A DNA stretch of 64,000 nt, taken from NCBI RefSeq assembly GCF_029891735.1, contig NZ_JANQDH010000050.1:1-64000 (forward strand), written 5' to 3'. Both the position numbers and the translations under genes were made by a program. Below are positions 1-64,000 of this stretch, one piece after another; position 1 is the stretch's first letter, and each line of letters begins with the position of its first letter. The stretch is from Chrysosporum bergii ANA360D. GTDB lineage: Bacteria > Cyanobacteriota > Cyanobacteriia > Cyanobacteriales > Nostocaceae. The notes below the pieces were generated by a model, which was given only the letters and a program-made list of their open reading frames with translations, was not told the DNA's origin and ran no database searches.

Positions 1-15
1 ATAAGAAAATTCTAC

Positions 16-88
16 AACCCTTACTGTATAAGGCTTATAAGGTTTGACCCTCCCTATAAAACGCTGTAACTGTTATACAGTAAGGGTT
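16..88. repeat. 16-bp perfect inverted repeat
   Basis: Bases 16-31 and 73-88 are perfect reverse complements, separated by 41 bases. The arm core is aacccttactgtata. No gene is recognisable inside. It could be a remnant of a small mobile element or a hairpin; its function is unknown. Confidence 0.6.
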
Positions 89-266
89 CTAGCCTCTAAT
101 ATTATTATGCCATATTTATATCAACTTGTTATAGTACTTATGTACGTATTAAACAAAATTACTTTACGTAGTATGTTGCTTTTTTATAAAAATGGTATAA
201 ACTCAGGTTATAGGGTTTTATGGCTATGCCTCTAAATGCCTGTAAGTCTTATAAACCTTATAAGCC
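32..266. repeat. 14-bp inverted repeat ending in the tRNA-Thr 3' end
   Basis: Bases 32-45 (ggcttataaggttt) and 253-266 are perfect reverse complements. The right arm overlaps the last three acceptor-stem bases of the tRNA-Thr gene. The segment between the arms is AT-rich and has no credible coding region. An insertion remnant abutting a tRNA 3' end is one explanation, but no integrase is visible. Confidence 0.5.
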
Positions 267-334
267 GATGACGGGATTTGAACCCGTGGCCTGCTGATTA
301 CGAATCAGCTGCTCTACCACTGAGCCACATCGGC
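263..334 (-). tRNA. tRNA-Thr (anticodon CGT)
   Basis: Read on the minus strand the gene folds into a full cloverleaf. The acceptor stem is gccgatg/catcggc, the D arm is ggctcagtggtagagc, and the T arm holds ggttcaaatcc. The anticodon stem gctga/tcagc carries the loop ttcgtaa, giving anticodon CGT, which reads ACG threonine codons. Base 263 would be the discriminator; CCA is not encoded. Confidence 0.95.
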
Positions 335-367
335 GTGTACAGTGAGATATTATAGCATTATTTACTT

Positions 368-637
368 ATGGTAAAACCAAATCGTCAAACTGGTCTGAAT
401 TCTGAACAGTATGCCCGCCTGAAAGCGGAAATGGCAGCCCCCTATCGTGGTTTGCGGCAATTTATTTATGTTGGTTTTGGTGCTTCTGCTTTGATTGGTG
501 CATTTATTTTCTTCTTTCAGGTCTTGGCTGGAAGAGATGTTAATGGTACTTTGCCTAATTTGGCTCTTCAACTGGGCATTTTAGCTTTGATGATTGTTCT
601 GTGGCGCAAAGAGCAAAAGGGGCATAAACGTTCTTGA
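368..637 (+). CDS. DUF3493 small membrane protein (LPA1/Rep27-like)
   Basis: An 89-residue protein. It has a short polar N-terminus with an aromatic/basic stretch (PYRGLRQFIYVGFGAS), then two hydrophobic helices at about residues 31-53 and 64-80, and a basic tail. This matches the cyanobacterial/plastid DUF3493 family, whose plant and algal relatives (LPA1/Rep27) help photosystem II assembly. The family call rests on pattern memory, so the PSII role here is inference. It starts at ATG 368, about 30 bases beyond and divergent from the tRNA-Thr gene, and is followed by transposon-end-like hairpins rather than another gene. Confidence 0.6.
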   Translation: MVKPNRQTGLNSEQYARLKAEMAAPYRGLRQFIYVGFGASALIGAFIFFFQVLAGRDVNGTLPNLALQLGILALMIVLWRKEQKGHKRS

Positions 638-750
638 CATCTCCCCTGGTGGAGACAAAGGGGGTTTTAAGTAGTCGGTATGGGGCATGGGCAAGACTTT
701 AAACGGATGGGCAGGCAATGTCAAGAATCACCGACCTAGAAGGTCGGTGA
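631..750. repeat. IS200/IS605-end-like remnant (paired hairpins)
   Basis: ttcttgacat (631-640) is the exact reverse complement of atgtcaagaa (718-727). It is followed at once by a 10-bp perfect hairpin, 728-737 with 741-750 around an aga loop. Subterminal hairpins flanked by TTGAC-type sequence are typical of IS200/IS605 ends. There is no tnpA or tnpB between them, so this looks like a decayed or minimal (MITE/PATE-like) element. A 17-base part of the hairpin recurs at 55673-55689. Confidence 0.5.
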
Positions 751-784
751 GTATGTCAAACCAGAAGGTGTCAAAGCTGAAAAT

Positions 785-2503
785 TTACTGAACTTTTACC
801 AAATAAGGAGAGGGAATTGCTTCCACACGTCCGGCATTCACTAGTGCTTGGTAAACAAAGGCAGCAATTTCTGCTCTACTTGCAGGACGGTTGGGGTTGA
901 GTTCTCTGGTGGTGGGGTAGTTAATTACTAATTGCTTGGTAGTTGCAGCCGCCACGGGTTGAATTGCGTAATTAGGAATTTGCTTATTATCGCTGTACAC
1001 GGAGAGAACACTCTGATCATTAACGGTGAAACCTAGACCGTTAGCTAAAGAAACTAGTGCTTGTACTCGAGGAATTTGTTGCTGTGGTTGAAATCTACCA
1101 TCGGGATAACCTGCCAGAAATGTGCTGCGGTAGGCAGATTGAATAGCGTCGTAAGCCCAGAAATTATTGGCCACATCTTTAAAATTAAAACCCTGACGTT
1201 TAAATAGTGGTGTCAAAGCTTTGGTGATAATGGTAGCAAATTGAGCGCGAGTTACAGGGTCATTAGGTTTGAAAGTACCATCTGGAAAACCCGCAATGAT
1301 ATTCTGCTGTGCTAGGGCTTCTATATAAGCTTTTGCCCAATAACCTTCTGGTACATCTGCAAAAGTGTTTTGACCAGTGGGGAGGTTGGGGGGGTCAACG
1401 GTAGCAGCTGCAAAATTTACTTTTCCAGAAATGCGGTTTTTATCAATATCGTTGCCAATAGCGGAAATTGTACCAGATGCGGCATTATTTAGATCATAAC
1501 GAGTGTTACCGCGAATCAGGTTGCCACCTGGACTGTCATTAGTACCAAGGTCAGGTTGAGCCTGGACGGTGGCAACAATACCATCTCGCTTGTTGTTTTG
1601 AATTACATTCTTACGTATGATGGGTTTGGCAGATTCTGAAATATACAGACCATCTTGGTTTTGGATGATTTGGTTAGACTCAACTAGAGGTGTGGAGGTC
1701 CCACCGATGGCTAGACCAAAACCTGTATCTTGAAACAAGTTATTGCGAATTTCACCTTGGGCGCTTTTAGTTATGGAAATACCGTTACCTTTGTTTTGGG
1801 CAAACAGGTTATTTTCCACTGTGGGCTTACTTGTCCCTGTAACAAAAACACCCTCTCTGGCACTGTTATTAAAAGTATTATTTTTAATGGTTGGGTTGCT
1901 AGATTCTACCCACACTGCGGTACCACGCTGATTTTGGTTAGTGACAGTTAAACCTGTGATGGTAGTATTTTCTCCTGCTAAGATGGCAATATTTTGGCTG
2001 GCAAAAGTACGACTGATGTAAGCACCACCACCAGTAATTAAGACTCCCTGACCTTTGCTAGATTCATTTCCCCGCAGGGTGACTCCTGGGTTAAGTAACA
2101 GAGGAAACTGTTCTCCAGATTCGCTGTTATAGGTTCCCGGTGCTAGTTGAATAATTGTACCTGGTTGAGCTTGTTTGAGAGCAAAAGTAATAGTTTTATA
2201 AGGGGTAGCTTCGCTAGTACCTACACCAGGGGTATCTACACCGTTTTGTGGATTAACGTAAATTACCGTTGCAGATGTGGGAACTTGTGCTATTAAATTC
2301 AAGGCTGTTGCTTTTTGGTGGCTAACAGGAGTATTGGCCTGAGTACTCGGTAATATAAAACCACCAGATAGAAGTAACAAGGCTGTGAGTCGAAATCCCA
2401 GGGATAAGGTAGATTTCCAGGGACTGCTCAACAAAAGGCGAAAATTTTTGGCTGAGAGATGGCGTGGCGCATCTGTGGAAATATGAAGACTGCGATATTT
2501 CAT
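785..2503 (-). CDS. Beta-helix (DUF1565) protein with SLH domains
   Basis: A 572-residue exported protein. A signal peptide with hydrophobic core ALLLLSGGFILPSTQA ends near residue 56. Residues about 80-360 are a right-handed parallel beta-helix region with repeated N-x-I/G-x-x patterns (DUF1565/NosD-like). The C-terminal third has S-layer homology motifs: FADVPEGYWAKAYIEAL, FKDVANNFWAYDAIQSA and a weaker third copy. In cyanobacteria SLH domains usually hold proteins to the peptidoglycan or outer-membrane layer, so a cell-envelope protein with a carbohydrate-binding or lyase-like fold is likely. No catalytic residue can be assigned. Start is ATG 2503 and no strong Shine-Dalgarno is visible. 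Confidence 0.85.
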   Translation of the reverse strand: MKYRSLHISTDAPRHLSAKNFRLLLSSPWKSTLSLGFRLTALLLLSGGFILPSTQANTPVSHQKATALNLIAQVPTSATVIYVNPQNGVDTPGVGTSEATPYKTITFALKQAQPGTIIQLAPGTYNSESGEQFPLLLNPGVTLRGNESSKGQGVLITGGGAYISRTFASQNIAILAGENTTITGLTVTNQNQRGTAVWVESSNPTIKNNTFNNSAREGVFVTGTSKPTVENNLFAQNKGNGISITKSAQGEIRNNLFQDTGFGLAIGGTSTPLVESNQIIQNQDGLYISESAKPIIRKNVIQNNKRDGIVATVQAQPDLGTNDSPGGNLIRGNTRYDLNNAASGTISAIGNDIDKNRISGKVNFAAATVDPPNLPTGQNTFADVPEGYWAKAYIEALAQQNIIAGFPDGTFKPNDPVTRAQFATIITKALTPLFKRQGFNFKDVANNFWAYDAIQSAYRSTFLAGYPDGRFQPQQQIPRVQALVSLANGLGFTVNDQSVLSVYSDNKQIPNYAIQPVAAATTKQLVINYPTTRELNPNRPASRAEIAAFVYQALVNAGRVEAIPSPYLVKVQ

Positions 2504-2769
2504 TTTATGTTGGTGTTTAGCTGAATTATGGTTAGTTAGCCCGGGTCAAATATAGTAGCTAAGAGCTATGCAAGCCATGGTTAACTATATCGGATGACTG
2601 GTAACAAATCAGCTAAGTTTCGCAAAAAAACATAAATAATTATTTTTTTAAGCAGCAGGGGCTGGTGAGGTTAACGGCCCGCTAGGAGTGAGAGGACAGG
2701 AGTTGACGGAAAGGGCTGGGAGAATGCTGACCATCAACTTTGCTGCTTACAAGTAGGTTTGCTAAGTTT

Positions 2770-2967
2770 TTAATAAGCTAAGGTTTCTAAAGTTTCTCTT
2801 AAATATATTTGCACCTGTTGTTCTATGTGAAGTTCCTGTAGTTGGCTATAGTGTTCTAATTGCCAGCGTTGAAAACCTGAACTTGTGGCGATGGCGCATT
2901 TCAGACCGTACCAAATTTCCGAGTCAGCAGAAAATTGGCGATCGCTAGCGGCTGGAATTTGAACCAT
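2770..2967 (-). CDS. Hypothetical small protein (65 aa)
   Basis: Not recognised. A 65-residue soluble protein rich in Q, E and L, with a C-terminal half that looks helical. The ATG at 2967 is preceded by a good ribosome-binding site (GGAGG, about 10 bases upstream), which is the main reason to accept it as a gene. It stands alone between the SLH protein and the infB operon, on the same strand as both. No function can be proposed. Confidence 0.55.
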   Translation of the reverse strand: MVQIPAASDRQFSADSEIWYGLKCAIATSSGFQRWQLEHYSQLQELHIEQQVQIYLRETLETLAY

Positions 2968-3428
2968 AGTACTTTATCCTCCAGTTTTAATTTTAACATT
3001 TATGGCAGTTTTCTATTGGATTAAGACTTTACAGGGTCTAGTTTAAGGGTTTGTCCGAGTTTGGGTTAATCTCTCCTTGGTCTGAAAATAGCCAGATCAT
3101 TGTTTGATTAACCCATAAGCTTAAAATAGTTCAATGCTGCTTAATCTTTTCTCAAGATAATCTTTATATTTGAACAATTCTGTGTGATTGGTCACTAAAA
3201 TACCGTTACACCCACAGAAGTTTGTTAAAAATGAGTTAATGGTGGACACCTGTTTAAACTAAGGAACCGCAGGGGAGAGAGATAAAAAACTCAAGAGAGA
3301 TATTTGGCTGAAGTTGATTAAGAAATGGTATGACTGCTGTTGAGTGGGGTGATGAGTTTTGGGTGAAAAAGCCGCAAAACTCATCATTTGTGGTTTTGTG
3401 GTGATGGTCCGGCAATTAGTAACCAGCA
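2968..3428. other. Intergenic, no gene seen
   Basis: The 461 bases between infB and the small hypothetical gene hold no credible coding region on either strand. The only structure noted is the stem-loop at 3350-3386, close to the infB stop. Confidence 0.6.
3350..3386 (-). terminator. Stem-loop downstream of infB
   Basis: A 12-bp perfect stem (3350-3361 with 3375-3386) lies about 43 bases past the infB stop. There is no clear U-run after it on the minus strand, so it may be an mRNA 3'-end stabiliser rather than a classical intrinsic terminator. Confidence 0.45.
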
Positions 3429-6400
3429 CTATTTCGTTAGTGTGAGTGTACGACGCTTAGTTACCATCTGGAAGGCTTCAATGGTGTCTCCTTCAACCCA
3501 GTCATGAAATTTCTCAATGTTGATGCCGCATTCATAACCGGAGTTAACTTCTCGCGCATCTTCTTTCATTCGTTTGAGGGAATCAAGCACGCCTTCGTAG
3601 ATGACCTTACCGGAGCGACGGACTCGGACTTTACAGTTACGAATCAGTTTGCCCGATTGTACATAGCAGCCGGCAACTGCTCCACGACCAACGGGGAAGA
3701 CGGCCCGGACTTCGGTTTGTCCCAGGGGTTCTTCCACTAACTCTGGTTCCAGAAGACCTTCTAAGGCTCCTTGGATATCTTCCAAGAGTTTGTAGATGAT
3801 ATTGTATTCCCTGACATCTACTCCCGCTTCGTCGGCGGCTTGTCTAGCGCCACTGGCGTAGGTAGTGTTGAAGCCAATAATTACAGCGCCACTAGCTGCG
3901 GCGAGGTCAATATCTGTCTCTGTTATTTCCCCAGCACTAGCCAATAACATCCTAATTTGTACTTCGTTTTGAGGAATTTGTCGGAGAGATCCCACAATGG
4001 CTTCCACAGAACCTTGTACATCTGCCTTGAGGATCAAGTTTAGTTCTTTCAACTCGCCTTCTTGTGCTTGAGCCGAGAGAGTTGTCAGAGTAACACGTCC
4101 TTGTAGTAGGCGGGATAGACGTTGTTTGTCGGCGCGATCGCCTGCCAGCGCTCTGGCTTCTTTTTCGTTGGTGAAGACTTCAAATTCATCGCCTGCGCCT
4201 GGCACATCACTTAAACCGAGTACCTCGACAGCGAAGGAGGGACTAGCAACATCTACTCTTCTGCCTTGGTCATCCACCATAGCCCGCACTTTACCAAATG
4301 CCGAGCCTGCTACCAACATATCCCCCACTCGCAAGGTGCCATTCTGAATTAGCAGAGTAGCAACTGCGCCTTTAGCTTTATCCAGATGTGCCTCAATGAC
4401 TGTTCCTTTAGCAGAGCGATCTGGGTTAGCAGATAATTCTGCTACTTCTGATACCAGCAGAATCATATCTAAGAGGGTATCCAAGTTTTCGCCTTTGATG
4501 GCACTGACGGGAACCATGATAGTTTCACCGCCCCATTCTTCTGAGGTGAGACCATACTTAGTCAGTTCTTGTTTAACGCGCTCTGGTTGTGCCCCTTCCT
4601 TATCAATTTTGTTGATAGCTACAATAATCGGCACTTCGGCTGCTTGAGCGTGGCTAATAGCTTCTATGGTTTGAGGGCGAACGCCGTCATCAGCGGCCAC
4701 TACCAAAACGGCAATGTCAGTAACCCTTGTTCCCCGTGCCCGCATGGCTGTAAACGCTTCGTGTCCGGGGGTATCTAAGAAAACTATCTGCTGGGTTTTT
4801 CCTTCATGTTGCACATCTACATGGTATGCACCAATGTGCTGGGTAATGCCACCAGCTTCACCAGAGGCTACTTTGGTTTTGCGAATTGAATCGAGCAGAG
4901 TTGTTTTACCGTGGTCCACATGACCCATGATTGTCACTACTGGGGGACGGCGCTGGAGTGATTCTAAATCTTCTACATCCAGCATTTCTGTGACTTTCCG
5001 GGCTTCTGCTTCTGGTTCGGCAGTTTCCACTGGTACTTCTAGCTCTTTAGCTACCAAAGTAATTGTGGGGAAATCCAAATTCTGGGTGATACTCACCGCC
5101 ATGCCTTTGAGGAAGAGGATTTTTACAATTTCCGTATCGGCGACAGCTAAAGCATCTGCCAGTTCTTGGACTGTCATTGGTTCCCCTGTGAGCAGTAATT
5201 TTTCTGGGCGCTCAGGTTTAGTCTCTACTTCTTGGCGACGGTTATGGTCGCGGCGAGCAAAGGATTTTTTAGCTCTGGTAGTTGGGCTGCTAATAGCTGC
5301 GGTTGGTGACTGTGCGGGTCTAGCTGCTTTTGGTTTAGGAGGACGGGCGATAGAAAGACTGACTTGGAGGGTGTCTGGGGAGTTTTCATCGTCCTCGTCC
5401 AGTAAATCGTCATCTTCAAAGTCATCTTCAACAATTGGTTTGACCCGCTTACCTTTAATTCCTAATTTGCCGGGCTTTTCTTTGATTTCGTCAATGATTT
5501 CTTCTTCTTGACGCTTTTTACCACCTTTAGCTAAACGCGGTGGGATGGGGCGTTTCAAATCCAGTAGTTCGGCTGGGACTTCATCATTGTCCTCTATGTT
5601 TCCTTTTGCTGGTGCGCCTAACATTGGTTTAGGCGGGGTGGCAAGTGGCATGGCCGCTACTGGTTCTGAGGGACGTACTGGTCTCCTGGGTTTTGCTCCC
5701 TCTGCTGCTGGTGTTGGTGCGCCTGGTCTTCTTCCTTTTGACTCCGATTTTACTGGAGATGGGGTAGGACGGGCTTGTTTTGCCACTGGAGGTTGTGGGC
5801 CTTCCTTGGTGGTTGGCTTCACAACCTTGTGCTTGGCTTGATCTCGATCTCGTTTGAGTACCGGTTTCTCTCTTGTAGTAGACTGGTCAGCATCCGCGGG
5901 AGAAGTAGCCGCAGAGGGTCTAGCAGGTGGGCCCGCCAGATTGGGTTTTTGCGGTTTTTCTGTTTTTGGTTTGGCTGAAACCGGTTTTTCAGGTTTTCCG
6001 GTTACTCTTGTTTCCGATGCCTCTGTCTTAGAAACTTTATCTGCTTGTTTATTTGCAGGTTCTGGTGAGGTCTCAGATTGATTCCGGGGTACAGGTCGAA
6101 TTGGTGCCGTCGGCTTCATGGGTGAGACTTGTGTATGAAGTTGCTGTGGTGGTGAAGGAGAATTAACTGCGGAAGAAGCAGGTTGGCTATGATTAGCAAC
6201 TGGGGCTTCTGGGGCTTTGGGTTTAACAATTTCCAAAATTTGCTGTTTGTGTGGTGGGGTTAGTCGGTTGCGAGATCCGGTTGGTGATGAATTTAGTTTA
6301 TGGCTTGATGTACCTTGTTGCTTTTTGTGCATCCCATTGGTGGCTGCCAGTTTTTCGGCAGTGGTGCGGATGCGTTCTGCTTCAGATTCTGAGATTGTGC

Positions 6401-6512
6401 TGCTATGGCTTTTGACCGCAATGTTGAGCTGGTCGCAAATTGCTAATAGCTCTTTGTTATCCAAATTCAATTCCTTTGATAATTCGTAGATTCTAACTTT
6501 ACTGTTGTTCAT
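3429..6512 (-). CDS. infB: Translation initiation factor IF-2
   Basis: A 1027-residue GTPase that delivers initiator tRNA to the 30S subunit and promotes 70S assembly. It begins with an IF2-N domain (residues about 4-50), followed by a long Pro/Lys/Ala-rich linker typical of cyanobacterial IF-2 and a second IF2-N domain near 450-495. The GTPase domain starts near 520 with the P-loop [21 protein letters not shown] and NKID motifs. Domains II, III and IV follow to the C-terminus ([14 protein letters not shown]). It is the last gene of the rimP-nusA-ylxR-infB set. The ATG at 6512 has a purine-rich aaaggggaag site before it. Confidence 0.98.
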
Positions 6513-6927
6513 CCACTCTTCCCCTTTAATTTACAGTTTTTTGGCGGATGGTTGCCTGGTTTTGGACATCTCCATCCTTGGATTACTGTTTTTTGGTTGC
6601 CCTTGGTGATTTTGCCGGTGCCTCCAATCAGGAAAGAGAGATGTTTTGGTTTAACTCTGGCATTTCCACCGGAAATGATGGTTAATGCCAAGGTGCGCTT
6701 GATCGCTACCAGGTTGCCATTCTTTACTTGTTTGTTTTGCTGATTCTGAGTTTTCCACAACACAATCTAGTAAAACTGGTTGGGAGTATTGTTCTGCTAC
6801 TTTTGTAGTAAAAAGTTGCAGCTTGCTACACCCATTTACTATTTTGGCATTTACCCCATTAATTGCAGAGTCGGCTTTTAGCACAAGTACTCTGGGGATT
6901 ACCGCCAGAACTTTTTTTCACCTGATG
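6513..6927. other. Long ylxR-infB spacer
   Basis: These 415 bases separate ylxR from infB. In Firmicutes this slot holds ylxQ (an L7Ae-family protein), but no such protein is encoded here. Two overlapping open frames on the minus strand (6651-6884 with a GTG start, and 6509-6763 abutting infB) have no recognisable domain and probably are not genes. The spacer may be an untranslated intercistronic region. Confidence 0.5.
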
Positions 6928-7197
6928 TTAATTTTGATTTTGGGGATTGGTTTGGGCTAGACGCTGCCACAGTGTTTGATACAGTGCTTCTGGCACTGAT
7001 GCTTGTAGCGATCGCCCTAGTCGATTTTTTTTCTGAGCTGCTTGCAGGCAACCGGTTTGTGGGCAAATGTAGGCAGAACGCCCCATGCCCTGATCTAATT
7101 GTACCTTTCCTGATGGAAAGACGCGGACTATCCTCCAAAAGTCTTGTTTCAAGCCTACTTGGCGACAACTAATACAACGCCGATAATTGGGTTTCAT
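6928..7197 (-). CDS. ylxR: YlxR (DUF448) family RNA-binding protein
   Basis: An 89-residue protein of the DUF448/YlxR family, which sits between nusA and infB in many bacteria and is thought to bind RNA. The N-terminus carries the family signature RRCISCRQV, followed by the GRSAYICPQTGC segment with paired cysteines and a basic C-terminal helix (AQKKNRLGRSL). I chose ATG 7197 because the signature should start within a few residues of the N-terminus. An upstream in-frame extension to 7296 is hydrophobic and unlike the family. The gene lies 121 bases after nusA. Confidence 0.88.
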   Translation of the reverse strand: MKPNYRRCISCRQVGLKQDFWRIVRVFPSGKVQLDQGMGRSAYICPQTGCLQAAQKKNRLGRSLQASVPEALYQTLWQRLAQTNPQNQN

Positions 7198-7318
7198 TGG
7201 TCTTTTTTGACTACAGGTGAGCAATGGTGAAAATAAAGTTAATTCCTGGTAATCGTTAAGACTTGTAATGTTGTCAATGGTAGCAGAACTCCACAAGAGT
7301 AGTCACCAGACTAATAAA

Positions 7319-8593
7319 TTAATCTTGCTCACTGGTCTGCAAAAATTCTTCCTCTTTTAGTTTTTCTTGATTTTCATCATCTAGCCTCTTGACTTCTGGA
7401 TCATCTTCCTCTAGTCCATGATTAGCCCTGGCGGCAGCAAATTTAGTATCTTCTCCTACATAGTCGTACTTAGCTTTGTCTTTAATGTCGATTTTCCAAC
7501 CTGTTAAGCGAGCTGCTAAACGGACATTTTGCCCTTCTTTACCAATAGCTAAACTGAGTTGATCTTCTGCCACTAGTACATGGGTTTGCCTGGTTTCTGG
7601 GTCCATGAGGCGGACTTCATCGACGCGGGCGGGACTCAAGGCGTTAGCGATATATGTAGATGGATCTGGAGACCAACGAATTACATCTATTTTTTCGCCG
7701 CGTAATTCGTTGACTACTACTTGAATCCGGGATCCTCTGGCACCAATACAGGCCCCTACTGGGTCTACATCACGATCTAAGGTATCAACAGCAATTTTAG
7801 TTCTCGGTCCTACATGACGGGAAGGGGGATTAGCTTCTCGTGCTACGGCTACAATTCGCACTACTTCATCTTCAATTTCCGGGACTTCGTTGGCAAATAG
7901 ATAAACTACTAAGCCTGCGTCAGCGCGAGACACTTGCAACTGGGGGCCCCGTTGTTGCCCCTGGGAAACTTTTTTGAGATATACCTTAAAGGTGGCATTT
8001 GCGCGATAATTGTCGTTAGGTAGTTGTTCTCGCTTGGGTAATTCAGCTTCGACTTCTGGCTGCCCAAAACCACTGGTTACTGCCAAAATTACTGATTGTC
8101 TCTCAAATCGCAAAACTCTGGCTTGCAAAACGGTTCCTTCTAGGTCTTGGAACTCTTCTTGTACCATTTGCCGTTGTTGATCCCGGAGTTTCTGCGCCAG
8201 TACTTGCTTGGTTTGCATTGCTGCCATGCGACCGAAGTCACTTTGATCTGGCGTTACATCCAAGACTACGGAATCTCCTAACTGTGCTTCGGGGGCTACT
8301 TGTTGTACTTCATCTAAGGAAATTTGATGATCGGAGTTATCCACTGCTTCCACAATGCCTTTAGTGGAAAGAACGCGGAATCCTTCTGCTTCGATGTCAA
8401 GTTCTACCTCAAAATTATCAAAATATTCTTCATCAAAGTGTTTTTTTTCTAAGTTTTGGGCGCGACGAAAGCGTTCGTAACCTTTAAGTAATGCTTCTCT
8501 AATGGCTGATTGAACTGCTAAACGTGGCAAATTGCGCTCACGACTTATATTTTCAATTAGTTCTTTTAATCCTGGTAAACTAACCATTGACAT
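7319..8593 (-). CDS. nusA: Transcription termination/antitermination factor NusA
   Basis: A 424-residue RNA polymerase-binding factor that modulates pausing, termination and antitermination. The N-terminal RNAP-binding domain covers about residues 1-135. It is followed by an S1 domain, then two KH domains with the motifs VGACIGARGSRIQVV and LSLAIGKEGQNVRLA, and an acidic tail. The length fits cyanobacterial NusA, which lacks the acidic repeats of the E. coli protein. ATG 8593 has an AGGAG site 7 bases upstream. It follows rimP by 234 bases and precedes ylxR, the classic gene order. Confidence 0.97.
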   Translation of the reverse strand: MSMVSLPGLKELIENISRERNLPRLAVQSAIREALLKGYERFRRAQNLEKKHFDEEYFDNFEVELDIEAEGFRVLSTKGIVEAVDNSDHQISLDEVQQVAPEAQLGDSVVLDVTPDQSDFGRMAAMQTKQVLAQKLRDQQRQMVQEEFQDLEGTVLQARVLRFERQSVILAVTSGFGQPEVEAELPKREQLPNDNYRANATFKVYLKKVSQGQQRGPQLQVSRADAGLVVYLFANEVPEIEDEVVRIVAVAREANPPSRHVGPRTKIAVDTLDRDVDPVGACIGARGSRIQVVVNELRGEKIDVIRWSPDPSTYIANALSPARVDEVRLMDPETRQTHVLVAEDQLSLAIGKEGQNVRLAARLTGWKIDIKDKAKYDYVGEDTKFAAARANHGLEEDDPEVKRLDDENQEKLKEEEFLQTSEQD

Positions 8594-8827
8594 AAGTAAT
8601 CTCCTTTAAAATTATGGTCTAAAAAATAGCCATCAGGCAAAGTAGAGACCTGATTGATGCGCCAACAGGTTGCTGGGGTTCCTTTGTTGTAGCGACTAGC
8701 GACTGGTTTGTACAAGGGTGTTCTGAGTGATCAATTGGGCATTAAAGATGAGGGATTAGAGGAAAGTTAGACTCTACTCCCTAGCTCTTAGTTTCCAGTC
8801 TCTAGCCTTTGGCCTTTGGTTCCTGGT

Positions 8828-9289
8828 CTAGCGGCGCTCATCTAGCTGCACCCTGGCGATGAGGGTGCGGGGAATTTCGATAACGCGACCTTTTTGGTTT
8901 AAGTAAACATTGGTTTCGTCCCGGCGAATCAACTGACCAGTCCACTCTTGCTGTCCTTCGTAGGGTTGGGAGGTGGAGATGCTCACAGGAAATCCTTTAA
9001 AGGAAATAAATTCTCTGTCTGTGACTAATTGCCGTGAAATTCCTGGACTAGATACTTCCAAGACGTAGGTATCTGGAATGATCTCTGCCGCATCTAAGGA
9101 AGTTTCTAAGGCGCGACTCATCCGCTCACAATCATTCAGTCCAGTGTCCTGCTGGGAATTGCGAATGTCTACCCGTAATACTGGTGGACGCTGGTTGGTG
9201 TGAAATACTATGCCAACAACTTCCAAGCCCAGTTCTGCTGCTACTGGTGTTGCTAAATCAATAATTTGTGGAATTAACGGATGAGTCAT
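8828..9289 (-). CDS. rimP: Ribosome maturation factor RimP
   Basis: A 153-residue factor for 30S subunit maturation. It shows the RimP core: an N-terminal alpha/beta domain ([18 protein letters not shown]), the central [14 protein letters not shown] motif and a C-terminal SH3-like barrel ending in [12 protein letters not shown] 9289 was chosen over a TTG start at 9370 because the homologous core begins at MTHPLIPQI and the upstream frame runs through a terminator-like hairpin. First gene of the rimP-nusA-ylxR-infB group. Confidence 0.95.
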
Positions 9290-9302
9290 GGGAAATTTCA
9301 AT

Positions 9303-9327
9303 AAAAAAAGTGGGCATCGACCCACTT
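9303..9327 (-). terminator. Terminator/attenuator hairpin in the rimP leader
   Basis: On the minus strand aagtggg (9327-9321) pairs with cccactt (9314-9308) around a 6-base loop, followed by an uninterrupted T-run to 9303. It ends only about 14 bases before the rimP ATG. This is a textbook intrinsic terminator shape placed inside a leader, which suggests either the end of an upstream transcript or attenuation control of the rimP-nusA-infB operon. Confidence 0.75.
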
Positions 9328-9502
9328 CCTGCGATAGGGATATCTTCCAAGAAGTCTGATGACGAATCAATCATGGTTCGTCTCTACTCTGAGTTTAGCG
9401 CATTTCTTTAATAATCAATAGTCAATAGTCATTGGTGATGAGTGGTTAGTGGATATTTTCTGCCGTTGTTCTTTTCATTTCGTTAATCTATCTCGTGTTT
9501 AG

Positions 9503-10954
9503 CTAATTTTCGTTTTTGAGTGGGAGAACAGTGGTTTTATTTACCAAGGGCTGGACGGATGTTTGTGTTCTGATTTGTCTGGTCTGCTCTATAATCTGGT
9601 CTATGTCTTCTTGGGAGAGGCGTTGCACATAGTTGAGCTTGACTTCTTCGAGAAAGTCGAACATTAAGCTTTGTATTTCTGCCAGTACGTGTTTTTGCTG
9701 TATTTCTTCCCCTAGGGCTTGGGTGAATTTTTCTGCTAGTTGACTGGAAAGTTTTGCTCCTAGGGGATCTTCCATGGCCGCGGTGACGGCGCTGTAAAGG
9801 TTGGTGGTGATTTGATTGGCTAGTTGTTGGCTGAGTTGGTTTTGCATATCTCCCAACCCTGGAATATGGTGCAGGTTACGGTAAACGGGGACTTGACTGA
9901 TGGTGTTAGCAATATTGTGGCGCAAAATGGCGGTTATTTCGGGTTGAATTTGGGGCAACACTTGATAAACTAATGTTTGCACCAAAATACCTGCGATCGC
10001 TTCTACTTCATTGATATTATTAATGTCTATGTATGGTCGCAAGTTTTGTTTTGGCTTGAGCCAGGTGGTGAAGTCACCGCGGCGAATGGAACCCTGAATT
10101 TGGTTAATTACTCTGACTACGACTATTTCTGTGAGGTCTTCGGCAAAATTAGCTAGTATTGATTGATTTATTTGTTGCTGTAACGGTTGCAGGTTTAATA
10201 ACTGGGCTTGGTGTAGGCGAATCATGACGGGTAGGATGCGTAACCATCGCACAAAAGGTAGCAGTAGAAATAGGTCGTACCAGCGCCACAATATGGCATT
10301 GACCCAGGTAAAACTAGGATGACGACTGCGTAATATAAAGCAACGCGCCAGTAACTCTACGCTAAATAATAATACAAATGGTAGGTCTAACAGCCAAAAA
10401 TTATCCAGTAATTCGCCATTTTCTCCGATGCTGCGAAAGTAGTTGGTGGCGATTAAAGGACGAATTTGCCTGTTAAAAAAATTAATTTCTTGGTTCCACC
10501 CCTGTTGAGATAAATATTCTTGACTCCAAAATTGAGCAAAAGACTGTTTTGCGGACTCTTTACCTATGTGGTCGCGCATCCGATTTTTGGCTTTTTCAAA
10601 GTTACCACTCTTATTTGCTGCTGCAAATGGATTAGAGTCTATCATTTCCGCGCTGAGACGGTCAAGTTCTTTTAATTTGGTTTTAACCTCTGATGACGTT
10701 AAACCTGTTTGACTAATCTGTTGTTGGAGTGCGTCTACTTGATTCAAATAATTTTGAGTTTCTCTATGGTGTTCAATTCCCTTAATGGGGTCATAAATGT
10801 GGCTGATGAGGGGAAAATTCCGTAAATAGAAATCTCGCCAAGGTACGTAAGTCCAATCAAACAACACTAAGCATAAATTAAGGGTGGCAATGATTGCCAT
10901 CAATCTCTCAAATACTAGGTTTTGGGGTTTTGGTGATTTTCGTTTGTGTCTCAC
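9503..10954 (-). CDS. Uncharacterised membrane protein with voltage-sensor-like helices
   Basis: A 483-residue protein with no confident family. It has a basic N-terminus and a hydrophobic helix at about 18-35, then a polar coiled-coil-like region (65-130). Two further hydrophobic helices (about 185-206 and 217-235) are followed by an amphipathic helix with arginines R236, R239 and R246. The E/D placement in the two helices and the spaced arginines recall an S2-S4 voltage-sensor segment, but no pore motif follows. The C-terminal 230 residues look soluble and helical. The start codon is GTG 10954. A cyanobacterial conserved family is likely; the function is unknown. Confidence 0.75.
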   Translation of the reverse strand: MRHKRKSPKPQNLVFERLMAIIATLNLCLVLFDWTYVPWRDFYLRNFPLISHIYDPIKGIEHHRETQNYLNQVDALQQQISQTGLTSSEVKTKLKELDRLSAEMIDSNPFAAANKSGNFEKAKNRMRDHIGKESAKQSFAQFWSQEYLSQQGWNQEINFFNRQIRPLIATNYFRSIGENGELLDNFWLLDLPFVLLFSVELLARCFILRSRHPSFTWVNAILWRWYDLFLLLPFVRWLRILPVMIRLHQAQLLNLQPLQQQINQSILANFAEDLTEIVVVRVINQIQGSIRRGDFTTWLKPKQNLRPYIDINNINEVEAIAGILVQTLVYQVLPQIQPEITAILRHNIANTISQVPVYRNLHHIPGLGDMQNQLSQQLANQITTNLYSAVTAAMEDPLGAKLSSQLAEKFTQALGEEIQQKHVLAEIQSLMFDFLEEVKLNYVQRLSQEDIDQIIEQTRQIRTQTSVQPLVNKTTVLPLKNEN

Positions 10955-11067
10955 GTGTTTAAGAAATGTTACATTAATTAATATTTGTTAATTATTTTTA
11001 ATTTTTTTTTTTTAAATGTCAAACTCCTGTGCCTTTGTGGTTGGTGATTAAACTGTAACTCAGTTAG

Positions 11068-13689
11068 CTACAGCATTGGGGAAGTTAATCGCCAAATTTT
11101 GATATTACCGCTATCATCTCCGGCTACTAGCCAATCTCCGTTGGGGCTAAAGATGACGGAATTAACTGAGTCAAAGTGATTGAGGGTGCAAATTTCTCGT
11201 CCTGTTGCTACTTCCCATAATTTGACTGTGTGGTCATGACTAGCACTAGCGAGAATGCGCCCATCACCACTGAAGGCTAGAGAATTAACAGATTGAGAAT
11301 GACCTATGAGGGTGCGAATTTCTCGCCCTGTTGCTACTTCCCATAATTTGATAGTTCTGTCCAAACTACCACTAGCGAGAATCTGCCCATCACCACTAAA
11401 GGCTATTGAATAAACCCAGTTAGAATGACCTATGAGGGTGCGAATTTCTTTCCCGGTGGTGATATCCGAGAGTTTGATGGTGTTGTCTCTAATACCACTA
11501 GCGAGAATTTGCCCATTACCACTAAAGGCTACTGAATGAACCCAGCCAAAATGTCGAGTCAGGGTGCGAATTTCTTTCCCGGTGGTTACTGACCAGAGTT
11601 TAATAGTTTTGTCAGGACTAGCACTAACTAAAACTTGGCCGTCTCCACTGAAGGCTACAGATTTTACTGATTTAGAGTGACCGGAGAGGGTGTGAATTGC
11701 TTTCCCGGTGGTGACATCCCACAGTTTGATGGTGTGGTCATAGCTAGTACTGGCCAGAATCTGTCTGTCATCACTGAAAGCTAGGGAGTGAACCCAGTTA
11801 GAATGACCTGAAAGGGTGTGAATTTCTTTCCCGGTGGTGACATCCCACAGTTTGATGGTGTGGTCATAAATACCACTAGCTAGGATTTGCCCATCACTAC
11901 TGAAGGCTACAGATTTAGGGTAACAAGCGGTGAAGGTGTTAATTGCTTTACCTGTGTTCACCTGCCATAGTTTGATGGTGTAATCATGACTACCACTAGC
12001 TAGGATTTGCCCATCACTACTGAAGGCTAGGGAGTTAATTGATTCAGAATGACCGATGAGGGTGTAGATTTCTCTACCTGTTGCTACGTCCCATAATTTA
12101 ATGGTGTTATCTGAGCTACCACTGGCTAGGATTCGCCCATCAGTGCTAAAGGCGACGGAGTTAATTGATTCAGAATGACTGATGAGGGTGTAGATTTCTC
12201 TACCTGTTGCTACGTCCCATAATTTAATGGTGTTATCCGAGCTACCACTGGCTAGGATTCGCCCATCAGTGCTAAAGGCGACGGAGTTAACGGGTTGAGA
12301 ATGACTGATGAGGGTGTAAATTTCTCTACCTGTGAGCAAATCCCATAGGGTGATGGTGTGGTTATGATGACCACTAGCGAGGATTCGCCCATCAGTACTG
12401 AAGGCTAGGGAGTTAACGGTTTGAGAATGGCTGATCAGGGTGTAAATTTCTCTACCTGTTGCTAGGTCCCATAATTTAATACTTTCCCAATTACCACTGG
12501 CTAGGATTCGTCCATCATTACTAAAGGCTAGGGAGTTGATTGATTGGGAATGACAGGTGAGGGTGCGAATTTCTCTGCCTGTGGCTACTGACCACAGTTT
12601 GATGGTGTTATCATTACTGCGACTGGCTAGGATTTGTCCATCACTACTAAAGGCTAGGGAATTAACTGATGCAGAGTGACTGATGAGGGTGCGGATAAGT
12701 TGACCTGTAGTGGCTGATAATAGGTGAATGGCGCTACCAGCTACACTTGCTAGTATATGTTCTTTGGGGCTAAAGGCTACTATTCCGGAATTACCGGGGA
12801 TGATGCGTACACATTGCCAATGTGGGGGTGTATGGGGATGAGGTGTTTCTGGCTGTGTTGGTGAGATGATTTCCCTATTTAATAAATCCAGCCACTGCTG
12901 CACGGTTTGGGGACGAAGTTTGTAATTTAGTGCCATTCCCTCTATAATTGCTTCATTCACCCTGTCGGTAATACTGGGATTTAAACTTTTGGGTGATGGT
13001 AGGGTAAAGTTTTGCAGTCTGACTGGTGCTGACATGGGTAATTCGCCGGTTAGCAAGGAATATAATGTGGCGGCTAGGGCGTAAACATCAATATATTCTC
13101 CTCGTTCTTCTATGGGTAGATATTGTTCTGGGGGTGCATAACCGGGGGTAAGACTTTCTGTGTGTTGTAAGATTGCGCCGGGAATAAATTGTCTAGCAAT
13201 GCCAAAATCAATGAGTACGGCTTCGGCTTTACCTGCGCGCATCATGATGTTACTTGGTTTTAAGTCCCGATGCAGTAGGCCTTTTTCATGAACCAAGGTT
13301 AAAGCACTACCAATTTGTTGAATATATTTCAGGGCTTCTGCTTCTGGTAATGCTCCTGTTTGATTGATCCGCCTGCTTAAATCTTCCCCTTGGATATATT
13401 CCATCGCCATACAGGGTAAGTGGTTGTGATGGAAGACGTTTTCGATTTCTACAATGTGGGGATGGCGACATAAGGCTAGGCGTAATGCTTCTTCTTTGAA
13501 GTTTTGCTTGAGTCTATTTTGATCTGTGATCCAAGCCTGATTATTGAGTATTTCTTCTCGCAGGGTTTTAATTACCAGGAGTTTACCTTGTTGATTTCTG
13601 GCTAGGTAGGTAATACCAATTCCACCTTCACCTAAGTATTTATCGATGATGTAGCGCCCACCAAATAGTTGCTTTCCTGGATTCCACAC
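11068..13689 (-). CDS. Ser/Thr protein kinase with 14 WD40 repeats
   Basis: An 873-residue protein. Residues about 10-270 are a Hanks-type kinase: glycine loop LGEGGIGITYLA, catalytic loop HRDLKPSNIMM, DFGIA and the APPEQY activation segment are all present, so it should be active. After a proline-rich linker come 14 WD40 repeats (each ending in a variant of TIKLWDV), enough for two seven-bladed propellers. WD40-kinases are a cyanobacterial speciality used for signalling by protein-protein contacts; the substrate is unknown. The start is GTG 13689. The stop of radA lies 30 bases upstream on the same strand. Several WD40 units are nearly identical at DNA level. Confidence 0.95.
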   Translation of the reverse strand: MWNPGKQLFGGRYIIDKYLGEGGIGITYLARNQQGKLLVIKTLREEILNNQAWITDQNRLKQNFKEEALRLALCRHPHIVEIENVFHHNHLPCMAMEYIQGEDLSRRINQTGALPEAEALKYIQQIGSALTLVHEKGLLHRDLKPSNIMMRAGKAEAVLIDFGIARQFIPGAILQHTESLTPGYAPPEQYLPIEERGEYIDVYALAATLYSLLTGELPMSAPVRLQNFTLPSPKSLNPSITDRVNEAIIEGMALNYKLRPQTVQQWLDLLNREIISPTQPETPHPHTPPHWQCVRIIPGNSGIVAFSPKEHILASVAGSAIHLLSATTGQLIRTLISHSASVNSLAFSSDGQILASRSNDNTIKLWSVATGREIRTLTCHSQSINSLAFSNDGRILASGNWESIKLWDLATGREIYTLISHSQTVNSLAFSTDGRILASGHHNHTITLWDLLTGREIYTLISHSQPVNSVAFSTDGRILASGSSDNTIKLWDVATGREIYTLISHSESINSVAFSTDGRILASGSSDNTIKLWDVATGREIYTLIGHSESINSLAFSSDGQILASGSHDYTIKLWQVNTGKAINTFTACYPKSVAFSSDGQILASGIYDHTIKLWDVTTGKEIHTLSGHSNWVHSLAFSDDRQILASTSYDHTIKLWDVTTGKAIHTLSGHSKSVKSVAFSGDGQVLVSASPDKTIKLWSVTTGKEIRTLTRHFGWVHSVAFSGNGQILASGIRDNTIKLSDITTGKEIRTLIGHSNWVYSIAFSGDGQILASGSLDRTIKLWEVATGREIRTLIGHSQSVNSLAFSGDGRILASASHDHTVKLWEVATGREICTLNHFDSVNSVIFSPNGDWLVAGDDSGNIKIWRLTSPML
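12041..12292 (-). repeat. Near-identical 126-bp tandem WD40 units
   Basis: Bases 12041-12166 and 12167-12292 are tandem copies of a 126-bp unit (42 codons) with only four differences seen by eye. Both encode a blade containing GSSDNTIKLWDV. Neighbouring units are more divergent, so this pair looks like a recent duplication or conversion within the kinase gene. Confidence 0.85.
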
Positions 13690-13719
13690 GATAGGTAAAA
13701 ACGGTAGTTTGATTATATT

Positions 13720-15255
13720 TTATTCGGTTTCGTCTTCACCTAGCTCTAAATCCCTGGCTTCTAGGGTTTGGTGTGGGATGGCGGCAATAATGGCATCTAT
13801 GACTTTGGAGACTGGTAATATTTCTATGTTATGGTCTGAGTATTTTTGCCCTTTGGGAACGATGGCTCGTTTAAATCCCAGTTTGGCGGCTTCTTTTAGT
13901 CGCAGTTCCATTTGGGATACTGAGCGCACTTGTCCCCCTAGGCCGACTTCACCGATTAATACTGTACTGGGATCAACTATGCGATCGCGAAAACTAGCGA
14001 CGATGGCGATGGCGACTCCTAGGTCTACTGCTGGTTCTGCTACATTCAAGCCACCGGCGGAGGCTACGTAAGAATCTAGTTTAGACATGGGAATCCCTAC
14101 CCGTTTTTCCAGGACGGCGAGAATTTGCACGAGACGATTATAGTCTATCCCTGTGCCGGCGCGTCGGGGTGAGGGGTAACTGGTGGGACTAACTAAGGCT
14201 TGTAATTCGACGACGATGGGGCGAGTACCTTCGCAAGCTACGACAATTGCTGTTCCTGGGGCTGGATCATCACGGTTACCTAAAAATAGCTCTGAAGGGT
14301 TGGACACTTCTTGTAGTCCATGTTCGATCATTTCAAAGATACCGATTTCGTGAGTTGCGCCAAAACGGTTTTTAACTGTTCTTAATAACCGATGGGAGGC
14401 AAAGCGATCGCCCTCAAAGTATAGTACTGTGTCTACTAGGTGTTCTAAAACTTTTGGTCCGGCGATGGCTCCTTCTTTGGTGACGTGTCCGACGATTAAC
14501 ATGGTAATATCTTCATGCTTGGCTACTTTCATGAGTGCTGCGGTACATTCCCTGACTTGGGCGACTGAACCTGGTGCGGATGTTAGGGCGGGAAAGAATA
14601 CTGTTTGAATACTATCAATTACTGCTAAGTTGGGTCTGAGGGAGTCTATCTCTCGCAAAATCTCTTCTAAATCTGTTTCTGGCAATACATACAGATCGGC
14701 ATTTTTACTCTCTTCGCTTTCTGGGGCTATGCTGTTATTTTGTTCCTTTTCCTGATTTTCCTGGGTGGGTAGCTCAGGAATTTTTGACACTCCCAAGCGG
14801 GAAGCTCGCAATTTGACTTGTTGTCCTGATTCTTCGCCGGTGATGTAGAGAATGCGGTATTTTTTGGCCAGTTGACTGGAAACTTGTAGTAGTAAGGTAG
14901 ATTTACCAATACCGGGATCACCACCAATGAGAACCATGGAACCAGGAACAATTCCTCCGCCTAGTACCCGGTCTAGTTCAGAGTAACCAGACTCCCAACG
15001 GGCGATTTGGCGATCGCTGATTTGATCAAAGGTGAGGGAAGAGCGTGGTTTTGCTGGTTTTAGAGGGGATTTGTCGTTATTTTGATTGTTTTGCCAGTTG
15101 CTAATTCCTCCTCTGGAAGGTATGTCTACTGAGGATTGGATACAAATTTGCTCTTCTAGGGAGTTGTAAGTACCGCAGGTGGGACACTTGCCAAACCATT
15201 GAGAAGATTCTGATCCACATTGGTTACAAATGAAGGAGGTTTTTGGCTTTGACAT
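13720..15255 (-). CDS. radA: DNA repair protein RadA
   Basis: A 511-residue RecA-related branch-migration ATPase for recombination intermediates. A four-cysteine zinc finger sits at the N-terminus (CNQCGSESSQWFGKCPTC). Next come the Walker A GGDPGIGKSTLLLQ, the RadA-specific KNRFGATHEIGIFEM motif and a C-terminal Lon-like domain (AVDLGVAIAI). ATG 15255 was chosen because the zinc finger should lie close to the N-terminus; the longer frame to 15330 adds an unrelated stretch. It is divergent from rpaB across a 155-bp spacer. Confidence 0.97.
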   Translation of the reverse strand: MSKPKTSFICNQCGSESSQWFGKCPTCGTYNSLEEQICIQSSVDIPSRGGISNWQNNQNNDKSPLKPAKPRSSLTFDQISDRQIARWESGYSELDRVLGGGIVPGSMVLIGGDPGIGKSTLLLQVSSQLAKKYRILYITGEESGQQVKLRASRLGVSKIPELPTQENQEKEQNNSIAPESEESKNADLYVLPETDLEEILREIDSLRPNLAVIDSIQTVFFPALTSAPGSVAQVRECTAALMKVAKHEDITMLIVGHVTKEGAIAGPKVLEHLVDTVLYFEGDRFASHRLLRTVKNRFGATHEIGIFEMIEHGLQEVSNPSELFLGNRDDPAPGTAIVVACEGTRPIVVELQALVSPTSYPSPRRAGTGIDYNRLVQILAVLEKRVGIPMSKLDSYVASAGGLNVAEPAVDLGVAIAIVASFRDRIVDPSTVLIGEVGLGGQVRSVSQMELRLKEAAKLGFKRAIVPKGQKYSDHNIEILPVSKVIDAIIAAIPHQTLEARDLELGEDETE

Positions 15256-15410
15256 TCTTAAAAAGTTATGAAAAAATCTTTCAGCTAAACTGAGCATCAA
15301 AGAATAGTAAAAGATCCGGGTTTTTCTCAATCAATGGAAGGAATGATATCTTAATATTATGGTAATAAAAAATCATAATGAGAAAATTTAGTTAGGGAGC
15401 GTTGAGAAAC

Positions 15411-16139
15411 TTGGAAAGCCATAAAGAAAAAATCCTGGTGGTAGACGACGAAGCCAGCATTCGCCGGATTTTGGAAACGCGCCTTTCCATGATTGGCTAC
15501 GATGTGGTAACGGCTGGAGACGGGGAGGAAGCTTTAGAAACTTTTCGCAAGGCTGAACCTGATTTAGTGGTGTTAGATGTGATGATGCCAAAGCTGGATG
15601 GCTACGGTGTGTGTCAAGAATTGCGTAAGGAGTCCGATGTCCCGATCATTATGCTAACAGCCTTGGGGGACGTTGCCGATCGCATCACTGGGTTAGAGTT
15701 GGGTGCTGATGATTATGTGGTGAAACCTTTTTCCCCTAAGGAGTTAGAAGCACGGATTCGCTCGGTGTTACGACGAGTGGACAAAACCGGAGCTTCGGGG
15801 ATTCCTAGCTCTGGGGTGATTCATGTTGGTAATATTAAAATAGATACCAATAAACGGCAAGTTTATAAGGGTGATGAACGTATTCGCTTGACAGGAATGG
15901 AGTTTAGCCTTCTGGAGTTGCTGGTTAGCCGTTCTGGAGAGGCTTTTTCCCGTTCGGAAATTTTGCAAGAAGTATGGGGTTATACACCAGAACGTCATGT
16001 AGATACCCGTGTGGTAGATGTACATATTTCTCGGCTGCGGGCGAAGTTGGAAGATGATCCTAGTAACCCGGAGTTAATTCTCACAGCTAGGGGTACTGGT
16101 TATTTATTTCAAAGGATAATTGAACCCGGTGAAGAATAG
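15411..16139 (+). CDS. rpaB: OmpR-family response regulator RpaB (Ycf27)
   Basis: A 242-residue response regulator essential in cyanobacteria. It represses high-light genes and influences phycobilisome energy distribution, and is usually phosphorylated by the NblS/Hik33 kinase. The receiver domain holds the acidic pair (VVDDEAS), phosphoacceptor D56 in VVLDVMMPKLDG, and the conserved Lys in VVKPFSP. A winged-helix DNA-binding domain fills the C-terminal 100 residues. TTG 15411 was chosen because the GGGAG at 15395-15399 is then 11 bases away and the protein starts ESHKEKILV as in relatives; an in-frame TTG at 15402 is possible. Confidence 0.95.
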   Translation: MESHKEKILVVDDEASIRRILETRLSMIGYDVVTAGDGEEALETFRKAEPDLVVLDVMMPKLDGYGVCQELRKESDVPIIMLTALGDVADRITGLELGADDYVVKPFSPKELEARIRSVLRRVDKTGASGIPSSGVIHVGNIKIDTNKRQVYKGDERIRLTGMEFSLLELLVSRSGEAFSRSEILQEVWGYTPERHVDTRVVDVHISRLRAKLEDDPSNPELILTARGTGYLFQRIIEPGEE

Positions 16140-16173
16140 GCGGACATGACCAATGACCAATGACTAACGGCTA

Positions 16174-16809
16174 ATGGCTAAATCTGATCCCAATGTAATT
16201 GTAAGGCGTTTACCCTTGGCTGTTGGCGGGTTGGGGGCTGTTTTGTTGCTGATTAATCGTTTGCTGACTCCAGAATTAACGGAGTCACAAGCGCGGGGGG
16301 ATGTGGTAGGGGTAATTTTGAGCGCGGTGTTGATTTTAACGGGTTTAATTTGGCAGCAAGTACAGCCGCGATCGCCTGATACTGTAGAATTAATTGGTAA
16401 GGAAGGTTTTGAACTGGCGGCAGATTTGCCGGAAGCTGTTAAAACAGAATTAGCCTGGGCATCCCGTTTATTATTGACTAATACGGTAACGCGATCGCTG
16501 GTAGTATATTATCAGGGTCAAGTTTTGTTGCGTCGCGGTATTCTCGGTGCTAAGTCGGAAGTTGTGGCGGGTCCGATCTTAAAACGAGTATTGGAAACAC
16601 AAAAGCCGGTTTATTTGGTTGCTTTAAAGGTATATCCAGGCAGAATTGAATTTGATTACTTACCGGAGAATACCCAAGGTGTAATTTGTCAACCGATTGG
16701 TGATCAAGGGGTTTTGATTTTAGGGGCTAATGCGCCCCGCAGTTACACGAAACAAGATGAAAATTGGATTGCTGGAATTGCTGATAAATTAGCAGTAACA
16801 TTGAAATAA
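16174..16809 (+). CDS. Cofactor assembly of complex C subunit B (CCB) family
   Basis: A 211-residue protein of the cyanobacterial/chloroplast CCB2/CCB4-type family (DUF2930). In chloroplasts these proteins attach haem ci (c') to cytochrome b6. Two hydrophobic helices lie near residues 13-27 and 43-61. A soluble domain with GxxG-rich strands follows (SLVVYYQGQVLLRRGILG). ATG 16174 lies 34 bases after rpaB on the same strand, so co-transcription is possible. The family call is from overall pattern; activity here is inferred from the plant homologues. Confidence 0.75.
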   Translation: MAKSDPNVIVRRLPLAVGGLGAVLLLINRLLTPELTESQARGDVVGVILSAVLILTGLIWQQVQPRSPDTVELIGKEGFELAADLPEAVKTELAWASRLLLTNTVTRSLVVYYQGQVLLRRGILGAKSEVVAGPILKRVLETQKPVYLVALKVYPGRIEFDYLPENTQGVICQPIGDQGVLILGANAPRSYTKQDENWIAGIADKLAVTLK

Positions 16810-16830
16810 AATGTTATTTTAATTACTTAA

Positions 16831-17472
16831 ATGCTGACAACAGTATTACTCCCTGAAACAAGAACTTTGCTGAAGAAGATTAGCTGGCGGACTTTCAAAG
16901 CCATGCTGACGGATATGGGTAATACACGCCAATCTCGATTAGCTTACGACAATGGTATGGTAGAAATCATGACTCCACTCATGCTGCATGAGAACTCAAA
17001 CCGGCTGATTGAAGGTTTTATTCTCCTGTTATGTGAGGAGTTGAGCTTAGAAGTAAAAACAACAGGTTCATTGACCTTGAGCCGGGATGATGTGGAGAAA
17101 GGGGCGGAACCAGATAGCAGTTATTACATTCACAATGAATTGATTGTCAGAAGTAAAGAAAATATTGATTTAAATCAAGATCCACCACCAGATATTGTAT
17201 TAGAGATAGATTATTCCCGACCGAAAATAGATAAATTGTCTCTTTATGCTGCTATGGGTATCCCTGAGTTTTGGAGATACGACGGTACTGTTTTACGAAT
17301 TTACACTCTATCAAACAATCAATACTCAGAAGTTGAGTTTAGCCCTACGTTTGCACCGATAGGGGTGAGGGAAATTCCCAGATTTATAGAAGAAAGCCGG
17401 CAAATTGGGGAAATGGCAGCTAAGGGTGCTTTTCGCAGTTGGGTAAAAGAGCAAATCTCTGAAGCAGGTTAA
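16831..17472 (+). CDS. Uma2 family (DUF820) putative endonuclease
   Basis: A 213-residue protein of the Uma2/DUF820 family, which has a PD-(D/E)xK restriction-endonuclease-like fold and is greatly expanded in filamentous cyanobacteria. Visible family features are an N-terminal SWRTFKAMLTD segment, EPDSSYYI, and the core PDIVLEIDYSRP with the acidic residues followed by K (DKLSLYAAMGIPEFWRYDG). The biological role of the family is unresolved. It lies 21 bases after the CCB gene and 12 bases before the DUF456 gene. A second, unrelated copy lies at 52736-53320. Confidence 0.88.
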   Translation: MLTTVLLPETRTLLKKISWRTFKAMLTDMGNTRQSRLAYDNGMVEIMTPLMLHENSNRLIEGFILLLCEELSLEVKTTGSLTLSRDDVEKGAEPDSSYYIHNELIVRSKENIDLNQDPPPDIVLEIDYSRPKIDKLSLYAAMGIPEFWRYDGTVLRIYTLSNNQYSEVEFSPTFAPIGVREIPRFIEESRQIGEMAAKGAFRSWVKEQISEAG

Positions 17473-17484
17473 AAATTACCAATT

Positions 17485-18003
17485 ATGCAAGTTATTTATT
17501 GGCTATTAATCATGATTATGGTGGTGGGAATCATTGGTTCAGTGGTTCCTGGGCTTCCTGGAAGCAGCTTGATTTTAATTTCTATTATTATTTGGGGTGT
17601 TTTGGGTGGTTCCTTGGCGGCGATTAAAATACCACTGACGGTGACAATTATAGTTTTAATTCTCAGTATTGGGGTTGATTTTTTAGCTGGCTACTTGGGT
17701 GCAAAAAAAGCTGGTGCTAGCAAGTGGGGGCAAATAGGGGCAATGGTGGGGTTGATACTGGGGTTTGTTGGTTTACTACCGACTTTGCCTTTTGGAGGTC
17801 CTTTGTTAGGTATTTTACTAGGACCTCTGTTGGGAGCAATTATTGGTGAATTTATTTATCGCCGTCAATTATGGTTGGCAATTAAGGCTGGTGTAGGAAT
17901 TATAGTCGGTTCTCTGATTGGCAATTTGATTCAAGGGGTGTTGGCTATTGCTGCGGTGGTGGTTTTTGTGGTGACGACTTGGCCTCAAGTTTATGGAGGT
18001 TAA
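17485..18003 (+). CDS. DUF456 membrane protein
   Basis: A 172-residue, almost entirely hydrophobic protein with four to five membrane helices and many glycines (VVPGLPGSSLILISI, GLLPTLPFGGPLLGILLG, GAIIGEF). This matches the DUF456 family, conserved in cyanobacteria and other bacteria. The biochemical role is unknown. It is the last gene of the plus-strand run from rpaB, and converges on nblB with only 7 bases between stop codons. Confidence 0.85.
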   Translation: MQVIYWLLIMIMVVGIIGSVVPGLPGSSLILISIIIWGVLGGSLAAIKIPLTVTIIVLILSIGVDFLAGYLGAKKAGASKWGQIGAMVGLILGFVGLLPTLPFGGPLLGILLGPLLGAIIGEFIYRRQLWLAIKAGVGIIVGSLIGNLIQGVLAIAAVVVFVVTTWPQVYGG

Positions 18004-18010
18004 TTTAGGT

Positions 18011-18667
18011 TTAGGCTAAAGATTTTTTAGCTTCATGGGCTACCGCTTCTACTTGGTCTTGGGAGAGAGTTACTAAAATAGTTTGGGCTTCTGCACCACC
18101 TAAACGAGTTAAGGCTTGAGCAACTCTATAACGGATTTGCCAGTCAGGGTTGCTGGCGAAGGGCGCTAGTAGGGGAATTGCTTGTATATCTCCTAACTCA
18201 CCGAGGGAACTAATGGCTGCTGTTTGCACTAATTCATGTTCTGAAAACAGTGCTTGTTTGAGTAGTTCAAATGCTCGCGGATCGCCTAACTCGCCTAATG
18301 TGGCAATAATGCTGAATTTTACTAGCCATTCTGGGGTTTGGTGGTAGAGTTGCTGTAGGTCTTCAAAGGCATCATGCAGCTTTAGAGCGCCTAAACAATC
18401 GGCTGCTGCGGCTTGGACATCTGGTTCGGGGTCATGGAGTAGACCACGCAATAAATCTAAAGATAATTCTAAATTCTGGTTTCCTAGGGTGTCCATTTGA
18501 CTTACTGCTGAGTATCTCACTCGCGAGTTAGTATCGCTCATGGCTATTTGGATGATTTCAAAGGCTTTTGCTGGTTCTAAATCACGGGCTTGATTGACGG
18601 CACGCAAGCGATCGCCTAAATTGGGAGAACTAAGCATTTGTTGGACGGACTGTGGGGTAGTAGTCAT
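18011..18667 (-). CDS. nblB: HEAT-repeat phycobilisome degradation protein NblB
   Basis: A 218-residue all-helical protein built of HEAT/PBS-lyase-like repeats with the recurring pattern VRYSAVSQMDTLG, VQAAAADCLGAL, VQTAAISSLGELGD and IRYRVAQALTRLGG. Length and sequence fit NblB, which is needed for phycobilisome breakdown under nutrient stress and for chlorophyll homeostasis. It shares the HEAT repeats of CpcE/CpcF lyases but stands alone here. ATG 18667 was chosen over the upstream TTG 18694. It is followed upstream by a CBS-domain gene 35 bases away, probably in one transcript. Confidence 0.85.
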   Translation of the reverse strand: MTTTPQSVQQMLSSPNLGDRLRAVNQARDLEPAKAFEIIQIAMSDTNSRVRYSAVSQMDTLGNQNLELSLDLLRGLLHDPEPDVQAAAADCLGALKLHDAFEDLQQLYHQTPEWLVKFSIIATLGELGDPRAFELLKQALFSEHELVQTAAISSLGELGDIQAIPLLAPFASNPDWQIRYRVAQALTRLGGAEAQTILVTLSQDQVEAVAHEAKKSLA

Positions 18668-18702
18668 TTGTTTTTCTGGGAAAATTTTTTTCAAGACTAA
18701 TC

Positions 18703-19161
18703 TTAACTGGCTGCCATTGCCCGGACAATATCACCACGGGTAAGTATACCAACTACTTGATTCGCGCTGTTAATTACGGGTAAGCGGTGAACATTGCGCT
18801 CTTGCATGAGTTGGGCTGCTTGCTTGACGGTTTGTTCTGGGGAAATAGCTATGGGATTTTTACTCATGACTTCACCTACGGTTTGCCCTAAAACTTTGTG
18901 TAATTCGCGTTCGTAGGTGGCTGGATTTTGTAGGTAAATGACGCTATCAAGAAACATAATGTAGGCTGGGGGAGTTACGCCGGTTTCTTGCCACATTAGG
19001 TCTGTTTCTGAAATAATTCCCACTAATTTACTGCCATCATCCACAACAGGTATGCCACTGATGCGTTTTTCTGCCAGAATTTGGATAGCTTCTTGGAGTG
19101 GAGTTTCTTTTTGCACCACAATGGGGTCACGGGTCATGACTTCGGTAACTGTTTTAGGCAT
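18703..19161 (-). CDS. CBS-domain pair protein
   Basis: A 152-residue protein made of two CBS domains: VTEVMTRDPIVVQKETPLQE to the first VDDGSKLVGIISETDL, and VGEVMSKNPIAISPEQTV to VVGILTRGDIVRAM. Such Bateman modules bind adenine nucleotides and regulate partner proteins; no partner is fused here. ATG 19161 was chosen over TTG 19185 because the first CBS strand starts right after it. The nblB and mutT genes lie on the same strand on either side, with spacers under 60 bases. Confidence 0.9.
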   Translation of the reverse strand: MPKTVTEVMTRDPIVVQKETPLQEAIQILAEKRISGIPVVDDGSKLVGIISETDLMWQETGVTPPAYIMFLDSVIYLQNPATYERELHKVLGQTVGEVMSKNPIAISPEQTVKQAAQLMQERNVHRLPVINSANQVVGILTRGDIVRAMAAS

Positions 19162-19217
19162 TTGCTTGTTGACGCTGTTGATCAAACTCTATGCAATTAT
19201 TGTATAAAATTTCGGGA

Positions 19218-19661
19218 CTAAAAGTGATTTGGTTCTTGTTTATTGGTGATGACTTGCTGCCTTAAAGCGGCGATAATTTGATGATTAGCTGGGGGGAAGG
19301 TAAAATTATCTAGGTCATCTAATTTGACCCAGCAAATCTGATCGCATTGTATGGGTTGAGGAATACCTGTGAGCAGACGACAGTGATGGACAGTTAGAGT
19401 GACTGATAAGTGGCTATAAGTGTGATCAATGGTGATTAAATGCTTACCCACTTCAATTTCTATGGCTAGTTCTTCTTTAATTTCCCGTTTAATACATTCT
19501 GGGATGGTTTCGCCAGGCTCAAGTTTTCCCCCAGGAAATTCCCATAAACCACCCATTACACCTTCTGGAAGACGGCGATCAATTAAAATTTGTTGGTGGT
19601 CGTTCCAAATTACAGCCACACCAATGATTTTGTGGGGTGGTAAGGAAGTATTTGCAGTCAT
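19218..19661 (-). CDS. mutT: MutT-like 8-oxo-dGTP diphosphatase (Nudix)
   Basis: A 147-residue Nudix hydrolase. The Nudix box begins GGKLEPGETIPECIKREIKE and keeps the catalytic E residues. The usual G near its end is A (EELAIEIE), a tolerated change. The length and the WEFPGGKLEPGE context match MutT, which removes 8-oxo-dGTP from the nucleotide pool. ATG 19661. It lies upstream of the CBS gene on the same strand. The substrate is inferred from family resemblance. Confidence 0.85.
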   Translation of the reverse strand: MTANTSLPPHKIIGVAVIWNDHQQILIDRRLPEGVMGGLWEFPGGKLEPGETIPECIKREIKEELAIEIEVGKHLITIDHTYSHLSVTLTVHHCRLLTGIPQPIQCDQICWVKLDDLDNFTFPPANHQIIAALRQQVITNKQEPNHF

Positions 19662-19687
19662 GGATAATACATAGCGAGTTTTAGCCT

Positions 19688-19724
19688 AATTTGGTACTGT
19701 AGCGGGTAAGATGCCGACACTACA
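19688..19724. repeat. Dispersed 37-bp repeat, copy 1
   Basis: This 37-base segment matches 48154-48190 with five differences. Both contain aagatgcc followed by acactaca. A related shorter arm occurs inverted at 31200-31217. Intergenic placement in all cases fits a dispersed cyanobacterial repeat family. Confidence 0.6.
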
Positions 19725-19863
19725 TTTTATATCGATTTACGCTCGTTGAGGAAAAGCTATATATTCAAGCAAAAATCGGCAGAATAAACTGAGATACTGC
19801 CGAGCTTGCTGTTTACTTTTAGAGAAGTTAGGTTACAAAAATCCTGGATGAGATTAAATTTAA

Positions 19864-19900
19864 TGGGTTTATCCATAACATATAACAAAGCATAAACCCA
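19864..19900 (-). terminator. Stem-loop downstream of the DUF760 gene
   Basis: tgggtttat (19864-19872) pairs perfectly with ataaaccca (19892-19900) around a 19-base loop, 35 bases past the DUF760 stop. The bases that follow on the minus strand are AT-rich (ttaaattt). A weak intrinsic terminator is likely. Confidence 0.5.
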
Positions 19901-19934
19901 ATGTGTTCAATTTTTGAGGGAAAATTGGCAAATG

Positions 19935-20282
19935 TTACTCAGTTTCGTTGCTGTGATTAGTTTCGCTACCTTGCAAAACAGTTTCAAAATTCATTCTCTG
20001 TTCTGCGTTACGCAAAAAGTAACCGCTAATCATTGCTGAAGCAAGTAGTTGACCTAGACTTTCTCTGCTGGTGGTGACTGTGATGTCAAAGTGTTCTGAA
20101 GGTAGATTACCTAATAGTCCGATGATATTACGCTCCATCACCTGGAAAACTTCAGAGGAAGTGGGTCTCGATAGCTGGGTAACTGTTTCCGGACTCAGGG
20201 ATTTAACGTATTGCCATAACATATTAGTGTTTTCTGACTCACCGTTCAAAAATTCTGAGACTTTATTGGACTTGTTACTCAT
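19935..20282 (-). CDS. DUF760 protein
   Basis: A 115-residue soluble protein of the DUF760 family, found in cyanobacteria and plastids. Family features are LWQYVKSLSPETVTQLSRP and the MERNIIGLLGNLP segment followed by VTTSRESLGQLLASAMISGYFLRNAEQR. No enzymatic function is established. ATG 20282 has an AGGAGG site 6 bases upstream. It stands alone downstream of the sigma-factor gene on the same strand, with a stem-loop after it. Confidence 0.85.
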   Translation of the reverse strand: MSNKSNKVSEFLNGESENTNMLWQYVKSLSPETVTQLSRPTSSEVFQVMERNIIGLLGNLPSEHFDITVTTSRESLGQLLASAMISGYFLRNAEQRMNFETVLQGSETNHSNETE

Positions 20283-20538
20283 GTTGTACCTCCTGTACTA
20301 TCACTACTAATTCTAGTGTAGTGTTTGCAACTTTAATCAACTTAAATAGTAAATGCCTGTTGTTTACCAAATCCAACTGGCTATGAACTGTTGTTATTAT
20401 TTAATTTAACAGTCCTATTGCTGTTTTGAAGTCGGTGGAACCGTACCTCAAGTAGTGTATTTTCTCCTTTCAGTGTAGTGGTGTTTGGCTGTGAACAACA
20501 AGCATTTATTGGTTAGAGTGGGTTAATTGGGTTTAAAC

Positions 20539-21495
20539 TTAACTCACCAAATATTCGCTTATGTTGGCTTTTGATTTGCGAAGTTTTGTTAAGGCTTCTC
20601 TTTCGATTTGCCTTACTCGTTCTCTGCTGATGTTGAGTACATCGCCTACTTTTGCCAAAGTTAGAGCTTGTCCATCAAGCAACCCAAAGCGTAGTTTAAT
20701 CACTTCTTGTTGTTGGGGTGTGAGTTCACCCATCAATCGCTCTATGTCAAGAGAGAGAGAAGATTGCATGACAAATTCTTCTGGGGAAGCGCCTGGATCT
20801 TCTAACATTTCTCCCAGTTCGGTGTCGTAGTTATCGCCCAACCGCAAATCTAAAGATAGTGGTAAACGCGCTTTTTCTAGATACTCTCGTACCTGCTTTG
20901 GTGTCAAGTCTAATTCTTGGGCTAGTTCAGCCGCTGAGGGTGCGCGTCCTAGTTTTTGAGATAAGTGGCGCTGTGCTTTTTTAATTTTATTTAATTTTTC
21001 AGTAATGTGAATTGGTAAGCGGATGGTACGAGCTTTTTCGGCTATGGCTCTGGTGATGGCTTGACGTATCCACCAATAAGCGTAGGTGGAAAATCTGTAA
21101 CCTTTGGTGGGGTCAAATTTCTCTACGCCCCTTTGCATCCCGATACTACCTTCCTGAATCAGGTCCAGAAGATCAACGTTGCGCTTTATGTATTTTTTGG
21201 CAACTGATACCACTAGACGCAAATTGGCTTCTACCATCTTGCGTTTAGCAATTTCACCATGGGCGATGGCATTTTGTAACTCTGCTACTTCTAAATTAGC
21301 TGTTATAGCCCATTCTTCTAGACTTGGTTCTCGACCTAACTGGTCGATAAGAGAATCCCTGACATCGTGCAGAACACGGGAAAATTGCACCTGTTTGCCA
21401 TAGTGAATTTCTTCCTCGTGGGTTAGGAGTGGTACACGGCCAATCTCACGCAGGTAAGTCCGCACGAGGTCTGTGGCTGTCTGAGCGGTCTTCAT
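20539..21495 (-). CDS. Group 2 RNA polymerase sigma factor (RpoD-like)
   Basis: A 318-residue sigma-70 factor. Region 1.2 ([17 protein letters not shown]), region 2 ([45 protein letters not shown]), region 3 and the region 4 helix-turn-helix ([15 protein letters not shown]) are complete. It has no long N-terminal 1.1 extension, so it is a non-essential group 2 factor (SigB/SigC/SigD/SigE class) rather than the principal SigA. These factors redirect transcription in nitrogen, carbon, light and stress responses. The exact subgroup cannot be settled without alignment. ATG 21495. Confidence 0.93.
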
Positions 21496-21913
21496 GGGGC
21501 TACTGTTTGGTAATGATGGATTTGGCGGTGGGTTCGTTAACTATATAGATGCTCCTGCTGGGTCTTACTCAGTTAGACTGATAACCTATGGTCAGGGTTG
21601 CAATTTATGCCTCCGATGTTGTCGGCTGCTCATATTCATCAAATTTAAGGTTTTGACTCTTGGTGGCTACAGTGTTTCCTCATTTTTTTACAACTGTCTA
21701 AGGTTGGATAAAACGTAATAAACAAAAAGTTTATGTATCTGAGATTATTAACAATTGTAACCTTTATGAGAAAAAATGAAAAGACCCCCGGCTATATTTT
21801 TTTAGTTCAGTAGTTCATGTGATCCGTGTATATGTGATAATTGTTACTAATTTTCTTTGGTCATTATTGAATAATCCAAAATCCAAAATTGAAAATTTAA
21901 AGTTTAAAGTTGA
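21496..21913. other. Intergenic between sigma factor and carB
   Basis: These 418 bases hold no credible gene. The carB-proximal end (about 21878-21910) has AAAATCC-type heptamer repeats like those near 59000-59560. The sigma-factor promoter should lie at the other end but no clear -35/-10 pair stands out. Confidence 0.5.
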
Positions 21914-24900
21914 TTAGCAGTAATCTTGGATTACTTTTACATCTAAAGTTGTATTTTGTAATGATTCGATGGCTGCTACAGTGGCTCTTGCTCCGGCGAT
22001 GGTGGTAATGATGGGGATTTTGTAGGCTAAGGCTGTGCGTCGGATTAATCTAGCGTCGGTTTGGGCTTCTTCCCCGGAGGGTGTGTTGATGATTAGTTGA
22101 ATTTTTTGATTTTTAATGGCATCTAGGACATGGGGACGACCTTCATGGAGTTTTAGCACTAATTCCACATCTAACCCATGTTCCCGTAGGACACGACGTG
22201 TCCCGGTGGTGGCGATGACTGCAAAGCCTAATCGTATTAGTTCTTTAACTACATTAACGGCTTCGGATTTGTGGCGATCGCTCATGGAAACAAATACGGT
22301 TCCTTTGAGGGGCAAATGTTCTCCTGCTGCTAGTTCTGCTTTAGCAAAAGCCTGGCCAAAGTTTTGGTCGATACCCATTACTTCACCTGTAGATCGCATT
22401 TCTGGACCGAGTATGGTATCCGTGCCTGGGAATTTATTAAAGGGTAATACTGCTTCTTTGACGGCGATATGAGACGGAATCACTTCTTGGGTAAAGTTTA
22501 ACTCTTCTAAGGTTTTACCGGACATAATTAAAGATGCTAGTTTTGCCAAGGGTATGCTGGTGGCTTTAGAAACAAAGGGAACTGTGCGGGAGGCGCGGGG
22601 GTTGGCTTCGAGAATATAAACTTGGGGAGAATAAGTTTGAGCCCCCACTACTGCAAACTGAATATTCATCAATCCCACCACTGATAAGGCTTGGGCTAGT
22701 TGTACTGTCCAGGTACGGATTTGTTGGAGAACGGCTGGTGATAGGGAGATGGATGGTAAGGAACAGGCAGAGTCTCCTGAGTGGATTCCTGCCTGCTCTA
22801 TGTGTTCCATAATGCCACCAATCACTACTCGTCCTGTATGGTCTGCAATGGCATCTACATCTACTTCGATGGCGTTTTCTAAGAATTTATCAATTAAAAT
22901 TGGGTGTTCTGGTTCCACTAGGACGGCAAAGGTCATGTAGCGTTCTAACTCGGTATCAGAATAAACGATTTCCATCGCCCTTCCTCCTAATACGTAACTA
23001 GGACGCACTACTACGGGGTAGCCAAGGCGTTTAGCAACAATCAGCGCATCTTCGTAACTGCGAGCAATGCCGTTGGGGGGTTGGGAAATGTTCAATTTGG
23101 CGAGGATTTTCTCAAATCTTTCCCGATTTTCTGCCATATCAATGGAGTCTGGGGAGGTTCCCCAAATTTTAGTGGGCAAAGAGGGATGATGAGTGAGAAA
23201 TTCTTGTAGGGGAACTGCCAATTTTAAGGGGGTTTGTCCGCCAAACTGAATAATTACTCCCTGGGGGTTTTCAGCTTCGATAATGTTAATTACATCTTCT
23301 TTGGTTAATGGCTCAAAGTACAGGCGATCGCTGGTGTCATAATCTGTGGAGACTGTTTCAGGATTAGAATTGACCATGATGGTTTCAAATCCTGCTTTTT
23401 TTAAGGCATAGGCAGCGTGACAACAACAATAGTCAAACTCTATTCCCTGGCCGATGCGGTTGGGACCACCGCCTAAAATCATGACTTTGGGCTTGGTTGT
23501 GGGTAATACTTCGGTTTCTGCTTCGTAGGTGGAATAATAGTAGGGGGTAAAGGCTTCAAATTCAGCGGCACAGGTATCTACTGTTTTATATACTGGGACA
23601 ACTCCTAATTCTTTGCGGTAGTTGCGGACTTCATCTTCGCTGGTTTTTGTGGCAAAGGCAATTTGGCGATCGCTAAAACCATGACCCTTTACCTCATATA
23701 ACTGCTCTTTTGTCAACTGTTTTAAAGGGGTTCGTTTCAGGAATTTTTCTACATCTAGGAGTTGCTGCATTTTATCTATGAACCACGGGTCAATGGCTGT
23801 GAGTTCGTAAATTTCCTCAGTGCTTAACCCTAGTTGTAAAGCATGACGCACGGAGAAGATTCTGTCTGGATGAGGTGTTCGCAGTTGAGCGCGAATTTGT
23901 TCTCCACTAGGTAATTTTTCTGCTTGGTCGCAACCCCAACCGGCCCGCCCAGTTTCCAGGGAACGCAATGCCTTTTGGAAGGATTCATTAAATGTCCGCC
24001 CAATGGCCATTGCTTCGCCTACTGACTTCATTTGAGTTGTCAGCACTGGTTGGGAACCGGGGAATTTTTCAAAAGCAAAGCGGGGGATTTTGGTGACTAC
24101 ATAGTCAATGGTGGGTTCAAAGGATGCGGGAGTTTGTTTGGTGATATCGTTTTTAATTTCATTTAGGGTGTAACCTACAGCCAGCTTGGCGGCGATTTTG
24201 GCAATGGGGAATCCTGTGGCTTTGGAAGCCAAAGCTGAACTACGGGAAACACGGGGATTCATTTCAATAACTACTACATCGCCATTTACAGGATTAACTG
24301 CGAATTGGATATTAGAACCCCCGGTTTCTACACCAATCTCGCGGATAATTTTAATTGCCATATCCCGCAGGCGTTGATATTCTTTATCAGTTAGGGTTTG
24401 GGCGGGAGCCACAGTAATGGAGTCCCCTGTGTGGATGCCCATGGGGTCTAGGTTTTCGATGGAACAGATAATCACCACGTTATCTGCTAAATCCCGCATT
24501 ACTTCTAACTCGTATTCTTTCCAGCCCAGTAGAGACTGGTCTATGAGGATTTGGGAAACAGGACTAGCATCAATGCCTACCTGTGCCATTTCTTCAAATT
24601 CTTCTTGATTGTAGGCAATACCTCCGCCAGTACCACCCATGGTAAAGGCAGGACGAATAATCAGGGGATAAGTGCCTATTGTTTGGGCGATGGCTTTGGC
24701 TTCTGCTAAAGATGAGGCTGTACCACTAGGACAGACTTGTACTCCTATCTTGGCCATAGCCTGATTAAACAGTTGGCGATCTTCTGCTTTTTCAATAGCT
24801 GCTAACTTAGCGCCAATTAGTTCCACGTTATACTTATCTAGTGCCCCGTTTTTGGCCAGGGCGACAGCAATATTGAGAGCAGTTTGTCCTCCCATTGTGG

Positions 24901-25162
24901 GTAGGAGAGCGTCGGGGCGTTCTTTAGCAATTACTTTTTCGACTATATCCGGTGTGAGCGGCTCAATGTAAGTGCGATCGGCGGTTTCCGGATCAGTCAT
25001 AATGGTTGCTGGGTTAGAATTGACTAATACTACTTCATACCCTTCTTCTCGCAGGGCTTTACAGGCTTGAGTACCGGAATAGTCAAATTCACAAGCTTGT
25101 CCAATTACGATGGGGCCTGAGCCTAACAGTAGTATTTTACGGAGGTCTTGACGGCGGGGCAT
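21914..25162 (-). CDS. carB: Carbamoyl-phosphate synthase large subunit
   Basis: A 1082-residue enzyme that makes carbamoyl phosphate from bicarbonate, ammonia (from the CarA glutaminase) and two ATP, feeding arginine and pyrimidine synthesis. Two homologous ATP-grasp halves are present: [20 protein letters not shown] in the first and [20 protein letters not shown] in the second. Both carry the [35 protein letters not shown] motifs. The C-terminal allosteric MGS-like domain ([15 protein letters not shown]) is intact. The length is normal. carA is not in this window. ATG 25162 at [14 protein letters not shown]. Confidence 0.98.
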
Positions 25163-25662
25163 AGTTGTTAAGTTGGAGTACGAGAATACAAATCCTGATT
25201 ATTTTAAGGGTCTTTGCCCTTACTCACACTATTTATTATTATTTATTATTAAGTTTTCCCTGTTGTTGAGTACCTCACTCCCAGCCCCTGTCCTCCCAGG
25301 AGAGGGGGGTAAGGTTGTTTTATTACTCATTAGTCAATGTTGTGGTGCGAGCATCTTGCTCCGTACTGTTGCCAAAAACTTCGCTAAAATCCAAAACTAA
25401 AAATCAAAAATCAAAAAATAACCCATGTAATTTGTAAATAAAATGGCAGAGAGTAGTCAAAATACTCCTGCCATATTGATAATTATTGTGGTTAACACTG
25501 CAATTTTTAGAGGATGTTTTCAAATTCCTTTTTGATGTATCAAAAAGTTTTCTCTCCCCCTAAATACTCCTTAAAAAGGAGCAACCCTTGGTAAGGGTTC
25601 AATCGGGTCTAACATCATAATTAATTAAAAACTTTGGCTAATACCCTATCACAGCACTAATA
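25163..25662. other. Intergenic between carB and dps
   Basis: These 500 bases contain no gene. Visible structure: a C/G-rich repeat at about 25267-25314 resembling one at 50916-50953; oligo AAAATC-type repeats near 25388-25422; a strong hairpin at 25443-25474; and two small hairpins at 25567-25581 and 25583-25599 close to the dps end. The carB promoter must lie near 25163-25260 but is not resolved. Confidence 0.55.
25436..25474 (-). terminator. Intrinsic terminator downstream of dps
   Basis: On the minus strand atggcag and gagta pair with tactc and ctgccat, a 12-bp stem with a single bulged base and a 7-base loop, followed by a run of T (ttttattt). It lies about 190 bases after the dps stop and matches an intrinsic terminator for that transcript. 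Confidence 0.65.
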
Positions 25663-26211
25663 TTAAGCACGTTGGACAAAGCCTAAAGTTAAGCTATCTT
25701 TGGCTAAGAAGTGACTTAAATGGTAAGCTCTTTCTTCAGTTTTTAACAGAATTTGCTCATAAAGATAGCGGGTACCACGGTCGCCTAAACTCTCTGCTTG
25801 AGCGGCTTGACGACGAATCACGTTAATTATGGCTTGTTCTGCCGCTAGGTCATTTTCTATCATTTGGCGGCAAGAATAAACTCCGTCGCTTTCTGGTTGA
25901 AAACAGGTTAATTCTGCTAATTTGCTAAAACTGGCAGCTGGTACACCACCTAATCCGTTTAAGCGTTCGCCAATTTCATGGATGTGATTTTGTACTTGCT
26001 CATAGCTGTCACTAAAGAACTCATGCAGGGAATAGAATTCTGCACCTTCTACTACAAAATGATGCTTTTGGTATTGCAGGTATAAGGCTTGAAAGCTGGC
26101 TAATACAACGTTAAAACCTTCTGTGACTGGAGCGGTCACACTACGATCTAGTAATACGGGATTATCATAAACCTCGCCAAAAGTTTGCAATAAGGTTTGT
26201 GTATCGGACAT
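25663..26211 (-). CDS. dps: Dps/ferritin-like protein with a histidine-type metal site
   Basis: A 182-residue member of the Dps family, which stores iron as ferric oxide and consumes hydrogen peroxide in 12-mer shells, sometimes binding DNA. The ferroxidase region reads [18 protein letters not shown] then HIHEIGER. Against E. coli Dps, H51, H63 and E82 are kept, but D67 is S and D78 is H. A histidine-rich ferroxidase centre of this kind is known from a Nostoc Dps class, so this is probably that class. ATG 26211 has an AGGAG site. A well-formed terminator follows. Confidence 0.92.
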
Positions 26212-26726
26212 TGTTCTCCTCGCTTTTTAACAGTGGTGTCTCTTAACTGCTTATATTTTATATGTTAACAAAAAAAATAAAAACATCCATAATTAATGTC
26301 AAAAAAATTATAATTTTTTTTGGTTAAAATTGGTATTTTTTCTCATTAGGAGGATGATTTAACTTCTATCATCTAGTGTTTAGTTAGAACTAATGAGAAT
26401 ATTTAGAAATTATTTGCTCAACATTAATACTTTGAAACTCAACTTCCCCCAAGTTTTTGTTTGTATGTCACTAAAAAAGTTAGTTTTGAGACATTTAACT
26501 ATGGTGTAAGGAGTTTTACTTGTCTCTGAGACCTCATAAACTGCCTAGTCCTGACTACTGACCGCTAGATGAGTAACCGGACATTCAGACAAAGTTTTGA
26601 TATCTTTTACTAATACAGTTGAGAATTGTTTGCACTTAAGCTATGATGACAAGAAGAGGTTGCACTCCCAATAATTTCTTGGCTTAGGGGGTTGAAACAC
26701 TGTATTTACCGTAGTTTATTGGCACG
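26212..26726. promoter_or_regulatory. Divergent control region of dps and the 26727 gene
   Basis: This 515-base AT-rich spacer separates two divergently transcribed genes and holds no gene itself. A 10-bp perfect inverted repeat, ttctcattag at 26340-26349 with its complement at 26390-26399, lies about 130-190 bases upstream of dps and could be an operator or a hairpin. No canonical Fur or NtcA site was recognised with confidence. Confidence 0.4.
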
Positions 26727-26999
26727 ATGAGGGCTAGTCTCTTGAAACCGTTCAGTTCAGAAATCGAGAAAAATTTTGTTGTAGGAGTAGACTGGGCAGA
26801 CCGATGGCAAGTCTATCAACGCTTACAAGAGCTAGATATTCCCTGTTGGTGTGAGGCTAACGAGCCATTAAGGGTTGGCATATCAAACCCTTTAGCAATT
26901 GTTCAACTTTGGTCTGTAATGCAGCGATTAACAGCATCTAGGCTAGATTTAATTGGTGGTCTGGAACAATGCTGGAAAAGTAGCTACGGAAAGTTGTGA
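26727..26999 (+). CDS. Hypothetical protein (90 aa), probably conserved in cyanobacteria
   Basis: Not recognised by function. A 90-residue soluble protein with a predicted beta-alpha pattern (NFVVGVDWADRWQVYQRL; CWCEANEPLRVGISNP) and several tryptophans. It starts at ATG 26727. It is followed 57 bases later by the [2Fe-2S] protein on the same strand and is divergent from dps. The composition (W-rich, structured) argues for a real folded protein rather than a chance frame. Confidence 0.65.
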   Translation: MRASLLKPFSSEIEKNFVVGVDWADRWQVYQRLQELDIPCWCEANEPLRVGISNPLAIVQLWSVMQRLTASRLDLIGGLEQCWKSSYGKL

Positions 27000-27056
27000 A
27001 GTTTTGCCATATAACAGATGTTCAGACTAGGTTTAGTTAGGAATAGGTTAAAGAAA

Positions 27057-27713
27057 ATGAGTACATCCTATAGTACGGAAGTTTCCGAGTTTTGCTTGGA
27101 AGGAAGATTTATCGACTTTGTGATCAAAGATGGTTACAAGCTCAAGGGCTTATTGCTGAGAACTGCTGAGGGAGAATGCTATGTTAAACTAGCTAAACAT
27201 TTACGGGCAGCTTTTGATTTGCGTTTACCACCGGATACTTTGCTGCAAGTTGTCGGTTATAAAAAGCATGATCTAAAGAAGGATAAAGTTACCTTAAAGG
27301 CGGAGCGTGTCATGGCTGCACGTTCTCCTGTGGGGAAAGTTGGCGATTTTACCCCCGTACAGGAAGATTCTATAACAAAGACTACTAATACCAAACCAGG
27401 TAAAAGTAAATACACTATTTTGGTGTGTCAAAAGTCTGACTGTATGAAACTTGGTGGTAAGGCAGTTTGTCAAGCTTTGGAGGCTGCTTTAAGTAATGGG
27501 GGTTTGGAAGACCAAGTGGTTATTAAGGGTACTGGCTGCATGAAAAAATGTAAGGCTGGACCGAATATAGTTATGCCGGACAAAACCCACTATAGCCGCA
27601 TTCAAGCGGCTGAGGTGGCGGCAATTATGGATAAGCACTTTGGCCAGGAGAGGGGACAACAGCAACCTGACCATTGCTCAGAGGTGGTAGTGCGTCCGAA
27701 TGGGTTTTGGTAA
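27057..27713 (+). CDS. Thioredoxin-like [2Fe-2S] ferredoxin domain protein
   Basis: A 218-residue protein. The C-terminal 85 residues are a thioredoxin-like [2Fe-2S] ferredoxin fold with four cysteines in two pairs: ILVCQKSDCMKLGG and GTGCMKKCKAGPNIVMP. The N-terminal 110 residues are a beta-rich domain (GRFIDFVIKDGYKLKGLLL, HLRAAFDLRLPPDTLLQVVGYKKHDLK) that may bind nucleic acid or a cofactor; I do not recognise it. It probably works as an electron carrier or iron-sulphur sensor. ATG 27057 was chosen because MSTSYSTEV is a typical start and the upstream frame is weak. Confidence 0.85.
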   Translation: MSTSYSTEVSEFCLEGRFIDFVIKDGYKLKGLLLRTAEGECYVKLAKHLRAAFDLRLPPDTLLQVVGYKKHDLKKDKVTLKAERVMAARSPVGKVGDFTPVQEDSITKTTNTKPGKSKYTILVCQKSDCMKLGGKAVCQALEAALSNGGLEDQVVIKGTGCMKKCKAGPNIVMPDKTHYSRIQAAEVAAIMDKHFGQERGQQQPDHCSEVVVRPNGFW

Positions 27714-27869
27714 AACTGCTGCTTAAGTTGTGATTTTTGATAAAAAAAATTTAATTTTCCCAATTTTTCCTAAGAGTCTTAAATACAGCGATCGCCTAAA
27801 TTTTGCTATAGTTTCTGTGGTGATCGGTTAATGCCATTAACCATCTTTGGTATAATTTTGTAGAGAGGT

Positions 27870-27897
27870 TCCATGGAACATCTCTACATTCTTGCTG
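27870..27897. terminator. Palindromic repeat between convergent genes
   Basis: gtagaga (27870-27876) pairs with tctctac (27891-27897), and gttcc pairs with ggaac inside, making a nearly perfect 28-base palindrome between the [2Fe-2S] gene and the pentapeptide-RidA gene. A related element is at 35706-35732. A bidirectional terminator or a mobile palindromic repeat is likely. Confidence 0.55.
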
Positions 27898-27917
27898 AGA
27901 GATGATTGGATTTTGCT

Positions 27918-29045
27918 TTATGAGATTACGGCAATACAATCAATTTCTACTAAAACATCTTTTGGCAACCGAGAAACCTGGACGCAAGCACGGGCTGGGG
28001 CTGTTTCTTCGGGGAAGTATTTAGCATAAACTGCATTGACTGCGGCAAAATCATTCATATCAGCTAAAAATACTGTGGTTTTGACCACGTTGGCAAAACT
28101 GGCACCAGAGGCTGTGAGAATAGCTTGTAAATTAGCCATGACCTGCTCTGTTTGCTTTTTCACATCATCTGTGTAAACAATATCACCTATCCGAGGATCA
28201 ATGGCAATTTGTCCAGCTACAAATATCATCTGACCAGAAGCGGCGATCGCTTGATTATAAGGACCCACGGGAGCGGGTGCGTTATCAGTACGAATTACTT
28301 GACGAGTCATATATGTCACTTTTTCTAATAGTGTTTCTTCCTTGCCAACTTCCTCCTCAGAGGTTGTTGCTTGGTAAACTTCCCCATCGGGCATTATCGC
28401 ACCGGTGAGGTCAGCATTTTTAAAGGTAGCACCGTAAATATTTGCCCCGGTTAAATCTGCTCTTCTCAGATTTGCACCATCTAGATTTGCTTTCATTAAA
28501 TTTACATTTCGCAAATCCGCTTTATCTAAATTTATTCCTTGAAGAATGGCATTTCTAAAATTTACCCCATTGAGGTTAGCTGCTCCCAAATCAGCCTCAG
28601 CAAGATTCGTTCCAGAAAAATCTCTTCCAGTTAAATCAACTGCCCCAAACTTGGCTAGATGTAAGTTAGCATTTTTGAAGTAAAGACTACTTATAATTGC
28701 TTTGCTGAAATTAGCCTGAAACAAATTAGCTCCAATAAAGTTAGCCTGATTCAGCATCGCCTGACTTAAATCAGCACCACTCAAATCTGCTAAACTGAAA
28801 TTTGCAGACTGACTGTCTTGTACATTTGTTAAATTTGCCCCTCTCAACGATGCTCTAGTAAAGTTTGTCCCTGTTAGATACGCTTTGCTCAGGTTAACAT
28901 CATTTAGTTCAGCCCCTGTCAAGTCGGCATTTTCTAGGATTATTCCACTTAAATCAGCACCTTCAAGGTTTATTCCTCTTAAACTTGCCTTTTGAAATTT
29001 CCGAACACCCTGTGCATATTGTTTTAACAATTCCTCAGCATCCAT
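27918..29045 (-). CDS. Pentapeptide-repeat protein fused to RidA
   Basis: A 375-residue protein with two unrelated parts in one frame. Residues about 15-215 are A(D/N)LxX pentapeptide repeats ([18 protein letters not shown]), a right-handed quadrilateral beta-helix. After a 30-residue acidic linker, residues 246-375 are a complete RidA/YjgF domain, an enamine/imine deaminase. It starts [20 protein letters not shown] and keeps the catalytic Arg region [16 protein letters not shown]. No stop codon separates them. An internal ATG at 28310 could give free RidA, but its Shine-Dalgarno is poor. ATG 29045 was chosen because the frame above it overlaps the upstream Nudix gene. Confidence 0.85.
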
Positions 29046-29091
29046 AACCAAGCTCCCCAAAATACCACTTAACCCAGTATAATCGCCAAAA

Positions 29092-29550
29092 TTATCTCTT
29101 TTCTCCCGACTGAAAACCAAACCGGGGACGCAGGCCATAATGGCGATACCGCCAATAATCCTGCAAAATCTGGTCATGGTCAAAACATAAATTACTAGGT
29201 ACACGCCAAGGCTCAAAAATGCCTACATCCTTAGCATCATCACCGGCTATTGGTTCTCCGGTGGCAGTTGCTAAAAACACAATACTAATGGTATGCTGAC
29301 GGCGATCGCGGCTGGGGTCAGAATAAACTAAAAATTGTTCAATTAACTCTACGTGCAACCCTGTTTCTTCCTCAGCTTCCCGCCTGGCTGCTACTTCCAC
29401 AGGTTCACCATAATCTACAAACCCACCGGGTATAGCCCAACCCAAGGGTGAGTTATGTCGTTCAATTAAAACTATCGGTCGATGTGGGCGATCTACCAAC
29501 TCAATAATGATGTCAACCGTGGGTGCGGGATTTTGATAACTTATAGTCAT
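29092..29550 (-). CDS. Nudix hydrolase
   Basis: A 152-residue Nudix enzyme. The Nudix box is intact: [18 protein letters not shown] followed by EEETGLHVE. Flanking features [10 protein letters not shown] and [16 protein letters not shown] resemble ADP-ribose pyrophosphatase-type enzymes, so a nucleotide-sugar substrate is plausible; it cannot be fixed from sequence alone. ATG 29550. It is followed on the same strand, 46 bases later, by the pentapeptide-RidA gene, and is divergent from malQ by 49 bases. Confidence 0.88.
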
Positions 29551-29599
29551 AATATGATAGATTCGATGGGATGACTTGTTTCTATGTTTGAATTTAGAT

Positions 29600-31108
29600 A
29601 TGCCTTTTCCAAGATCCAGTGGTATTTTGTTGCATCCTACATCTTTTCCCAGTCGATTTGGTATTGGTGATTTGGGATTAGAGGCCTACAAGTTTATTGA
29701 TTTTCTCAGAGACAGTTACCAGCAATATTGGCAAGTCCTACCTTTAGGACCCACTGGATACGGTAATTCTCCTTATGCTGCTTATTCAGCAATGGCGGGA
29801 AACCCCATGCTGATCAGTCCAGAACAACTACAGGAACAGGGTTTATTAGCGGAGGAGGACTTTGTTAATATACCAGTATTTGACCAATGTCAGGTAGATT
29901 ATGAGCAAGTCAAAGCGGTGAAAATTCCCTTGCTCAAAACAGCTTGCCAGAATTTTAAAGTTAAGGCAACACCTTTGCAAAAAAAGGAATTTGCGGGTTT
30001 TTGTGAGAGTAAAGCTTATTGGCTCGACGATTACGCTTTATTCATGGCACTAAAAGATGCCCATAATGATACCAGCTGGCATACTTGGGAGAAGGAATTG
30101 GTGAAGCGGGAACCCGCAGCAATAGAGCAAGCTAAACAGCAGTTAGCCTCGGAAATTTTTTATTATCAGTTTATCCAGTTTGAATTTTTCCGCCAATGGT
30201 CTGAACTGAAATCTTATGCCAATATGAGCGGGGTTTACATTATTGGGGATATCCCTATTTATGTTGCTCAAGATAGCGCTGATGTCTGGGCGCACCCGCA
30301 TATCTTTTGTTTGGATGAAGAAACCAGAGAACCGGCTTTAATGGCAGGAGTTCCACCAGATTATTTTAGTGAAACTGGTCAATTGTGGGGTAATCCTGTT
30401 TATGACTGGGAAGAATTACAAAAACAAGATTTTAAATGGTGGGTTGGTCGCTTTGAAGCAATGCTGGATTATATAGATGTAATTCGCATCGACCATTTCC
30501 GGGGTTTTGAGGCTTATTGGGCTGTGGAACAAGGGGAAGTCACTGCTATGAATGGGGAATGGATGAAAGCACCGGGCGAGGAATTATTTGATGCCATTAA
30601 AGATAAACTGGGTACACTACCTGTTTTAGCGGAGGATTTGGGGGTAATTACCCCAGAGGTGGAGGCTTTGCGGGATAAGTATGACTTTCCGGGGATGAAA
30701 GTTTTGCAGTTTGCTTTTGGTTCTGATCCCGGTAATCCTTTTTTACCGTTTAACTACACACGCAATGCTGTAGTTTATACGGGAACTCACGATAATGATA
30801 CAACTGTAGGCTGGTTCAATCAAGCTAATGATTGGGAAAAGCGTAATTTATTAATGTATTTGGGTTGTATTAGTTCTGAAGGTGTCCACTGGGATGTCAT
30901 TCGACTAGCATTGAGTTCCATTGCTAATCAAGCAATTATTCCTTTGCAAGATGTGTTGGGTTTGGGAAGCGAAGGGCGAATGAACTTTCCCAGTACAGCT
31001 GAGGGTAACTGGGGTTGGCGTTATCAGCAGCCAATGTTAACTAAAGAACTGAGCGATCGCCTGAAAAATCTGACTCAATTGTATGGACGCGCTCCCCAGG
31101 AGAAATGA
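29600..31108 (+). CDS. malQ: 4-alpha-glucanotransferase (amylomaltase)
   Basis: A 502-residue GH77 enzyme that moves maltodextrin segments between glucans during glycogen turnover. It shows [21 protein letters not shown] at the N-terminus, the catalytic Asp in [14 protein letters not shown], the acid/base Glu in [12 protein letters not shown] and the [14 protein letters not shown] motif. The length is typical. ATG 29600 fits family N-termini; the TTG-led frame from 29576 adds eight residues. It stands alone, divergent from the Nudix gene. Confidence 0.97.
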
Positions 31109-31199
31109 AACAGCGGGGTTAGATATGATTATTTATACATCTAACCTTGTATAGCGTTTCTTAAACATAGGCGATAACAAATACGAATCTTAGAAATTT

Positions 31200-31246
31200 T
31201 GTAGTGCGGGCATACTTAGACTAGTCTCAGTAAAAGTCTTGCCCGC
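31200..31246. terminator. Stem-loop between malQ and the RodZ-like gene
   Basis: gcgggca (31206-31212) pairs with tgcccgc (31240-31246) in the spacer between two convergent genes. The left part, read in reverse complement, ends gcactac and resembles the dispersed 37-bp repeat at 19688 and 48154. It may serve both convergent transcripts. Confidence 0.4.
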
Positions 31247-31258
31247 TCATTTACAAAA

Positions 31259-32029
31259 TTAAAACCTAGGTTTAGCGCCTATCTTGATTTCTTTTTCTTT
31301 CCCTGGTTCTCCCAGGGCTTGGGCTGGTTGTTGATTGATAGTCATCAACAAACTGCCTGCATTATCAGTTTTTACTGTAAGTTCCTTTTTGGCTTTCCAG
31401 GTGCGCTGAGTTCCTTCCGGGAGAATCCCCTCAAACTCAATTTTGCCATCAGCCACTACACGAATCCAAGACGATGCTTTCAGCGTGACACCAACATTTA
31501 CTGACTGACTGTCGTTGATGTGATTATGGTGATTTAATTGATCTAATTGCGGTTTTAAAACTGTTTTTTTCCTTAAATTTTGACCGCTTTCGCTGACAGT
31601 TGCGTTATTTAGTAATTGAGATAGGCTACTTACAGAACATACAATGACAAATATGTAAAGAAAGTAAAGGTGAAGAGGACGCAGTGCAATAATTGACTGA
31701 TGTTTTAGAGTAGTTGTTAAACTCACTGTGGGAGAACCTATAGGAAAATTCCTGGAAAATTCTACTCCATTTAAGCTTAATGCGTCGGCAAATTGCCTGA
31801 TTAAACCCTGAATATAAACTGGTTCCGGCAATTCGTCTAACTTACCTTGTTCGATTGCCTGTAACAACCGTTGAGGAATTTTCGTCAAAACTACCATTTC
31901 TTCCATTGACAAACCCCGTTCTTGACGAGAAGCCCACAGACGACCGCCAAGTTCTGCCAATTTTTCCGATTGTTGTTGTTTTAACGAAACCTTCGGCTGA
32001 TATTGGTCTTTACTTTTTAGCCATTTCAT
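31259..32029 (-). CDS. RodZ-like protein (HTH_25 + C-terminal DUF4115-like)
   Basis: A 256-residue membrane-anchored protein. Residues about 25-90 are a helix-turn-helix of the RodZ type ([19 protein letters not shown] and [20 protein letters not shown]). A single membrane helix lies near 122-138 ([18 protein letters not shown]). The C-terminal part is a beta-rich domain ([37 protein letters not shown]) as in DUF4115. RodZ links MreB to the wall machinery and sets rod shape. It overlaps the upstream pseudouridine synthase gene by 4 bases, so the two are translationally coupled. Confidence 0.85.
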
Positions 32030-32820
32030 GCTTTTGTTTCGCTCCTGACATCAAATGAATTTTTAACAGGTAGATGCTTAATACACTCTTGCAAAAAGCG
32101 AATTTCAGCATCTTTAAGTAAACGATATTTACCCTCGGTTAAAAAGGGTAATTTTGGCGTTTTTAATTGGATCGGGCCTATGGAAGTACGATGTAGCTTA
32201 ATTACTGGATATCCCAACTGTTGGGCTACACGGCGAATTTGTCTGTTTCTCCCCTCTTTTAAAATTATTTCTAAATGTGTATTTTTGGCAAGACTTTCTA
32301 TTAAAGTCACTTGAGCGGGAAGTGTTTTTTTTCCGTCCAAGACCACGCCTTCACGCCAATTCTCCAGCACTGCTAGGCTGGGATGTCCCTTAATCAACAC
32401 CTGATATGTCTTAGGAATACTGTGACTAGGATGGGTGAGTCCAAAAGTCAGGTTACCATCGTTAGTTAAAATTAATGCTCCTGTTGATTCTGCATCCAAA
32501 CGACCCACTGGGTGCAGACCTGAACCTAACCGTAATTGAGTAGGAAGTAAATCCAAAACGGTTTTTCTTCCTTGAGGGTCGTAGCAGGTGGAAACTACCC
32601 CGGCTGGTTTGTGTAGTAATAAGTATATTAAGCGCGGTCGCTGTTGCGGCGATAGTTGCTTACCATCTACTGAAATTTTGTCTCTTTGTGGGTCAACTTT
32701 TTGACCTAAATGGGCTACTATACCGTTGATGCAGACACGCGATCGGCGGATCATTTCTTCAGCCTCACGGCGTGAGGCAATACCCCATTGAGCTAAAATT
32801 TTTTGTAACCGTTCCTCCAT
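32026..32820 (-). CDS. RluB/RsuA-family rRNA pseudouridine synthase
   Basis: A 264-residue enzyme. An S4 RNA-binding domain is at the N-terminus ([24 protein letters not shown]). The catalytic Asp lies in [20 protein letters not shown]. Later motifs [20 protein letters not shown] are typical of the RsuA/RluB/E/F family. It probably modifies large-subunit rRNA (RluB-like), but RluE or RluF specificity cannot be excluded. ATG 32820; its stop overlaps the RodZ-like start. Confidence 0.92.
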
Positions 32821-32918
32821 GTGTGAATTACTTTGTATACTCTAAACGTTATGTTTGGTGCTGACTGTCCATCAATGTTAAATTAAAGGCTTATTTGATT
32901 TGAGTTAGTGATAGTTCT

Positions 32919-33626
32919 ATGGAAAAGCTCCCAACTAAAAATTCATACAACATTCGCATTGTTACTAATATCCTCACAAAAGCCCTGAAGCTGTGGTTGA
33001 AATCCCAGGTCAGCCAAGTATCTCAGTTAGAAGTTGAGATCAAAGCCAGCGATGGGCAAATTCTTTCAGGTTGTATTCCCCGGGTTTCTATTACTGCTAG
33101 TGATGCTGTGTATCAAGGTCTTAATATTACACGCATTCAACTTGCCGCAGAAAATATTCAGGTGAATATAGGTTCCATACTCAAAGGTAAACAACTAAAA
33201 TTATTACAAACAGTACCAGTGTTTGGTGATCTCGTTGTTGATGAGCAGGATCTCAACAGTTCTTTATCATCAGAACTGTTATCTAGGGCTTTAGGTGAAG
33301 CAATGTTGAAAATATTACCAGAACCATGCTTAACGTTAAATAATCTCTCTTGGCAAAAAATAAGACTTGATGAAAATCAGATCATACTCAATACCATTTT
33401 ATCACCTGGAAGTCAACCCCAGTCGCTGGAAATTTATTTAAATTTAAACTTAATTAGCAACCATGAGTTAAAGCTAGAAAATATCCAAGTGATGGAAAAT
33501 AAAGTACCACTCTTGCAGCATGAGCATGGTGACACTTTGGATCTTGGCTCGGATGTGGATATTCAAGAATTGAGTTTACTTCCCGGTCAGCTAGTGTGCC
33601 GAGGAAGAATCAACGTCAATCCATGA
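32919..33626 (+). CDS. DUF2993 (LmeA-like) protein
   Basis: A 235-residue protein of the DUF2993 family, widespread in cyanobacteria and actinobacteria. The actinobacterial LmeA binds phospholipid. Visible family features are LEVEIKASDGQILSGCIPRVSI and the INIGSILKGKQLKL-like segment (here VNIGSILKGKQLKLLQ). No signal peptide or membrane helix is obvious, so its location is uncertain. ATG 32919; divergent from the pseudouridine synthase gene and convergent with cdsA. Confidence 0.8.
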   Translation: MEKLPTKNSYNIRIVTNILTKALKLWLKSQVSQVSQLEVEIKASDGQILSGCIPRVSITASDAVYQGLNITRIQLAAENIQVNIGSILKGKQLKLLQTVPVFGDLVVDEQDLNSSLSSELLSRALGEAMLKILPEPCLTLNNLSWQKIRLDENQIILNTILSPGSQPQSLEIYLNLNLISNHELKLENIQVMENKVPLLQHEHGDTLDLGSDVDIQELSLLPGQLVCRGRINVNP

Positions 33627-33644
33627 AAAAGGCGGAGTGCTGAC

Positions 33645-34514
33645 TTAGATATTTGCTATCAAAGGCAACAAGAGCGTAACAAAATAGTAGACTAACGGAG
33701 CCGTAAAAATGTAACTATCCGTGCGGTCTAAGATGCCACCGTGACCGGGGATCAGCTGGCCTGAATCCTTAACCCCTGCATCACGCTTGAGCATAGATTC
33801 TGTGAGGTCACCTAAAATACTGGAAATACCAATCAGCGATCCTAATGCCAAACCAGTCAATAAAACTTTTGGCAAATGTAAATAATAAGTTCCTGCTAAG
33901 GCCACGGCAATGCTGGCTGTGACTCCAAAAACTGCACCTTCAACAGTTTTTTTAGGGCTGATGTCAGACAAACGGGTTTTACCAAAAAATTTACCGACAA
34001 CGTAAGCGCCAATATCAGATGCCCAGATACATAAAAAAGTAAGCACTGTTAGGGTTAATCCTGTTTGTTGCCAAATATTAGCCCAATCTGTAGGCCAGTA
34101 ACCAGCTAAGGGAAGGTTACTGTTAGCTAAACTACCGAGATTGCGTAACCGCACCCAGTAACTCGATAAATAACCAACATAAAATAATCCCATAATGGAG
34201 GCGGAAATATCGGAAATGGTGGCCATTTTCGGCTGAAACAACAGGTAAAAACAAATCATTGTCCCAGCGATAGGCATGACAGCATCAGCTAAACTACCGT
34301 CAACCATACAAATCACTAATAAAACTTGGCTGACAAACATGGTGGTTTTAGCTGCAGGAAATATACCCCTAACTCGCACCAAATTAAAATATTCTTCTTG
34401 ACCTAAAAATACCATTACCGCAATGGCAATGGTAAAGTACCATCCACCCAATAGGGTGGTTACCAAAGCAAGGGCGATGGCAATAATTCCACTAATAATG
34501 CGAGACCAAGGCAT
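33645..34514 (-). CDS. cdsA: Phosphatidate cytidylyltransferase
   Basis: A 289-residue membrane enzyme that makes CDP-diacylglycerol for phosphatidylglycerol synthesis. It has seven or eight hydrophobic helices. The CdsA signature lies near the C-terminus: SDIGAYVVGKFFGKTRLSD, SPKKTVEG and the metal-binding GDLTESMLKRDAGVKDSG followed by PGHGGILDRTDS. The length is normal. ATG 34514. It precedes no obvious operon partner; cbiT lies 56 bases upstream on the same strand. Confidence 0.97.
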   Translation of the reverse strand: MPWSRIISGIIAIALALVTTLLGGWYFTIAIAVMVFLGQEEYFNLVRVRGIFPAAKTTMFVSQVLLVICMVDGSLADAVMPIAGTMICFYLLFQPKMATISDISASIMGLFYVGYLSSYWVRLRNLGSLANSNLPLAGYWPTDWANIWQQTGLTLTVLTFLCIWASDIGAYVVGKFFGKTRLSDISPKKTVEGAVFGVTASIAVALAGTYYLHLPKVLLTGLALGSLIGISSILGDLTESMLKRDAGVKDSGQLIPGHGGILDRTDSYIFTAPLVYYFVTLLLPLIANI

Positions 34515-34570
34515 AGAAGTTAGTGTGAGGTGTTATTTATCCTTTATCCCTCAGTTTTCATCCTGGGAAT

Positions 34571-35173
34571 CTAGTCTAGTTTCTCACCACTCAGGATAAA
34601 AATGGGATCAACAGCTGCAAAAGTTTGAGAAAAGCCCCGGGTCTCCAAGCGGTTAACGGCTGATTGGACAACTTCAATATTTCTGGCTCGCAACATAGAG
34701 AAGCTTTGAGAAATAGCATACAAGCCTTCTAAATTAGCGGCTGTGGCTACAACTCTACCTGATGGGGGTAAATAATTCCATACTGCCGGCAAGATATTTT
34801 GTATGGGTTTCCCTCCCTCAATGCAAACCCGGTCAGGGGTTACTTTAAGATTACGCAAACACTCAGGAGCGCTACCTTCAATTACTTCTACATTTTTCAC
34901 TTCAAAGCGATCGCAATTGTGCCTAATTAAATTAGCTACTTCTTCGTCCCGTTCCACGGCAATAATCTGTCCGTGGGGACAAAGTAGCCCGGCTTCTACG
35001 GGAATTGTCCCGGTCCCCGCGCCAATATCCCACAATACTGAATCAGGTTTTAGCCGCAGTTGAGAAATCAATAATAACCGAAGTTCTCGCTGGCTCAAGG
35101 GAATACCAGGCAAATTTTCAAACAATTCATCGGGAATACCAGGGGTAACATAAGGCCAAAGTTGGGACGGCAT
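34571..35173 (-). CDS. cbiT: Cobalt-precorrin C15-methyltransferase/decarboxylase CbiT
   Basis: A 200-residue SAM-dependent methyltransferase of the CbiT family (CobL C-terminal half), acting in cobalamin ring synthesis on precorrin-6B/7. The SAM-binding motif DIGAGTGTIPVEAGLL is followed by IIAVERDEEVANLIRHNC and the EGGKP motif. N-terminal GIPDELFENLPGIPLSQREL is typical. In cyanobacteria CbiE and CbiT are often separate; cbiE is not in the window. ATG 35173; divergent from the 35199 gene by 25 bases. Confidence 0.9.
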   Translation of the reverse strand: MPSQLWPYVTPGIPDELFENLPGIPLSQRELRLLLISQLRLKPDSVLWDIGAGTGTIPVEAGLLCPHGQIIAVERDEEVANLIRHNCDRFEVKNVEVIEGSAPECLRNLKVTPDRVCIEGGKPIQNILPAVWNYLPPSGRVVATAANLEGLYAISQSFSMLRARNIEVVQSAVNRLETRGFSQTFAAVDPIFILSGEKLD

Positions 35174-35198
35174 AGAAATACAGATTTATACTAAAGAT

Positions 35199-35498
35199 AT
35201 GAGCTTGTTCAGTGTGACTGAACCGAGTTTAGAACGACGGCCAAGTTCTGCTGTGGAGGTTCTCCAAGGTTTGAATCGATCGCCTTTGCAGCAGCCCCGG
35301 ACCATTAATATTATCAATATCAAACCTGCCTCTGAAGGTGATAAAACTTCTGTACCGGCACAATTAGAAATTTGGGCAGGAGTACATAAATACACCCTTA
35401 GTGTGAATTCGGGATCTATTAAATGTGAAGCAGAACTAGAATGGTTAGCCCATGAATTAAGTGATTGGTTGGGTATGGAAATAAGTGTTTATAGTTAA
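35199..35498 (+). CDS. Hypothetical protein (99 aa)
   Basis: No family recognised. A 99-residue soluble protein with a polar N-terminus and a beta-strand-rich centre (PAQLEIWAGVHKYTLSV), ending in an amphipathic helix (ELEWLAHELSDWLGMEIS). It starts at ATG 35199 and is followed 28 bases later by the small tatA/E gene on the same strand. Probably a conserved cyanobacterial protein, judging from its codon quality and tight spacing; the role is unknown. Confidence 0.65.
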   Translation: MSLFSVTEPSLERRPSSAVEVLQGLNRSPLQQPRTINIINIKPASEGDKTSVPAQLEIWAGVHKYTLSVNSGSIKCEAELEWLAHELSDWLGMEISVYS

Positions 35499-35525
35499 TG
35501 AAGACGGTTCAACAGGAGAAAGATA

Positions 35526-35699
35526 ATGTTTGGATTGGGATGGCCAGAAGTAGTGATAATTGCTATAGTGGCTTTAGTAGTTTTTGGTCCTAAAAAAATT
35601 CCTGAGTTGGGAAATGCACTAGGTAAAACCTTAAGGGGTTTTAAGGAAGAATTAAATTCTGATCATGATGAGGGCAATGCTGAAAAAGAACAGCAATAG
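35526..35699 (+). CDS. tatA: TatA/E-family twin-arginine translocase subunit (57 aa)
   Basis: A 57-residue single-pass membrane protein. It reads MFGLGWPEVVIIAIVALVVF, then GPKKIPELGNALGKTLRGFK, then a short acidic tail. The FGP hinge plus an amphipathic helix with paired lysines is the TatA/TatE/Hcf106-like signature of the pore component of twin-arginine protein export. The length is at the short end of the family. AGGAG at 35514-35518 lies 7 bases before ATG 35526. TatA and TatE cannot be told apart without other copies for comparison; TatB is less likely. Confidence 0.9.
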   Translation: MFGLGWPEVVIIAIVALVVFGPKKIPELGNALGKTLRGFKEELNSDHDEGNAEKEQQ

Positions 35700-35705
35700 T
35701 GGATG

Positions 35706-35732
35706 GTAGAGACGGGATCACCTCGTCTCTAC
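35706..35732. terminator. Palindromic repeat between tatA/E and cphA
   Basis: gtagagacg (35706-35714) pairs with cgtctctac (35724-35732), a 9-bp perfect stem with a 9-base loop, between two convergent genes. Same family as 27870-27897. Probably a bidirectional terminator. Confidence 0.6.
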
Positions 35733-35739
35733 TGTGTGA

Positions 35740-38439
35740 CTAGGGAAAAGTGTTGATCACGGAAGATTTGACCCCTTGGCTATCTGTAATTGTTGTAGAG
35801 GTGTTTTGTGGCTCTACTTCCTCTATGACTAAACCGCGCACCTTGATTAACTTGATGGCTCGACTGACGCTTTCTGGCAAAATTACCACCAGACTGTTAT
35901 CGGGAGCCATATCTAAGGCTTTATTAATGGCTGCGGTTTCGTCTAAGACTGACTCATAACGACAGTTGGGATTAACTTGGGTTATCCCTCTGATAATCAA
36001 ATCAGCAGCCGAACCCCGTGACCTTCCCCTGGTGTCATCATCTTCTTTGACGATAATGTAGTCAAAAATCTCTGCTGACAATTTACCCAAGGTAACGAAA
36101 TCTTCATCACGGCGATCGCCTGGTCCACCAACTACGCCAATGCGTTGGCCTGTGTTCCAGTTGCGGACAAAAGAACCCAAGGCTTCATAACTGGCGGGAT
36201 TGTGAGCATAATCTACTAAGGCGTGGTATTGGCCTAAGTTAAATAAATTCATCCGTCCTGGGGTTTGACTTACGGAAGCGCGGAAGGTCTTTAAGCCAGC
36301 ACGAATTTGCTCAATTGTGACATTTTGGACAAAGGCTGCCAAGCTGGCGGCTAAAGCATTGGCAATCATGAACGGCGCACGTCCACTCATGGTCAAGGGA
36401 ATATTTTCTGCCCTTTCGATTCGGTGGGTCCAATCACCTTTGACGACTGACAGATAACCATTTTCGTAAACTGCGGCTACTCCTCCTTTTTCTACGTGCT
36501 TCCGCACTAATTCTGAATCAGGATTCATAGTAAAGTAGGCTACATTGGCTTTTGTTTTTTCTGCCATGGCTGCAACACGGTGGTCATCAGCGTTTAACAC
36601 TGCATAACCATCGGGAAATACTGCTTCTGCCACTACACTCTTTAAATTAGCTAACTGTTCAATAGTATCTATATCACCTATACCCAGATGATCAGCAGAT
36701 ACATTTAACACTACACCCACATTAGCATTGGCAAAACCTACCCCTGATCGGAGAATACCACCACGAGCCGTTTCTAGCACTGCTACTTCTACAGTGGGGT
36801 CTTCTAGAATCAGATGGGCACTTTGCGGTCCGGTGTTGTCTCCAGATTCAACTAAATAATCACCGATGTAAGTTCCATCTGTAGTTGTATAACCTACTAC
36901 TTTTCCTGTTTGTTTATAAATATGTGCTAACAGTCGAGTGGTAGTGGTTTTACCATTAGTACCTGTGACACTTAAGATAGGAATCAGGCTGGAGTGTTCG
37001 TTGGGAAACAGCATATCCAGAACTGCTCCTGCAACGTTGCGGGGAGTGCCAACACTGGGGGCAACGTGCATCCTGAAACCAGGAGCGGCGTTAACTTCTA
37101 CCACCACGCCGTCCATTTCTCGGATGGGACGACTAATATCTGTGGTGACAATATCCATGCCGGCGATATCCAAGCCAATAATTTTGACTATCCTTTCTGC
37201 CAGCCACACATTTTCTGGGTGGATTTCATCGGTACGATCTATGGCAATACCACCTGTGCTTAAGTTAGCCGTTGCACGCAGGTAACAAGTTGCTCCCTTT
37301 GGTGGTATACTTTTGAGGGTGTAGCCTTGTCGTTCTAGGAGTTGGTAGCTGTTGTGGTCTAGTTCAATTTTGGTGAGGATTTTATCATGACCTTCACCGC
37401 GATTTGGGTCTTGGTTGGTTTCGGTAATCAGTTCGCTAATGGTGGATCTGCCATTACCAACTACGTGAGCGGGCACACGTTCGGCTACTGCTACTACTTT
37501 GCCGTTGATAACTAGCACCCGATGGTCTCGCCCTGGGTAATAGCGCTCAACAATAATTGAGCGGGAAACAAGTCTGGCTGCGTCGTAAGCGGCTTCAGCT
37601 TCATCCGAGTTTCTAATATCAATGGTAATGCCACGTCCGTGGTTACCATCTGATGGTTTGATGACTATGGGGTAGCCGCCCACATATTCAATAGCTTCTT
37701 CTAGGTCATCCAAAAAGTTGATCACAGTACCTTTTGGTACTGGCGCTCCAGCAGCAGCAAGAATGCGTTTAGTTGCTTCTTTGTCGCAAGCTAGTTCTAC
37801 ACCTAAAATGCCGGTGTGATTGGTCATGGTGGCTTGCAGGCGCTTTTGATTTACACCATAGCCAAGTTGAATTAAGAAGCGAGCGCTTAACTGCGTCCAG
37901 GGAATACCTCTTTTTTCGGCTTCTTTGACAATGGCTTCTGTGGAAGGACCCAAGGAAGATTCACGCCATAGGTCTTTCAGGTCTAAGATGTCTTGCTCCA
38001 GTTCTGCTTTTGGATAACGACCTCTATCAACGATACTTTGGCACAGCCGCACAGCTGCTCGTCCAGCGTAGCGTCCCGCTTCCTCATTCAGGTACTCGAA
38101 CACTACCTGGAAAACTCCAGGGGTGGCGGTTTCGCGGGTGCGCCCAAAGCCGACGGACATTCCAGCTAATTCCTGAAGTTCTAAGGCTACGTGTTCCACG
38201 ATATGGCCCATCATGGTACCTTCCTTGACTCGCATCAGAAAACCACCGCGACAGCCCGGCGAGCAGTAGTGACCTTCCAAACTTGGCAGCGCTTCTACCA
38301 ATCCTTCATAAAAGCTGGGGATTTCATTTGACGGGATATCGGCAAGTTTTTCTAAATCAAGGCGCATGACGATCAGTTTATGGCGTCGAATGCTCCAGTA
38401 GTTTGGGCCGCGTAAGGTTTGGATCTTGAGGATTCTCAT
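35740..38439 (-). CDS. cphA: Cyanophycin synthetase
   Basis: An 899-residue enzyme that builds multi-L-arginyl-poly-L-aspartate, the nitrogen-storage polymer, using ATP. The N-terminal domain (RILKIQTLRGPNYWSI) is followed by an ATP-grasp module (about 220-470, with PIVIKPSDGNHGRGITIDI). A Mur-ligase-like module comes next, with P-loop SVTGTNGKTTTTRLLAHI near 490 and DYAHNPASYEALG near 730. The length matches the family (about 875-901). ATG 38439 was chosen because cyanobacterial CphA starts MRILKIQTL. It lies downstream of cphB on the same strand. Confidence 0.97.
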   Translation of the reverse strand: MRILKIQTLRGPNYWSIRRHKLIVMRLDLEKLADIPSNEIPSFYEGLVEALPSLEGHYCSPGCRGGFLMRVKEGTMMGHIVEHVALELQELAGMSVGFGRTRETATPGVFQVVFEYLNEEAGRYAGRAAVRLCQSIVDRGRYPKAELEQDILDLKDLWRESSLGPSTEAIVKEAEKRGIPWTQLSARFLIQLGYGVNQKRLQATMTNHTGILGVELACDKEATKRILAAAGAPVPKGTVINFLDDLEEAIEYVGGYPIVIKPSDGNHGRGITIDIRNSDEAEAAYDAARLVSRSIIVERYYPGRDHRVLVINGKVVAVAERVPAHVVGNGRSTISELITETNQDPNRGEGHDKILTKIELDHNSYQLLERQGYTLKSIPPKGATCYLRATANLSTGGIAIDRTDEIHPENVWLAERIVKIIGLDIAGMDIVTTDISRPIREMDGVVVEVNAAPGFRMHVAPSVGTPRNVAGAVLDMLFPNEHSSLIPILSVTGTNGKTTTTRLLAHIYKQTGKVVGYTTTDGTYIGDYLVESGDNTGPQSAHLILEDPTVEVAVLETARGGILRSGVGFANANVGVVLNVSADHLGIGDIDTIEQLANLKSVVAEAVFPDGYAVLNADDHRVAAMAEKTKANVAYFTMNPDSELVRKHVEKGGVAAVYENGYLSVVKGDWTHRIERAENIPLTMSGRAPFMIANALAASLAAFVQNVTIEQIRAGLKTFRASVSQTPGRMNLFNLGQYHALVDYAHNPASYEALGSFVRNWNTGQRIGVVGGPGDRRDEDFVTLGKLSAEIFDYIIVKEDDDTRGRSRGSAADLIIRGITQVNPNCRYESVLDETAAINKALDMAPDNSLVVILPESVSRAIKLIKVRGLVIEEVEPQNTSTTITDSQGVKSSVINTFP

Positions 38440-38614
38440 GGGAATAGGTAGATGGAGATTCGGAACCAAAATTCTAGTTTCTTACTGAAATTGACCGCTA
38501 AACTGTTTATTATGAACAGTTTTTTCTATTTTTATGGTATGCTTATAGTTTTTTACAAAAACAAAGCAACCAAGGCGGCGATCAATACAGTGTCACCGTT
38601 AATACGCTATTCTT

Positions 38615-39478
38615 TCAGTTGGAGATGCGATGCACGGCAGGCAACACAGTGCGCTGATACAAGTGATAGCGATCGCCATAACTGAGAATGTGGAGTCGTA
38701 AATTATGTACAGTTAGGGGTTCATTAGCACCGACGTGGGGTTCATTGGTATGAGTAACCTCTATGGGATCGACAATGGTGACACTGCCTTTGCCCACAAC
38801 TTGTAACCAACCATCACGTTCAAAGACAGCACAGGTGTCTTCATCAATGCCAATACCGAGACGGTCTGGATGGGATGCGATGGCACTAATCAAGCGCCCC
38901 ATGCGATTGCGATTATGAAAATGCTGGTCAACAATCACTTCAGGGATAAAACCCAAGCCCGTTGCCATATCGACCAAGGAACGATTTGGAGTTTCACCAC
39001 TACCACCGCCTGCAATCATGTGATGTCCCATGACAGCAGCCCCGGCACTTGTTCCTGCTAGGGTCAGCTGTCCGGCTCGCACCCGTTGTCGGATAATTTC
39101 CATGGCTGGCGTATCTGACAGTACGCCACAAAGGCGTAATTGATCGCCTCCGGTCAGAAATACCCCCGTACAGGCTGATAGGGATTCTTTGACAGAAGAT
39201 GTTTCACACTGTTCTCGCTCACGGATATCTAAAATTTCGACCTTTTCAGCACCCATTTCTTCAAATAGGCGAATATATCTACCACCGATGATAGCGGGTT
39301 CGCGAGATGCCGATGGGATAATTGTAATATAGGCCTTACTAGCACCGGCACGACCGAAAAAAGTTCTCAGGATATCGCGTCCATGAACTTTATCTTCTGC
39401 GCCTCCGATGACCATTACGGCGGTTTTAGTTGCTTGTGGTGTCCTCATTTCCAGCGATTTAGCTTTTAGTTGCGGCAT
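38615..39478 (-). CDS. cphB: Cyanophycinase
   Basis: A 287-residue S51-family serine peptidase that cuts cyanophycin into beta-Asp-Arg dipeptides. The nucleophile elbow is LAGTSAGAAVMG. Other family motifs are VMVIGGAEDKVHGRDI, FLTGGDQLRL and VDQHFHNRNRMGRLI. It precedes cphA on the same strand with a 175-base gap, the usual cphBA arrangement. The two genes are often also driven separately, so the gap may hold a cphA promoter. ATG 39478. Confidence 0.97.
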   Translation of the reverse strand: MPQLKAKSLEMRTPQATKTAVMVIGGAEDKVHGRDILRTFFGRAGASKAYITIIPSASREPAIIGGRYIRLFEEMGAEKVEILDIREREQCETSSVKESLSACTGVFLTGGDQLRLCGVLSDTPAMEIIRQRVRAGQLTLAGTSAGAAVMGHHMIAGGGSGETPNRSLVDMATGLGFIPEVIVDQHFHNRNRMGRLISAIASHPDRLGIGIDEDTCAVFERDGWLQVVGKGSVTIVDPIEVTHTNEPHVGANEPLTVHNLRLHILSYGDRYHLYQRTVLPAVHRISN

Positions 39479-40108
39479 TATGTTTCTCCTGTCAACAACT
39501 TCAGGTGAATTTACAAGGTAAGGTCATGGCTACACAAGCTGTTAGTAGGACTGAGCATTGATGGCGATGGCCACGCAAGCTATCACACTTTGCTTTTTTG
39601 AGTAGAAACCTATCTGAAGTTAACATTGGGGTTAATTGCCAATTTAACTTCTGGCTAGATTCACATGATATTGGTTTAACTTTCATGTGTTCTTTGCTGT
39701 TCCTTAAAGCCAGTGCCTTGTTTTTCACCTGTACACTTTTTCCAGACTGGCAAAATAATGCTTGGGAGACTAGATATGACACTTTTGCGCTGGGGTTTCC
39801 CCTTTGGAAAAAAATGTCTGTTTTACCTCTGGTATTCGGGCAAGCAGGTTTTAACACGCTTTTTTTGAGGCTAGGCCTGTGCATCCTGGAAGTTGTTAAC
39901 TTGGTGAGATTATTAATTTAAATGTACTTGTGACAATATTTAAACACAAATTAAGTAATTACAAAAACTTTTGCTCCTACCTAAAATCAATAGTTCTGGT
40001 ATTTTTAGTCACTATTGATTAAACTTATCTGTAGTTCTATCCTACATTGACTGATGGTGTTTGCTAGACATTCAAATTTAAGATTAGTGTTCTCGAATAC
40101 GAATTACT
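39479..40108. promoter_or_regulatory. Divergent region between cphB and trmD
   Basis: This 630-base spacer separates divergent cphB and trmD. A plus-strand frame at 39598-39921 has no family features and is probably not a gene. An imperfect direct repeat, atggctacacaagct (39527-39541) and atggccacgcaagct (39568-39582), lies 49-104 bases upstream of cphB. No canonical GTA-N8-TAC NtcA site was found, although nitrogen control of cph genes is known in other cyanobacteria. Confidence 0.45.
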
Positions 40109-40819
40109 GTGCGCTTTGATATAGTTACACTTTTTCCTGACTGTTTTACCTCAGTTTTAAGTTCTGGACTGTTGGCTAAAGCTTTGTCTAAACAGATTGC
40201 CCAGGTGAATTTGGTTAATCCTAGGGATTTTACCACGGATAAGCACCATAAGGCCGATGATGAACCCTATGGGGGTGGGGTGGGGATGCTGATGAAGCCA
40301 GAACCCATTTTTGCTGCTGTGGAGTCTCTGCCCAGTCTACCCCGCCGAGAGGTGATTTTAATGAGTCCCCAAGGTCAAACTATCAATCAACCTCTCTTGA
40401 AAGAGTTAGCGACGAATTATGACCAGCTAGTAGTCATCTGTGGACATTATGAAGGAGTAGATGACAGGGTGCTGTATTTGGTCACACGTGAGGTTTCTTT
40501 AGGCGATTTTATTCTGACTGGGGGGGAAATTCCTTCAATGGCATTACTCAATGGCGTGGTCAGGCTACTACCAGGAACTGTGGGTAAGGTGGAATCTCTC
40601 GAGGCTGAAAGTTTTGAAGAGGGGTTACTGGATTATCCCCAGTACACTCGCCCTGCTAATTTTCGCGGTTGGAAAGTCCCTGATGTCTTGCTATCTGGGA
40701 ATCATGCCGCAATTGCCCGATGGCGACGTGAACAGCAAATCAAAAGAACAGGCGATCGCCGTCCCGATTTGCTGGAAAAATGGCAACAAAAGATCAAAAA
40801 AATGGAAAATAAGGATTAG
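40109..40819 (+). CDS. trmD: tRNA (guanine-37-N1)-methyltransferase
   Basis: A 236-residue SPOUT methyltransferase that makes m1G37 in tRNAs reading CNN codons and prevents +1 frameshifts. Knot motifs VVICGHYEGVDDRVL and SLGDFILTGGEIPSMALL are intact, as are the N-terminal RFDIVTLFPDCF and the HHKADDEPYGGGVGM loop. It starts with GTG 40109. ispF follows 63 bases later on the same strand. The closing lysine-rich tail is normal. Confidence 0.97.
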   Translation: MRFDIVTLFPDCFTSVLSSGLLAKALSKQIAQVNLVNPRDFTTDKHHKADDEPYGGGVGMLMKPEPIFAAVESLPSLPRREVILMSPQGQTINQPLLKELATNYDQLVVICGHYEGVDDRVLYLVTREVSLGDFILTGGEIPSMALLNGVVRLLPGTVGKVESLEAESFEEGLLDYPQYTRPANFRGWKVPDVLLSGNHAAIARWRREQQIKRTGDRRPDLLEKWQQKIKKMENKD

Positions 40820-40882
40820 AAAGTTGGGGGTTGAAAAACAAACCCTTAACCAATAACTCATCCCCTATCACTAACAAGGACT

Positions 40883-41365
40883 ATGAACATTCGTATTGGT
40901 AACGGCTACGACATCCACAGATTAGTCAGCGATCGCTCTTTAATCTTGGGAGGAATCACCATTCCTCACGCACTGGGTTTGTTGGGGCATAGTGATGCTG
41001 ATGTCCTCACTCATGCCATTATGGATGCCATGTTAGGGGCATTGTCTCTGGGGGATATTGGTCATTATTTTCCTCCTAGTGACCCTCAATGGGCTGGGGC
41101 GGATAGTTTGGTGCTATTAGCTCAAGTACATCAGCTGATTAAAACCCAAGGTTGGCACATAGGTAACATTGACTCAGTGGTGGTGGCGGAACGTCCCAAA
41201 TTGAAACCGTATATTGAAAAAATGCGTGCTAAGTTGGCAACGGTTTTAGAATTATCGCCGCATCAAATTGGCATCAAAGCCACCACTAACGAAAAATTAG
41301 GTCCTGTTGGTCGAGAAGAAGGTATATGTGCTTATGCTGTGATTTTATTACTAGCTAGTGATTGA
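40883..41365 (+). CDS. ispF: 2-C-methyl-D-erythritol 2,4-cyclodiphosphate synthase
   Basis: A 160-residue MEP-pathway enzyme making MEcPP for isoprenoids, carotenoids and the phytyl chain of chlorophyll. It carries the zinc ligands in [10 protein letters not shown] and the [20 protein letters not shown] motif. [19 protein letters not shown] and [17 protein letters not shown] are also typical. The length is standard. ATG 40883, downstream of trmD. Confidence 0.97.
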
Positions 41366-41517
41366 TACATCCATAACAAGTAATGAATATCCCGATTTAT
41401 ATTGAAACCAACTTTTCAATGGCTATTGCGAAGATGAAGCAGGGATTAGATATTTCACTATGACACAACATTTTCTTGACTGGTTTAACTCTAGTCCATA
41501 AAAGTAAACGAAAAATT

Positions 41518-43305
41518 ATGATATTAACTAACAAACTCTCTACTTGCATAAAACCTTTTTGGCTAGTAATAACTGTAATTGCCTTGATAGCAGCGGTTAC
41601 AATCACCGGTTGCCATCCGTCTAAATTTAAAACTAAATCTGCTCAAGTACCGCAATTAGTTAACAGCATTCTTAGTGATCCTAAAACTTTTAACTATGCC
41701 CTTAGTTCAGAAGTACCCAATATTTTTAGTTTAACTTATGAGGGTTTAACTATCCAAAATCCCATGACTGGTGAAATAGAGCCAGACTTAGCAGAATCTT
41801 GGGAAACCACAGATGATAATTTGGGATTTATTTTTACTCTGAGAGCGGGTTTAAAATGGTCTGATGGGAAACCGTTAACGGTAGATGATGTTATTTTTAC
41901 TTACAATGATATTTACCTCAATGAAGAAATTCCCACAGATACTAGAGATATTCTCAGAATTGGTGAAAGTCGGGCATTACCTAGGGTGGAAAAGATTGAT
42001 AATCGGCGGGTTAAATTCACAACTCCAGAACCATTTGCACCTTTTTTAGGCAGTCTACAAATACCAATTTTACCAGCCCATAGTTTGGAAGAATCTGTCA
42101 AAATAAAAGATAAGGAAGGTAAGCCAATATTTCTGACTAAGTGGGGGGTGGATACTCCGGTAAATGAGATTATTGTTAATGGTCCTTACAAACTAGAGCG
42201 TTATGACACAAGTCAACGGGTGATTTTTCAGCTTAACCCCTACTATTGGCGTAAAAGCCCCCTAGGAGAATCTCAACCCTACATTGAACGGGTGGTATGG
42301 CCTATTGTGGAATCCACAGACACGGGATTACTGCAATTTCGTTCTGGTGGTTTGGATGTTGTGGGAGTGACACCAGATTACTTTTCTTTGTTAAAAAGGC
42401 AGGAAAAACAAGGTAATTTCACTATCTACAACGGGGGACCTGCTACGGGAACTTCTTTTGTTTTATTTAATCTTAATAAGGGGAAAAGAGATGGCAAACC
42501 GCTGGTAGATCCGGTGAAATCACGTTGGTTTAATACAGTTGAATTTCGCCAAGCTGTAGCTTATGCTATTGACCGACAAACCATGATTAATAATACTTTT
42601 CGGGGGTTGGGTCAAACCCAAGATTCACCAATTACGGTGCAGAGTCCTTTTTATCTTTCTCCAGAGGAAGGACTAAAAACCTATGATTATAATCCTGAAA
42701 AGGCTAAGGAATTGCTGAGAAAAGCTGGGTTTAAATACAATGCTCAAGGTAAACTATTAGATGGGGAAGGGAACCGGGTTCGGTTTACTTTACTTACCAA
42801 TGCAGGAAACAGAATCCGCGAAGCAATGGGGGCGCAAATTAAACAAGATTTAGGTAAAATCGGGATGCAGGTTGATTTCACCCCCTTGGCATGGAACACT
42901 TACACAGATAAACTAGCTAATACTCTAGACTGGGATGCTTCTTTACTAGGATTGACTGGTGGTTTAGAACCTAATAATGGCGCTAATGTTTGGTCACCAG
43001 AGGGGGGATTACATATGTTTAATCAAAAACCCCAAGCTGGACAAAAGCCGATCACGGGGTGGGAGGTTGCTCCTTGGGAGGCGAGAATTGGTGAACTTTA
43101 CATCCAGGCGGCTCAAGAGTTAGACCCAGCTAAACGCAAGGTAATTTATGCTGAAACTCAGAAGATTACACAGGAAAATTTACCTTTTATTTACTTAGTT
43201 AATCCTTATTCATTGTCAGCAGTGCGTAATAAATTCGCGGGTATTCAATACTCGGCTTTAGGCGGCGCATTTTGGAACATTTATGAAATAAAAATTATCA
43301 ATTAG
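41518..43305 (+). CDS. ABC transporter substrate-binding lipoprotein (peptide/opine type)
   Basis: A 595-residue family 5 solute-binding protein (DppA/OppA-like). The N-terminal signal is lipoprotein-type, with a hydrophobic stretch LVITVIALIAAVTITGC whose Cys would be lipidated. Core motifs include LTYEGLTIQNPMTGEIEPDLAE, WSDGKPLTVDDVIFTYND and FRQAVAYAIDRQTMINN. No permease or ATPase genes are adjacent, so its partners must be elsewhere. ATG 41518 was chosen because it gives a normal signal peptide; TTG 41476 would add 14 residues. Confidence 0.93.
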   Translation: MILTNKLSTCIKPFWLVITVIALIAAVTITGCHPSKFKTKSAQVPQLVNSILSDPKTFNYALSSEVPNIFSLTYEGLTIQNPMTGEIEPDLAESWETTDDNLGFIFTLRAGLKWSDGKPLTVDDVIFTYNDIYLNEEIPTDTRDILRIGESRALPRVEKIDNRRVKFTTPEPFAPFLGSLQIPILPAHSLEESVKIKDKEGKPIFLTKWGVDTPVNEIIVNGPYKLERYDTSQRVIFQLNPYYWRKSPLGESQPYIERVVWPIVESTDTGLLQFRSGGLDVVGVTPDYFSLLKRQEKQGNFTIYNGGPATGTSFVLFNLNKGKRDGKPLVDPVKSRWFNTVEFRQAVAYAIDRQTMINNTFRGLGQTQDSPITVQSPFYLSPEEGLKTYDYNPEKAKELLRKAGFKYNAQGKLLDGEGNRVRFTLLTNAGNRIREAMGAQIKQDLGKIGMQVDFTPLAWNTYTDKLANTLDWDASLLGLTGGLEPNNGANVWSPEGGLHMFNQKPQAGQKPITGWEVAPWEARIGELYIQAAQELDPAKRKVIYAETQKITQENLPFIYLVNPYSLSAVRNKFAGIQYSALGGAFWNIYEIKIIN

Positions 43306-43355
43306 GGGAATAGGTCCCTAAGTACTTGATTCTATAACCCTATAAACAAATTACC

Positions 43356-44129
43356 GTGACTCACCCAGAAATTTTGCGATCGCTCATTCAATCAGTCGCC
43401 AGTGGTAAACTTACCCCTGATGAAGCCCTAGATTCTCTTAAGGATTTAACTTATGAATCTGTGGGGGAGTTTGCTAAAATTGACCACCATCGTCAACTTA
43501 GAACTGGTTTTCCTGAAGTAATTTGGGGTCCGGGTAAAACTCCCGAACAAATTGCTCAAATTATGGAGGTGATGCGCCTCCGTAACCCGGTAGTAATGGC
43601 AACCCGCATCGAACCAGCAGTTTACACTGCATTGCAACTGAAAATTAAGGATTTGCAGTATTACGAACTAGCGCGAATTTGTGCTATTAATCCCGCCGGG
43701 ATGGAACCAAAAATTGGCGGATTAATTGGTATTCTCTCCGCGGGTACTGCTGACCTGGCTGTGGCTGAGGAAGCTGCTGTGACAGCAGAGTTGTCTGGCT
43801 TTCGTGTCCAGCGTCTTTGGGATGTGGGTGTGGCGGGGATTCATCGCTTGCTGAGTAATCGCCACGTGATTGAATCATCGTCGGTTCTGATTGTCGTCGC
43901 TGGAATGGAAGGTGCTTTACCCAGTGTGGTCGCGGGTTTGGCAGATTGTCCTGTTATTGCTGTTCCTACTAGTATTGGTTATGGCGCGAGTTTTAGCGGG
44001 TTGGCCCCTCTGTTAACAATGCTCAACTCCTGTGCTGCTGGTGTAGGTGTGGTGAATATTGATAATGGGTTTGGTGCTGCTGTTTTGGCGGGGCAAATTT
44101 TGCGAACAGCCGAGAAATTACGGGTGTGA
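43356..44129 (+). CDS. larB: Nickel-pincer cofactor biosynthesis protein LarB
   Basis: A 257-residue protein of the LarB/PurE-related family. LarB carboxylates and hydrolyses nicotinic acid adenine dinucleotide, the first step toward the nickel-pincer nucleotide cofactor. It shows the AIR-carboxylase-like core GILSAGTADLAVAEEAAVTAE, ADCPVIAVPTSIGYGASF and the C-terminal GFGAAVLAGQI. larC and larE are not in the window, so full cofactor synthesis cannot be confirmed. GTG 43356 is the start. The following small gene is in the same orientation. Confidence 0.92.
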   Translation: MTHPEILRSLIQSVASGKLTPDEALDSLKDLTYESVGEFAKIDHHRQLRTGFPEVIWGPGKTPEQIAQIMEVMRLRNPVVMATRIEPAVYTALQLKIKDLQYYELARICAINPAGMEPKIGGLIGILSAGTADLAVAEEAAVTAELSGFRVQRLWDVGVAGIHRLLSNRHVIESSSVLIVVAGMEGALPSVVAGLADCPVIAVPTSIGYGASFSGLAPLLTMLNSCAAGVGVVNIDNGFGAAVLAGQILRTAEKLRV

Positions 44130-44259
44130 TATAGTACAATTTGAGTTGACCTGTCAAGCTATCGTAAGATTTTTATGGGTAGTCGGTGTTTGTGGGTTAA
44201 AATTCCTAAACTCGCTACCAAGGAAAACTTGCGGCTGTTCACCCATATATTACCAGGCC

Positions 44260-44466
44260 ATGAACTATTTCAGTGATACGATATCTCAGTTAGTTTGGCA
44301 TCTGCCGATCAATTTGATGATGTTAGCGCAAATTATTAAAGACCCAGATGTTTTAGGTCAGATGCAACAAGCTTGGAATAATTTTGTACAAACAGGACAA
44401 GTGTGGGCACTTTTGATTGGTTTGATCATGGGTTATATTTTCCGGAGTCTTACAAGTTACGGTTAA
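44260..44466 (+). CDS. Small membrane protein (68 aa), hypothetical
   Basis: Not recognised. A 68-residue protein with two hydrophobic segments (QLVWHLPINLMMLAQII and VWALLIGLIMGYIF) and a polar middle (QMQQAWNNFVQTGQ). The ATG at 44260 was chosen because an AGG lies just upstream and the longer frame from 44059 runs through the end of larB. It sits between larB and argH on the same strand, 130 bases from larB. The function is unknown. Confidence 0.55.
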   Translation: MNYFSDTISQLVWHLPINLMMLAQIIKDPDVLGQMQQAWNNFVQTGQVWALLIGLIMGYIFRSLTSYG

Positions 44467-44569
44467 TTTAGGCAGTGAATAGGGACAAAGAATGGGGACA
44501 AAATATCGGAAATAGTGATAAATTCCTCTGGTATTCTTAAACAACTACTCCCCATTCTCCTAATCGTCT

Positions 44570-45955
44570 ATGAGCAAAGAAAAAACTTGGAGTCAACGAT
44601 TTGAGTCAGCATTGCATCCCGCGATCGCTGGTTTTAACGCTAGTATCAGTTTCGATATTGAGTTAATCGAATACGACTTGACTGGATCTCAAGCTCATGC
44701 TAAGATGCTTGCTCACACAGGTATTATTTCTCCATCTGAGGGTGAACACCTGGTGGCAGGTTTAGAACAAATTCGCCAAGAATACCGCCAGGGGAAATTC
44801 CAGCCGGGGATTGATGCGGAGGATGTACATTTTGCGGTGGAACGGCGTTTAATAGAAATTGTTGGTGACGTGGGGAAAAAACTCCATACTGCGCGATCGC
44901 GCAATGATCAAGTAGGCACTGATACACGACTTTATCTCCGCGACCAAATTACAGCGATCCGCGGCCAATTGCGTGAATTTCAAAATGTATTGCTGGATAT
45001 AGCCGAACAGCACGTTGAAACTTTAATTCCTGGTTACACTCACCTACAACGGGCCCAACCATTGAGTTTAGCTCATCACTTGTTAGCCTATTTCCACATG
45101 GTGCAACGAGACTGGGAACGTCTGAGAGATATAACTCCACGGGTGAATATTTCCCCCCTGGGATGTGGTGCATTGGCGGGTACAACTTTCCCCATTGACA
45201 GACATTACACAGCTGAACTGTTGAAGTTTGATCACATTTATGCTAATAGTTTGGATGGGGTAAGCGATCGCGACTTTATAATTGAGTTTCTTTGTGCTGG
45301 GAGCTTAATCATGGTTCATCTCAGCCGTCTTGCGGAGGAAATCATCCTCTGGTCATCGGAGGAGTTTGGTTTTGTCACTCTTAAAGACAACTGTGCCACA
45401 GGTTCCAGTATTATGCCGCAAAAGAAAAACCCAGATGTACCAGAATTAGTCCGGGGTAAAACTGGGCGGGTGTTTGGTCATCTGCAAGCAATGCTGGTAA
45501 TTATGAAAGGGCTACCCCTGGCATATAACAAAGACCTGCAAGAAGATAAAGAAGGTTTATTTGATGGCGTTAACACCATCAAAGGCTGTCTACAGGCGAT
45601 GACAATATTATTGCGGGAGGGCTTAGAATTTCGCACCCAGCGTTTAGCAGCGGCCGTGGATGAGGATTTCTCTAATGCTACCGATGTAGCAGATTATTTA
45701 GCAGGTAAGGGTGTACCCTTCCGAGAAGCTTATAATCTGGTAGGTAAAGTAGTAAAAACTAGTATTGCCGCAGGTAAGTTGTTAAAAGATTTAACTTTAG
45801 AAGAGTGGCAACAACTGCACCCAGCATTTGCCGAAGATATCTACACAGCTATTTCACCCCGTCAAGTTGTAGCAGCGCGGAACAGTTACGGTGGAACAGG
45901 TTTTGCACAGGTGAATCAGGCGATTGGTGCAGCCCGCGATCAAATGAGGGAATAA
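44570..45955 (+). CDS. argH: Argininosuccinate lyase
   Basis: A 461-residue enzyme of the fumarase/aspartase superfamily that splits argininosuccinate to arginine and fumarate, the last step of arginine synthesis. It keeps [24 protein letters not shown]-like [16 protein letters not shown], and the superfamily signature [20 protein letters not shown] with the catalytic Ser. The length is standard. ATG 44570. A stem-loop with a U-rich tail follows the stop. Arginine is a substrate of the cyanophycin synthetase also encoded in this window. Confidence 0.98.
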
Positions 45956-45964
45956 AAAATGTGA

Positions 45965-46008
45965 GAAGGAAATAGGGAGATGGTTATTGATCTGCCTTAT
46001 TTCCTTTC
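45965..46008 (+). terminator. Terminator-like hairpin after argH
   Basis: aaggaaata (45966-45974) pairs with tatttcctt (45998-46006), extended by G-T and G-C pairs inward. It begins 10 bases past the argH stop. The tail is pyrimidine-rich but not a clean T-run. Confidence 0.45.
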
Positions 46009-46094
46009 ATAATCATCACCACTAAATCAGGGCACCCACACATCATACACCCTGAAGTTGAAAAACATAAAGAACAGCGATTTCAACAGAGGGC

Positions 46095-46262
46095 TTATTC
46101 AGTATCAGCTGCTGTTGTTGTGTCTTCTTCTTCTTCACTCTTCGGCGATCTTTGTTGGAACCTTCTCTGCATTCTTCCTGTGGTAGTTCGTTTACGAAAC
46201 TTTCTGGCATAAGCCTGGTTCCGTAGCGCCTTTTCTTTTTTCGGGTTACGGCGCTTGGCCAT
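46095..46262 (-). CDS. Small basic hypothetical protein (55 aa)
   Basis: A 55-residue protein with a very basic N-terminal half (MAKRRNPKKEKALRNQAYAR) and an acidic, threonine-rich tail (SEEEEDTTTAADTE). A similar small protein is common in Nostocales, but its role is unknown; the charge pattern suggests RNA or ribosome contact. ATG 46262 has a GAGGTG site 5 bases upstream, which decides the start over TTG 46298. It converges on argH. Confidence 0.65.
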   Translation of the reverse strand: MAKRRNPKKEKALRNQAYARKFRKRTTTGRMQRRFQQRSPKSEEEEDTTTAADTE

Positions 46263-46613
46263 GTTCACCTCATTTAATAAACAACAAAAAAACTGCAACT
46301 AGGAATCACGTAAACCATATCAGTTACTTATGTCATTGATATACTTTTGGCCTAGTTTTAGTAGTCTAGATATTTAACAGTATGCTAGTCTACCATATTT
46401 AATTGATTTCTGTCAACACCAGTCAAAATTCTTAATCCATTCCCAAGGTGCTGCTGATTGAGCGTTACTTCATTCCATCCCTAGACCAGATTTGGTTGGC
46501 TGTGTGGAAAATATGAAAATAGTGTTTCAGTATAATTTAGTATAAAAAAGCATCTAAAGAAACCAAAATTTCTTGGCAACCCATAGGAACATTGATATAC
46601 TATACGAAAGTCA
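46263..46613. other. Intergenic, divergent promoters presumed
   Basis: This 351-base AT-rich spacer separates the 46262 gene and the 46614 Nudix gene. No gene, hairpin or clear operator was seen. AT-rich elements near 46360-46400 and 46530-46600 could be promoters, but no -35/-10 pair is convincing. Confidence 0.45.
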
Positions 46614-47231
46614 TTGATTAATAATCTATCTTCAAGTACAAGTATATTTGTGTTAAAAAAAAATCCAACCTACAAAGATGGTTTTTATCTAAGTGATGGG
46701 AAATTACAAGACACAACACCCACACACAAGCTAAGTTTGAATATTATCGCTTTTTTTGCCACAGTTGCGGAGTCCACACGTAACTTATGGCGTGTAGGAC
46801 AAACAGTACTGGGTATAATTTTCCGTCATCCCATTACTGGTGCTAGTATTATTCCCATTTTACCGGATGGGCGAATTGTATTGATTAAGCGGCGGGATGA
46901 TGGCTGCTGGTCATTACCAGGGGGTATGGTGGACTGGGGAGAAGACATTGCTCAAACAGTTGACCGAGAATTGACGGAAGAAACTGGGCTGGAGTTGGTG
47001 AAAATTACTCGTTTGGTAGGAGTATACTCTTCTCCTGACCGTGATCCTCGTATTCATTCAATTTGTGTTGTGGTGGAAGCACAAGTTGAGGGACAAATGG
47101 AAATTCAAGACGGCTTAGAAGTTATGGAAATACAAGCTTTTACCCTTGACTCGTTACCTCCAGGAAAAATGTCTCATGACCACACTCGACAGCTACAAGA
47201 CTACTTAAATGGCTTAACCACACTGGCGTAA
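46614..47231 (+). CDS. Nudix hydrolase with N-terminal extension
   Basis: A 205-residue Nudix enzyme. The box is GGMVDWGEDIAQTVDREL followed by TEETGLELV, all catalytic residues kept. About 65 residues precede the Nudix fold, which starts around VGQTVLGIIFRHPITGASII. YSSPDRDPRIHSICVVVEA resembles ADP-ribose or NADH pyrophosphatases. The start is uncertain: the frame opens at TTG 46614, but GTG 46650 is equally possible, and neither has a strong ribosome-binding site. The alpha/beta hydrolase gene follows 36 bases later. Confidence 0.85.
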   Translation: MINNLSSSTSIFVLKKNPTYKDGFYLSDGKLQDTTPTHKLSLNIIAFFATVAESTRNLWRVGQTVLGIIFRHPITGASIIPILPDGRIVLIKRRDDGCWSLPGGMVDWGEDIAQTVDRELTEETGLELVKITRLVGVYSSPDRDPRIHSICVVVEAQVEGQMEIQDGLEVMEIQAFTLDSLPPGKMSHDHTRQLQDYLNGLTTLA

Positions 47232-47267
47232 AACTAATTTAGATTTGAGGTTTAACATTAAATTAAA

Positions 47268-48098
47268 ATGGATACCCTATTCCGTAATTCCCGGAGGAAA
47301 CTCTCCCAAGGGCTGATATTTTGGCGCGAAGCTGGCGCAGGGATTCCTATAGTTTTTTTACATGGTGCTTGGAATGATAGCAGTCAGTGGGTATCAGTGA
47401 TTGATTCATTATCTGATAATTTCCATTGCTTATCACCAGATTTATTGGGGTTTGGTGAGTCAGAAAATGCTGATGTTCATTACTCGGTTGATTTACAGGT
47501 AGAGTGTATTGCTGAGTTTCTTAAAGCTGTACGATTGGAGAAAGTATACTTAGTAGGCTATTCTCTGGGCGGTTGGATTGCGGCTAGCTATGCTTTAAAA
47601 CATCCAAACCAAGTTAGTGGTTTAGTTTTACTAGCCCCAGAAGGTGTTGGTACAGAAGGACAGGAAAAATATGTGCGGAAAATGCGAAAATTAATCAGCA
47701 GTCCACCAATACTATGGCAAGTTTTCAAGTTATTTCCACTTTTAAAGAAAATTCCTGGCTGGAAGGACAAAATTGACCAAAATTTTAGTCTGCGTCAGAA
47801 GTTGTTAGAAAATCCCACAGCTTGTCAATTACTATTCCAAAGGCGGAATTCAGAAATTGAAGCAGAATTACTGCATGAAAAATTGCCTTTGATGCAGGTT
47901 CCAGTTTTAATTTTGCAAGGGGGTCAAGACTTATTAGATGCTGTGGTTAAAAGTCAAACTTATACTAAACTACTACCTCAAGTGGAGTTAAAAATTATTG
48001 CCCACGCTGGTAATGATTTACCTGGTGTTTGTGCTGGAATTGTGGCTAGAGATATTCAGAATTTTATCATGGCTAATTCTAATTTTTGGAGCGGTTAA
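47268..48098 (+). CDS. Alpha/beta hydrolase
   Basis: A 276-residue alpha/beta-hydrolase-fold protein. The oxyanion motif is VFLHGAWNDSSQW, and the nucleophile elbow VGYSLGGWIAASYAL has Ser as the likely nucleophile. The Asp in LQGGQDLLDAV and the His in IIAHAGNDLPG would complete the triad. No signal peptide. Substrate unknown; esterase and haloalkane-dehalogenase-like folds look alike at this level. ATG 47268, closely following the Nudix gene. Confidence 0.88.
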   Translation: MDTLFRNSRRKLSQGLIFWREAGAGIPIVFLHGAWNDSSQWVSVIDSLSDNFHCLSPDLLGFGESENADVHYSVDLQVECIAEFLKAVRLEKVYLVGYSLGGWIAASYALKHPNQVSGLVLLAPEGVGTEGQEKYVRKMRKLISSPPILWQVFKLFPLLKKIPGWKDKIDQNFSLRQKLLENPTACQLLFQRRNSEIEAELLHEKLPLMQVPVLILQGGQDLLDAVVKSQTYTKLLPQVELKIIAHAGNDLPGVCAGIVARDIQNFIMANSNFWSG

Positions 48099-48153
48099 TT
48101 GTGGTTTTTCCCTGGGGAATATTTTTAGTGGTAGTTATAGGTAATTTTGCCGA

Positions 48154-48190
48154 AATTTGATACAGTAGCTGGCAAGATGCCTACACTACA
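48154..48190. repeat. Dispersed 37-bp repeat, copy 2
   Basis: Matches 19688-19724 with five differences. It lies in the convergent spacer between the hydrolase and coaX, a location shared by the related element near 31200. Confidence 0.6.
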
Positions 48191-48196
48191 AGATTG

Positions 48197-49054
48197 CTAT
48201 TTTTTATATTTATAATGGCACTGGGGATGATCAATTAAACTAACTATTTCTGCTATTCCCCAAAAGGTTAAATTGGGTTCAACAATTAAACCGGACGCAA
48301 TTTCAGGAAACTGAAGTTGGAGAAGGTGTAATAATAACATGGCATCGCCCCCTTTAATGACAATTAAAGTTTTAGGATATAACTGCCACCAAGCGGTAGT
48401 AAAGTCTTTGATACTGGCTAATAAGGTGTAAATAATGCCACTTTTAATCGCGTCTTGTGTATTCATGGCAAAGCGTGGAGGTAATGACATTGTTGGTGTT
48501 TTTATCTGGGGTAACTGTCCGGTTTTTTCATTGAGAGTGGTAAATTGTAAACCCAGTCCTGGGAGAATTGCGCCGCCAACTAAACAGTGATGAGTATCTG
48601 CACCTGTAAAAGTGAGTGCAGTACCAGCATCAATTACCAGCATAGGAAAGCCCCATTTTTTTCCAGCCCCGCACAAGGCCAGGGCCCGGTCAATTCCCAA
48701 GGTTGGATACATATTCAATAGGGGGATGTGTTCTAAGGTAATCACACGCACATGAGGATGAGTTTGCCAAAGTTCCGTTTGCTGAGGAACAACAGAGGCT
48801 AAAAAAATGGGGGTATGAGGAAATTTTTTTTTGCTTATTTCTTTGCTGACACCGGGAGGAAAAAATTTAGATGGTAAATCCTGGATGTTTTGACATTTAG
48901 CTAGTTGCTGTGTGGTTGAATCCGGAAAATGGTCACTATCCCAAGTGGAGTCAAGGTTTTTACCTCTAAATAACCCCCAGTGCAGCCGGGAGTTACCAAT
49001 TTCCAAAGCTAACCAAGGACTGTCTCGGTGTCTTCTGTGTCTCTGTGGTTTCAC
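48197..49054 (-). CDS. coaX: Type III pantothenate kinase
   Basis: A 285-residue enzyme for the first step of coenzyme A synthesis. It has the ASKHA-fold motifs [25 protein letters not shown] and [14 protein letters not shown], then [11 protein letters not shown]. The usual D before IGN is E (LALEIGNSR), a conservative change. The reading frame opens at GTG 49054 with an arginine-rich stretch ([12 protein letters not shown]) encoded by a CTCTGTGTCTCTGTGG-like repeat; the true start may be slightly later. It is divergent from flv3. Confidence 0.9.
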
Positions 49055-49164
49055 AGTTTTAATCTTTTAGGTACAGGATAATTTTTTCTGATCAAACTTA
49101 AGGATGAAGACGTGTCACAATAAGAGCAGAGGAAAAAATACTCATTGTGTCAAGGAGGCCAGCT

Positions 49165-50889
49165 ATGGTAGCACTGGGGGAAAAAACAGCAAAACGGCTG
49201 ACCATAGAGACTGTGAAAATTGCTCAAGAAACTACGGCAATTCGTTCTTTAGACTGGGATCGCGATCGCTTTGATATAGAATTTGGGCTGCAAAACGGTA
49301 CCACTTATAATTCTTTTCTGATTCGCGGTGAGCAAACTGCTTTAGTTGACACTTCTCACGCCAAGTTTCGCCAGTTATATTTTGATACTCTGGCAGGGTT
49401 AATCAACCCCCAAGAAATTGATTACTTGATTGTTAGCCACACAGAGCCTGATCATAGCGGCTTAGTCAAAGACTTGCTGCAAATGGCTCCTGAAATTACA
49501 GTGGTGGCTTCTAAAGTGGCAATCCAATTTCTAGAAAGTTTAGTACATCAGCCATTCAATCGGCAAATAGTTAAAAATGGCGATCGCCTGGATTTGGGTA
49601 ACGGTCACGAGTTGGAATTTGTCATTGCCCCTAATTTACATTGGCCGGATACCATATTTAGTTTTGATCATCAGACCAAAATTCTTTACACTTGTGATGC
49701 TTTTGGGCTGCATTATTGCTCGGATAGCACTTTTGACGAAGATTTAGCCAAAATAGAAGCGGATTTTAAATATTACTACGACTGCTTAATGGGTCCCAAT
49801 GCCAGATCGGTTTTGTCCGCACTGAAGCGCATGGCTGAACTGAAAACCATCAATATGATCGCCACTGGTCATGGACCGTTGTTATCCTATCATGTGGAGG
49901 AATTAACTAAACGTTACTGCACTTGGAGTCAAAGCCAAACGAAGCCGGAAAACTCTGTGGGGATATTTTATGTTTCGGAATATGGTTATGGGGATGGACT
50001 AGCCCAAGCAATTGCCAAGGGTATCGGTAAAACTGATGTAGCAGTGGAAATGGTAGACTTAGGCGCTGGGGTAGATTTACAAGAACTGCGGGAATTAGTC
50101 AGCCGTTGTACAGGAATTGTGGTTGGTACGCCTCCTGTGAGCAGTAATGGCAATATTCAAGCAGCACTCAGCACGATTTTAGGATCTGTCAAAGAAAAAC
50201 AAGCTATAGGTATATTTGAAACAGGTGGTGGAGATGACGAACCTATAGACACCCTACTCAATAAATTCCGTAACTTGGGATTAATGACGGTTTTACCGGC
50301 GATTCGCATTAAACAAAACCCAACGGAAAATACTTACCAACTTTGTGAGGAAGCCGGCACAGATTTGGGACAATGGGTAACACGCGATCGCAATATCAAG
50401 GCTATGAAATCCCTTGGTGCGGACCTAGATAAAGCATTAGGGAGAATCAGTGGCGGACTATATATTATTACTGCCAAAAAAGGCGAGGTTTCCAGTGCTA
50501 TGTTAGCTTCTTGGGTTTCTCAAGCGAGCCTTAAACCCCTGGGGTTGTCTATAGCGGTGGCTAAGGACCGGGCTATTGAATCACTGATGCAGGTGGGCGA
50601 TCGTTTTGTGTTGAATGTGTTAGAAGAAGGTAATTACCAAAAACTGATGAGACACTTTTTAAAGCGGTTCGCCCCTGGTGCTGACCGGTTTCAAGGTGTG
50701 AAAACTCAACCAGCCCAAAATGGCGCTCCCATCCTCACCGATGCTTTGGCCTACATAGAATGTGAGGTTATTAGTAGGATGGATTGCGGCGATCATTGGG
50801 TGGTGTATAGCAATGTTTACGAAGGACGAGTTTCTAAACCAGATTCCCTCACGGCTGTCCATCATCGTAAGGTCGGTAACCATTATTAA
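49165..50889 (+). CDS. flv3: Flavodiiron protein, Flv3-type (complete diiron site)
   Basis: A 574-residue class C flavodiiron protein that reduces oxygen to water with electrons from the photosynthetic chain. The metallo-beta-lactamase-like domain has a full diiron motif, H92-x-E94-x-D96-H97 (SHTEPDH), plus later ligands in NLHWPD, TCDAFG and ATGHGP. A flavodoxin domain (about 270-410) and a C-terminal flavin reductase-like domain (about 435-574) follow. ATG 49165 has AAGGAGG about 7 bases upstream and decides the start over GTG 49147. The intact ligands point to Flv3 or Flv4 type; pairing with a ligand-poor partner fits Flv3 of an flv3-flv1 operon. Confidence 0.92.
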   Translation: MVALGEKTAKRLTIETVKIAQETTAIRSLDWDRDRFDIEFGLQNGTTYNSFLIRGEQTALVDTSHAKFRQLYFDTLAGLINPQEIDYLIVSHTEPDHSGLVKDLLQMAPEITVVASKVAIQFLESLVHQPFNRQIVKNGDRLDLGNGHELEFVIAPNLHWPDTIFSFDHQTKILYTCDAFGLHYCSDSTFDEDLAKIEADFKYYYDCLMGPNARSVLSALKRMAELKTINMIATGHGPLLSYHVEELTKRYCTWSQSQTKPENSVGIFYVSEYGYGDGLAQAIAKGIGKTDVAVEMVDLGAGVDLQELRELVSRCTGIVVGTPPVSSNGNIQAALSTILGSVKEKQAIGIFETGGGDDEPIDTLLNKFRNLGLMTVLPAIRIKQNPTENTYQLCEEAGTDLGQWVTRDRNIKAMKSLGADLDKALGRISGGLYIITAKKGEVSSAMLASWVSQASLKPLGLSIAVAKDRAIESLMQVGDRFVLNVLEEGNYQKLMRHFLKRFAPGADRFQGVKTQPAQNGAPILTDALAYIECEVISRMDCGDHWVVYSNVYEGRVSKPDSLTAVHHRKVGNHY

Positions 50890-50890
50890 G

Positions 50891-50953
50891 GGAGTGTGTG
50901 GGGTTTGCTATGACACCCCACTCCTAGCCCCCTCCGCTTGCAGGGGGGGATAA
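50891..50953. repeat. Tandem hairpins in the flv3-flv1 spacer
   Basis: gtggggt (50898-50904) pairs with accccac (50915-50921), and a second stem pairs ccccct (50928-50933) with aggggg (50942-50947). The second part resembles a C/G-rich repeat at about 25267-25314. It sits between the two flavodiiron genes and could modulate the downstream gene. Confidence 0.55.
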
Positions 50954-50981
50954 GCATTATAAGACATAAAGGAACAAGGCT

Positions 50982-52691
50982 ATGTCAATAAATAAACCCC
51001 GGGATGTTCAAATTCTTCCTGTTGCTACACATACTACAGTGGTGCGATCGCGTAGTTGGTCTAGACTGAGATTTGAAGTTGAGTATGCTCTGGCTAAAGG
51101 GACAACTGCAAATTCTTATATAATTCAAGCTGATAAAATTGCTGTGATTGATCCCCCTGGGGAAACATTTACTGAAATTTATTTAGGGGCTTTGCAGCAA
51201 CGTATTAACTTAAAAACTATTGATTATTTAATTCTGGGTCACGTCAATCCTAACCGCGCTGCTACTATCAAAGCTTTGTGGGAAAGGTATCCGCAAATAA
51301 CTTTTGTTGGTTCTAATCCCGGGGCGAAAAATTTACGCACTACTTTAGAAACAGAAGATTTACCAATTATGGTGATGCGGGGGGAAGAAACTCTGGATTT
51401 AGGTCAAGGCCATGAGTTACAGTTTATTCCTACTCCTAACCCACGTTATCCAGACTTGCTTTGTACCTACGACCCACAAACAGAAATTCTCTACTCAGAT
51501 AAGCTGTTTGGTGCGCATATTTGTGGCGACCAAGTATTTGATGAGGGATGGCAAAGCATTAACGAAGACCGACGCTATTACTTTGATTGTGTCATGGCTC
51601 CCCACTCGCGTCAAATAGAAACAGCACTAGATAAAATCGCCGATTTACCTATGAGGATGTATGCCACGGGACATGGGCCTATAGTCCGGTATGGTTTAAT
51701 GGAACTCACCCAGGCTTATTACCAATGGATTTCTTCTGGTGCATCTGATTTGACAGTGGCTTTGATTTATGCTTCGGCTTATGGCAACACGGCTACTCTA
51801 GCACAGGCGATCGCTCACGGTATCACTAAAGCAGGGGTAGCAGTAGAATCAATTAACTGTGAATTTACAGAACCAGAAGAAATTCGCGCAGCGGTGGAAA
51901 AATCTGCTGGATTTATTATCGGTTCACCCACCCTTGGCGGTCACGCCCCGACTCCAGTACAAACAGCACTGGGAATAGTCCTTTCTACCGCCAGTAGTAA
52001 TCAACTTGCAGGTGTGTTTGGTTCCTTTGGCTGGAGTGGAGAAGCGGTTGATTTAATAGAAAACAAACTTAAAGACGCTGGCTATAGATTCGGGTTTGAT
52101 GCTATTAGAGTTAAGTTCAAGCCTAACGATGTCACTTTACAAATGTGTGAAGAAGCCGGAACTGACTTTGCCCAAGCACTGAGAAAAGCTAAAAAAGTCC
52201 GTGTCCCTAGCCTTCCTGCTACAAATGTAGAACAAGCAGTTGGTCGTATTGTTGGTTCTCTGTGTGTAGTCACAGCCAAGGAAGGGGACATATCCAGCGC
52301 CATGTTAGCTTCTTGGGTTTCCCAGGCCAGTTTTAACCCACCTGGTTTAACTATAGCGGTGGCTAAGGACCGCGCTTTGGAAATGCTCATGCACTCAGGT
52401 AATAAATTTGTCCTCAATATCCTCAAGGAAGGGGCTCACATCGGCTTAATGAAACACTTTCTCAAACCTTTTGCCCCTGGAGAGGATCGATTTGCCAATG
52501 TTAGCATTGAATCGGCTGCCAATGGCGCTTTTGTTCTCACAGATGCTTTAGCATATTTAGAATGTTCTGTTCAAACTCGAATGGAATCTGGTGATCACTG
52601 GCTGGTTTATGCAACTGTGGACGGTGGTAAAGTATTAAAGTCGGATGGTGTGACAGCAGTACATCAACGCAAAACCGGAACTCATTATTAA
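50982..52691 (+). CDS. flv1: Flavodiiron protein, Flv1-type (diiron ligands replaced)
   Basis: A 569-residue partner flavodiiron protein with the same three-domain layout. The diiron motif is altered: HxExDH reads H87-V-N89-P-N91-R92. The later DAFG Asp aligns with Lys in YSDKLFGAH, while ATGHGP is kept. Such substitutions are known in Flv1/Flv2, which act as hetero-oligomer partners of Flv3/Flv4 rather than stand-alone oxygen reductases. The flavodoxin and flavin-reductase parts look intact. ATG 50982, 92 bases after flv3 on the same strand, consistent with an operon. Confidence 0.92.
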   Translation: MSINKPRDVQILPVATHTTVVRSRSWSRLRFEVEYALAKGTTANSYIIQADKIAVIDPPGETFTEIYLGALQQRINLKTIDYLILGHVNPNRAATIKALWERYPQITFVGSNPGAKNLRTTLETEDLPIMVMRGEETLDLGQGHELQFIPTPNPRYPDLLCTYDPQTEILYSDKLFGAHICGDQVFDEGWQSINEDRRYYFDCVMAPHSRQIETALDKIADLPMRMYATGHGPIVRYGLMELTQAYYQWISSGASDLTVALIYASAYGNTATLAQAIAHGITKAGVAVESINCEFTEPEEIRAAVEKSAGFIIGSPTLGGHAPTPVQTALGIVLSTASSNQLAGVFGSFGWSGEAVDLIENKLKDAGYRFGFDAIRVKFKPNDVTLQMCEEAGTDFAQALRKAKKVRVPSLPATNVEQAVGRIVGSLCVVTAKEGDISSAMLASWVSQASFNPPGLTIAVAKDRALEMLMHSGNKFVLNILKEGAHIGLMKHFLKPFAPGEDRFANVSIESAANGAFVLTDALAYLECSVQTRMESGDHWLVYATVDGGKVLKSDGVTAVHQRKTGTHY

Positions 52692-52735
52692 GTTTTTGAT
52701 ACTGTATGTTTGGGTTATTTTATTTGTGTTTTTGC

Positions 52736-53320
52736 CTAAGTCCCGTTCAGAGTTTTGGGAAAAACGACATCTTCATAAATGTCAGAGATGGAACAGGAGA
52801 AATTCAGGCTGGTAAAGTGTACTTCTTGATTTTCTCCATAACTGTAAAGCTCCCATCTGCGCTCTGGATTACGCCTAAAACAATCAACACGGCGACGGTT
52901 TTGACTGATTAAAACATATTCTTGTAATGTTTCTAATTCTTGATAGTCAATGAACTTATCACCCCTGTCTAATGCTTCAGTGGAGGGTGATATAACTTCA
53001 ATGATTAAACTGGGATAGCGTTTGAAATATTCAAATTTGGTATCTCGTTGGTCGCAAGTTACCATCACATCAGGATAGTAAAAAGTATCTAGAGATTCAA
53101 TGCGTGCTTTCATATCAGCAACGTAAACACGACACCCGCTCCCGCGAATGTGATTTCTCAGCAGGGTAACTAAGTTAGCAGTAATTGTGACATGGGTATC
53201 ACTAGCCCCTACCATTGCGTAAATCTGCCCCTGGATATATTCATGTTTAATCGGGCTGGACTTTTCATTTTCTAGGTATTCTTCTGGCGAAAGATAGGGG
53301 TGAGATGGGCTGAGAGTCAT
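52736..53320 (-). CDS. Uma2 family (DUF820) putative endonuclease
   Basis: A 194-residue Uma2 protein. It opens with the typical LSPEEYLENEKSSPIKHEYIQ segment, then YYPDVMVTCD, and the core PSLIIEVISPSTEALDRGDKF with acidic residues and Lys of the PD-(D/E)xK fold. This version is closer to the common cyanobacterial Uma2 than the 16831 copy. The ATG at 53320 overlaps the stop of the CpcS-type gene by 4 bases (ATGA), so the two are translationally coupled. The role is unknown. Confidence 0.92.
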   Translation of the reverse strand: MTLSPSHPYLSPEEYLENEKSSPIKHEYIQGQIYAMVGASDTHVTITANLVTLLRNHIRGSGCRVYVADMKARIESLDTFYYPDVMVTCDQRDTKFEYFKRYPSLIIEVISPSTEALDRGDKFIDYQELETLQEYVLISQNRRRVDCFRRNPERRWELYSYGENQEVHFTSLNFSCSISDIYEDVVFPKTLNGT

Positions 53321-53862
53321 ACAACTAAAATTCTTTTTTCCAAATATTGACCAATCATCAACTGCTCGCCAGCACGAGAAATAATTGTCTGTCTGGTGCG
53401 ATATTTACTACCAATCAATTTTAACTCTTCCTCAAATACTGAACCGTTGTACTCAGTTCGCAAACATAGGGTTTGACTGTGGGAGAAGTAATATCTGGCG
53501 GTGACTGGTTTGGATGTGGCAAAACCGCGATCGCGATATAAGGTATTTCCTAAAACCCCGAATAATGTGGAACCTTGAGACTGTTTTTTCCCCTTGACCA
53601 CATCTTTACTGTCCCAGGTGACTTGTGCGCCACAGACTAAACTCACTGAATCCGGTAAATGGTGCATCTGACTTAGATTTTGCAATTCATCACATCTTGA
53701 TTCTAAAAACCGGATGGTGATCAAACTTTCCATCTCTTTTGTTTCACCCTCTGGCAAAGTGTAGTAGCGTCTTTCAGAACTCCAGTCACCAACTGATGCT
53801 CTGAAAAATTCGGCAATCTGGGACTCATCAAGGGTTTGTGCAAGTTGTAGCTGTGGTGTCAC
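53317..53862 (-). CDS. CpcS/CpeS-family phycobiliprotein lyase
   Basis: A 181-residue protein of the CpcS/CpeS (DUF1001) family, lipocalin-like lyases that attach phycobilins to cysteines of phycobiliproteins. Family features include EFFRASVGDWSSERRYYTL near the N-terminus and a beta-strand-rich body ending VFEEELKLIGSKYRTRQTII. The subtype (S, U or V) cannot be settled by eye. The start is GTG 53862. It is directly coupled to the downstream Uma2 gene by a 4-base overlap. Confidence 0.88.
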   Translation of the reverse strand: MTPQLQLAQTLDESQIAEFFRASVGDWSSERRYYTLPEGETKEMESLITIRFLESRCDELQNLSQMHHLPDSVSLVCGAQVTWDSKDVVKGKKQSQGSTLFGVLGNTLYRDRGFATSKPVTARYYFSHSQTLCLRTEYNGSVFEEELKLIGSKYRTRQTIISRAGEQLMIGQYLEKRILVV

Positions 53863-54218
53863 TTTTTATCTTCCTCGCCTGAGCAAAAATTACAGTTATC
53901 TCTATAATACCTCGAAACAAAACACAATGTTTAGTTATAAATCTTAATGTTATCTGAAATATGTACATTTATGTAAGAATAATTTTTACCTGCCAATACT
54001 TGTTTTATATTCTACCGTGAGTAAAACTAGAGAAAGTAGCTAACTATACAAAGATTTGATTTTAGTAAATGTTCAGAAAATATTTACTTGTTGCATAGTG
54101 AATGGTAAATATTTTATCGAGAAATCTAATCAATAAAAAGGCCGAAGAAACTACCATAAATTAGTAATAGAATACTCTGGAATTTACCACCAATAACTTC
54201 CTATTAGGAGCATAATAA
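53863..54218. promoter_or_regulatory. Divergent spacer before the RND efflux genes
   Basis: A 356-base AT-rich spacer between the CpcS-type gene and the RND operon. No gene is seen. A weak inverted repeat (gtaaat 54065-54070 with atttac 54082-54087) is present. The efflux gene has an AGGAG-like site (tattaggagcata) just upstream of ATG 54219. Confidence 0.4.
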
Positions 54219-55652
54219 ATGATTTTGGAGAAAAAAACGCCTAATAAACAAGCACAATTACCAAGCTATAATGGCTGCTTAAATCAGGTAATTAATTGCC
54301 AATTACAAACAACAGCAACAGCTAATCGTTCTCTATCTATACCTATACTATTTATTACGTCTTTACTTGGTATTGGTTTACTAACTGCAAGTTGTGGATC
54401 AATACCCAAAGAATCTGCTCAAGCCCAATCTCAGCAACGCGGTAAAAAAGCACGGGGGGAGAAAGCAACAGCAGTAGATGCAGCCATCGCCCGCACTGGT
54501 TTATTGCGATTGCAACCAACCTACACCGGGAACACTACGCCATATCGTACTGTATCCCTGCGATCGCAAGTAGAAGCGAGGTTATTGGCTTTAAACTTAG
54601 ATGTGGGTGACAAAGTGAACAAAGGGCAAAAAGTCGGACTGTTAGATGATGCCCTGTTATTAAAATCATTAAAACAGTCAGAGGCGGAACTAGCAGCGCT
54701 GAAGTCAGAAGTAACTAGGGCAGAAACTCAAGTCAGTAATGCCCGCGCAGAAGTTGAAAGAGCGCGACTAGAATTAATCCAAGCCCAGGCAGACTCAAAA
54801 CGGCTACAAGAACTTGTCAAGGTGGGAGCCATCCCCCAACAAACGGCAGAACAAGCACGCACAAGGGCAAAAACAGCAGCCCAGTCACTCCGAGCATCGG
54901 AAGAACGAGTGCGTACAGAACAGCAGGTGGTAGCCTCTGCCCAAGGTAGAGTAGTAGCTCAACAAGCGCTAGTAGCTCAATTTCAAGAACGCAGATCCTA
55001 CGCTCGCTTAATCTCCCCCATTACTGGTGTCATTACACAAAGAGTTACGGAACCGGGTAATCTCCTGCAACCTGGTAACGAAGTATTGCAAATTGCCGAC
55101 TTTAGCCGCATCAAAGTATTAGTGCAGGTTTCGGAATTGGAACTGTCTCAAATTCAAGTAGGACAGTCTGTACAAGTTACCTTAGATGCTTTCCCCAATG
55201 AATCATTAATTGGCAGAGTCACACGGATTTCACCAGCTGCTGATGCCATCGCCCGCTTAATTCCGGTAGAAATAGTAATTCCCAATAACGACAACAAAAT
55301 AGGTAGTGGACTGTTAGCCAGAGTTAAATTTGAAATCCAAACATCACAGCGAGTCATAGTACCCCAAACAGCGATTCAAAAAGCACCAGACAATCACGAT
55401 AATTTGGCCGACAGCACGGCAACTAACACTGAGTCAGAAAATAATAGTGGTAAAGTTTTCATAGTTACAGATACAGAAGGTAAAATCAGGGTGACAGCCC
55501 GTGTGGTCACTTTAGGTAACAAAGCTGACGGTAAAGTAGAAATTGTCTCTGGCTTGCAAGCTGGGGAAGCCTATGTAGTCCGTAGTAGTAGATTATTAAA
55601 AGATGGTGATTCTGTAGTTCTTTCGGCTTTATCAGAAAAAATTAGTGATTAG
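54219..55652 (+). CDS. RND efflux periplasmic adaptor (membrane fusion protein)
   Basis: A 477-residue HlyD/AcrA-type adaptor linking an inner-membrane RND pump to an outer-membrane channel. A signal with hydrophobic core SIPILFITSLLGIGLLTASC has a probable lipobox Cys. Then come a barrel-sandwich hybrid (SLRSQVEARLLALNLDVGDK), a long coiled-coil hairpin (about 150-260, rich in A, E and R), SPITGVITQRVTEPGNLL and the beta-barrel and membrane-proximal domains. The RND permease follows 153 bases later, so the pair forms one exporter. ATG 54219 has a good ribosome-binding site. Confidence 0.95.
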   Translation: MILEKKTPNKQAQLPSYNGCLNQVINCQLQTTATANRSLSIPILFITSLLGIGLLTASCGSIPKESAQAQSQQRGKKARGEKATAVDAAIARTGLLRLQPTYTGNTTPYRTVSLRSQVEARLLALNLDVGDKVNKGQKVGLLDDALLLKSLKQSEAELAALKSEVTRAETQVSNARAEVERARLELIQAQADSKRLQELVKVGAIPQQTAEQARTRAKTAAQSLRASEERVRTEQQVVASAQGRVVAQQALVAQFQERRSYARLISPITGVITQRVTEPGNLLQPGNEVLQIADFSRIKVLVQVSELELSQIQVGQSVQVTLDAFPNESLIGRVTRISPAADAIARLIPVEIVIPNNDNKIGSGLLARVKFEIQTSQRVIVPQTAIQKAPDNHDNLADSTATNTESENNSGKVFIVTDTEGKIRVTARVVTLGNKADGKVEIVSGLQAGEAYVVRSSRLLKDGDSVVLSALSEKISD

Positions 55653-55670
55653 CGTTGTTGGCATACCCAC

Positions 55671-55761
55671 AAACCTAGAAGGTCGGTGATTCTTGGCGGT
55701 TCACTGCAACTTGCTACCGGAGTAGTCTGACAGTCGCTCCCGGTCCGTAGAAACCAGACTA
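55671..55761. repeat. IS200/IS605-end-like remnant in the efflux operon
   Basis: Bases 55673-55689 are identical to 734-750, part of the hairpin of the other end-like remnant. They are followed by ttcttg and a structured segment where tagtctg (55723-55729) pairs with cagacta (55755-55761). It resembles the right end of an IS200/IS605 element, where guide-RNA sequence is encoded, but no tnpB is present. Confidence 0.4.
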
Positions 55762-55770
55762 ACATTAACT

Positions 55771-55800
55771 AAAAATAACTAAAAATAACTAAAAATAACT
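55771..55800 (+). repeat. Three tandem copies of a 10-mer before the RND permease
   Basis: aaaaataact is repeated exactly three times at 55771-55800, directly before the permease start at 55806. No Shine-Dalgarno is visible in this stretch. Confidence 0.9.
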
Positions 55801-55805
55801 AATAG

Positions 55806-58800
55806 ATGCAGCAAACACAACAGGGCGAAGGATTTAGTATTACCACCATTTCCATCCGCCGACACATCGGCACACTGATGCTAACTTTGGCAGTGTTGGT
55901 AATGGGTATATTTTTTATTTTCAAAATACCTGTAGATTTACTACCATCAATTACTTATCCCCGAATTGGTGTGCGGATAGACGCACCGGGAATTTCTCCA
56001 GAAGTAGCTATTGATGAAATCACAAGACCATTAGAATCAGCTTTTTCCGCCACTGAAGGGGTGCTACAGATTTTTTCTCAAACTCGTGAAGGCCAGATAA
56101 GTTTGGATCTTTATTTTGCACCGGGGGGAAACATTGACCAAGCCTTAAACGATGCTTCAGCATCTTTGAATAGAGTAAGAAATAATTTACCAGATGCTAT
56201 TGAAACACCCCGGCTATTTAAATTTGATCCTTCCCAGTTGCCGGTTTACGAATTTGCGTTAACTTCACCTTCTTTAGACAGCCTTGATTTACGTGTTTTT
56301 GCGGAAGAAGAACTAGCCAGAGAACTAAATGTTGTTTCCGGTGTGGCGGGGGTGGAGGTATCAGGAGGAGTAAAAGAAGAAGTTAGGGTGAATTTAGATT
56401 TAGATCGTTTACAAGCATTGGGTTTGAGTATAACTGATGTCCTGGATGAACTAAGAGACCGCAATCAAGATGTTTCTGGTGGTCGGCTTTTAGGGTCAAA
56501 CTTGGAACCATTAACTAGGACGGTGGGACGTTTCCAAAATGCTGATGAAATTAAAAATCTGTCTTTTGAAGTTACTTCTTTCCCGGTTTCCAACAGCCAA
56601 ACCCCAAACCCTAATCGCCGGGTTTATTTGCGAGATTTTGCTGAAGTTATTGATGGATCGGAAAGACAGCGTATTTATGTTTTACTGAATGGGGAAGCAG
56701 CAGTCAAAGTCAGTATTCAAAAACAGCCGGATGCTAACACAGTTAAGGTTGTGGATGATGTGAAAAAACGTCTGGTACAATTACAAGGGTCTGGTGTAGT
56801 TCCTGAAGGAACAATACTGACACCAACACTAGATGAGTCGCGGTTTATCCGCAATTCCATTGCTAATGTTACTACCTCTGGGTTAATTGGAACAGGACTA
56901 GCTGCTGTTGCGGTTTTATTATTTCTGGGTTCTGTGCGACAAACCTTGATTATTATTATTGCTATTCCATTAGCCAGTTTAACTGCCATTATTTTGATGG
57001 GAATGTTTGGCTTGTCTCTAAATATATTCAGCTTAGGGGGTTTAGCTTTAGGGGTGGGTATTGTGGTGGATAACTCCATCGTCATGTTAGAAAACATTGC
57101 CGAGGGTGCGGGTATAACTCCAGGGAAAAATAACAAAACTAGCCTCAATAGCAAACAACTGATTCAACAAGCTGAAAAAAGTAGTCAAGAAGTGGAATCA
57201 GCTTTAATTGCTTCTACTAGCACTAATTTAGTGGCAGTAATCCCATTTTTGCTCATTGGCGGCTTTATTTCACTATTGTTTAATGAGCTAATTCTGACTA
57301 TTACTTTTTCTGTCACAGCTTCCATTGTCATCGCTCTTACCGTTGTGCCCATGCTTACTTCCCGGACTTTGGCATGGAAATTTTCTACGGGGTTGAGTAG
57401 GTTTTGGCTGTTACAAGCATTTAACCGTCGGTTTAATGCAGCCACAAATACCTACAGCCGTTGTTTGGCTATTGTGTTACGGTGGCGATTTTTAACGGTG
57501 GCGATCGCTATTATTTTACTTGGCGGTGGTAGTTTGTGGATGGCTCCCCAAATTCCTCAAGAAATCTTGCCTAGAATTAGTACTGGACAAGCCAGATTAT
57601 CTGCTCAGTTTCCCCCCGGTACACCTCTAGAAACAAACCAAAAAGTTATGGCCATGGTGGATGAAATACTTCTCAACCAGCCGGAAACTGAATATGTTTT
57701 TTCTACTGCGGGGGGCGCACTTTTTGGCACAAATGTCATTGCTAATCCCCTCAGAGGTACTAGTACCATTACCCTGCAACCAGGAACTAATGTAGAAACT
57801 TACATAGAAAGAGTTACCCAAGAATTGAACCAGCTTAACTTAGTGGGAATTCGCCTACGTCTGTTACCTGGTCAGGTGCGGGGTTTAATTCTCAGCAACT
57901 CTCCCGCCCGGGGTGCTGATGTTGATATCATCCTTCAGGGCAATGATACAGACAGCTTACAACAAGCTGGTGTAGAAGTGTTAACAGCTTTGGAACAACA
58001 AGCCAATCTGGTAAGATTTCGCCCGGAAGCTGATGACCGTCAACCGGAACTGCAAATTAGACCCGACTGGGAGCGAGTGGCAAATTTTGGCTTAAATACT
58101 AAAGATATTGGCGATACAATTCAGACAGCTATACAAGGTACTATACCCACCCAAATACAACGCAGTAACCGTTTAGTTGATGTCAGAGTGCAGTTAAATG
58201 AAACATCGCTGCAAAGCGTTTCTCAATTGGCAAGATTGCCGTTATTTGTGAACAACAATCGCCAGGTGCGTTTAAGTGATGTAGCTACCATTACCACAGA
58301 CCAAGCTCCGGGAGAAATTCAGCGCATTAATCAACGTCAGGTTGTTATACTTGCGGGTGATTTAACAGCAGGAGCTAGTCTCAGTGATGCTTTTACAGAG
58401 GTAAATAAAATTATCAATAGTATAAACTTGCCCCCTGGTGTGAGTGTGCTACCTAGTACCACGGCTTCATCTAATCAGGAACTACAAAACTCTTTAAAAA
58501 TATTGGGGGGATTAGCTAGTTTTTTAGTTTTTGTGGTCATGGCAGTGCAGTACAATTCACTGATTGACCCTTTAGTAATTATGTTGACAATTCCTCTAGC
58601 TTTAGCCGGGGGGATTTTTGGGCTTTACATTACTAACACCGCTATCGGTGCAACGGTAATTGTAGGGGCGGTGTTGTTGGTGGGTATTGTTGTTAACAAT
58701 GCTATCATTATGGTTGAATTAGCAAATCAAATTGTCCATAGTCAGAAGGTTGACCGCAAAACCGCTATTTTACAAGCTGCACCCCAACGCTTACGTCCAG

Positions 58801-58997
58801 TGTTAATGACTACTATTACCACAGTATTAGGGATGTTTCCCTTAGCTTTAGGAATTGGTGCAGGTTCGGAATTTCTCCAACCATTGGGGGTGGTAGTGTT
58901 TTCGGGTTTGTCTATGGCTACATTGCTGACGTTGTTTATTATCCCCTGTTTTTATACTATTCTCCATGATTGGCGGTGGGGAACAGGGAAGAACTAA
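55806..58997 (+). CDS. RND efflux permease (AcrB-like)
   Basis: A 1063-residue pump with about 12 membrane helices in two repeats and two large periplasmic loops. It begins with the typical ISIRRHIGTLMLTLAVLVMG-type helix, then PVDLLPSITYPRIGV. In helix 4 the proton-relay motif reads VVDNSIVMLENI, with one Asp where AcrB has two. The second half has VQYNSLIDPLVIMLTIP and VGIVVNNAIIMVEL. It likely exports hydrophobic compounds with the adaptor encoded upstream; no outer-membrane gene is in the window. ATG 55806 lacks an obvious ribosome-binding site and follows the tandem 10-mers. Confidence 0.95.
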   Translation: MQQTQQGEGFSITTISIRRHIGTLMLTLAVLVMGIFFIFKIPVDLLPSITYPRIGVRIDAPGISPEVAIDEITRPLESAFSATEGVLQIFSQTREGQISLDLYFAPGGNIDQALNDASASLNRVRNNLPDAIETPRLFKFDPSQLPVYEFALTSPSLDSLDLRVFAEEELARELNVVSGVAGVEVSGGVKEEVRVNLDLDRLQALGLSITDVLDELRDRNQDVSGGRLLGSNLEPLTRTVGRFQNADEIKNLSFEVTSFPVSNSQTPNPNRRVYLRDFAEVIDGSERQRIYVLLNGEAAVKVSIQKQPDANTVKVVDDVKKRLVQLQGSGVVPEGTILTPTLDESRFIRNSIANVTTSGLIGTGLAAVAVLLFLGSVRQTLIIIIAIPLASLTAIILMGMFGLSLNIFSLGGLALGVGIVVDNSIVMLENIAEGAGITPGKNNKTSLNSKQLIQQAEKSSQEVESALIASTSTNLVAVIPFLLIGGFISLLFNELILTITFSVTASIVIALTVVPMLTSRTLAWKFSTGLSRFWLLQAFNRRFNAATNTYSRCLAIVLRWRFLTVAIAIILLGGGSLWMAPQIPQEILPRISTGQARLSAQFPPGTPLETNQKVMAMVDEILLNQPETEYVFSTAGGALFGTNVIANPLRGTSTITLQPGTNVETYIERVTQELNQLNLVGIRLRLLPGQVRGLILSNSPARGADVDIILQGNDTDSLQQAGVEVLTALEQQANLVRFRPEADDRQPELQIRPDWERVANFGLNTKDIGDTIQTAIQGTIPTQIQRSNRLVDVRVQLNETSLQSVSQLARLPLFVNNNRQVRLSDVATITTDQAPGEIQRINQRQVVILAGDLTAGASLSDAFTEVNKIINSINLPPGVSVLPSTTASSNQELQNSLKILGGLASFLVFVVMAVQYNSLIDPLVIMLTIPLALAGGIFGLYITNTAIGATVIVGAVLLVGIVVNNAIIMVELANQIVHSQKVDRKTAILQAAPQRLRPVLMTTITTVLGMFPLALGIGAGSEFLQPLGVVVFSGLSMATLLTLFIIPCFYTILHDWRWGTGKN

Positions 58998-59113
58998 TCT
59001 AAAATCCAAAATCTAAAATTGATTAATCCCAAATTTAAAATCTAAAATTGATTCATAGCCCCTGTGACCCCCTAACTAGGGCTTTCCCATATCCTCTCAT
59101 CAATATTGACACC

Positions 59114-59524
59114 ATGAAAATTGAACGATTGCAAGAACTCAAGCAAAAACTAACTCACGAAGGGGACTTCTCCCATATCTGGTCATTTTATATGGATCAT
59201 TTTGCCGATCATCGAGAATTTACTCAAATGGGTAAGCCTAGTTATAATGAATACCTAAATGCTATCCTCCAGAAAACTTGTCACCAAATGTTTGGTAGGC
59301 CAGTCAATATCACTCGCTTTTTGCTGATTTACATTCCAGAATATGGTTTATTTCATGGGCCATTCCAAGCGGAAGGGCGTATGGGAGGTTTGATTTATTT
59401 CGATGATATTAAAATTGGGTTAATTGCTGTGTCGGCAGATTATCCTCCTACCGATGAGGTTAAGTATTCTCGTTTTTCTGAGATGATTCAATTGCCAACA
59501 ATAGGTCGAAATGATCTCAATTGA
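59114..59524 (+). CDS. Hypothetical protein (136 aa)
   Basis: No family recognised. A 136-residue soluble protein: a helical start (KIERLQELKQKLTHEG), then HIWSFYMDHFADHREFTQMG and LLIYIPEYGLFHGPFQAEGR, then a beta-rich MGGLIYFDDIKIGLIAVS. It is probably a conserved cyanobacterial protein judging by its regular fold pattern. ATG 59114 was preferred because the frame upstream runs through AAAATC-type repeats. It stands alone after the RND genes. Confidence 0.65.
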   Translation: MKIERLQELKQKLTHEGDFSHIWSFYMDHFADHREFTQMGKPSYNEYLNAILQKTCHQMFGRPVNITRFLLIYIPEYGLFHGPFQAEGRMGGLIYFDDIKIGLIAVSADYPPTDEVKYSRFSEMIQLPTIGRNDLN

Positions 59525-59527
59525 TTG

Positions 59528-59560
59528 GGATTTTGGATTTTGGATTTTGGATTTTGGATT
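59528..59560. repeat. Tandem GGATTTT heptamer repeat
   Basis: Nearly five head-to-tail copies of ggatttt (59528-59560). A reverse-complement style version (AAAATC/AAAATCC) occurs at about 59000-59047 and near 21880-21905. Short tandem heptamers of this kind are typical of filamentous cyanobacteria. Confidence 0.85.
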
Positions 59561-59590
59561 AGTTGTTACCTATTGTCTGTTTCCTGTTCC

Positions 59591-60532
59591 TTAAACTGGT
59601 AAAACCAACTTACGTAGACGAGAGTCCTGATAACGAGAGCGACGTGATAAAAAAGTTGTCCATAAAATTCGCCAAGAAGTCAAGGAAAATACTGTTTTAT
59701 CTAATATCAATCGCAAACTTTGCCAGTTTCTTTGCTTGAGGGCGACTATAGCCCAATGTAGTTTCAGGTAATTTCTGATATTCTCGAAGTTGGGCAGATG
59801 AGGGCGGTGTTGTTCGTCAACTAAACCATAGATTTTTTCTTTAATTAAAATATTGGTTTCTAAGCGCCGGGACAAAGAAAATTTTTGATTATAAGCGCCC
59901 GGCCAAACAGTACGGTAGGCTAAACACTGATTTAAAAAAACTGCATCACCAAACTGAGCTATGCGAAGCCAAGAGTCAATGTCATCACAGTTAGCGTCCA
60001 GTTGTGAGTCCCAACCATCGGTTTGGCAAAATGCAGCCCGGCTGCAAGCTACCTGAACAGGTGTACCAAAGGGAAGCATATCTAGGAGCATACCGTAGTG
60101 AATGTCAGCTTGTGGGATATAAAAAGCTAAACCGGGGCCTATTTGTGGAGTTCGACTTAGTTCAGTTTCACTACTATCAACCTGGGCTGCTATACAAGAA
60201 CATATGACAGCACCGGGACACAAGGCGATCGCTTTGGTCATTTCTGCTATACAATTAGGGGCTAGGTAGTCATCATCATCCAAAAACTTAATCCAGTCAC
60301 CGCTTGCCTTTTCTACTCCAGTGTTGACCGTGGCTGCATGACCTTTGTTAACCTGATGGCGATGATAAACAACAGAATTACCCAAGCTGTTGATGTACGC
60401 TTCAGTTTGATCAGATGAACAGTCATCGGCAATAACTACTTCACAAGGTATGGTTTGGTTAAGAGCAGAGTCAATGGCCCGTTTTAGCAAGTTTAAACGG
60501 TTATAGGTAGTGATAACGATGCTAAATTTCAT
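59591..60532 (-). CDS. Glycosyltransferase family 2
   Basis: A 313-residue GT-A fold enzyme. It opens MKFSIVITTYNRLNLLKRAI, followed by VVIADDCSSDQTEAYI and the metal-binding DxD-type WIKFLDDDDYLAPNC. The C-terminal half has a DDIDSWLRIAQFGDAVFL segment typical of family 2. It probably transfers a sugar from a nucleotide-sugar donor to a cell-surface glycan; donor and acceptor are unknown. ATG 60532 was chosen because family proteins begin right before FSIVITTYNR. It is divergent from rplS. Confidence 0.92.
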   Translation of the reverse strand: MKFSIVITTYNRLNLLKRAIDSALNQTIPCEVVIADDCSSDQTEAYINSLGNSVVYHRHQVNKGHAATVNTGVEKASGDWIKFLDDDDYLAPNCIAEMTKAIALCPGAVICSCIAAQVDSSETELSRTPQIGPGLAFYIPQADIHYGMLLDMLPFGTPVQVACSRAAFCQTDGWDSQLDANCDDIDSWLRIAQFGDAVFLNQCLAYRTVWPGAYNQKFSLSRRLETNILIKEKIYGLVDEQHRPHLPNFENIRNYLKLHWAIVALKQRNWQSLRLILDKTVFSLTSWRILWTTFLSRRSRYQDSRLRKLVLPV

Positions 60533-60666
60533 TATTTGATGCCTGTAACACAAGTTTTTGTCTATTGTAATCGGACAAACTAGCCAAATTTTGATCTAAA
60601 CCAGTAGACTGAAATGGGATGATCGATTTATCATTAATGATTGTGAGTTTTTAAAGCAGTAAAGCC

Positions 60667-61029
60667 ATGAGCGCTCAAGAGATTATTCGCTCCATTGAGG
60701 AGGAACAACTCAAATCTGACCTGCCCATCATTTATGTGGGCGATACCGTCAAGGTGGGAGTTAAAATTCAGGAAGGGCAAAAGTTTCGCGTACAGCCCTA
60801 CGAAGGCGTAGTCATCGCCAAACGTAATGGAGGCATTAACGAAACTATTACAGTCCGCCGCGTATTTCAAGGCATTGGCGTGGAACGGGTATTTTTATTA
60901 CATTCTCCCCGCATCGACAATATTAAAATCATTCGTCGAGGTAAGGTCCGCCGTGCTAAACTATATTACCTGCGCCAACGTGTGGGTAAAGCCACCCGGA
61001 TTAAGCAACGGTTTGACCGTTCTTTGTAA
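60667..61029 (+). CDS. rplS: 50S ribosomal protein L19
   Basis: A 120-residue ribosomal protein at the 30S-50S interface. It has the L19 core: [54 protein letters not shown] and [20 protein letters not shown]. Length and start are normal; ATG 60667. The tRNA-Trp gene and the secE-nusG cluster follow on the same strand. Confidence 0.98.
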
Positions 61030-61181
61030 ATTTCGGCTCAAAGTATGGGAGAAATTTATACTGGCAAGCGGCATTTACCCCTAAATTTGATCCTCCGACA
61101 AAAATAAGGTATGATCAAAAGCGAAAATTGCGCTATACTAAAAAAAGGTTCAGCGCAATAACTGAATCCAACGCACCCTGT

Positions 61182-61254
61182 GCGCTCTTAGTTCAGTTGG
61201 TAGAACGCAGGTCTCCAAAACCTGATGTCGGGGGTTCAAGTCCTCCAGGGCGCG
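61182..61254 (+). tRNA. tRNA-Trp (anticodon CCA)
   Basis: Complete cloverleaf. The acceptor stem gcgctct pairs with agggcgc (one G-T pair). The anticodon stem caggt/acctg holds loop ctccaaa with anticodon CCA, and the T arm contains ggttcaagtcc. An 8-bp inverted repeat (61127-61134 with 61152-61159) lies just upstream in the presumed promoter area. tRNA-Trp next to secE-nusG is a conserved bacterial arrangement. Confidence 0.95.
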
Positions 61255-61271
61255 CTTGAAAGCAAAAAATA

Positions 61272-61330
61272 TAGCCCGAAACAAAAGTACACCTGTTAAT
61301 ATGGCAGTGATTACTAATGGTTTCGGGCTA
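61272..61330 (+). terminator. 11-bp stem-loop between tRNA-Trp and secE
   Basis: tagcccgaaac (61272-61282) is the exact reverse complement of gtttcgggcta (61320-61330), with a 37-base loop. No T-run follows, so it is more likely a processing or leader structure than a simple terminator. A TATAAT at 61381-61386 suggests a separate secE promoter downstream. Confidence 0.5.
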
Positions 61331-61535
61331 AACAACTTTAGTATTACTTAACAGTTGGCGGGTCTTTTGCTTCCAGTGAGTATAATGGAGTTAAAACAGT
61401 AGATAGAAAACTGTTACCGAATTTCTACTCCCATAGATCCTGAAGGATAAAAAAGTAATTACCCATATTTTTGAGGGAATAGAGGTGTTACCGTGAACGG
61501 TAAAGCTGCTATGACAAACGGGAGGTTAAAGGACA

Positions 61536-61757
61536 ATGGGCAAAAAGAATGAAGTAGAAATGCCAGGAAACACTAGTGGGTTTAGCTTGGTCAACTTCTA
61601 TCAAGGTACAAAAGAAGAACTGGAAAAAGTAGTCTGGCCTAGTCGCAAGCAACTGGTGAGTGAATCGGCGGGTGTGCTATTAATGGTTACACTCTCTGCA
61701 TCTTTGATATACTTGGTCGATGGATTGTTCGGTTGGGTAGCACAACAGGTATTCTGA
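61536..61757 (+). CDS. secE: Protein translocase subunit SecE
   Basis: A 73-residue single-pass membrane protein that clamps SecY in the translocon. The polar N-terminal half ends in an amphipathic helix (FYQGTKEELEKVVWPSRKQL), followed by one membrane helix (AGVLLMVTLSASLIYLVDGL). ATG 61536 has gggagg about 10 bases upstream. Its TGA overlaps the nusG ATG by one base, so translation is coupled. Confidence 0.97.
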   Translation: MGKKNEVEMPGNTSGFSLVNFYQGTKEELEKVVWPSRKQLVSESAGVLLMVTLSASLIYLVDGLFGWVAQQVF

Positions 61758-62386
61758 TGACTTCTGCAACAGACGAACCATACAATTCAGCCCAGCAGCC
61801 TGAGCAAACAGCGGAAACAGCGCCTAAAGCACGCTGGTATGCAGTGCAAGTGGCATCAGGCTGCGAAAAGCGCGTAAAAACAAATTTGGAGCAACGTATC
61901 CAAACTTTTGACGTAGCTGATAAGATTATTCAAGTGGAAATTCCCCACACGCCTGCAGTAAAAATCCGTAAAGATGGCAGTCGTCAGCACACGGAGGAAA
62001 AAGTTTTTCCCGGTTATGTGCTGGTGAGAATGGTTATGGAAGATGATACATGGCAAGTGGTGCGAAACACAACCCACGTGATTAATTTTGTGGGAGCAGA
62101 ACAAAAACGCGGTGGTGCTAAAAGCCGTGGTCACGTAAAACCAGTACCTTTAGGTCATTCAGAAGTAGAACGGATTTTTAGACAGACTAGCGCACAGGAG
62201 CCGATTATCAAGGTTGATATGGCTACTGGTGATAAGATAGTCGTGCTTTCCGGTCCTTTTAAAGACTTTGAAGGCGAGGTAATTGAAGTCAGCCCAGAGC
62301 GAAGTAAGTTAAAGGCCTTGCTCTCGATTTTTGGGCGAGATACACCAGTAGAGTTAGAATTTAGTCAGGTACAAAAACAGAGCTAA
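61757..62386 (+). CDS. nusG: Transcription termination/antitermination factor NusG
   Basis: A 209-residue elongation factor that binds RNA polymerase and links it to Rho or the ribosome. The NGN domain starts at [20 protein letters not shown] and includes [19 protein letters not shown]. The KOW domain is at the C-terminus ([20 protein letters not shown]). ATG 61757 overlaps the secE stop and gives the normal start; the frame from 61733 is longer only by reading into secE. rplK follows 5 bases later. Confidence 0.97.
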
Positions 62387-62391
62387 CACAA

Positions 62392-62817
62392 ATGGCGAAG
62401 AAAGTAGTGGCGGTCATTAAACTGGCCCTGAATGCTGGAAAAGCCAACCCAGCACCACCAGTGGGTCCCGCATTGGGTCAACATGGTGTTAATATTATGA
62501 TGTTCTGCAAAGAGTACAATGCCAAAACAGCAGACCAAGCTGGAATGGTGATACCTGTAGAAATATCGGTGTTTGAAGACAGAAGTTTTACATTTGTCCT
62601 CAAAACGCCGCCAGCATCTGTACTAATTCGCAAAGCAGCGAAAATAGAAAGAGGCTCCAATGAACCCAACAAAAAAACGGTTGGGTCAATTACCAAGGCT
62701 CAATTGCAAGAAATCGCCAAAACCAAAATGCCTGATCTCAATGCCAATGATATAGAAGCGGCGATGAAGATTGTGGCAGGTACTGCCAAAAATATGGGCG
62801 TAACAGTGTTAGATTAG
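62392..62817 (+). CDS. rplK: 50S ribosomal protein L11
   Basis: A 141-residue protein of the GTPase-associated centre. It shows the proline-rich L11 N-terminal domain ([20 protein letters not shown]) and the C-terminal rRNA-binding domain ([36 protein letters not shown]). The length is standard. ATG 62392, 5 bases after nusG. L11 is also known to be needed for stringent-response activation. Confidence 0.98.
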
Positions 62818-62927
62818 TCAAAACCGGAAATCAGGGGAGTGAGTAAAACTCTCAACTCTTAAGATATTTACTGTAATCACTTGATGGGGGGAGAGATTAA
62901 GTCTCGTAATTACCCCAGGAGAAAAAA

Positions 62928-63644
62928 ATGGGAAAAAAAATATCGCGCCGGATGCGGGCGCTGCTAGAAAAGGTAGAAGATCGGGAATATGCCCCCATAG
63001 AGGCTTTAAGTCTGCTGAAGGAAACAGCAACAGCTAAGTTTGCTGAAGCAGCAGAAGCTCATATCAGATTGGGCATTGATCCCAAATACACAGACCAACA
63101 ATTGCGGACAACAGTTACACTGCCCAAGGGTACTGGGCAAACTGTCCGGGTAGCAGTCATCACCAGAGGTGAAAAAGTTGCAGAGGCGAGCAATGCGGGT
63201 GCTGATATAGTCGGATCGGAGGAGCTAATTAGCGAAATTCAACAAGGTATGATGGATTTCGACAAGCTCATTGCTACACCAGATGTGATGCCACAAGTGG
63301 CAAAGCTGGGTAAATTACTAGGTCCACGGGGTTTGATGCCGTCCCCTAAGGGTGGAACGGTGACCTTTGACCTGGCAAGTGCGATCGCGGAATTCAAAGC
63401 TGGTAAATTGGAGTTCCGGGCAGATAAGACGGGCATTGTTCATGTTATGTTTGGGAAGGCTTCTTTCTCCCCGGATGATTTATTGGTAAACTTGAAGGCG
63501 TTGCAAGAAACTATTGACCGAAACCGTCCATCAGGAGCCAAGGGTCGTTATTGGCGGACAATTTATGTAGCCTCCACTATGGGACCGTCAATTAAAGTTG
63601 ATATCAACGCTCTACGGGATTTAAAAATGACCGAAGCGGCTTAA
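62928..63644 (+). CDS. rplA: 50S ribosomal protein L1
   Basis: A 238-residue protein of the L1 stalk, which helps release tRNA from the E site. It has the two-domain L1 motifs [40 protein letters not shown] and [23 protein letters not shown] 62928 has an AGGAG site. The 110-base spacer before it contains GC-rich pairing segments (about 62886-62915) that could be an L1 binding site on the mRNA, as L1 autoregulates in other bacteria; this is inference. Confidence 0.98.
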
Positions 63645-63704
63645 TTGGTAACGGAGAAGAAAGAGGTTTTCTTGAACTCAATTACCTACCCCCCCAAAAC
63701 AAAC

Positions 63705-63825
63705 TAAATAAGCAAAGCCGGAGACAGCAGGGGCTATAGGCTTAAATATCCTGCCGAGGTTAAAGCTCAAATTACCTGAATTATCACCCATCTAGGTGTG
63801 ACCAATCAGGTGTGATGGGTTTTCC
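63705..63825 (+). ncRNA. Ribosomal protein L10 leader
   Basis: The spacer before rplJ has the hallmarks of an L10 leader: gcagg (63727-63731) pairing with cctgc (63750-63754), then ccgaggtt. A terminator-like stem, acccatc (63786-63792) with gatgggt (63814-63820), is followed by tttt. L10(L12)4 binds such leaders to repress rplJL. Position and motif order support the call; exact ends are estimates. Confidence 0.75.
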
Positions 63826-63897
63826 TCAACCGCCCCGGCTAAAGCAGCTGGGGTTAATTGTTTTCGCTGGGGTAATTTATCAAAAGTAAAACTAAAC

Positions 63898-64000
63898 ATG
63901 GGTAGAACGCTAGAAAACAAAAAAGAGATTGTTGCGGATCTCAAAGCAAGTCTAAGTAAGTCAACTTTAACACTGGTAATTGATTACCAGGGGCTAACAG
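63898..64000 (+). CDS. rplJ: 50S ribosomal protein L10 (5' part)
   Basis: The first 34 codons of L10, the base of the L7/L12 stalk, truncated by the window end. The reading starts MGRTLENKKEIVADLKASLS and continues STLTLVIDYQGLT, the conserved L10 N-terminus. ATG 63898 lies after the L10 leader and completes the usual L11-L1-L10 order; rplL is expected beyond the window. Confidence 0.95.
   Translation, partial: MGRTLENKKEIVADLKASLSKSTLTLVIDYQGLT

Follow-up and report, generated by a model that had tools for sequence, protein, structure and literature searches.

RidA is a widespread enzyme that normally stands alone, usually as a free protein some 130 residues long, and it forms trimers. The gene described here lies in a stretch of 64,000 nucleotides from the cyanobacterium Chrysosporum bergii ANA360D, which as a whole is referred to as the window. 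Its RidA domain resembles the RidA/YjgF hydrolases of the Rid family (TIGR00004) in that it is complete, scores above the cut-off of that model and carries the same six active-site residues as E. coli RidA, but it differs from them in being preceded in frame by a pentapeptide-repeat domain and a linker. The repeat domain, in turn, can be compared with HetL, which we take to be All3740 (PDB 3du1), and with related cytosolic pentapeptide-repeat proteins of Nostoc, as its alignment with NF047416, the HetL model, extends over the full model and it also aligns to the 3du1 structure. With 129 bits, however, its score is far under the equivalog cut-off of 260 bits, which rules out a HetL orthologue, and the cut-off of the Alr5209 family (NF052603) was missed as well (122.3 versus 125 bits). 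The bacterial genes with alternative N-terminus proteoforms that are treated in the accessible part of PMC11005335 share with our proposal for the present gene that one frame has two starts and that the C-terminal domain is also made alone. The difference is that the internal start considered here appears to be kept according to how many gene copies supply the short product.

The initial annotation of this locus, which was made from the nucleotide sequence, suggested that tethering a metabolite-damage enzyme to a β-helix scaffold would be new. This view stands insofar as no description of a pentapeptide-repeat–RidA fusion was found in a literature search that covered titles and the beginnings of abstracts, with most subscription journals outside its scope. 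It is weakened by the HetL paper PMC7476756, which states that, in Nostoc PCC 7120, five of the pentapeptide-repeat proteins carry additional domains and which lists these in a supplement; the fusion may be named there. In the accessible text of the review PMC8145042, nothing on the fusion stands at the places that match fusion, RidA or related terms, and in that of PMC4921024, RidA appears only in a reference.

The fused gene and its surroundings

The fused gene is located at positions 27918..29045 on the minus strand. Its translation has 375 residues with one terminal stop and no stop inside. In agreement with the initial annotation, translation, Pfam and the NCBIfam model TIGR00004 together showed one uninterrupted 375-codon frame with about 40 pentapeptide repeats and a complete RidA. 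The repeat domain comprises residues 1–221 (28383..29045, minus strand) and has an MPDG motif at its end. The Pentapeptide model PF00805 matched the protein with 157 bits in six stretches, and these matches, together with the predicted β-helix, place at least eight consecutive repeats of the A(D/N)LXX type in this domain. The repeat part was modelled by AlphaFold2 as a regular β-helix, where the pLDDT of ten-residue blocks was mostly 85–98 up to residue 200. The 24 residues between MPDG and the RidA methionine (residues 222–245; 28311..28382, minus strand) constitute a linker that is predicted to be disordered, the pLDDT being below 50 from residue 227. This linker had been described as acidic, which fits the window, where its net charge is −5, and fits the family less well, since the median charge of the corresponding stretch in 157 fused genes was only −2, with a range from −8 to +4.

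The RidA domain itself spans residues 246–375 (27921..28310, minus strand). Ribonuc_L-PSP (PF01042) matched at residues 254–374 with 152 bits, and TIGR00004 at residues 249–373 with 166.3 bits against a cut-off of 106.25. When this domain was compared with what we take to be the E. coli RidA sequence and its active-site labels, all six residues (Y17, G31, N88, R105, C107 and E120 in E. coli numbering) were found to be present. The AlphaFold2 model of the RidA part was of low confidence and relied on an alignment of 16 sequences only. The first codon of the domain, at 28308..28310 on the minus strand, is the internal ATG that had been placed correctly at 28310 in the initial annotation; it encodes residue 246, is matched by an ATG in fused relatives with a single RidA and represents the proposed start of a free RidA. 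The nine codons on its 5′ side (28311..28337, minus strand) are A/T-rich, lack a Shine-Dalgarno sequence and show high synonymous-codon conservation in relatives. Upstream of the entire gene, a Shine-Dalgarno-like GGGGAG (29053..29058, minus strand), recognised from the sequence and from relatives, precedes the ATG at 29045 by 7 nt.

A gene for a NUDIX hydrolase (29092..29550, minus strand; Pfam PF00293) is located 46 nt upstream of the fused gene and is probably its operon partner. A same-strand upstream NUDIX match was also present in 91 of the 150 fused loci that had at least 1500 nt upstream of RidA, and within 1500 nt in 74 of those 91. Among unfused RidA genes, 55 of 84 had a NUDIX match upstream, 26 of these 55 at a distance of at most 310 nt. 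This adjacency of NUDIX and RidA in unfused loci means that the repeat domain sits between genes that are neighbours elsewhere. The fused gene was the only RidA-domain match in the window's genome at E values up to 0.001, and none of the plasmid records that were searched with the whole fused protein covered 80% of it.

Distribution of the fusion

The initial annotation had suggested a search for relatives with the same layout and a comparison of their junctions. A query consisting of the last repeat coil, the linker and RidA matched 209 of the 217 genomes searched in the window's family. Frame classes were assigned for the 150 matches listed, which represent 146 genomes, and the resulting figures are lower bounds: 63 further genomes had a RidA match outside the matches listed, and eight had no match at the limit applied. 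Among the matches listed, a frame of at least 340 codons ran through the junction in at least 93 of the 217 family genomes, while five genomes had a frame of 260–339 codons, 19 an interrupted frame (200–259 codons) and 29 a shorter one. In the class of 260–339 codons, repeats were seen in the sequences of four members, and most repeats were lost in the fifth (G143). When 388 genomes were searched across the order, intact fusions were read in 11 family codes (f1, f2, f3, f4, f5, f12, f15, f21, f22, f27 and f33). A sample of the phylum comprised 386 genomes, 152 of which matched at 1e-40. Outside the order, 49 genomes of the same class matched, and no fusion was seen among the matches listed for them, 44 when counted by eye, the longest frame having 249 codons. 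Lastly, 29 of 79 named loci carried an intact fusion, including Nostoc, Anabaena, Nodularia, Calothrix, Trichormus and one Microcoleus; these loci were the best 79 of 561 and are not an unbiased sample.

Chance is excluded, because the long frame recurs in 93 or more of the 217 family genomes and an intact fusion in 29 of the 79 named loci, and the recurrence of the open junction in many genomes rules out a sequencing error or a missing stop in this particular assembly. A recent fusion is ruled out by the intact fusions across 11 family codes of the order. For the same reason, and because the dN/dS of the repeat domain is as low as 0.29 (see below), the suggestion in the initial annotation that a stop codon between adjacent genes was lost recently could not be upheld. 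We conclude that this two-domain gene is real, that it is old and that it is widespread within one cyanobacterial order. A role confined to heterocysts is disfavoured, as an intact fusion is held by Microcoleus sp. FACHB-61 (L059), which belongs to a genus that, to our knowledge, has no heterocysts.

The proposed internal start codon and RidA copy number

The reading that we favour, and that the comparisons among genomes render probable, is that of an old conserved fusion gene that would make two products, tethered and free RidA. Genes were counted as intact fusions if the open frame ahead of RidA had at least 200 codons and the repeat score was at least 19, which yielded 157 genes in 152 genomes. 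All 152 genomes were covered in scoring for a second RidA, with E values up to 1e-32. Where the genome had one RidA only, all 138 intact fusions carried an ATG at the domain boundary, 136 of them exactly at position 0, one at −1 and one at −2. In genomes with several RidA genes, it was present in only 10 of 19 intact fusions and missing in the other nine (Fisher p 7e-10, counting genes). As kinship among genomes inflates this gene-level value, a comparison of units of genus and copy class is fairer; here, the ATG was present throughout in 37 of 37 single-copy units versus two of nine multi-copy units (Fisher p 7e-7).

The nine ATG-less fusions belong to G304, G385, G373, G279, G531, G038, G444 and G283, and to one of the two copies in G524. 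In every case, the partner RidA copy has an ATG, which in G038 lies one codon later. The division is complete in G283, where one copy has the repeats and no ATG and the other has the ATG and no repeats. Two copies are present and the ATG is nonetheless kept in G226 and in the genomes of genus g69. The loci L119, L121 and L149 of this genus (G132, G135 and G134) contain tandem fused duplicates, both of which are intact and have the internal ATG. In L283, L284 and L285 (G373, G304 and G385), the ATG-less fused gene adjoins a free RidA gene.

Several genes were left out of the set of 157. The five genes of the 260–339-codon class were among them, and each has the ATG. Four interrupted single-copy genes from the order (in G525, G501, G491 and G487) were also excluded; their ATG stands at 0 or −1. 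The broken-repeat copies in G448 and G503 lack the ATG, which their partner copies have. The same holds for a repeat-copy fragment in G300, where a stop interrupts the frame 59 codons ahead of RidA: the ATG is missing from the fragment and present in its partner. Finally, the copy of a Nodularia MAG (L056) lacks the ATG and is outside the genome-coded set. The ATG count also excludes the fusions of G422, G452, G522, G526, G289 and G350, which are known from match listings. Family genes in which the repeats are broken or lost provided an additional comparison. Of the 48 such genes (19 interrupted and 29 with short frames), 47 were read, G097 being the one left out, and all 47 had an ATG at the RidA start together with an intact RidA, as judged by length and two motifs. 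Some of these genes are without any linker, and the ATG is therefore at the same position in them without provably being the same codon. On a RidA gene tree, the presence of the methionine changed 6 times, and there were 2 well-supported independent pairs (6 on the best tree). Copy number differed in the same way in 1.6 of these pairs on average, in the opposite way in 0.0 and not at all in 0.4, which is too few for significance. This tree was poorly resolved, and its minimum of 51 changes of the fused state is probably inflated.

An alternative would be that only the fusion protein is made, that RidA works in the tethered form and that the internal methionine is merely a conserved residue of the domain. 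We consider this unlikely. The N-terminal stretch that holds the methionine is indeed conserved, and in the single-copy fusions 50 columns of RidA were conserved to at least 98.5%. Yet, of these 50 columns, it was the one most often changed when a second RidA was present, namely in 9 of the 19 copies from multi-RidA genomes, compared with 7 for the next column. RidA is more widely relaxed in the ATG-less duplicates, which favours this alternative: on average, 15% of the conserved columns were changed in ATG-less copies versus 2% in duplicates that kept the ATG, and four of the nine ATG-less copies were altered at the equivalents of Y17, N88, R105 or E120. Since other RidA columns changed along with the methionine, relaxation after duplication explains part of the pattern. 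It does not account for the absence of any ATG loss among the 138 single-copy fusions, and the ATG in the 47 genes with broken or lost repeats likewise speaks against the fusion protein alone. Diverged fused duplicates with 55–56% identity, several changed active-site residues and intact repeats were observed in L322 (G038) and in the second L292 copy (G524).

The nucleotide context of the two starts bears on the same question. At the equivalents of the upstream start (29045), a Shine-Dalgarno match of at least 4 was present in 87% of 121 fused relatives. At the internal ATG, no Shine-Dalgarno sequence was apparent, a match of at least 4 being found in 12% of 138 fusions as compared with 20% at random codons, and this would suit a gene from which only the fusion is translated. 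Unfused RidA genes likewise mostly lack a Shine-Dalgarno sequence, with such a match in 12% of 58. From this we infer that the internal ATG may be an initiation site of the Shine-Dalgarno-independent kind. In addition, the synonymous codons before the ATG appear to be constrained, which speaks against a methionine that is kept only as a residue of the domain. When 237 nine-codon windows were ranked in 75 fused genes sharing one linker length, the excess of synonymous identity was highest in the window that immediately precedes the ATG (p 0.0008 by column permutation). This window size was picked, however, after the outcome of a first analysis was known, in which six-codon windows had been ranked in 73 genes and the window at −33 came first and that at −9 second. 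A second stretch of high synonymous conservation was observed at codons −39 to −32, inside the last repeat coils of the 75 fused relatives; it was nearly as high at nine codons, which means that the ATG-proximal signal is not unique. Immediately upstream of the ATG, codon usage was also skewed towards A/T. Across 138 fusions, ATA made up 83% of the isoleucine codons there versus 21% elsewhere, TTA 91% versus 32% of the leucine codons and AAA 99% versus 78% of the lysine codons.

A simple scan of 75 sequences for an internal promoter showed no common −35/−10 pair. In 48 of the 75, a TANNNT occurs at −8, too near the ATG to be its promoter. Compared with synonymous shuffles, the RNA centred on the ATG had less structure in 96% of 24 sampled sequences, with a mean z of 0.75; this was given little weight, because, although none of the 17 places examined had a higher z, one of the others reached −0.95. 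Together, the copy-number pattern, the codon constraint and the 47 of 47 genes with broken or lost repeats provide good comparative evidence, which suggests that the internal ATG also yields a free RidA, as the initial annotation had thought possible.

Constraint on the repeat domain and possible roles of the two proposed products

Since interruption or loss of the repeat domain is frequent within genera, the domain is dispensable. Indeed, nine of the 21 family genera that hold the long junction frame also have members with interrupted or short frames, and genus g28 is a tenth candidate on account of a member whose match fell outside the matches listed. The window's own genus is among these. 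In its sister species G001 (L245), comparison with positions 28280–29200 of the window showed that the NUDIX end is kept, that the repeats are reduced to a stub and the repeat start codon is gone, and that the bases just 5′ of the RidA ATG are retained. Such losses would be expected if an upstream repeat gene had lost its stop long ago and the repeats were tolerated ballast that is repeatedly shed, and the MPDG end of the window's repeat domain resembles the MPNG and MPDG ends of separate repeat genes in L081 and L083. We nevertheless regard a neutral fusion of this kind as quite improbable, given its presence in 11 family codes. Furthermore, the median dN/dS was 0.29 for the repeat domain and 0.076 for RidA in 198 pairs of equal length, and 0.24 for the linker in 196 pairs. 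The repeat domain is under purifying selection. Its length also varies in whole coils: a strict start pattern, which in 6 cases matched at a non-ATG codon, allowed repeat lengths to be measured in 96 of the 157 fused genes, and in 89 of the 96 the length was 15–18 modulo 20, corresponding to steps of one 20-residue coil. The commonest lengths were 216, 236, 256, 276 and 296 residues. The strong Shine-Dalgarno sequence at the repeat start and the retention of fusions alongside a separate RidA are likewise at odds with neutrality. A protease that cuts the linker and frees RidA from the fusion would be compatible with the predicted disorder of the linker and its charge in the window, but would need neither the boundary ATG nor its codon context, and is highly improbable.

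Returning to a gene with two products, initiation at the strong start at 29045 would place RidA at the end of a pentapeptide-repeat β-helix via a flexible linker, and initiation at the internal ATG at 28310 would give an ordinary free RidA. Because RidA is trimeric, up to three rods per enzyme could be carried. The free enzyme would serve general enamine/imine clearance, and the rod-bearing form would be held near some partner or some source of reactive intermediates. We infer that the cell makes both proteins, which would mix in trimers, and that the rod binds something; that the rod scaffolds RidA is our best guess.

From the genomic patterns, we lean somewhat towards a broader scheme in which the fate of the internal start codon, retention or loss, would depend on the supply of the short product by another copy. 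A single frame would then provide a free and a rod-borne enzyme, with rods varying in length by whole coils. After duplication the roles could split, into a rod without the start and a start without the rod, and some rod-bearing RidA proteins with altered catalytic residues may turn to structural or sensing functions. The genomes with one and with two copies represent a natural contrast that makes the internal-start hypothesis testable. A conserved fusion partner of RidA in part of one order is a handle on whether metabolite-damage control is localised, and the fusion also offers a handle on the function of pentapeptide-repeat rods in cyanobacteria.

Outside the fused group, a separate short pentapeptide-repeat gene was observed just upstream of RidA in L083 (3770-4582) and L081 (293-1252). 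These genes end in MPDG (L083) or MPNG (L081) plus a few residues, and the gap to RidA amounts to a few bases in L083 and some tens in L081. When read by eye, the N-termini of both appeared signal-peptide-like. In L289 (1-130; G300), the repeat copy runs into unrelated sequence near the contig end, possibly an insertion. Lastly, L026, L259 and L260, which are without the repeat domain, have a short repeat-like sequence, e.g. RTAKAQRAQRKEK, before the RidA start.
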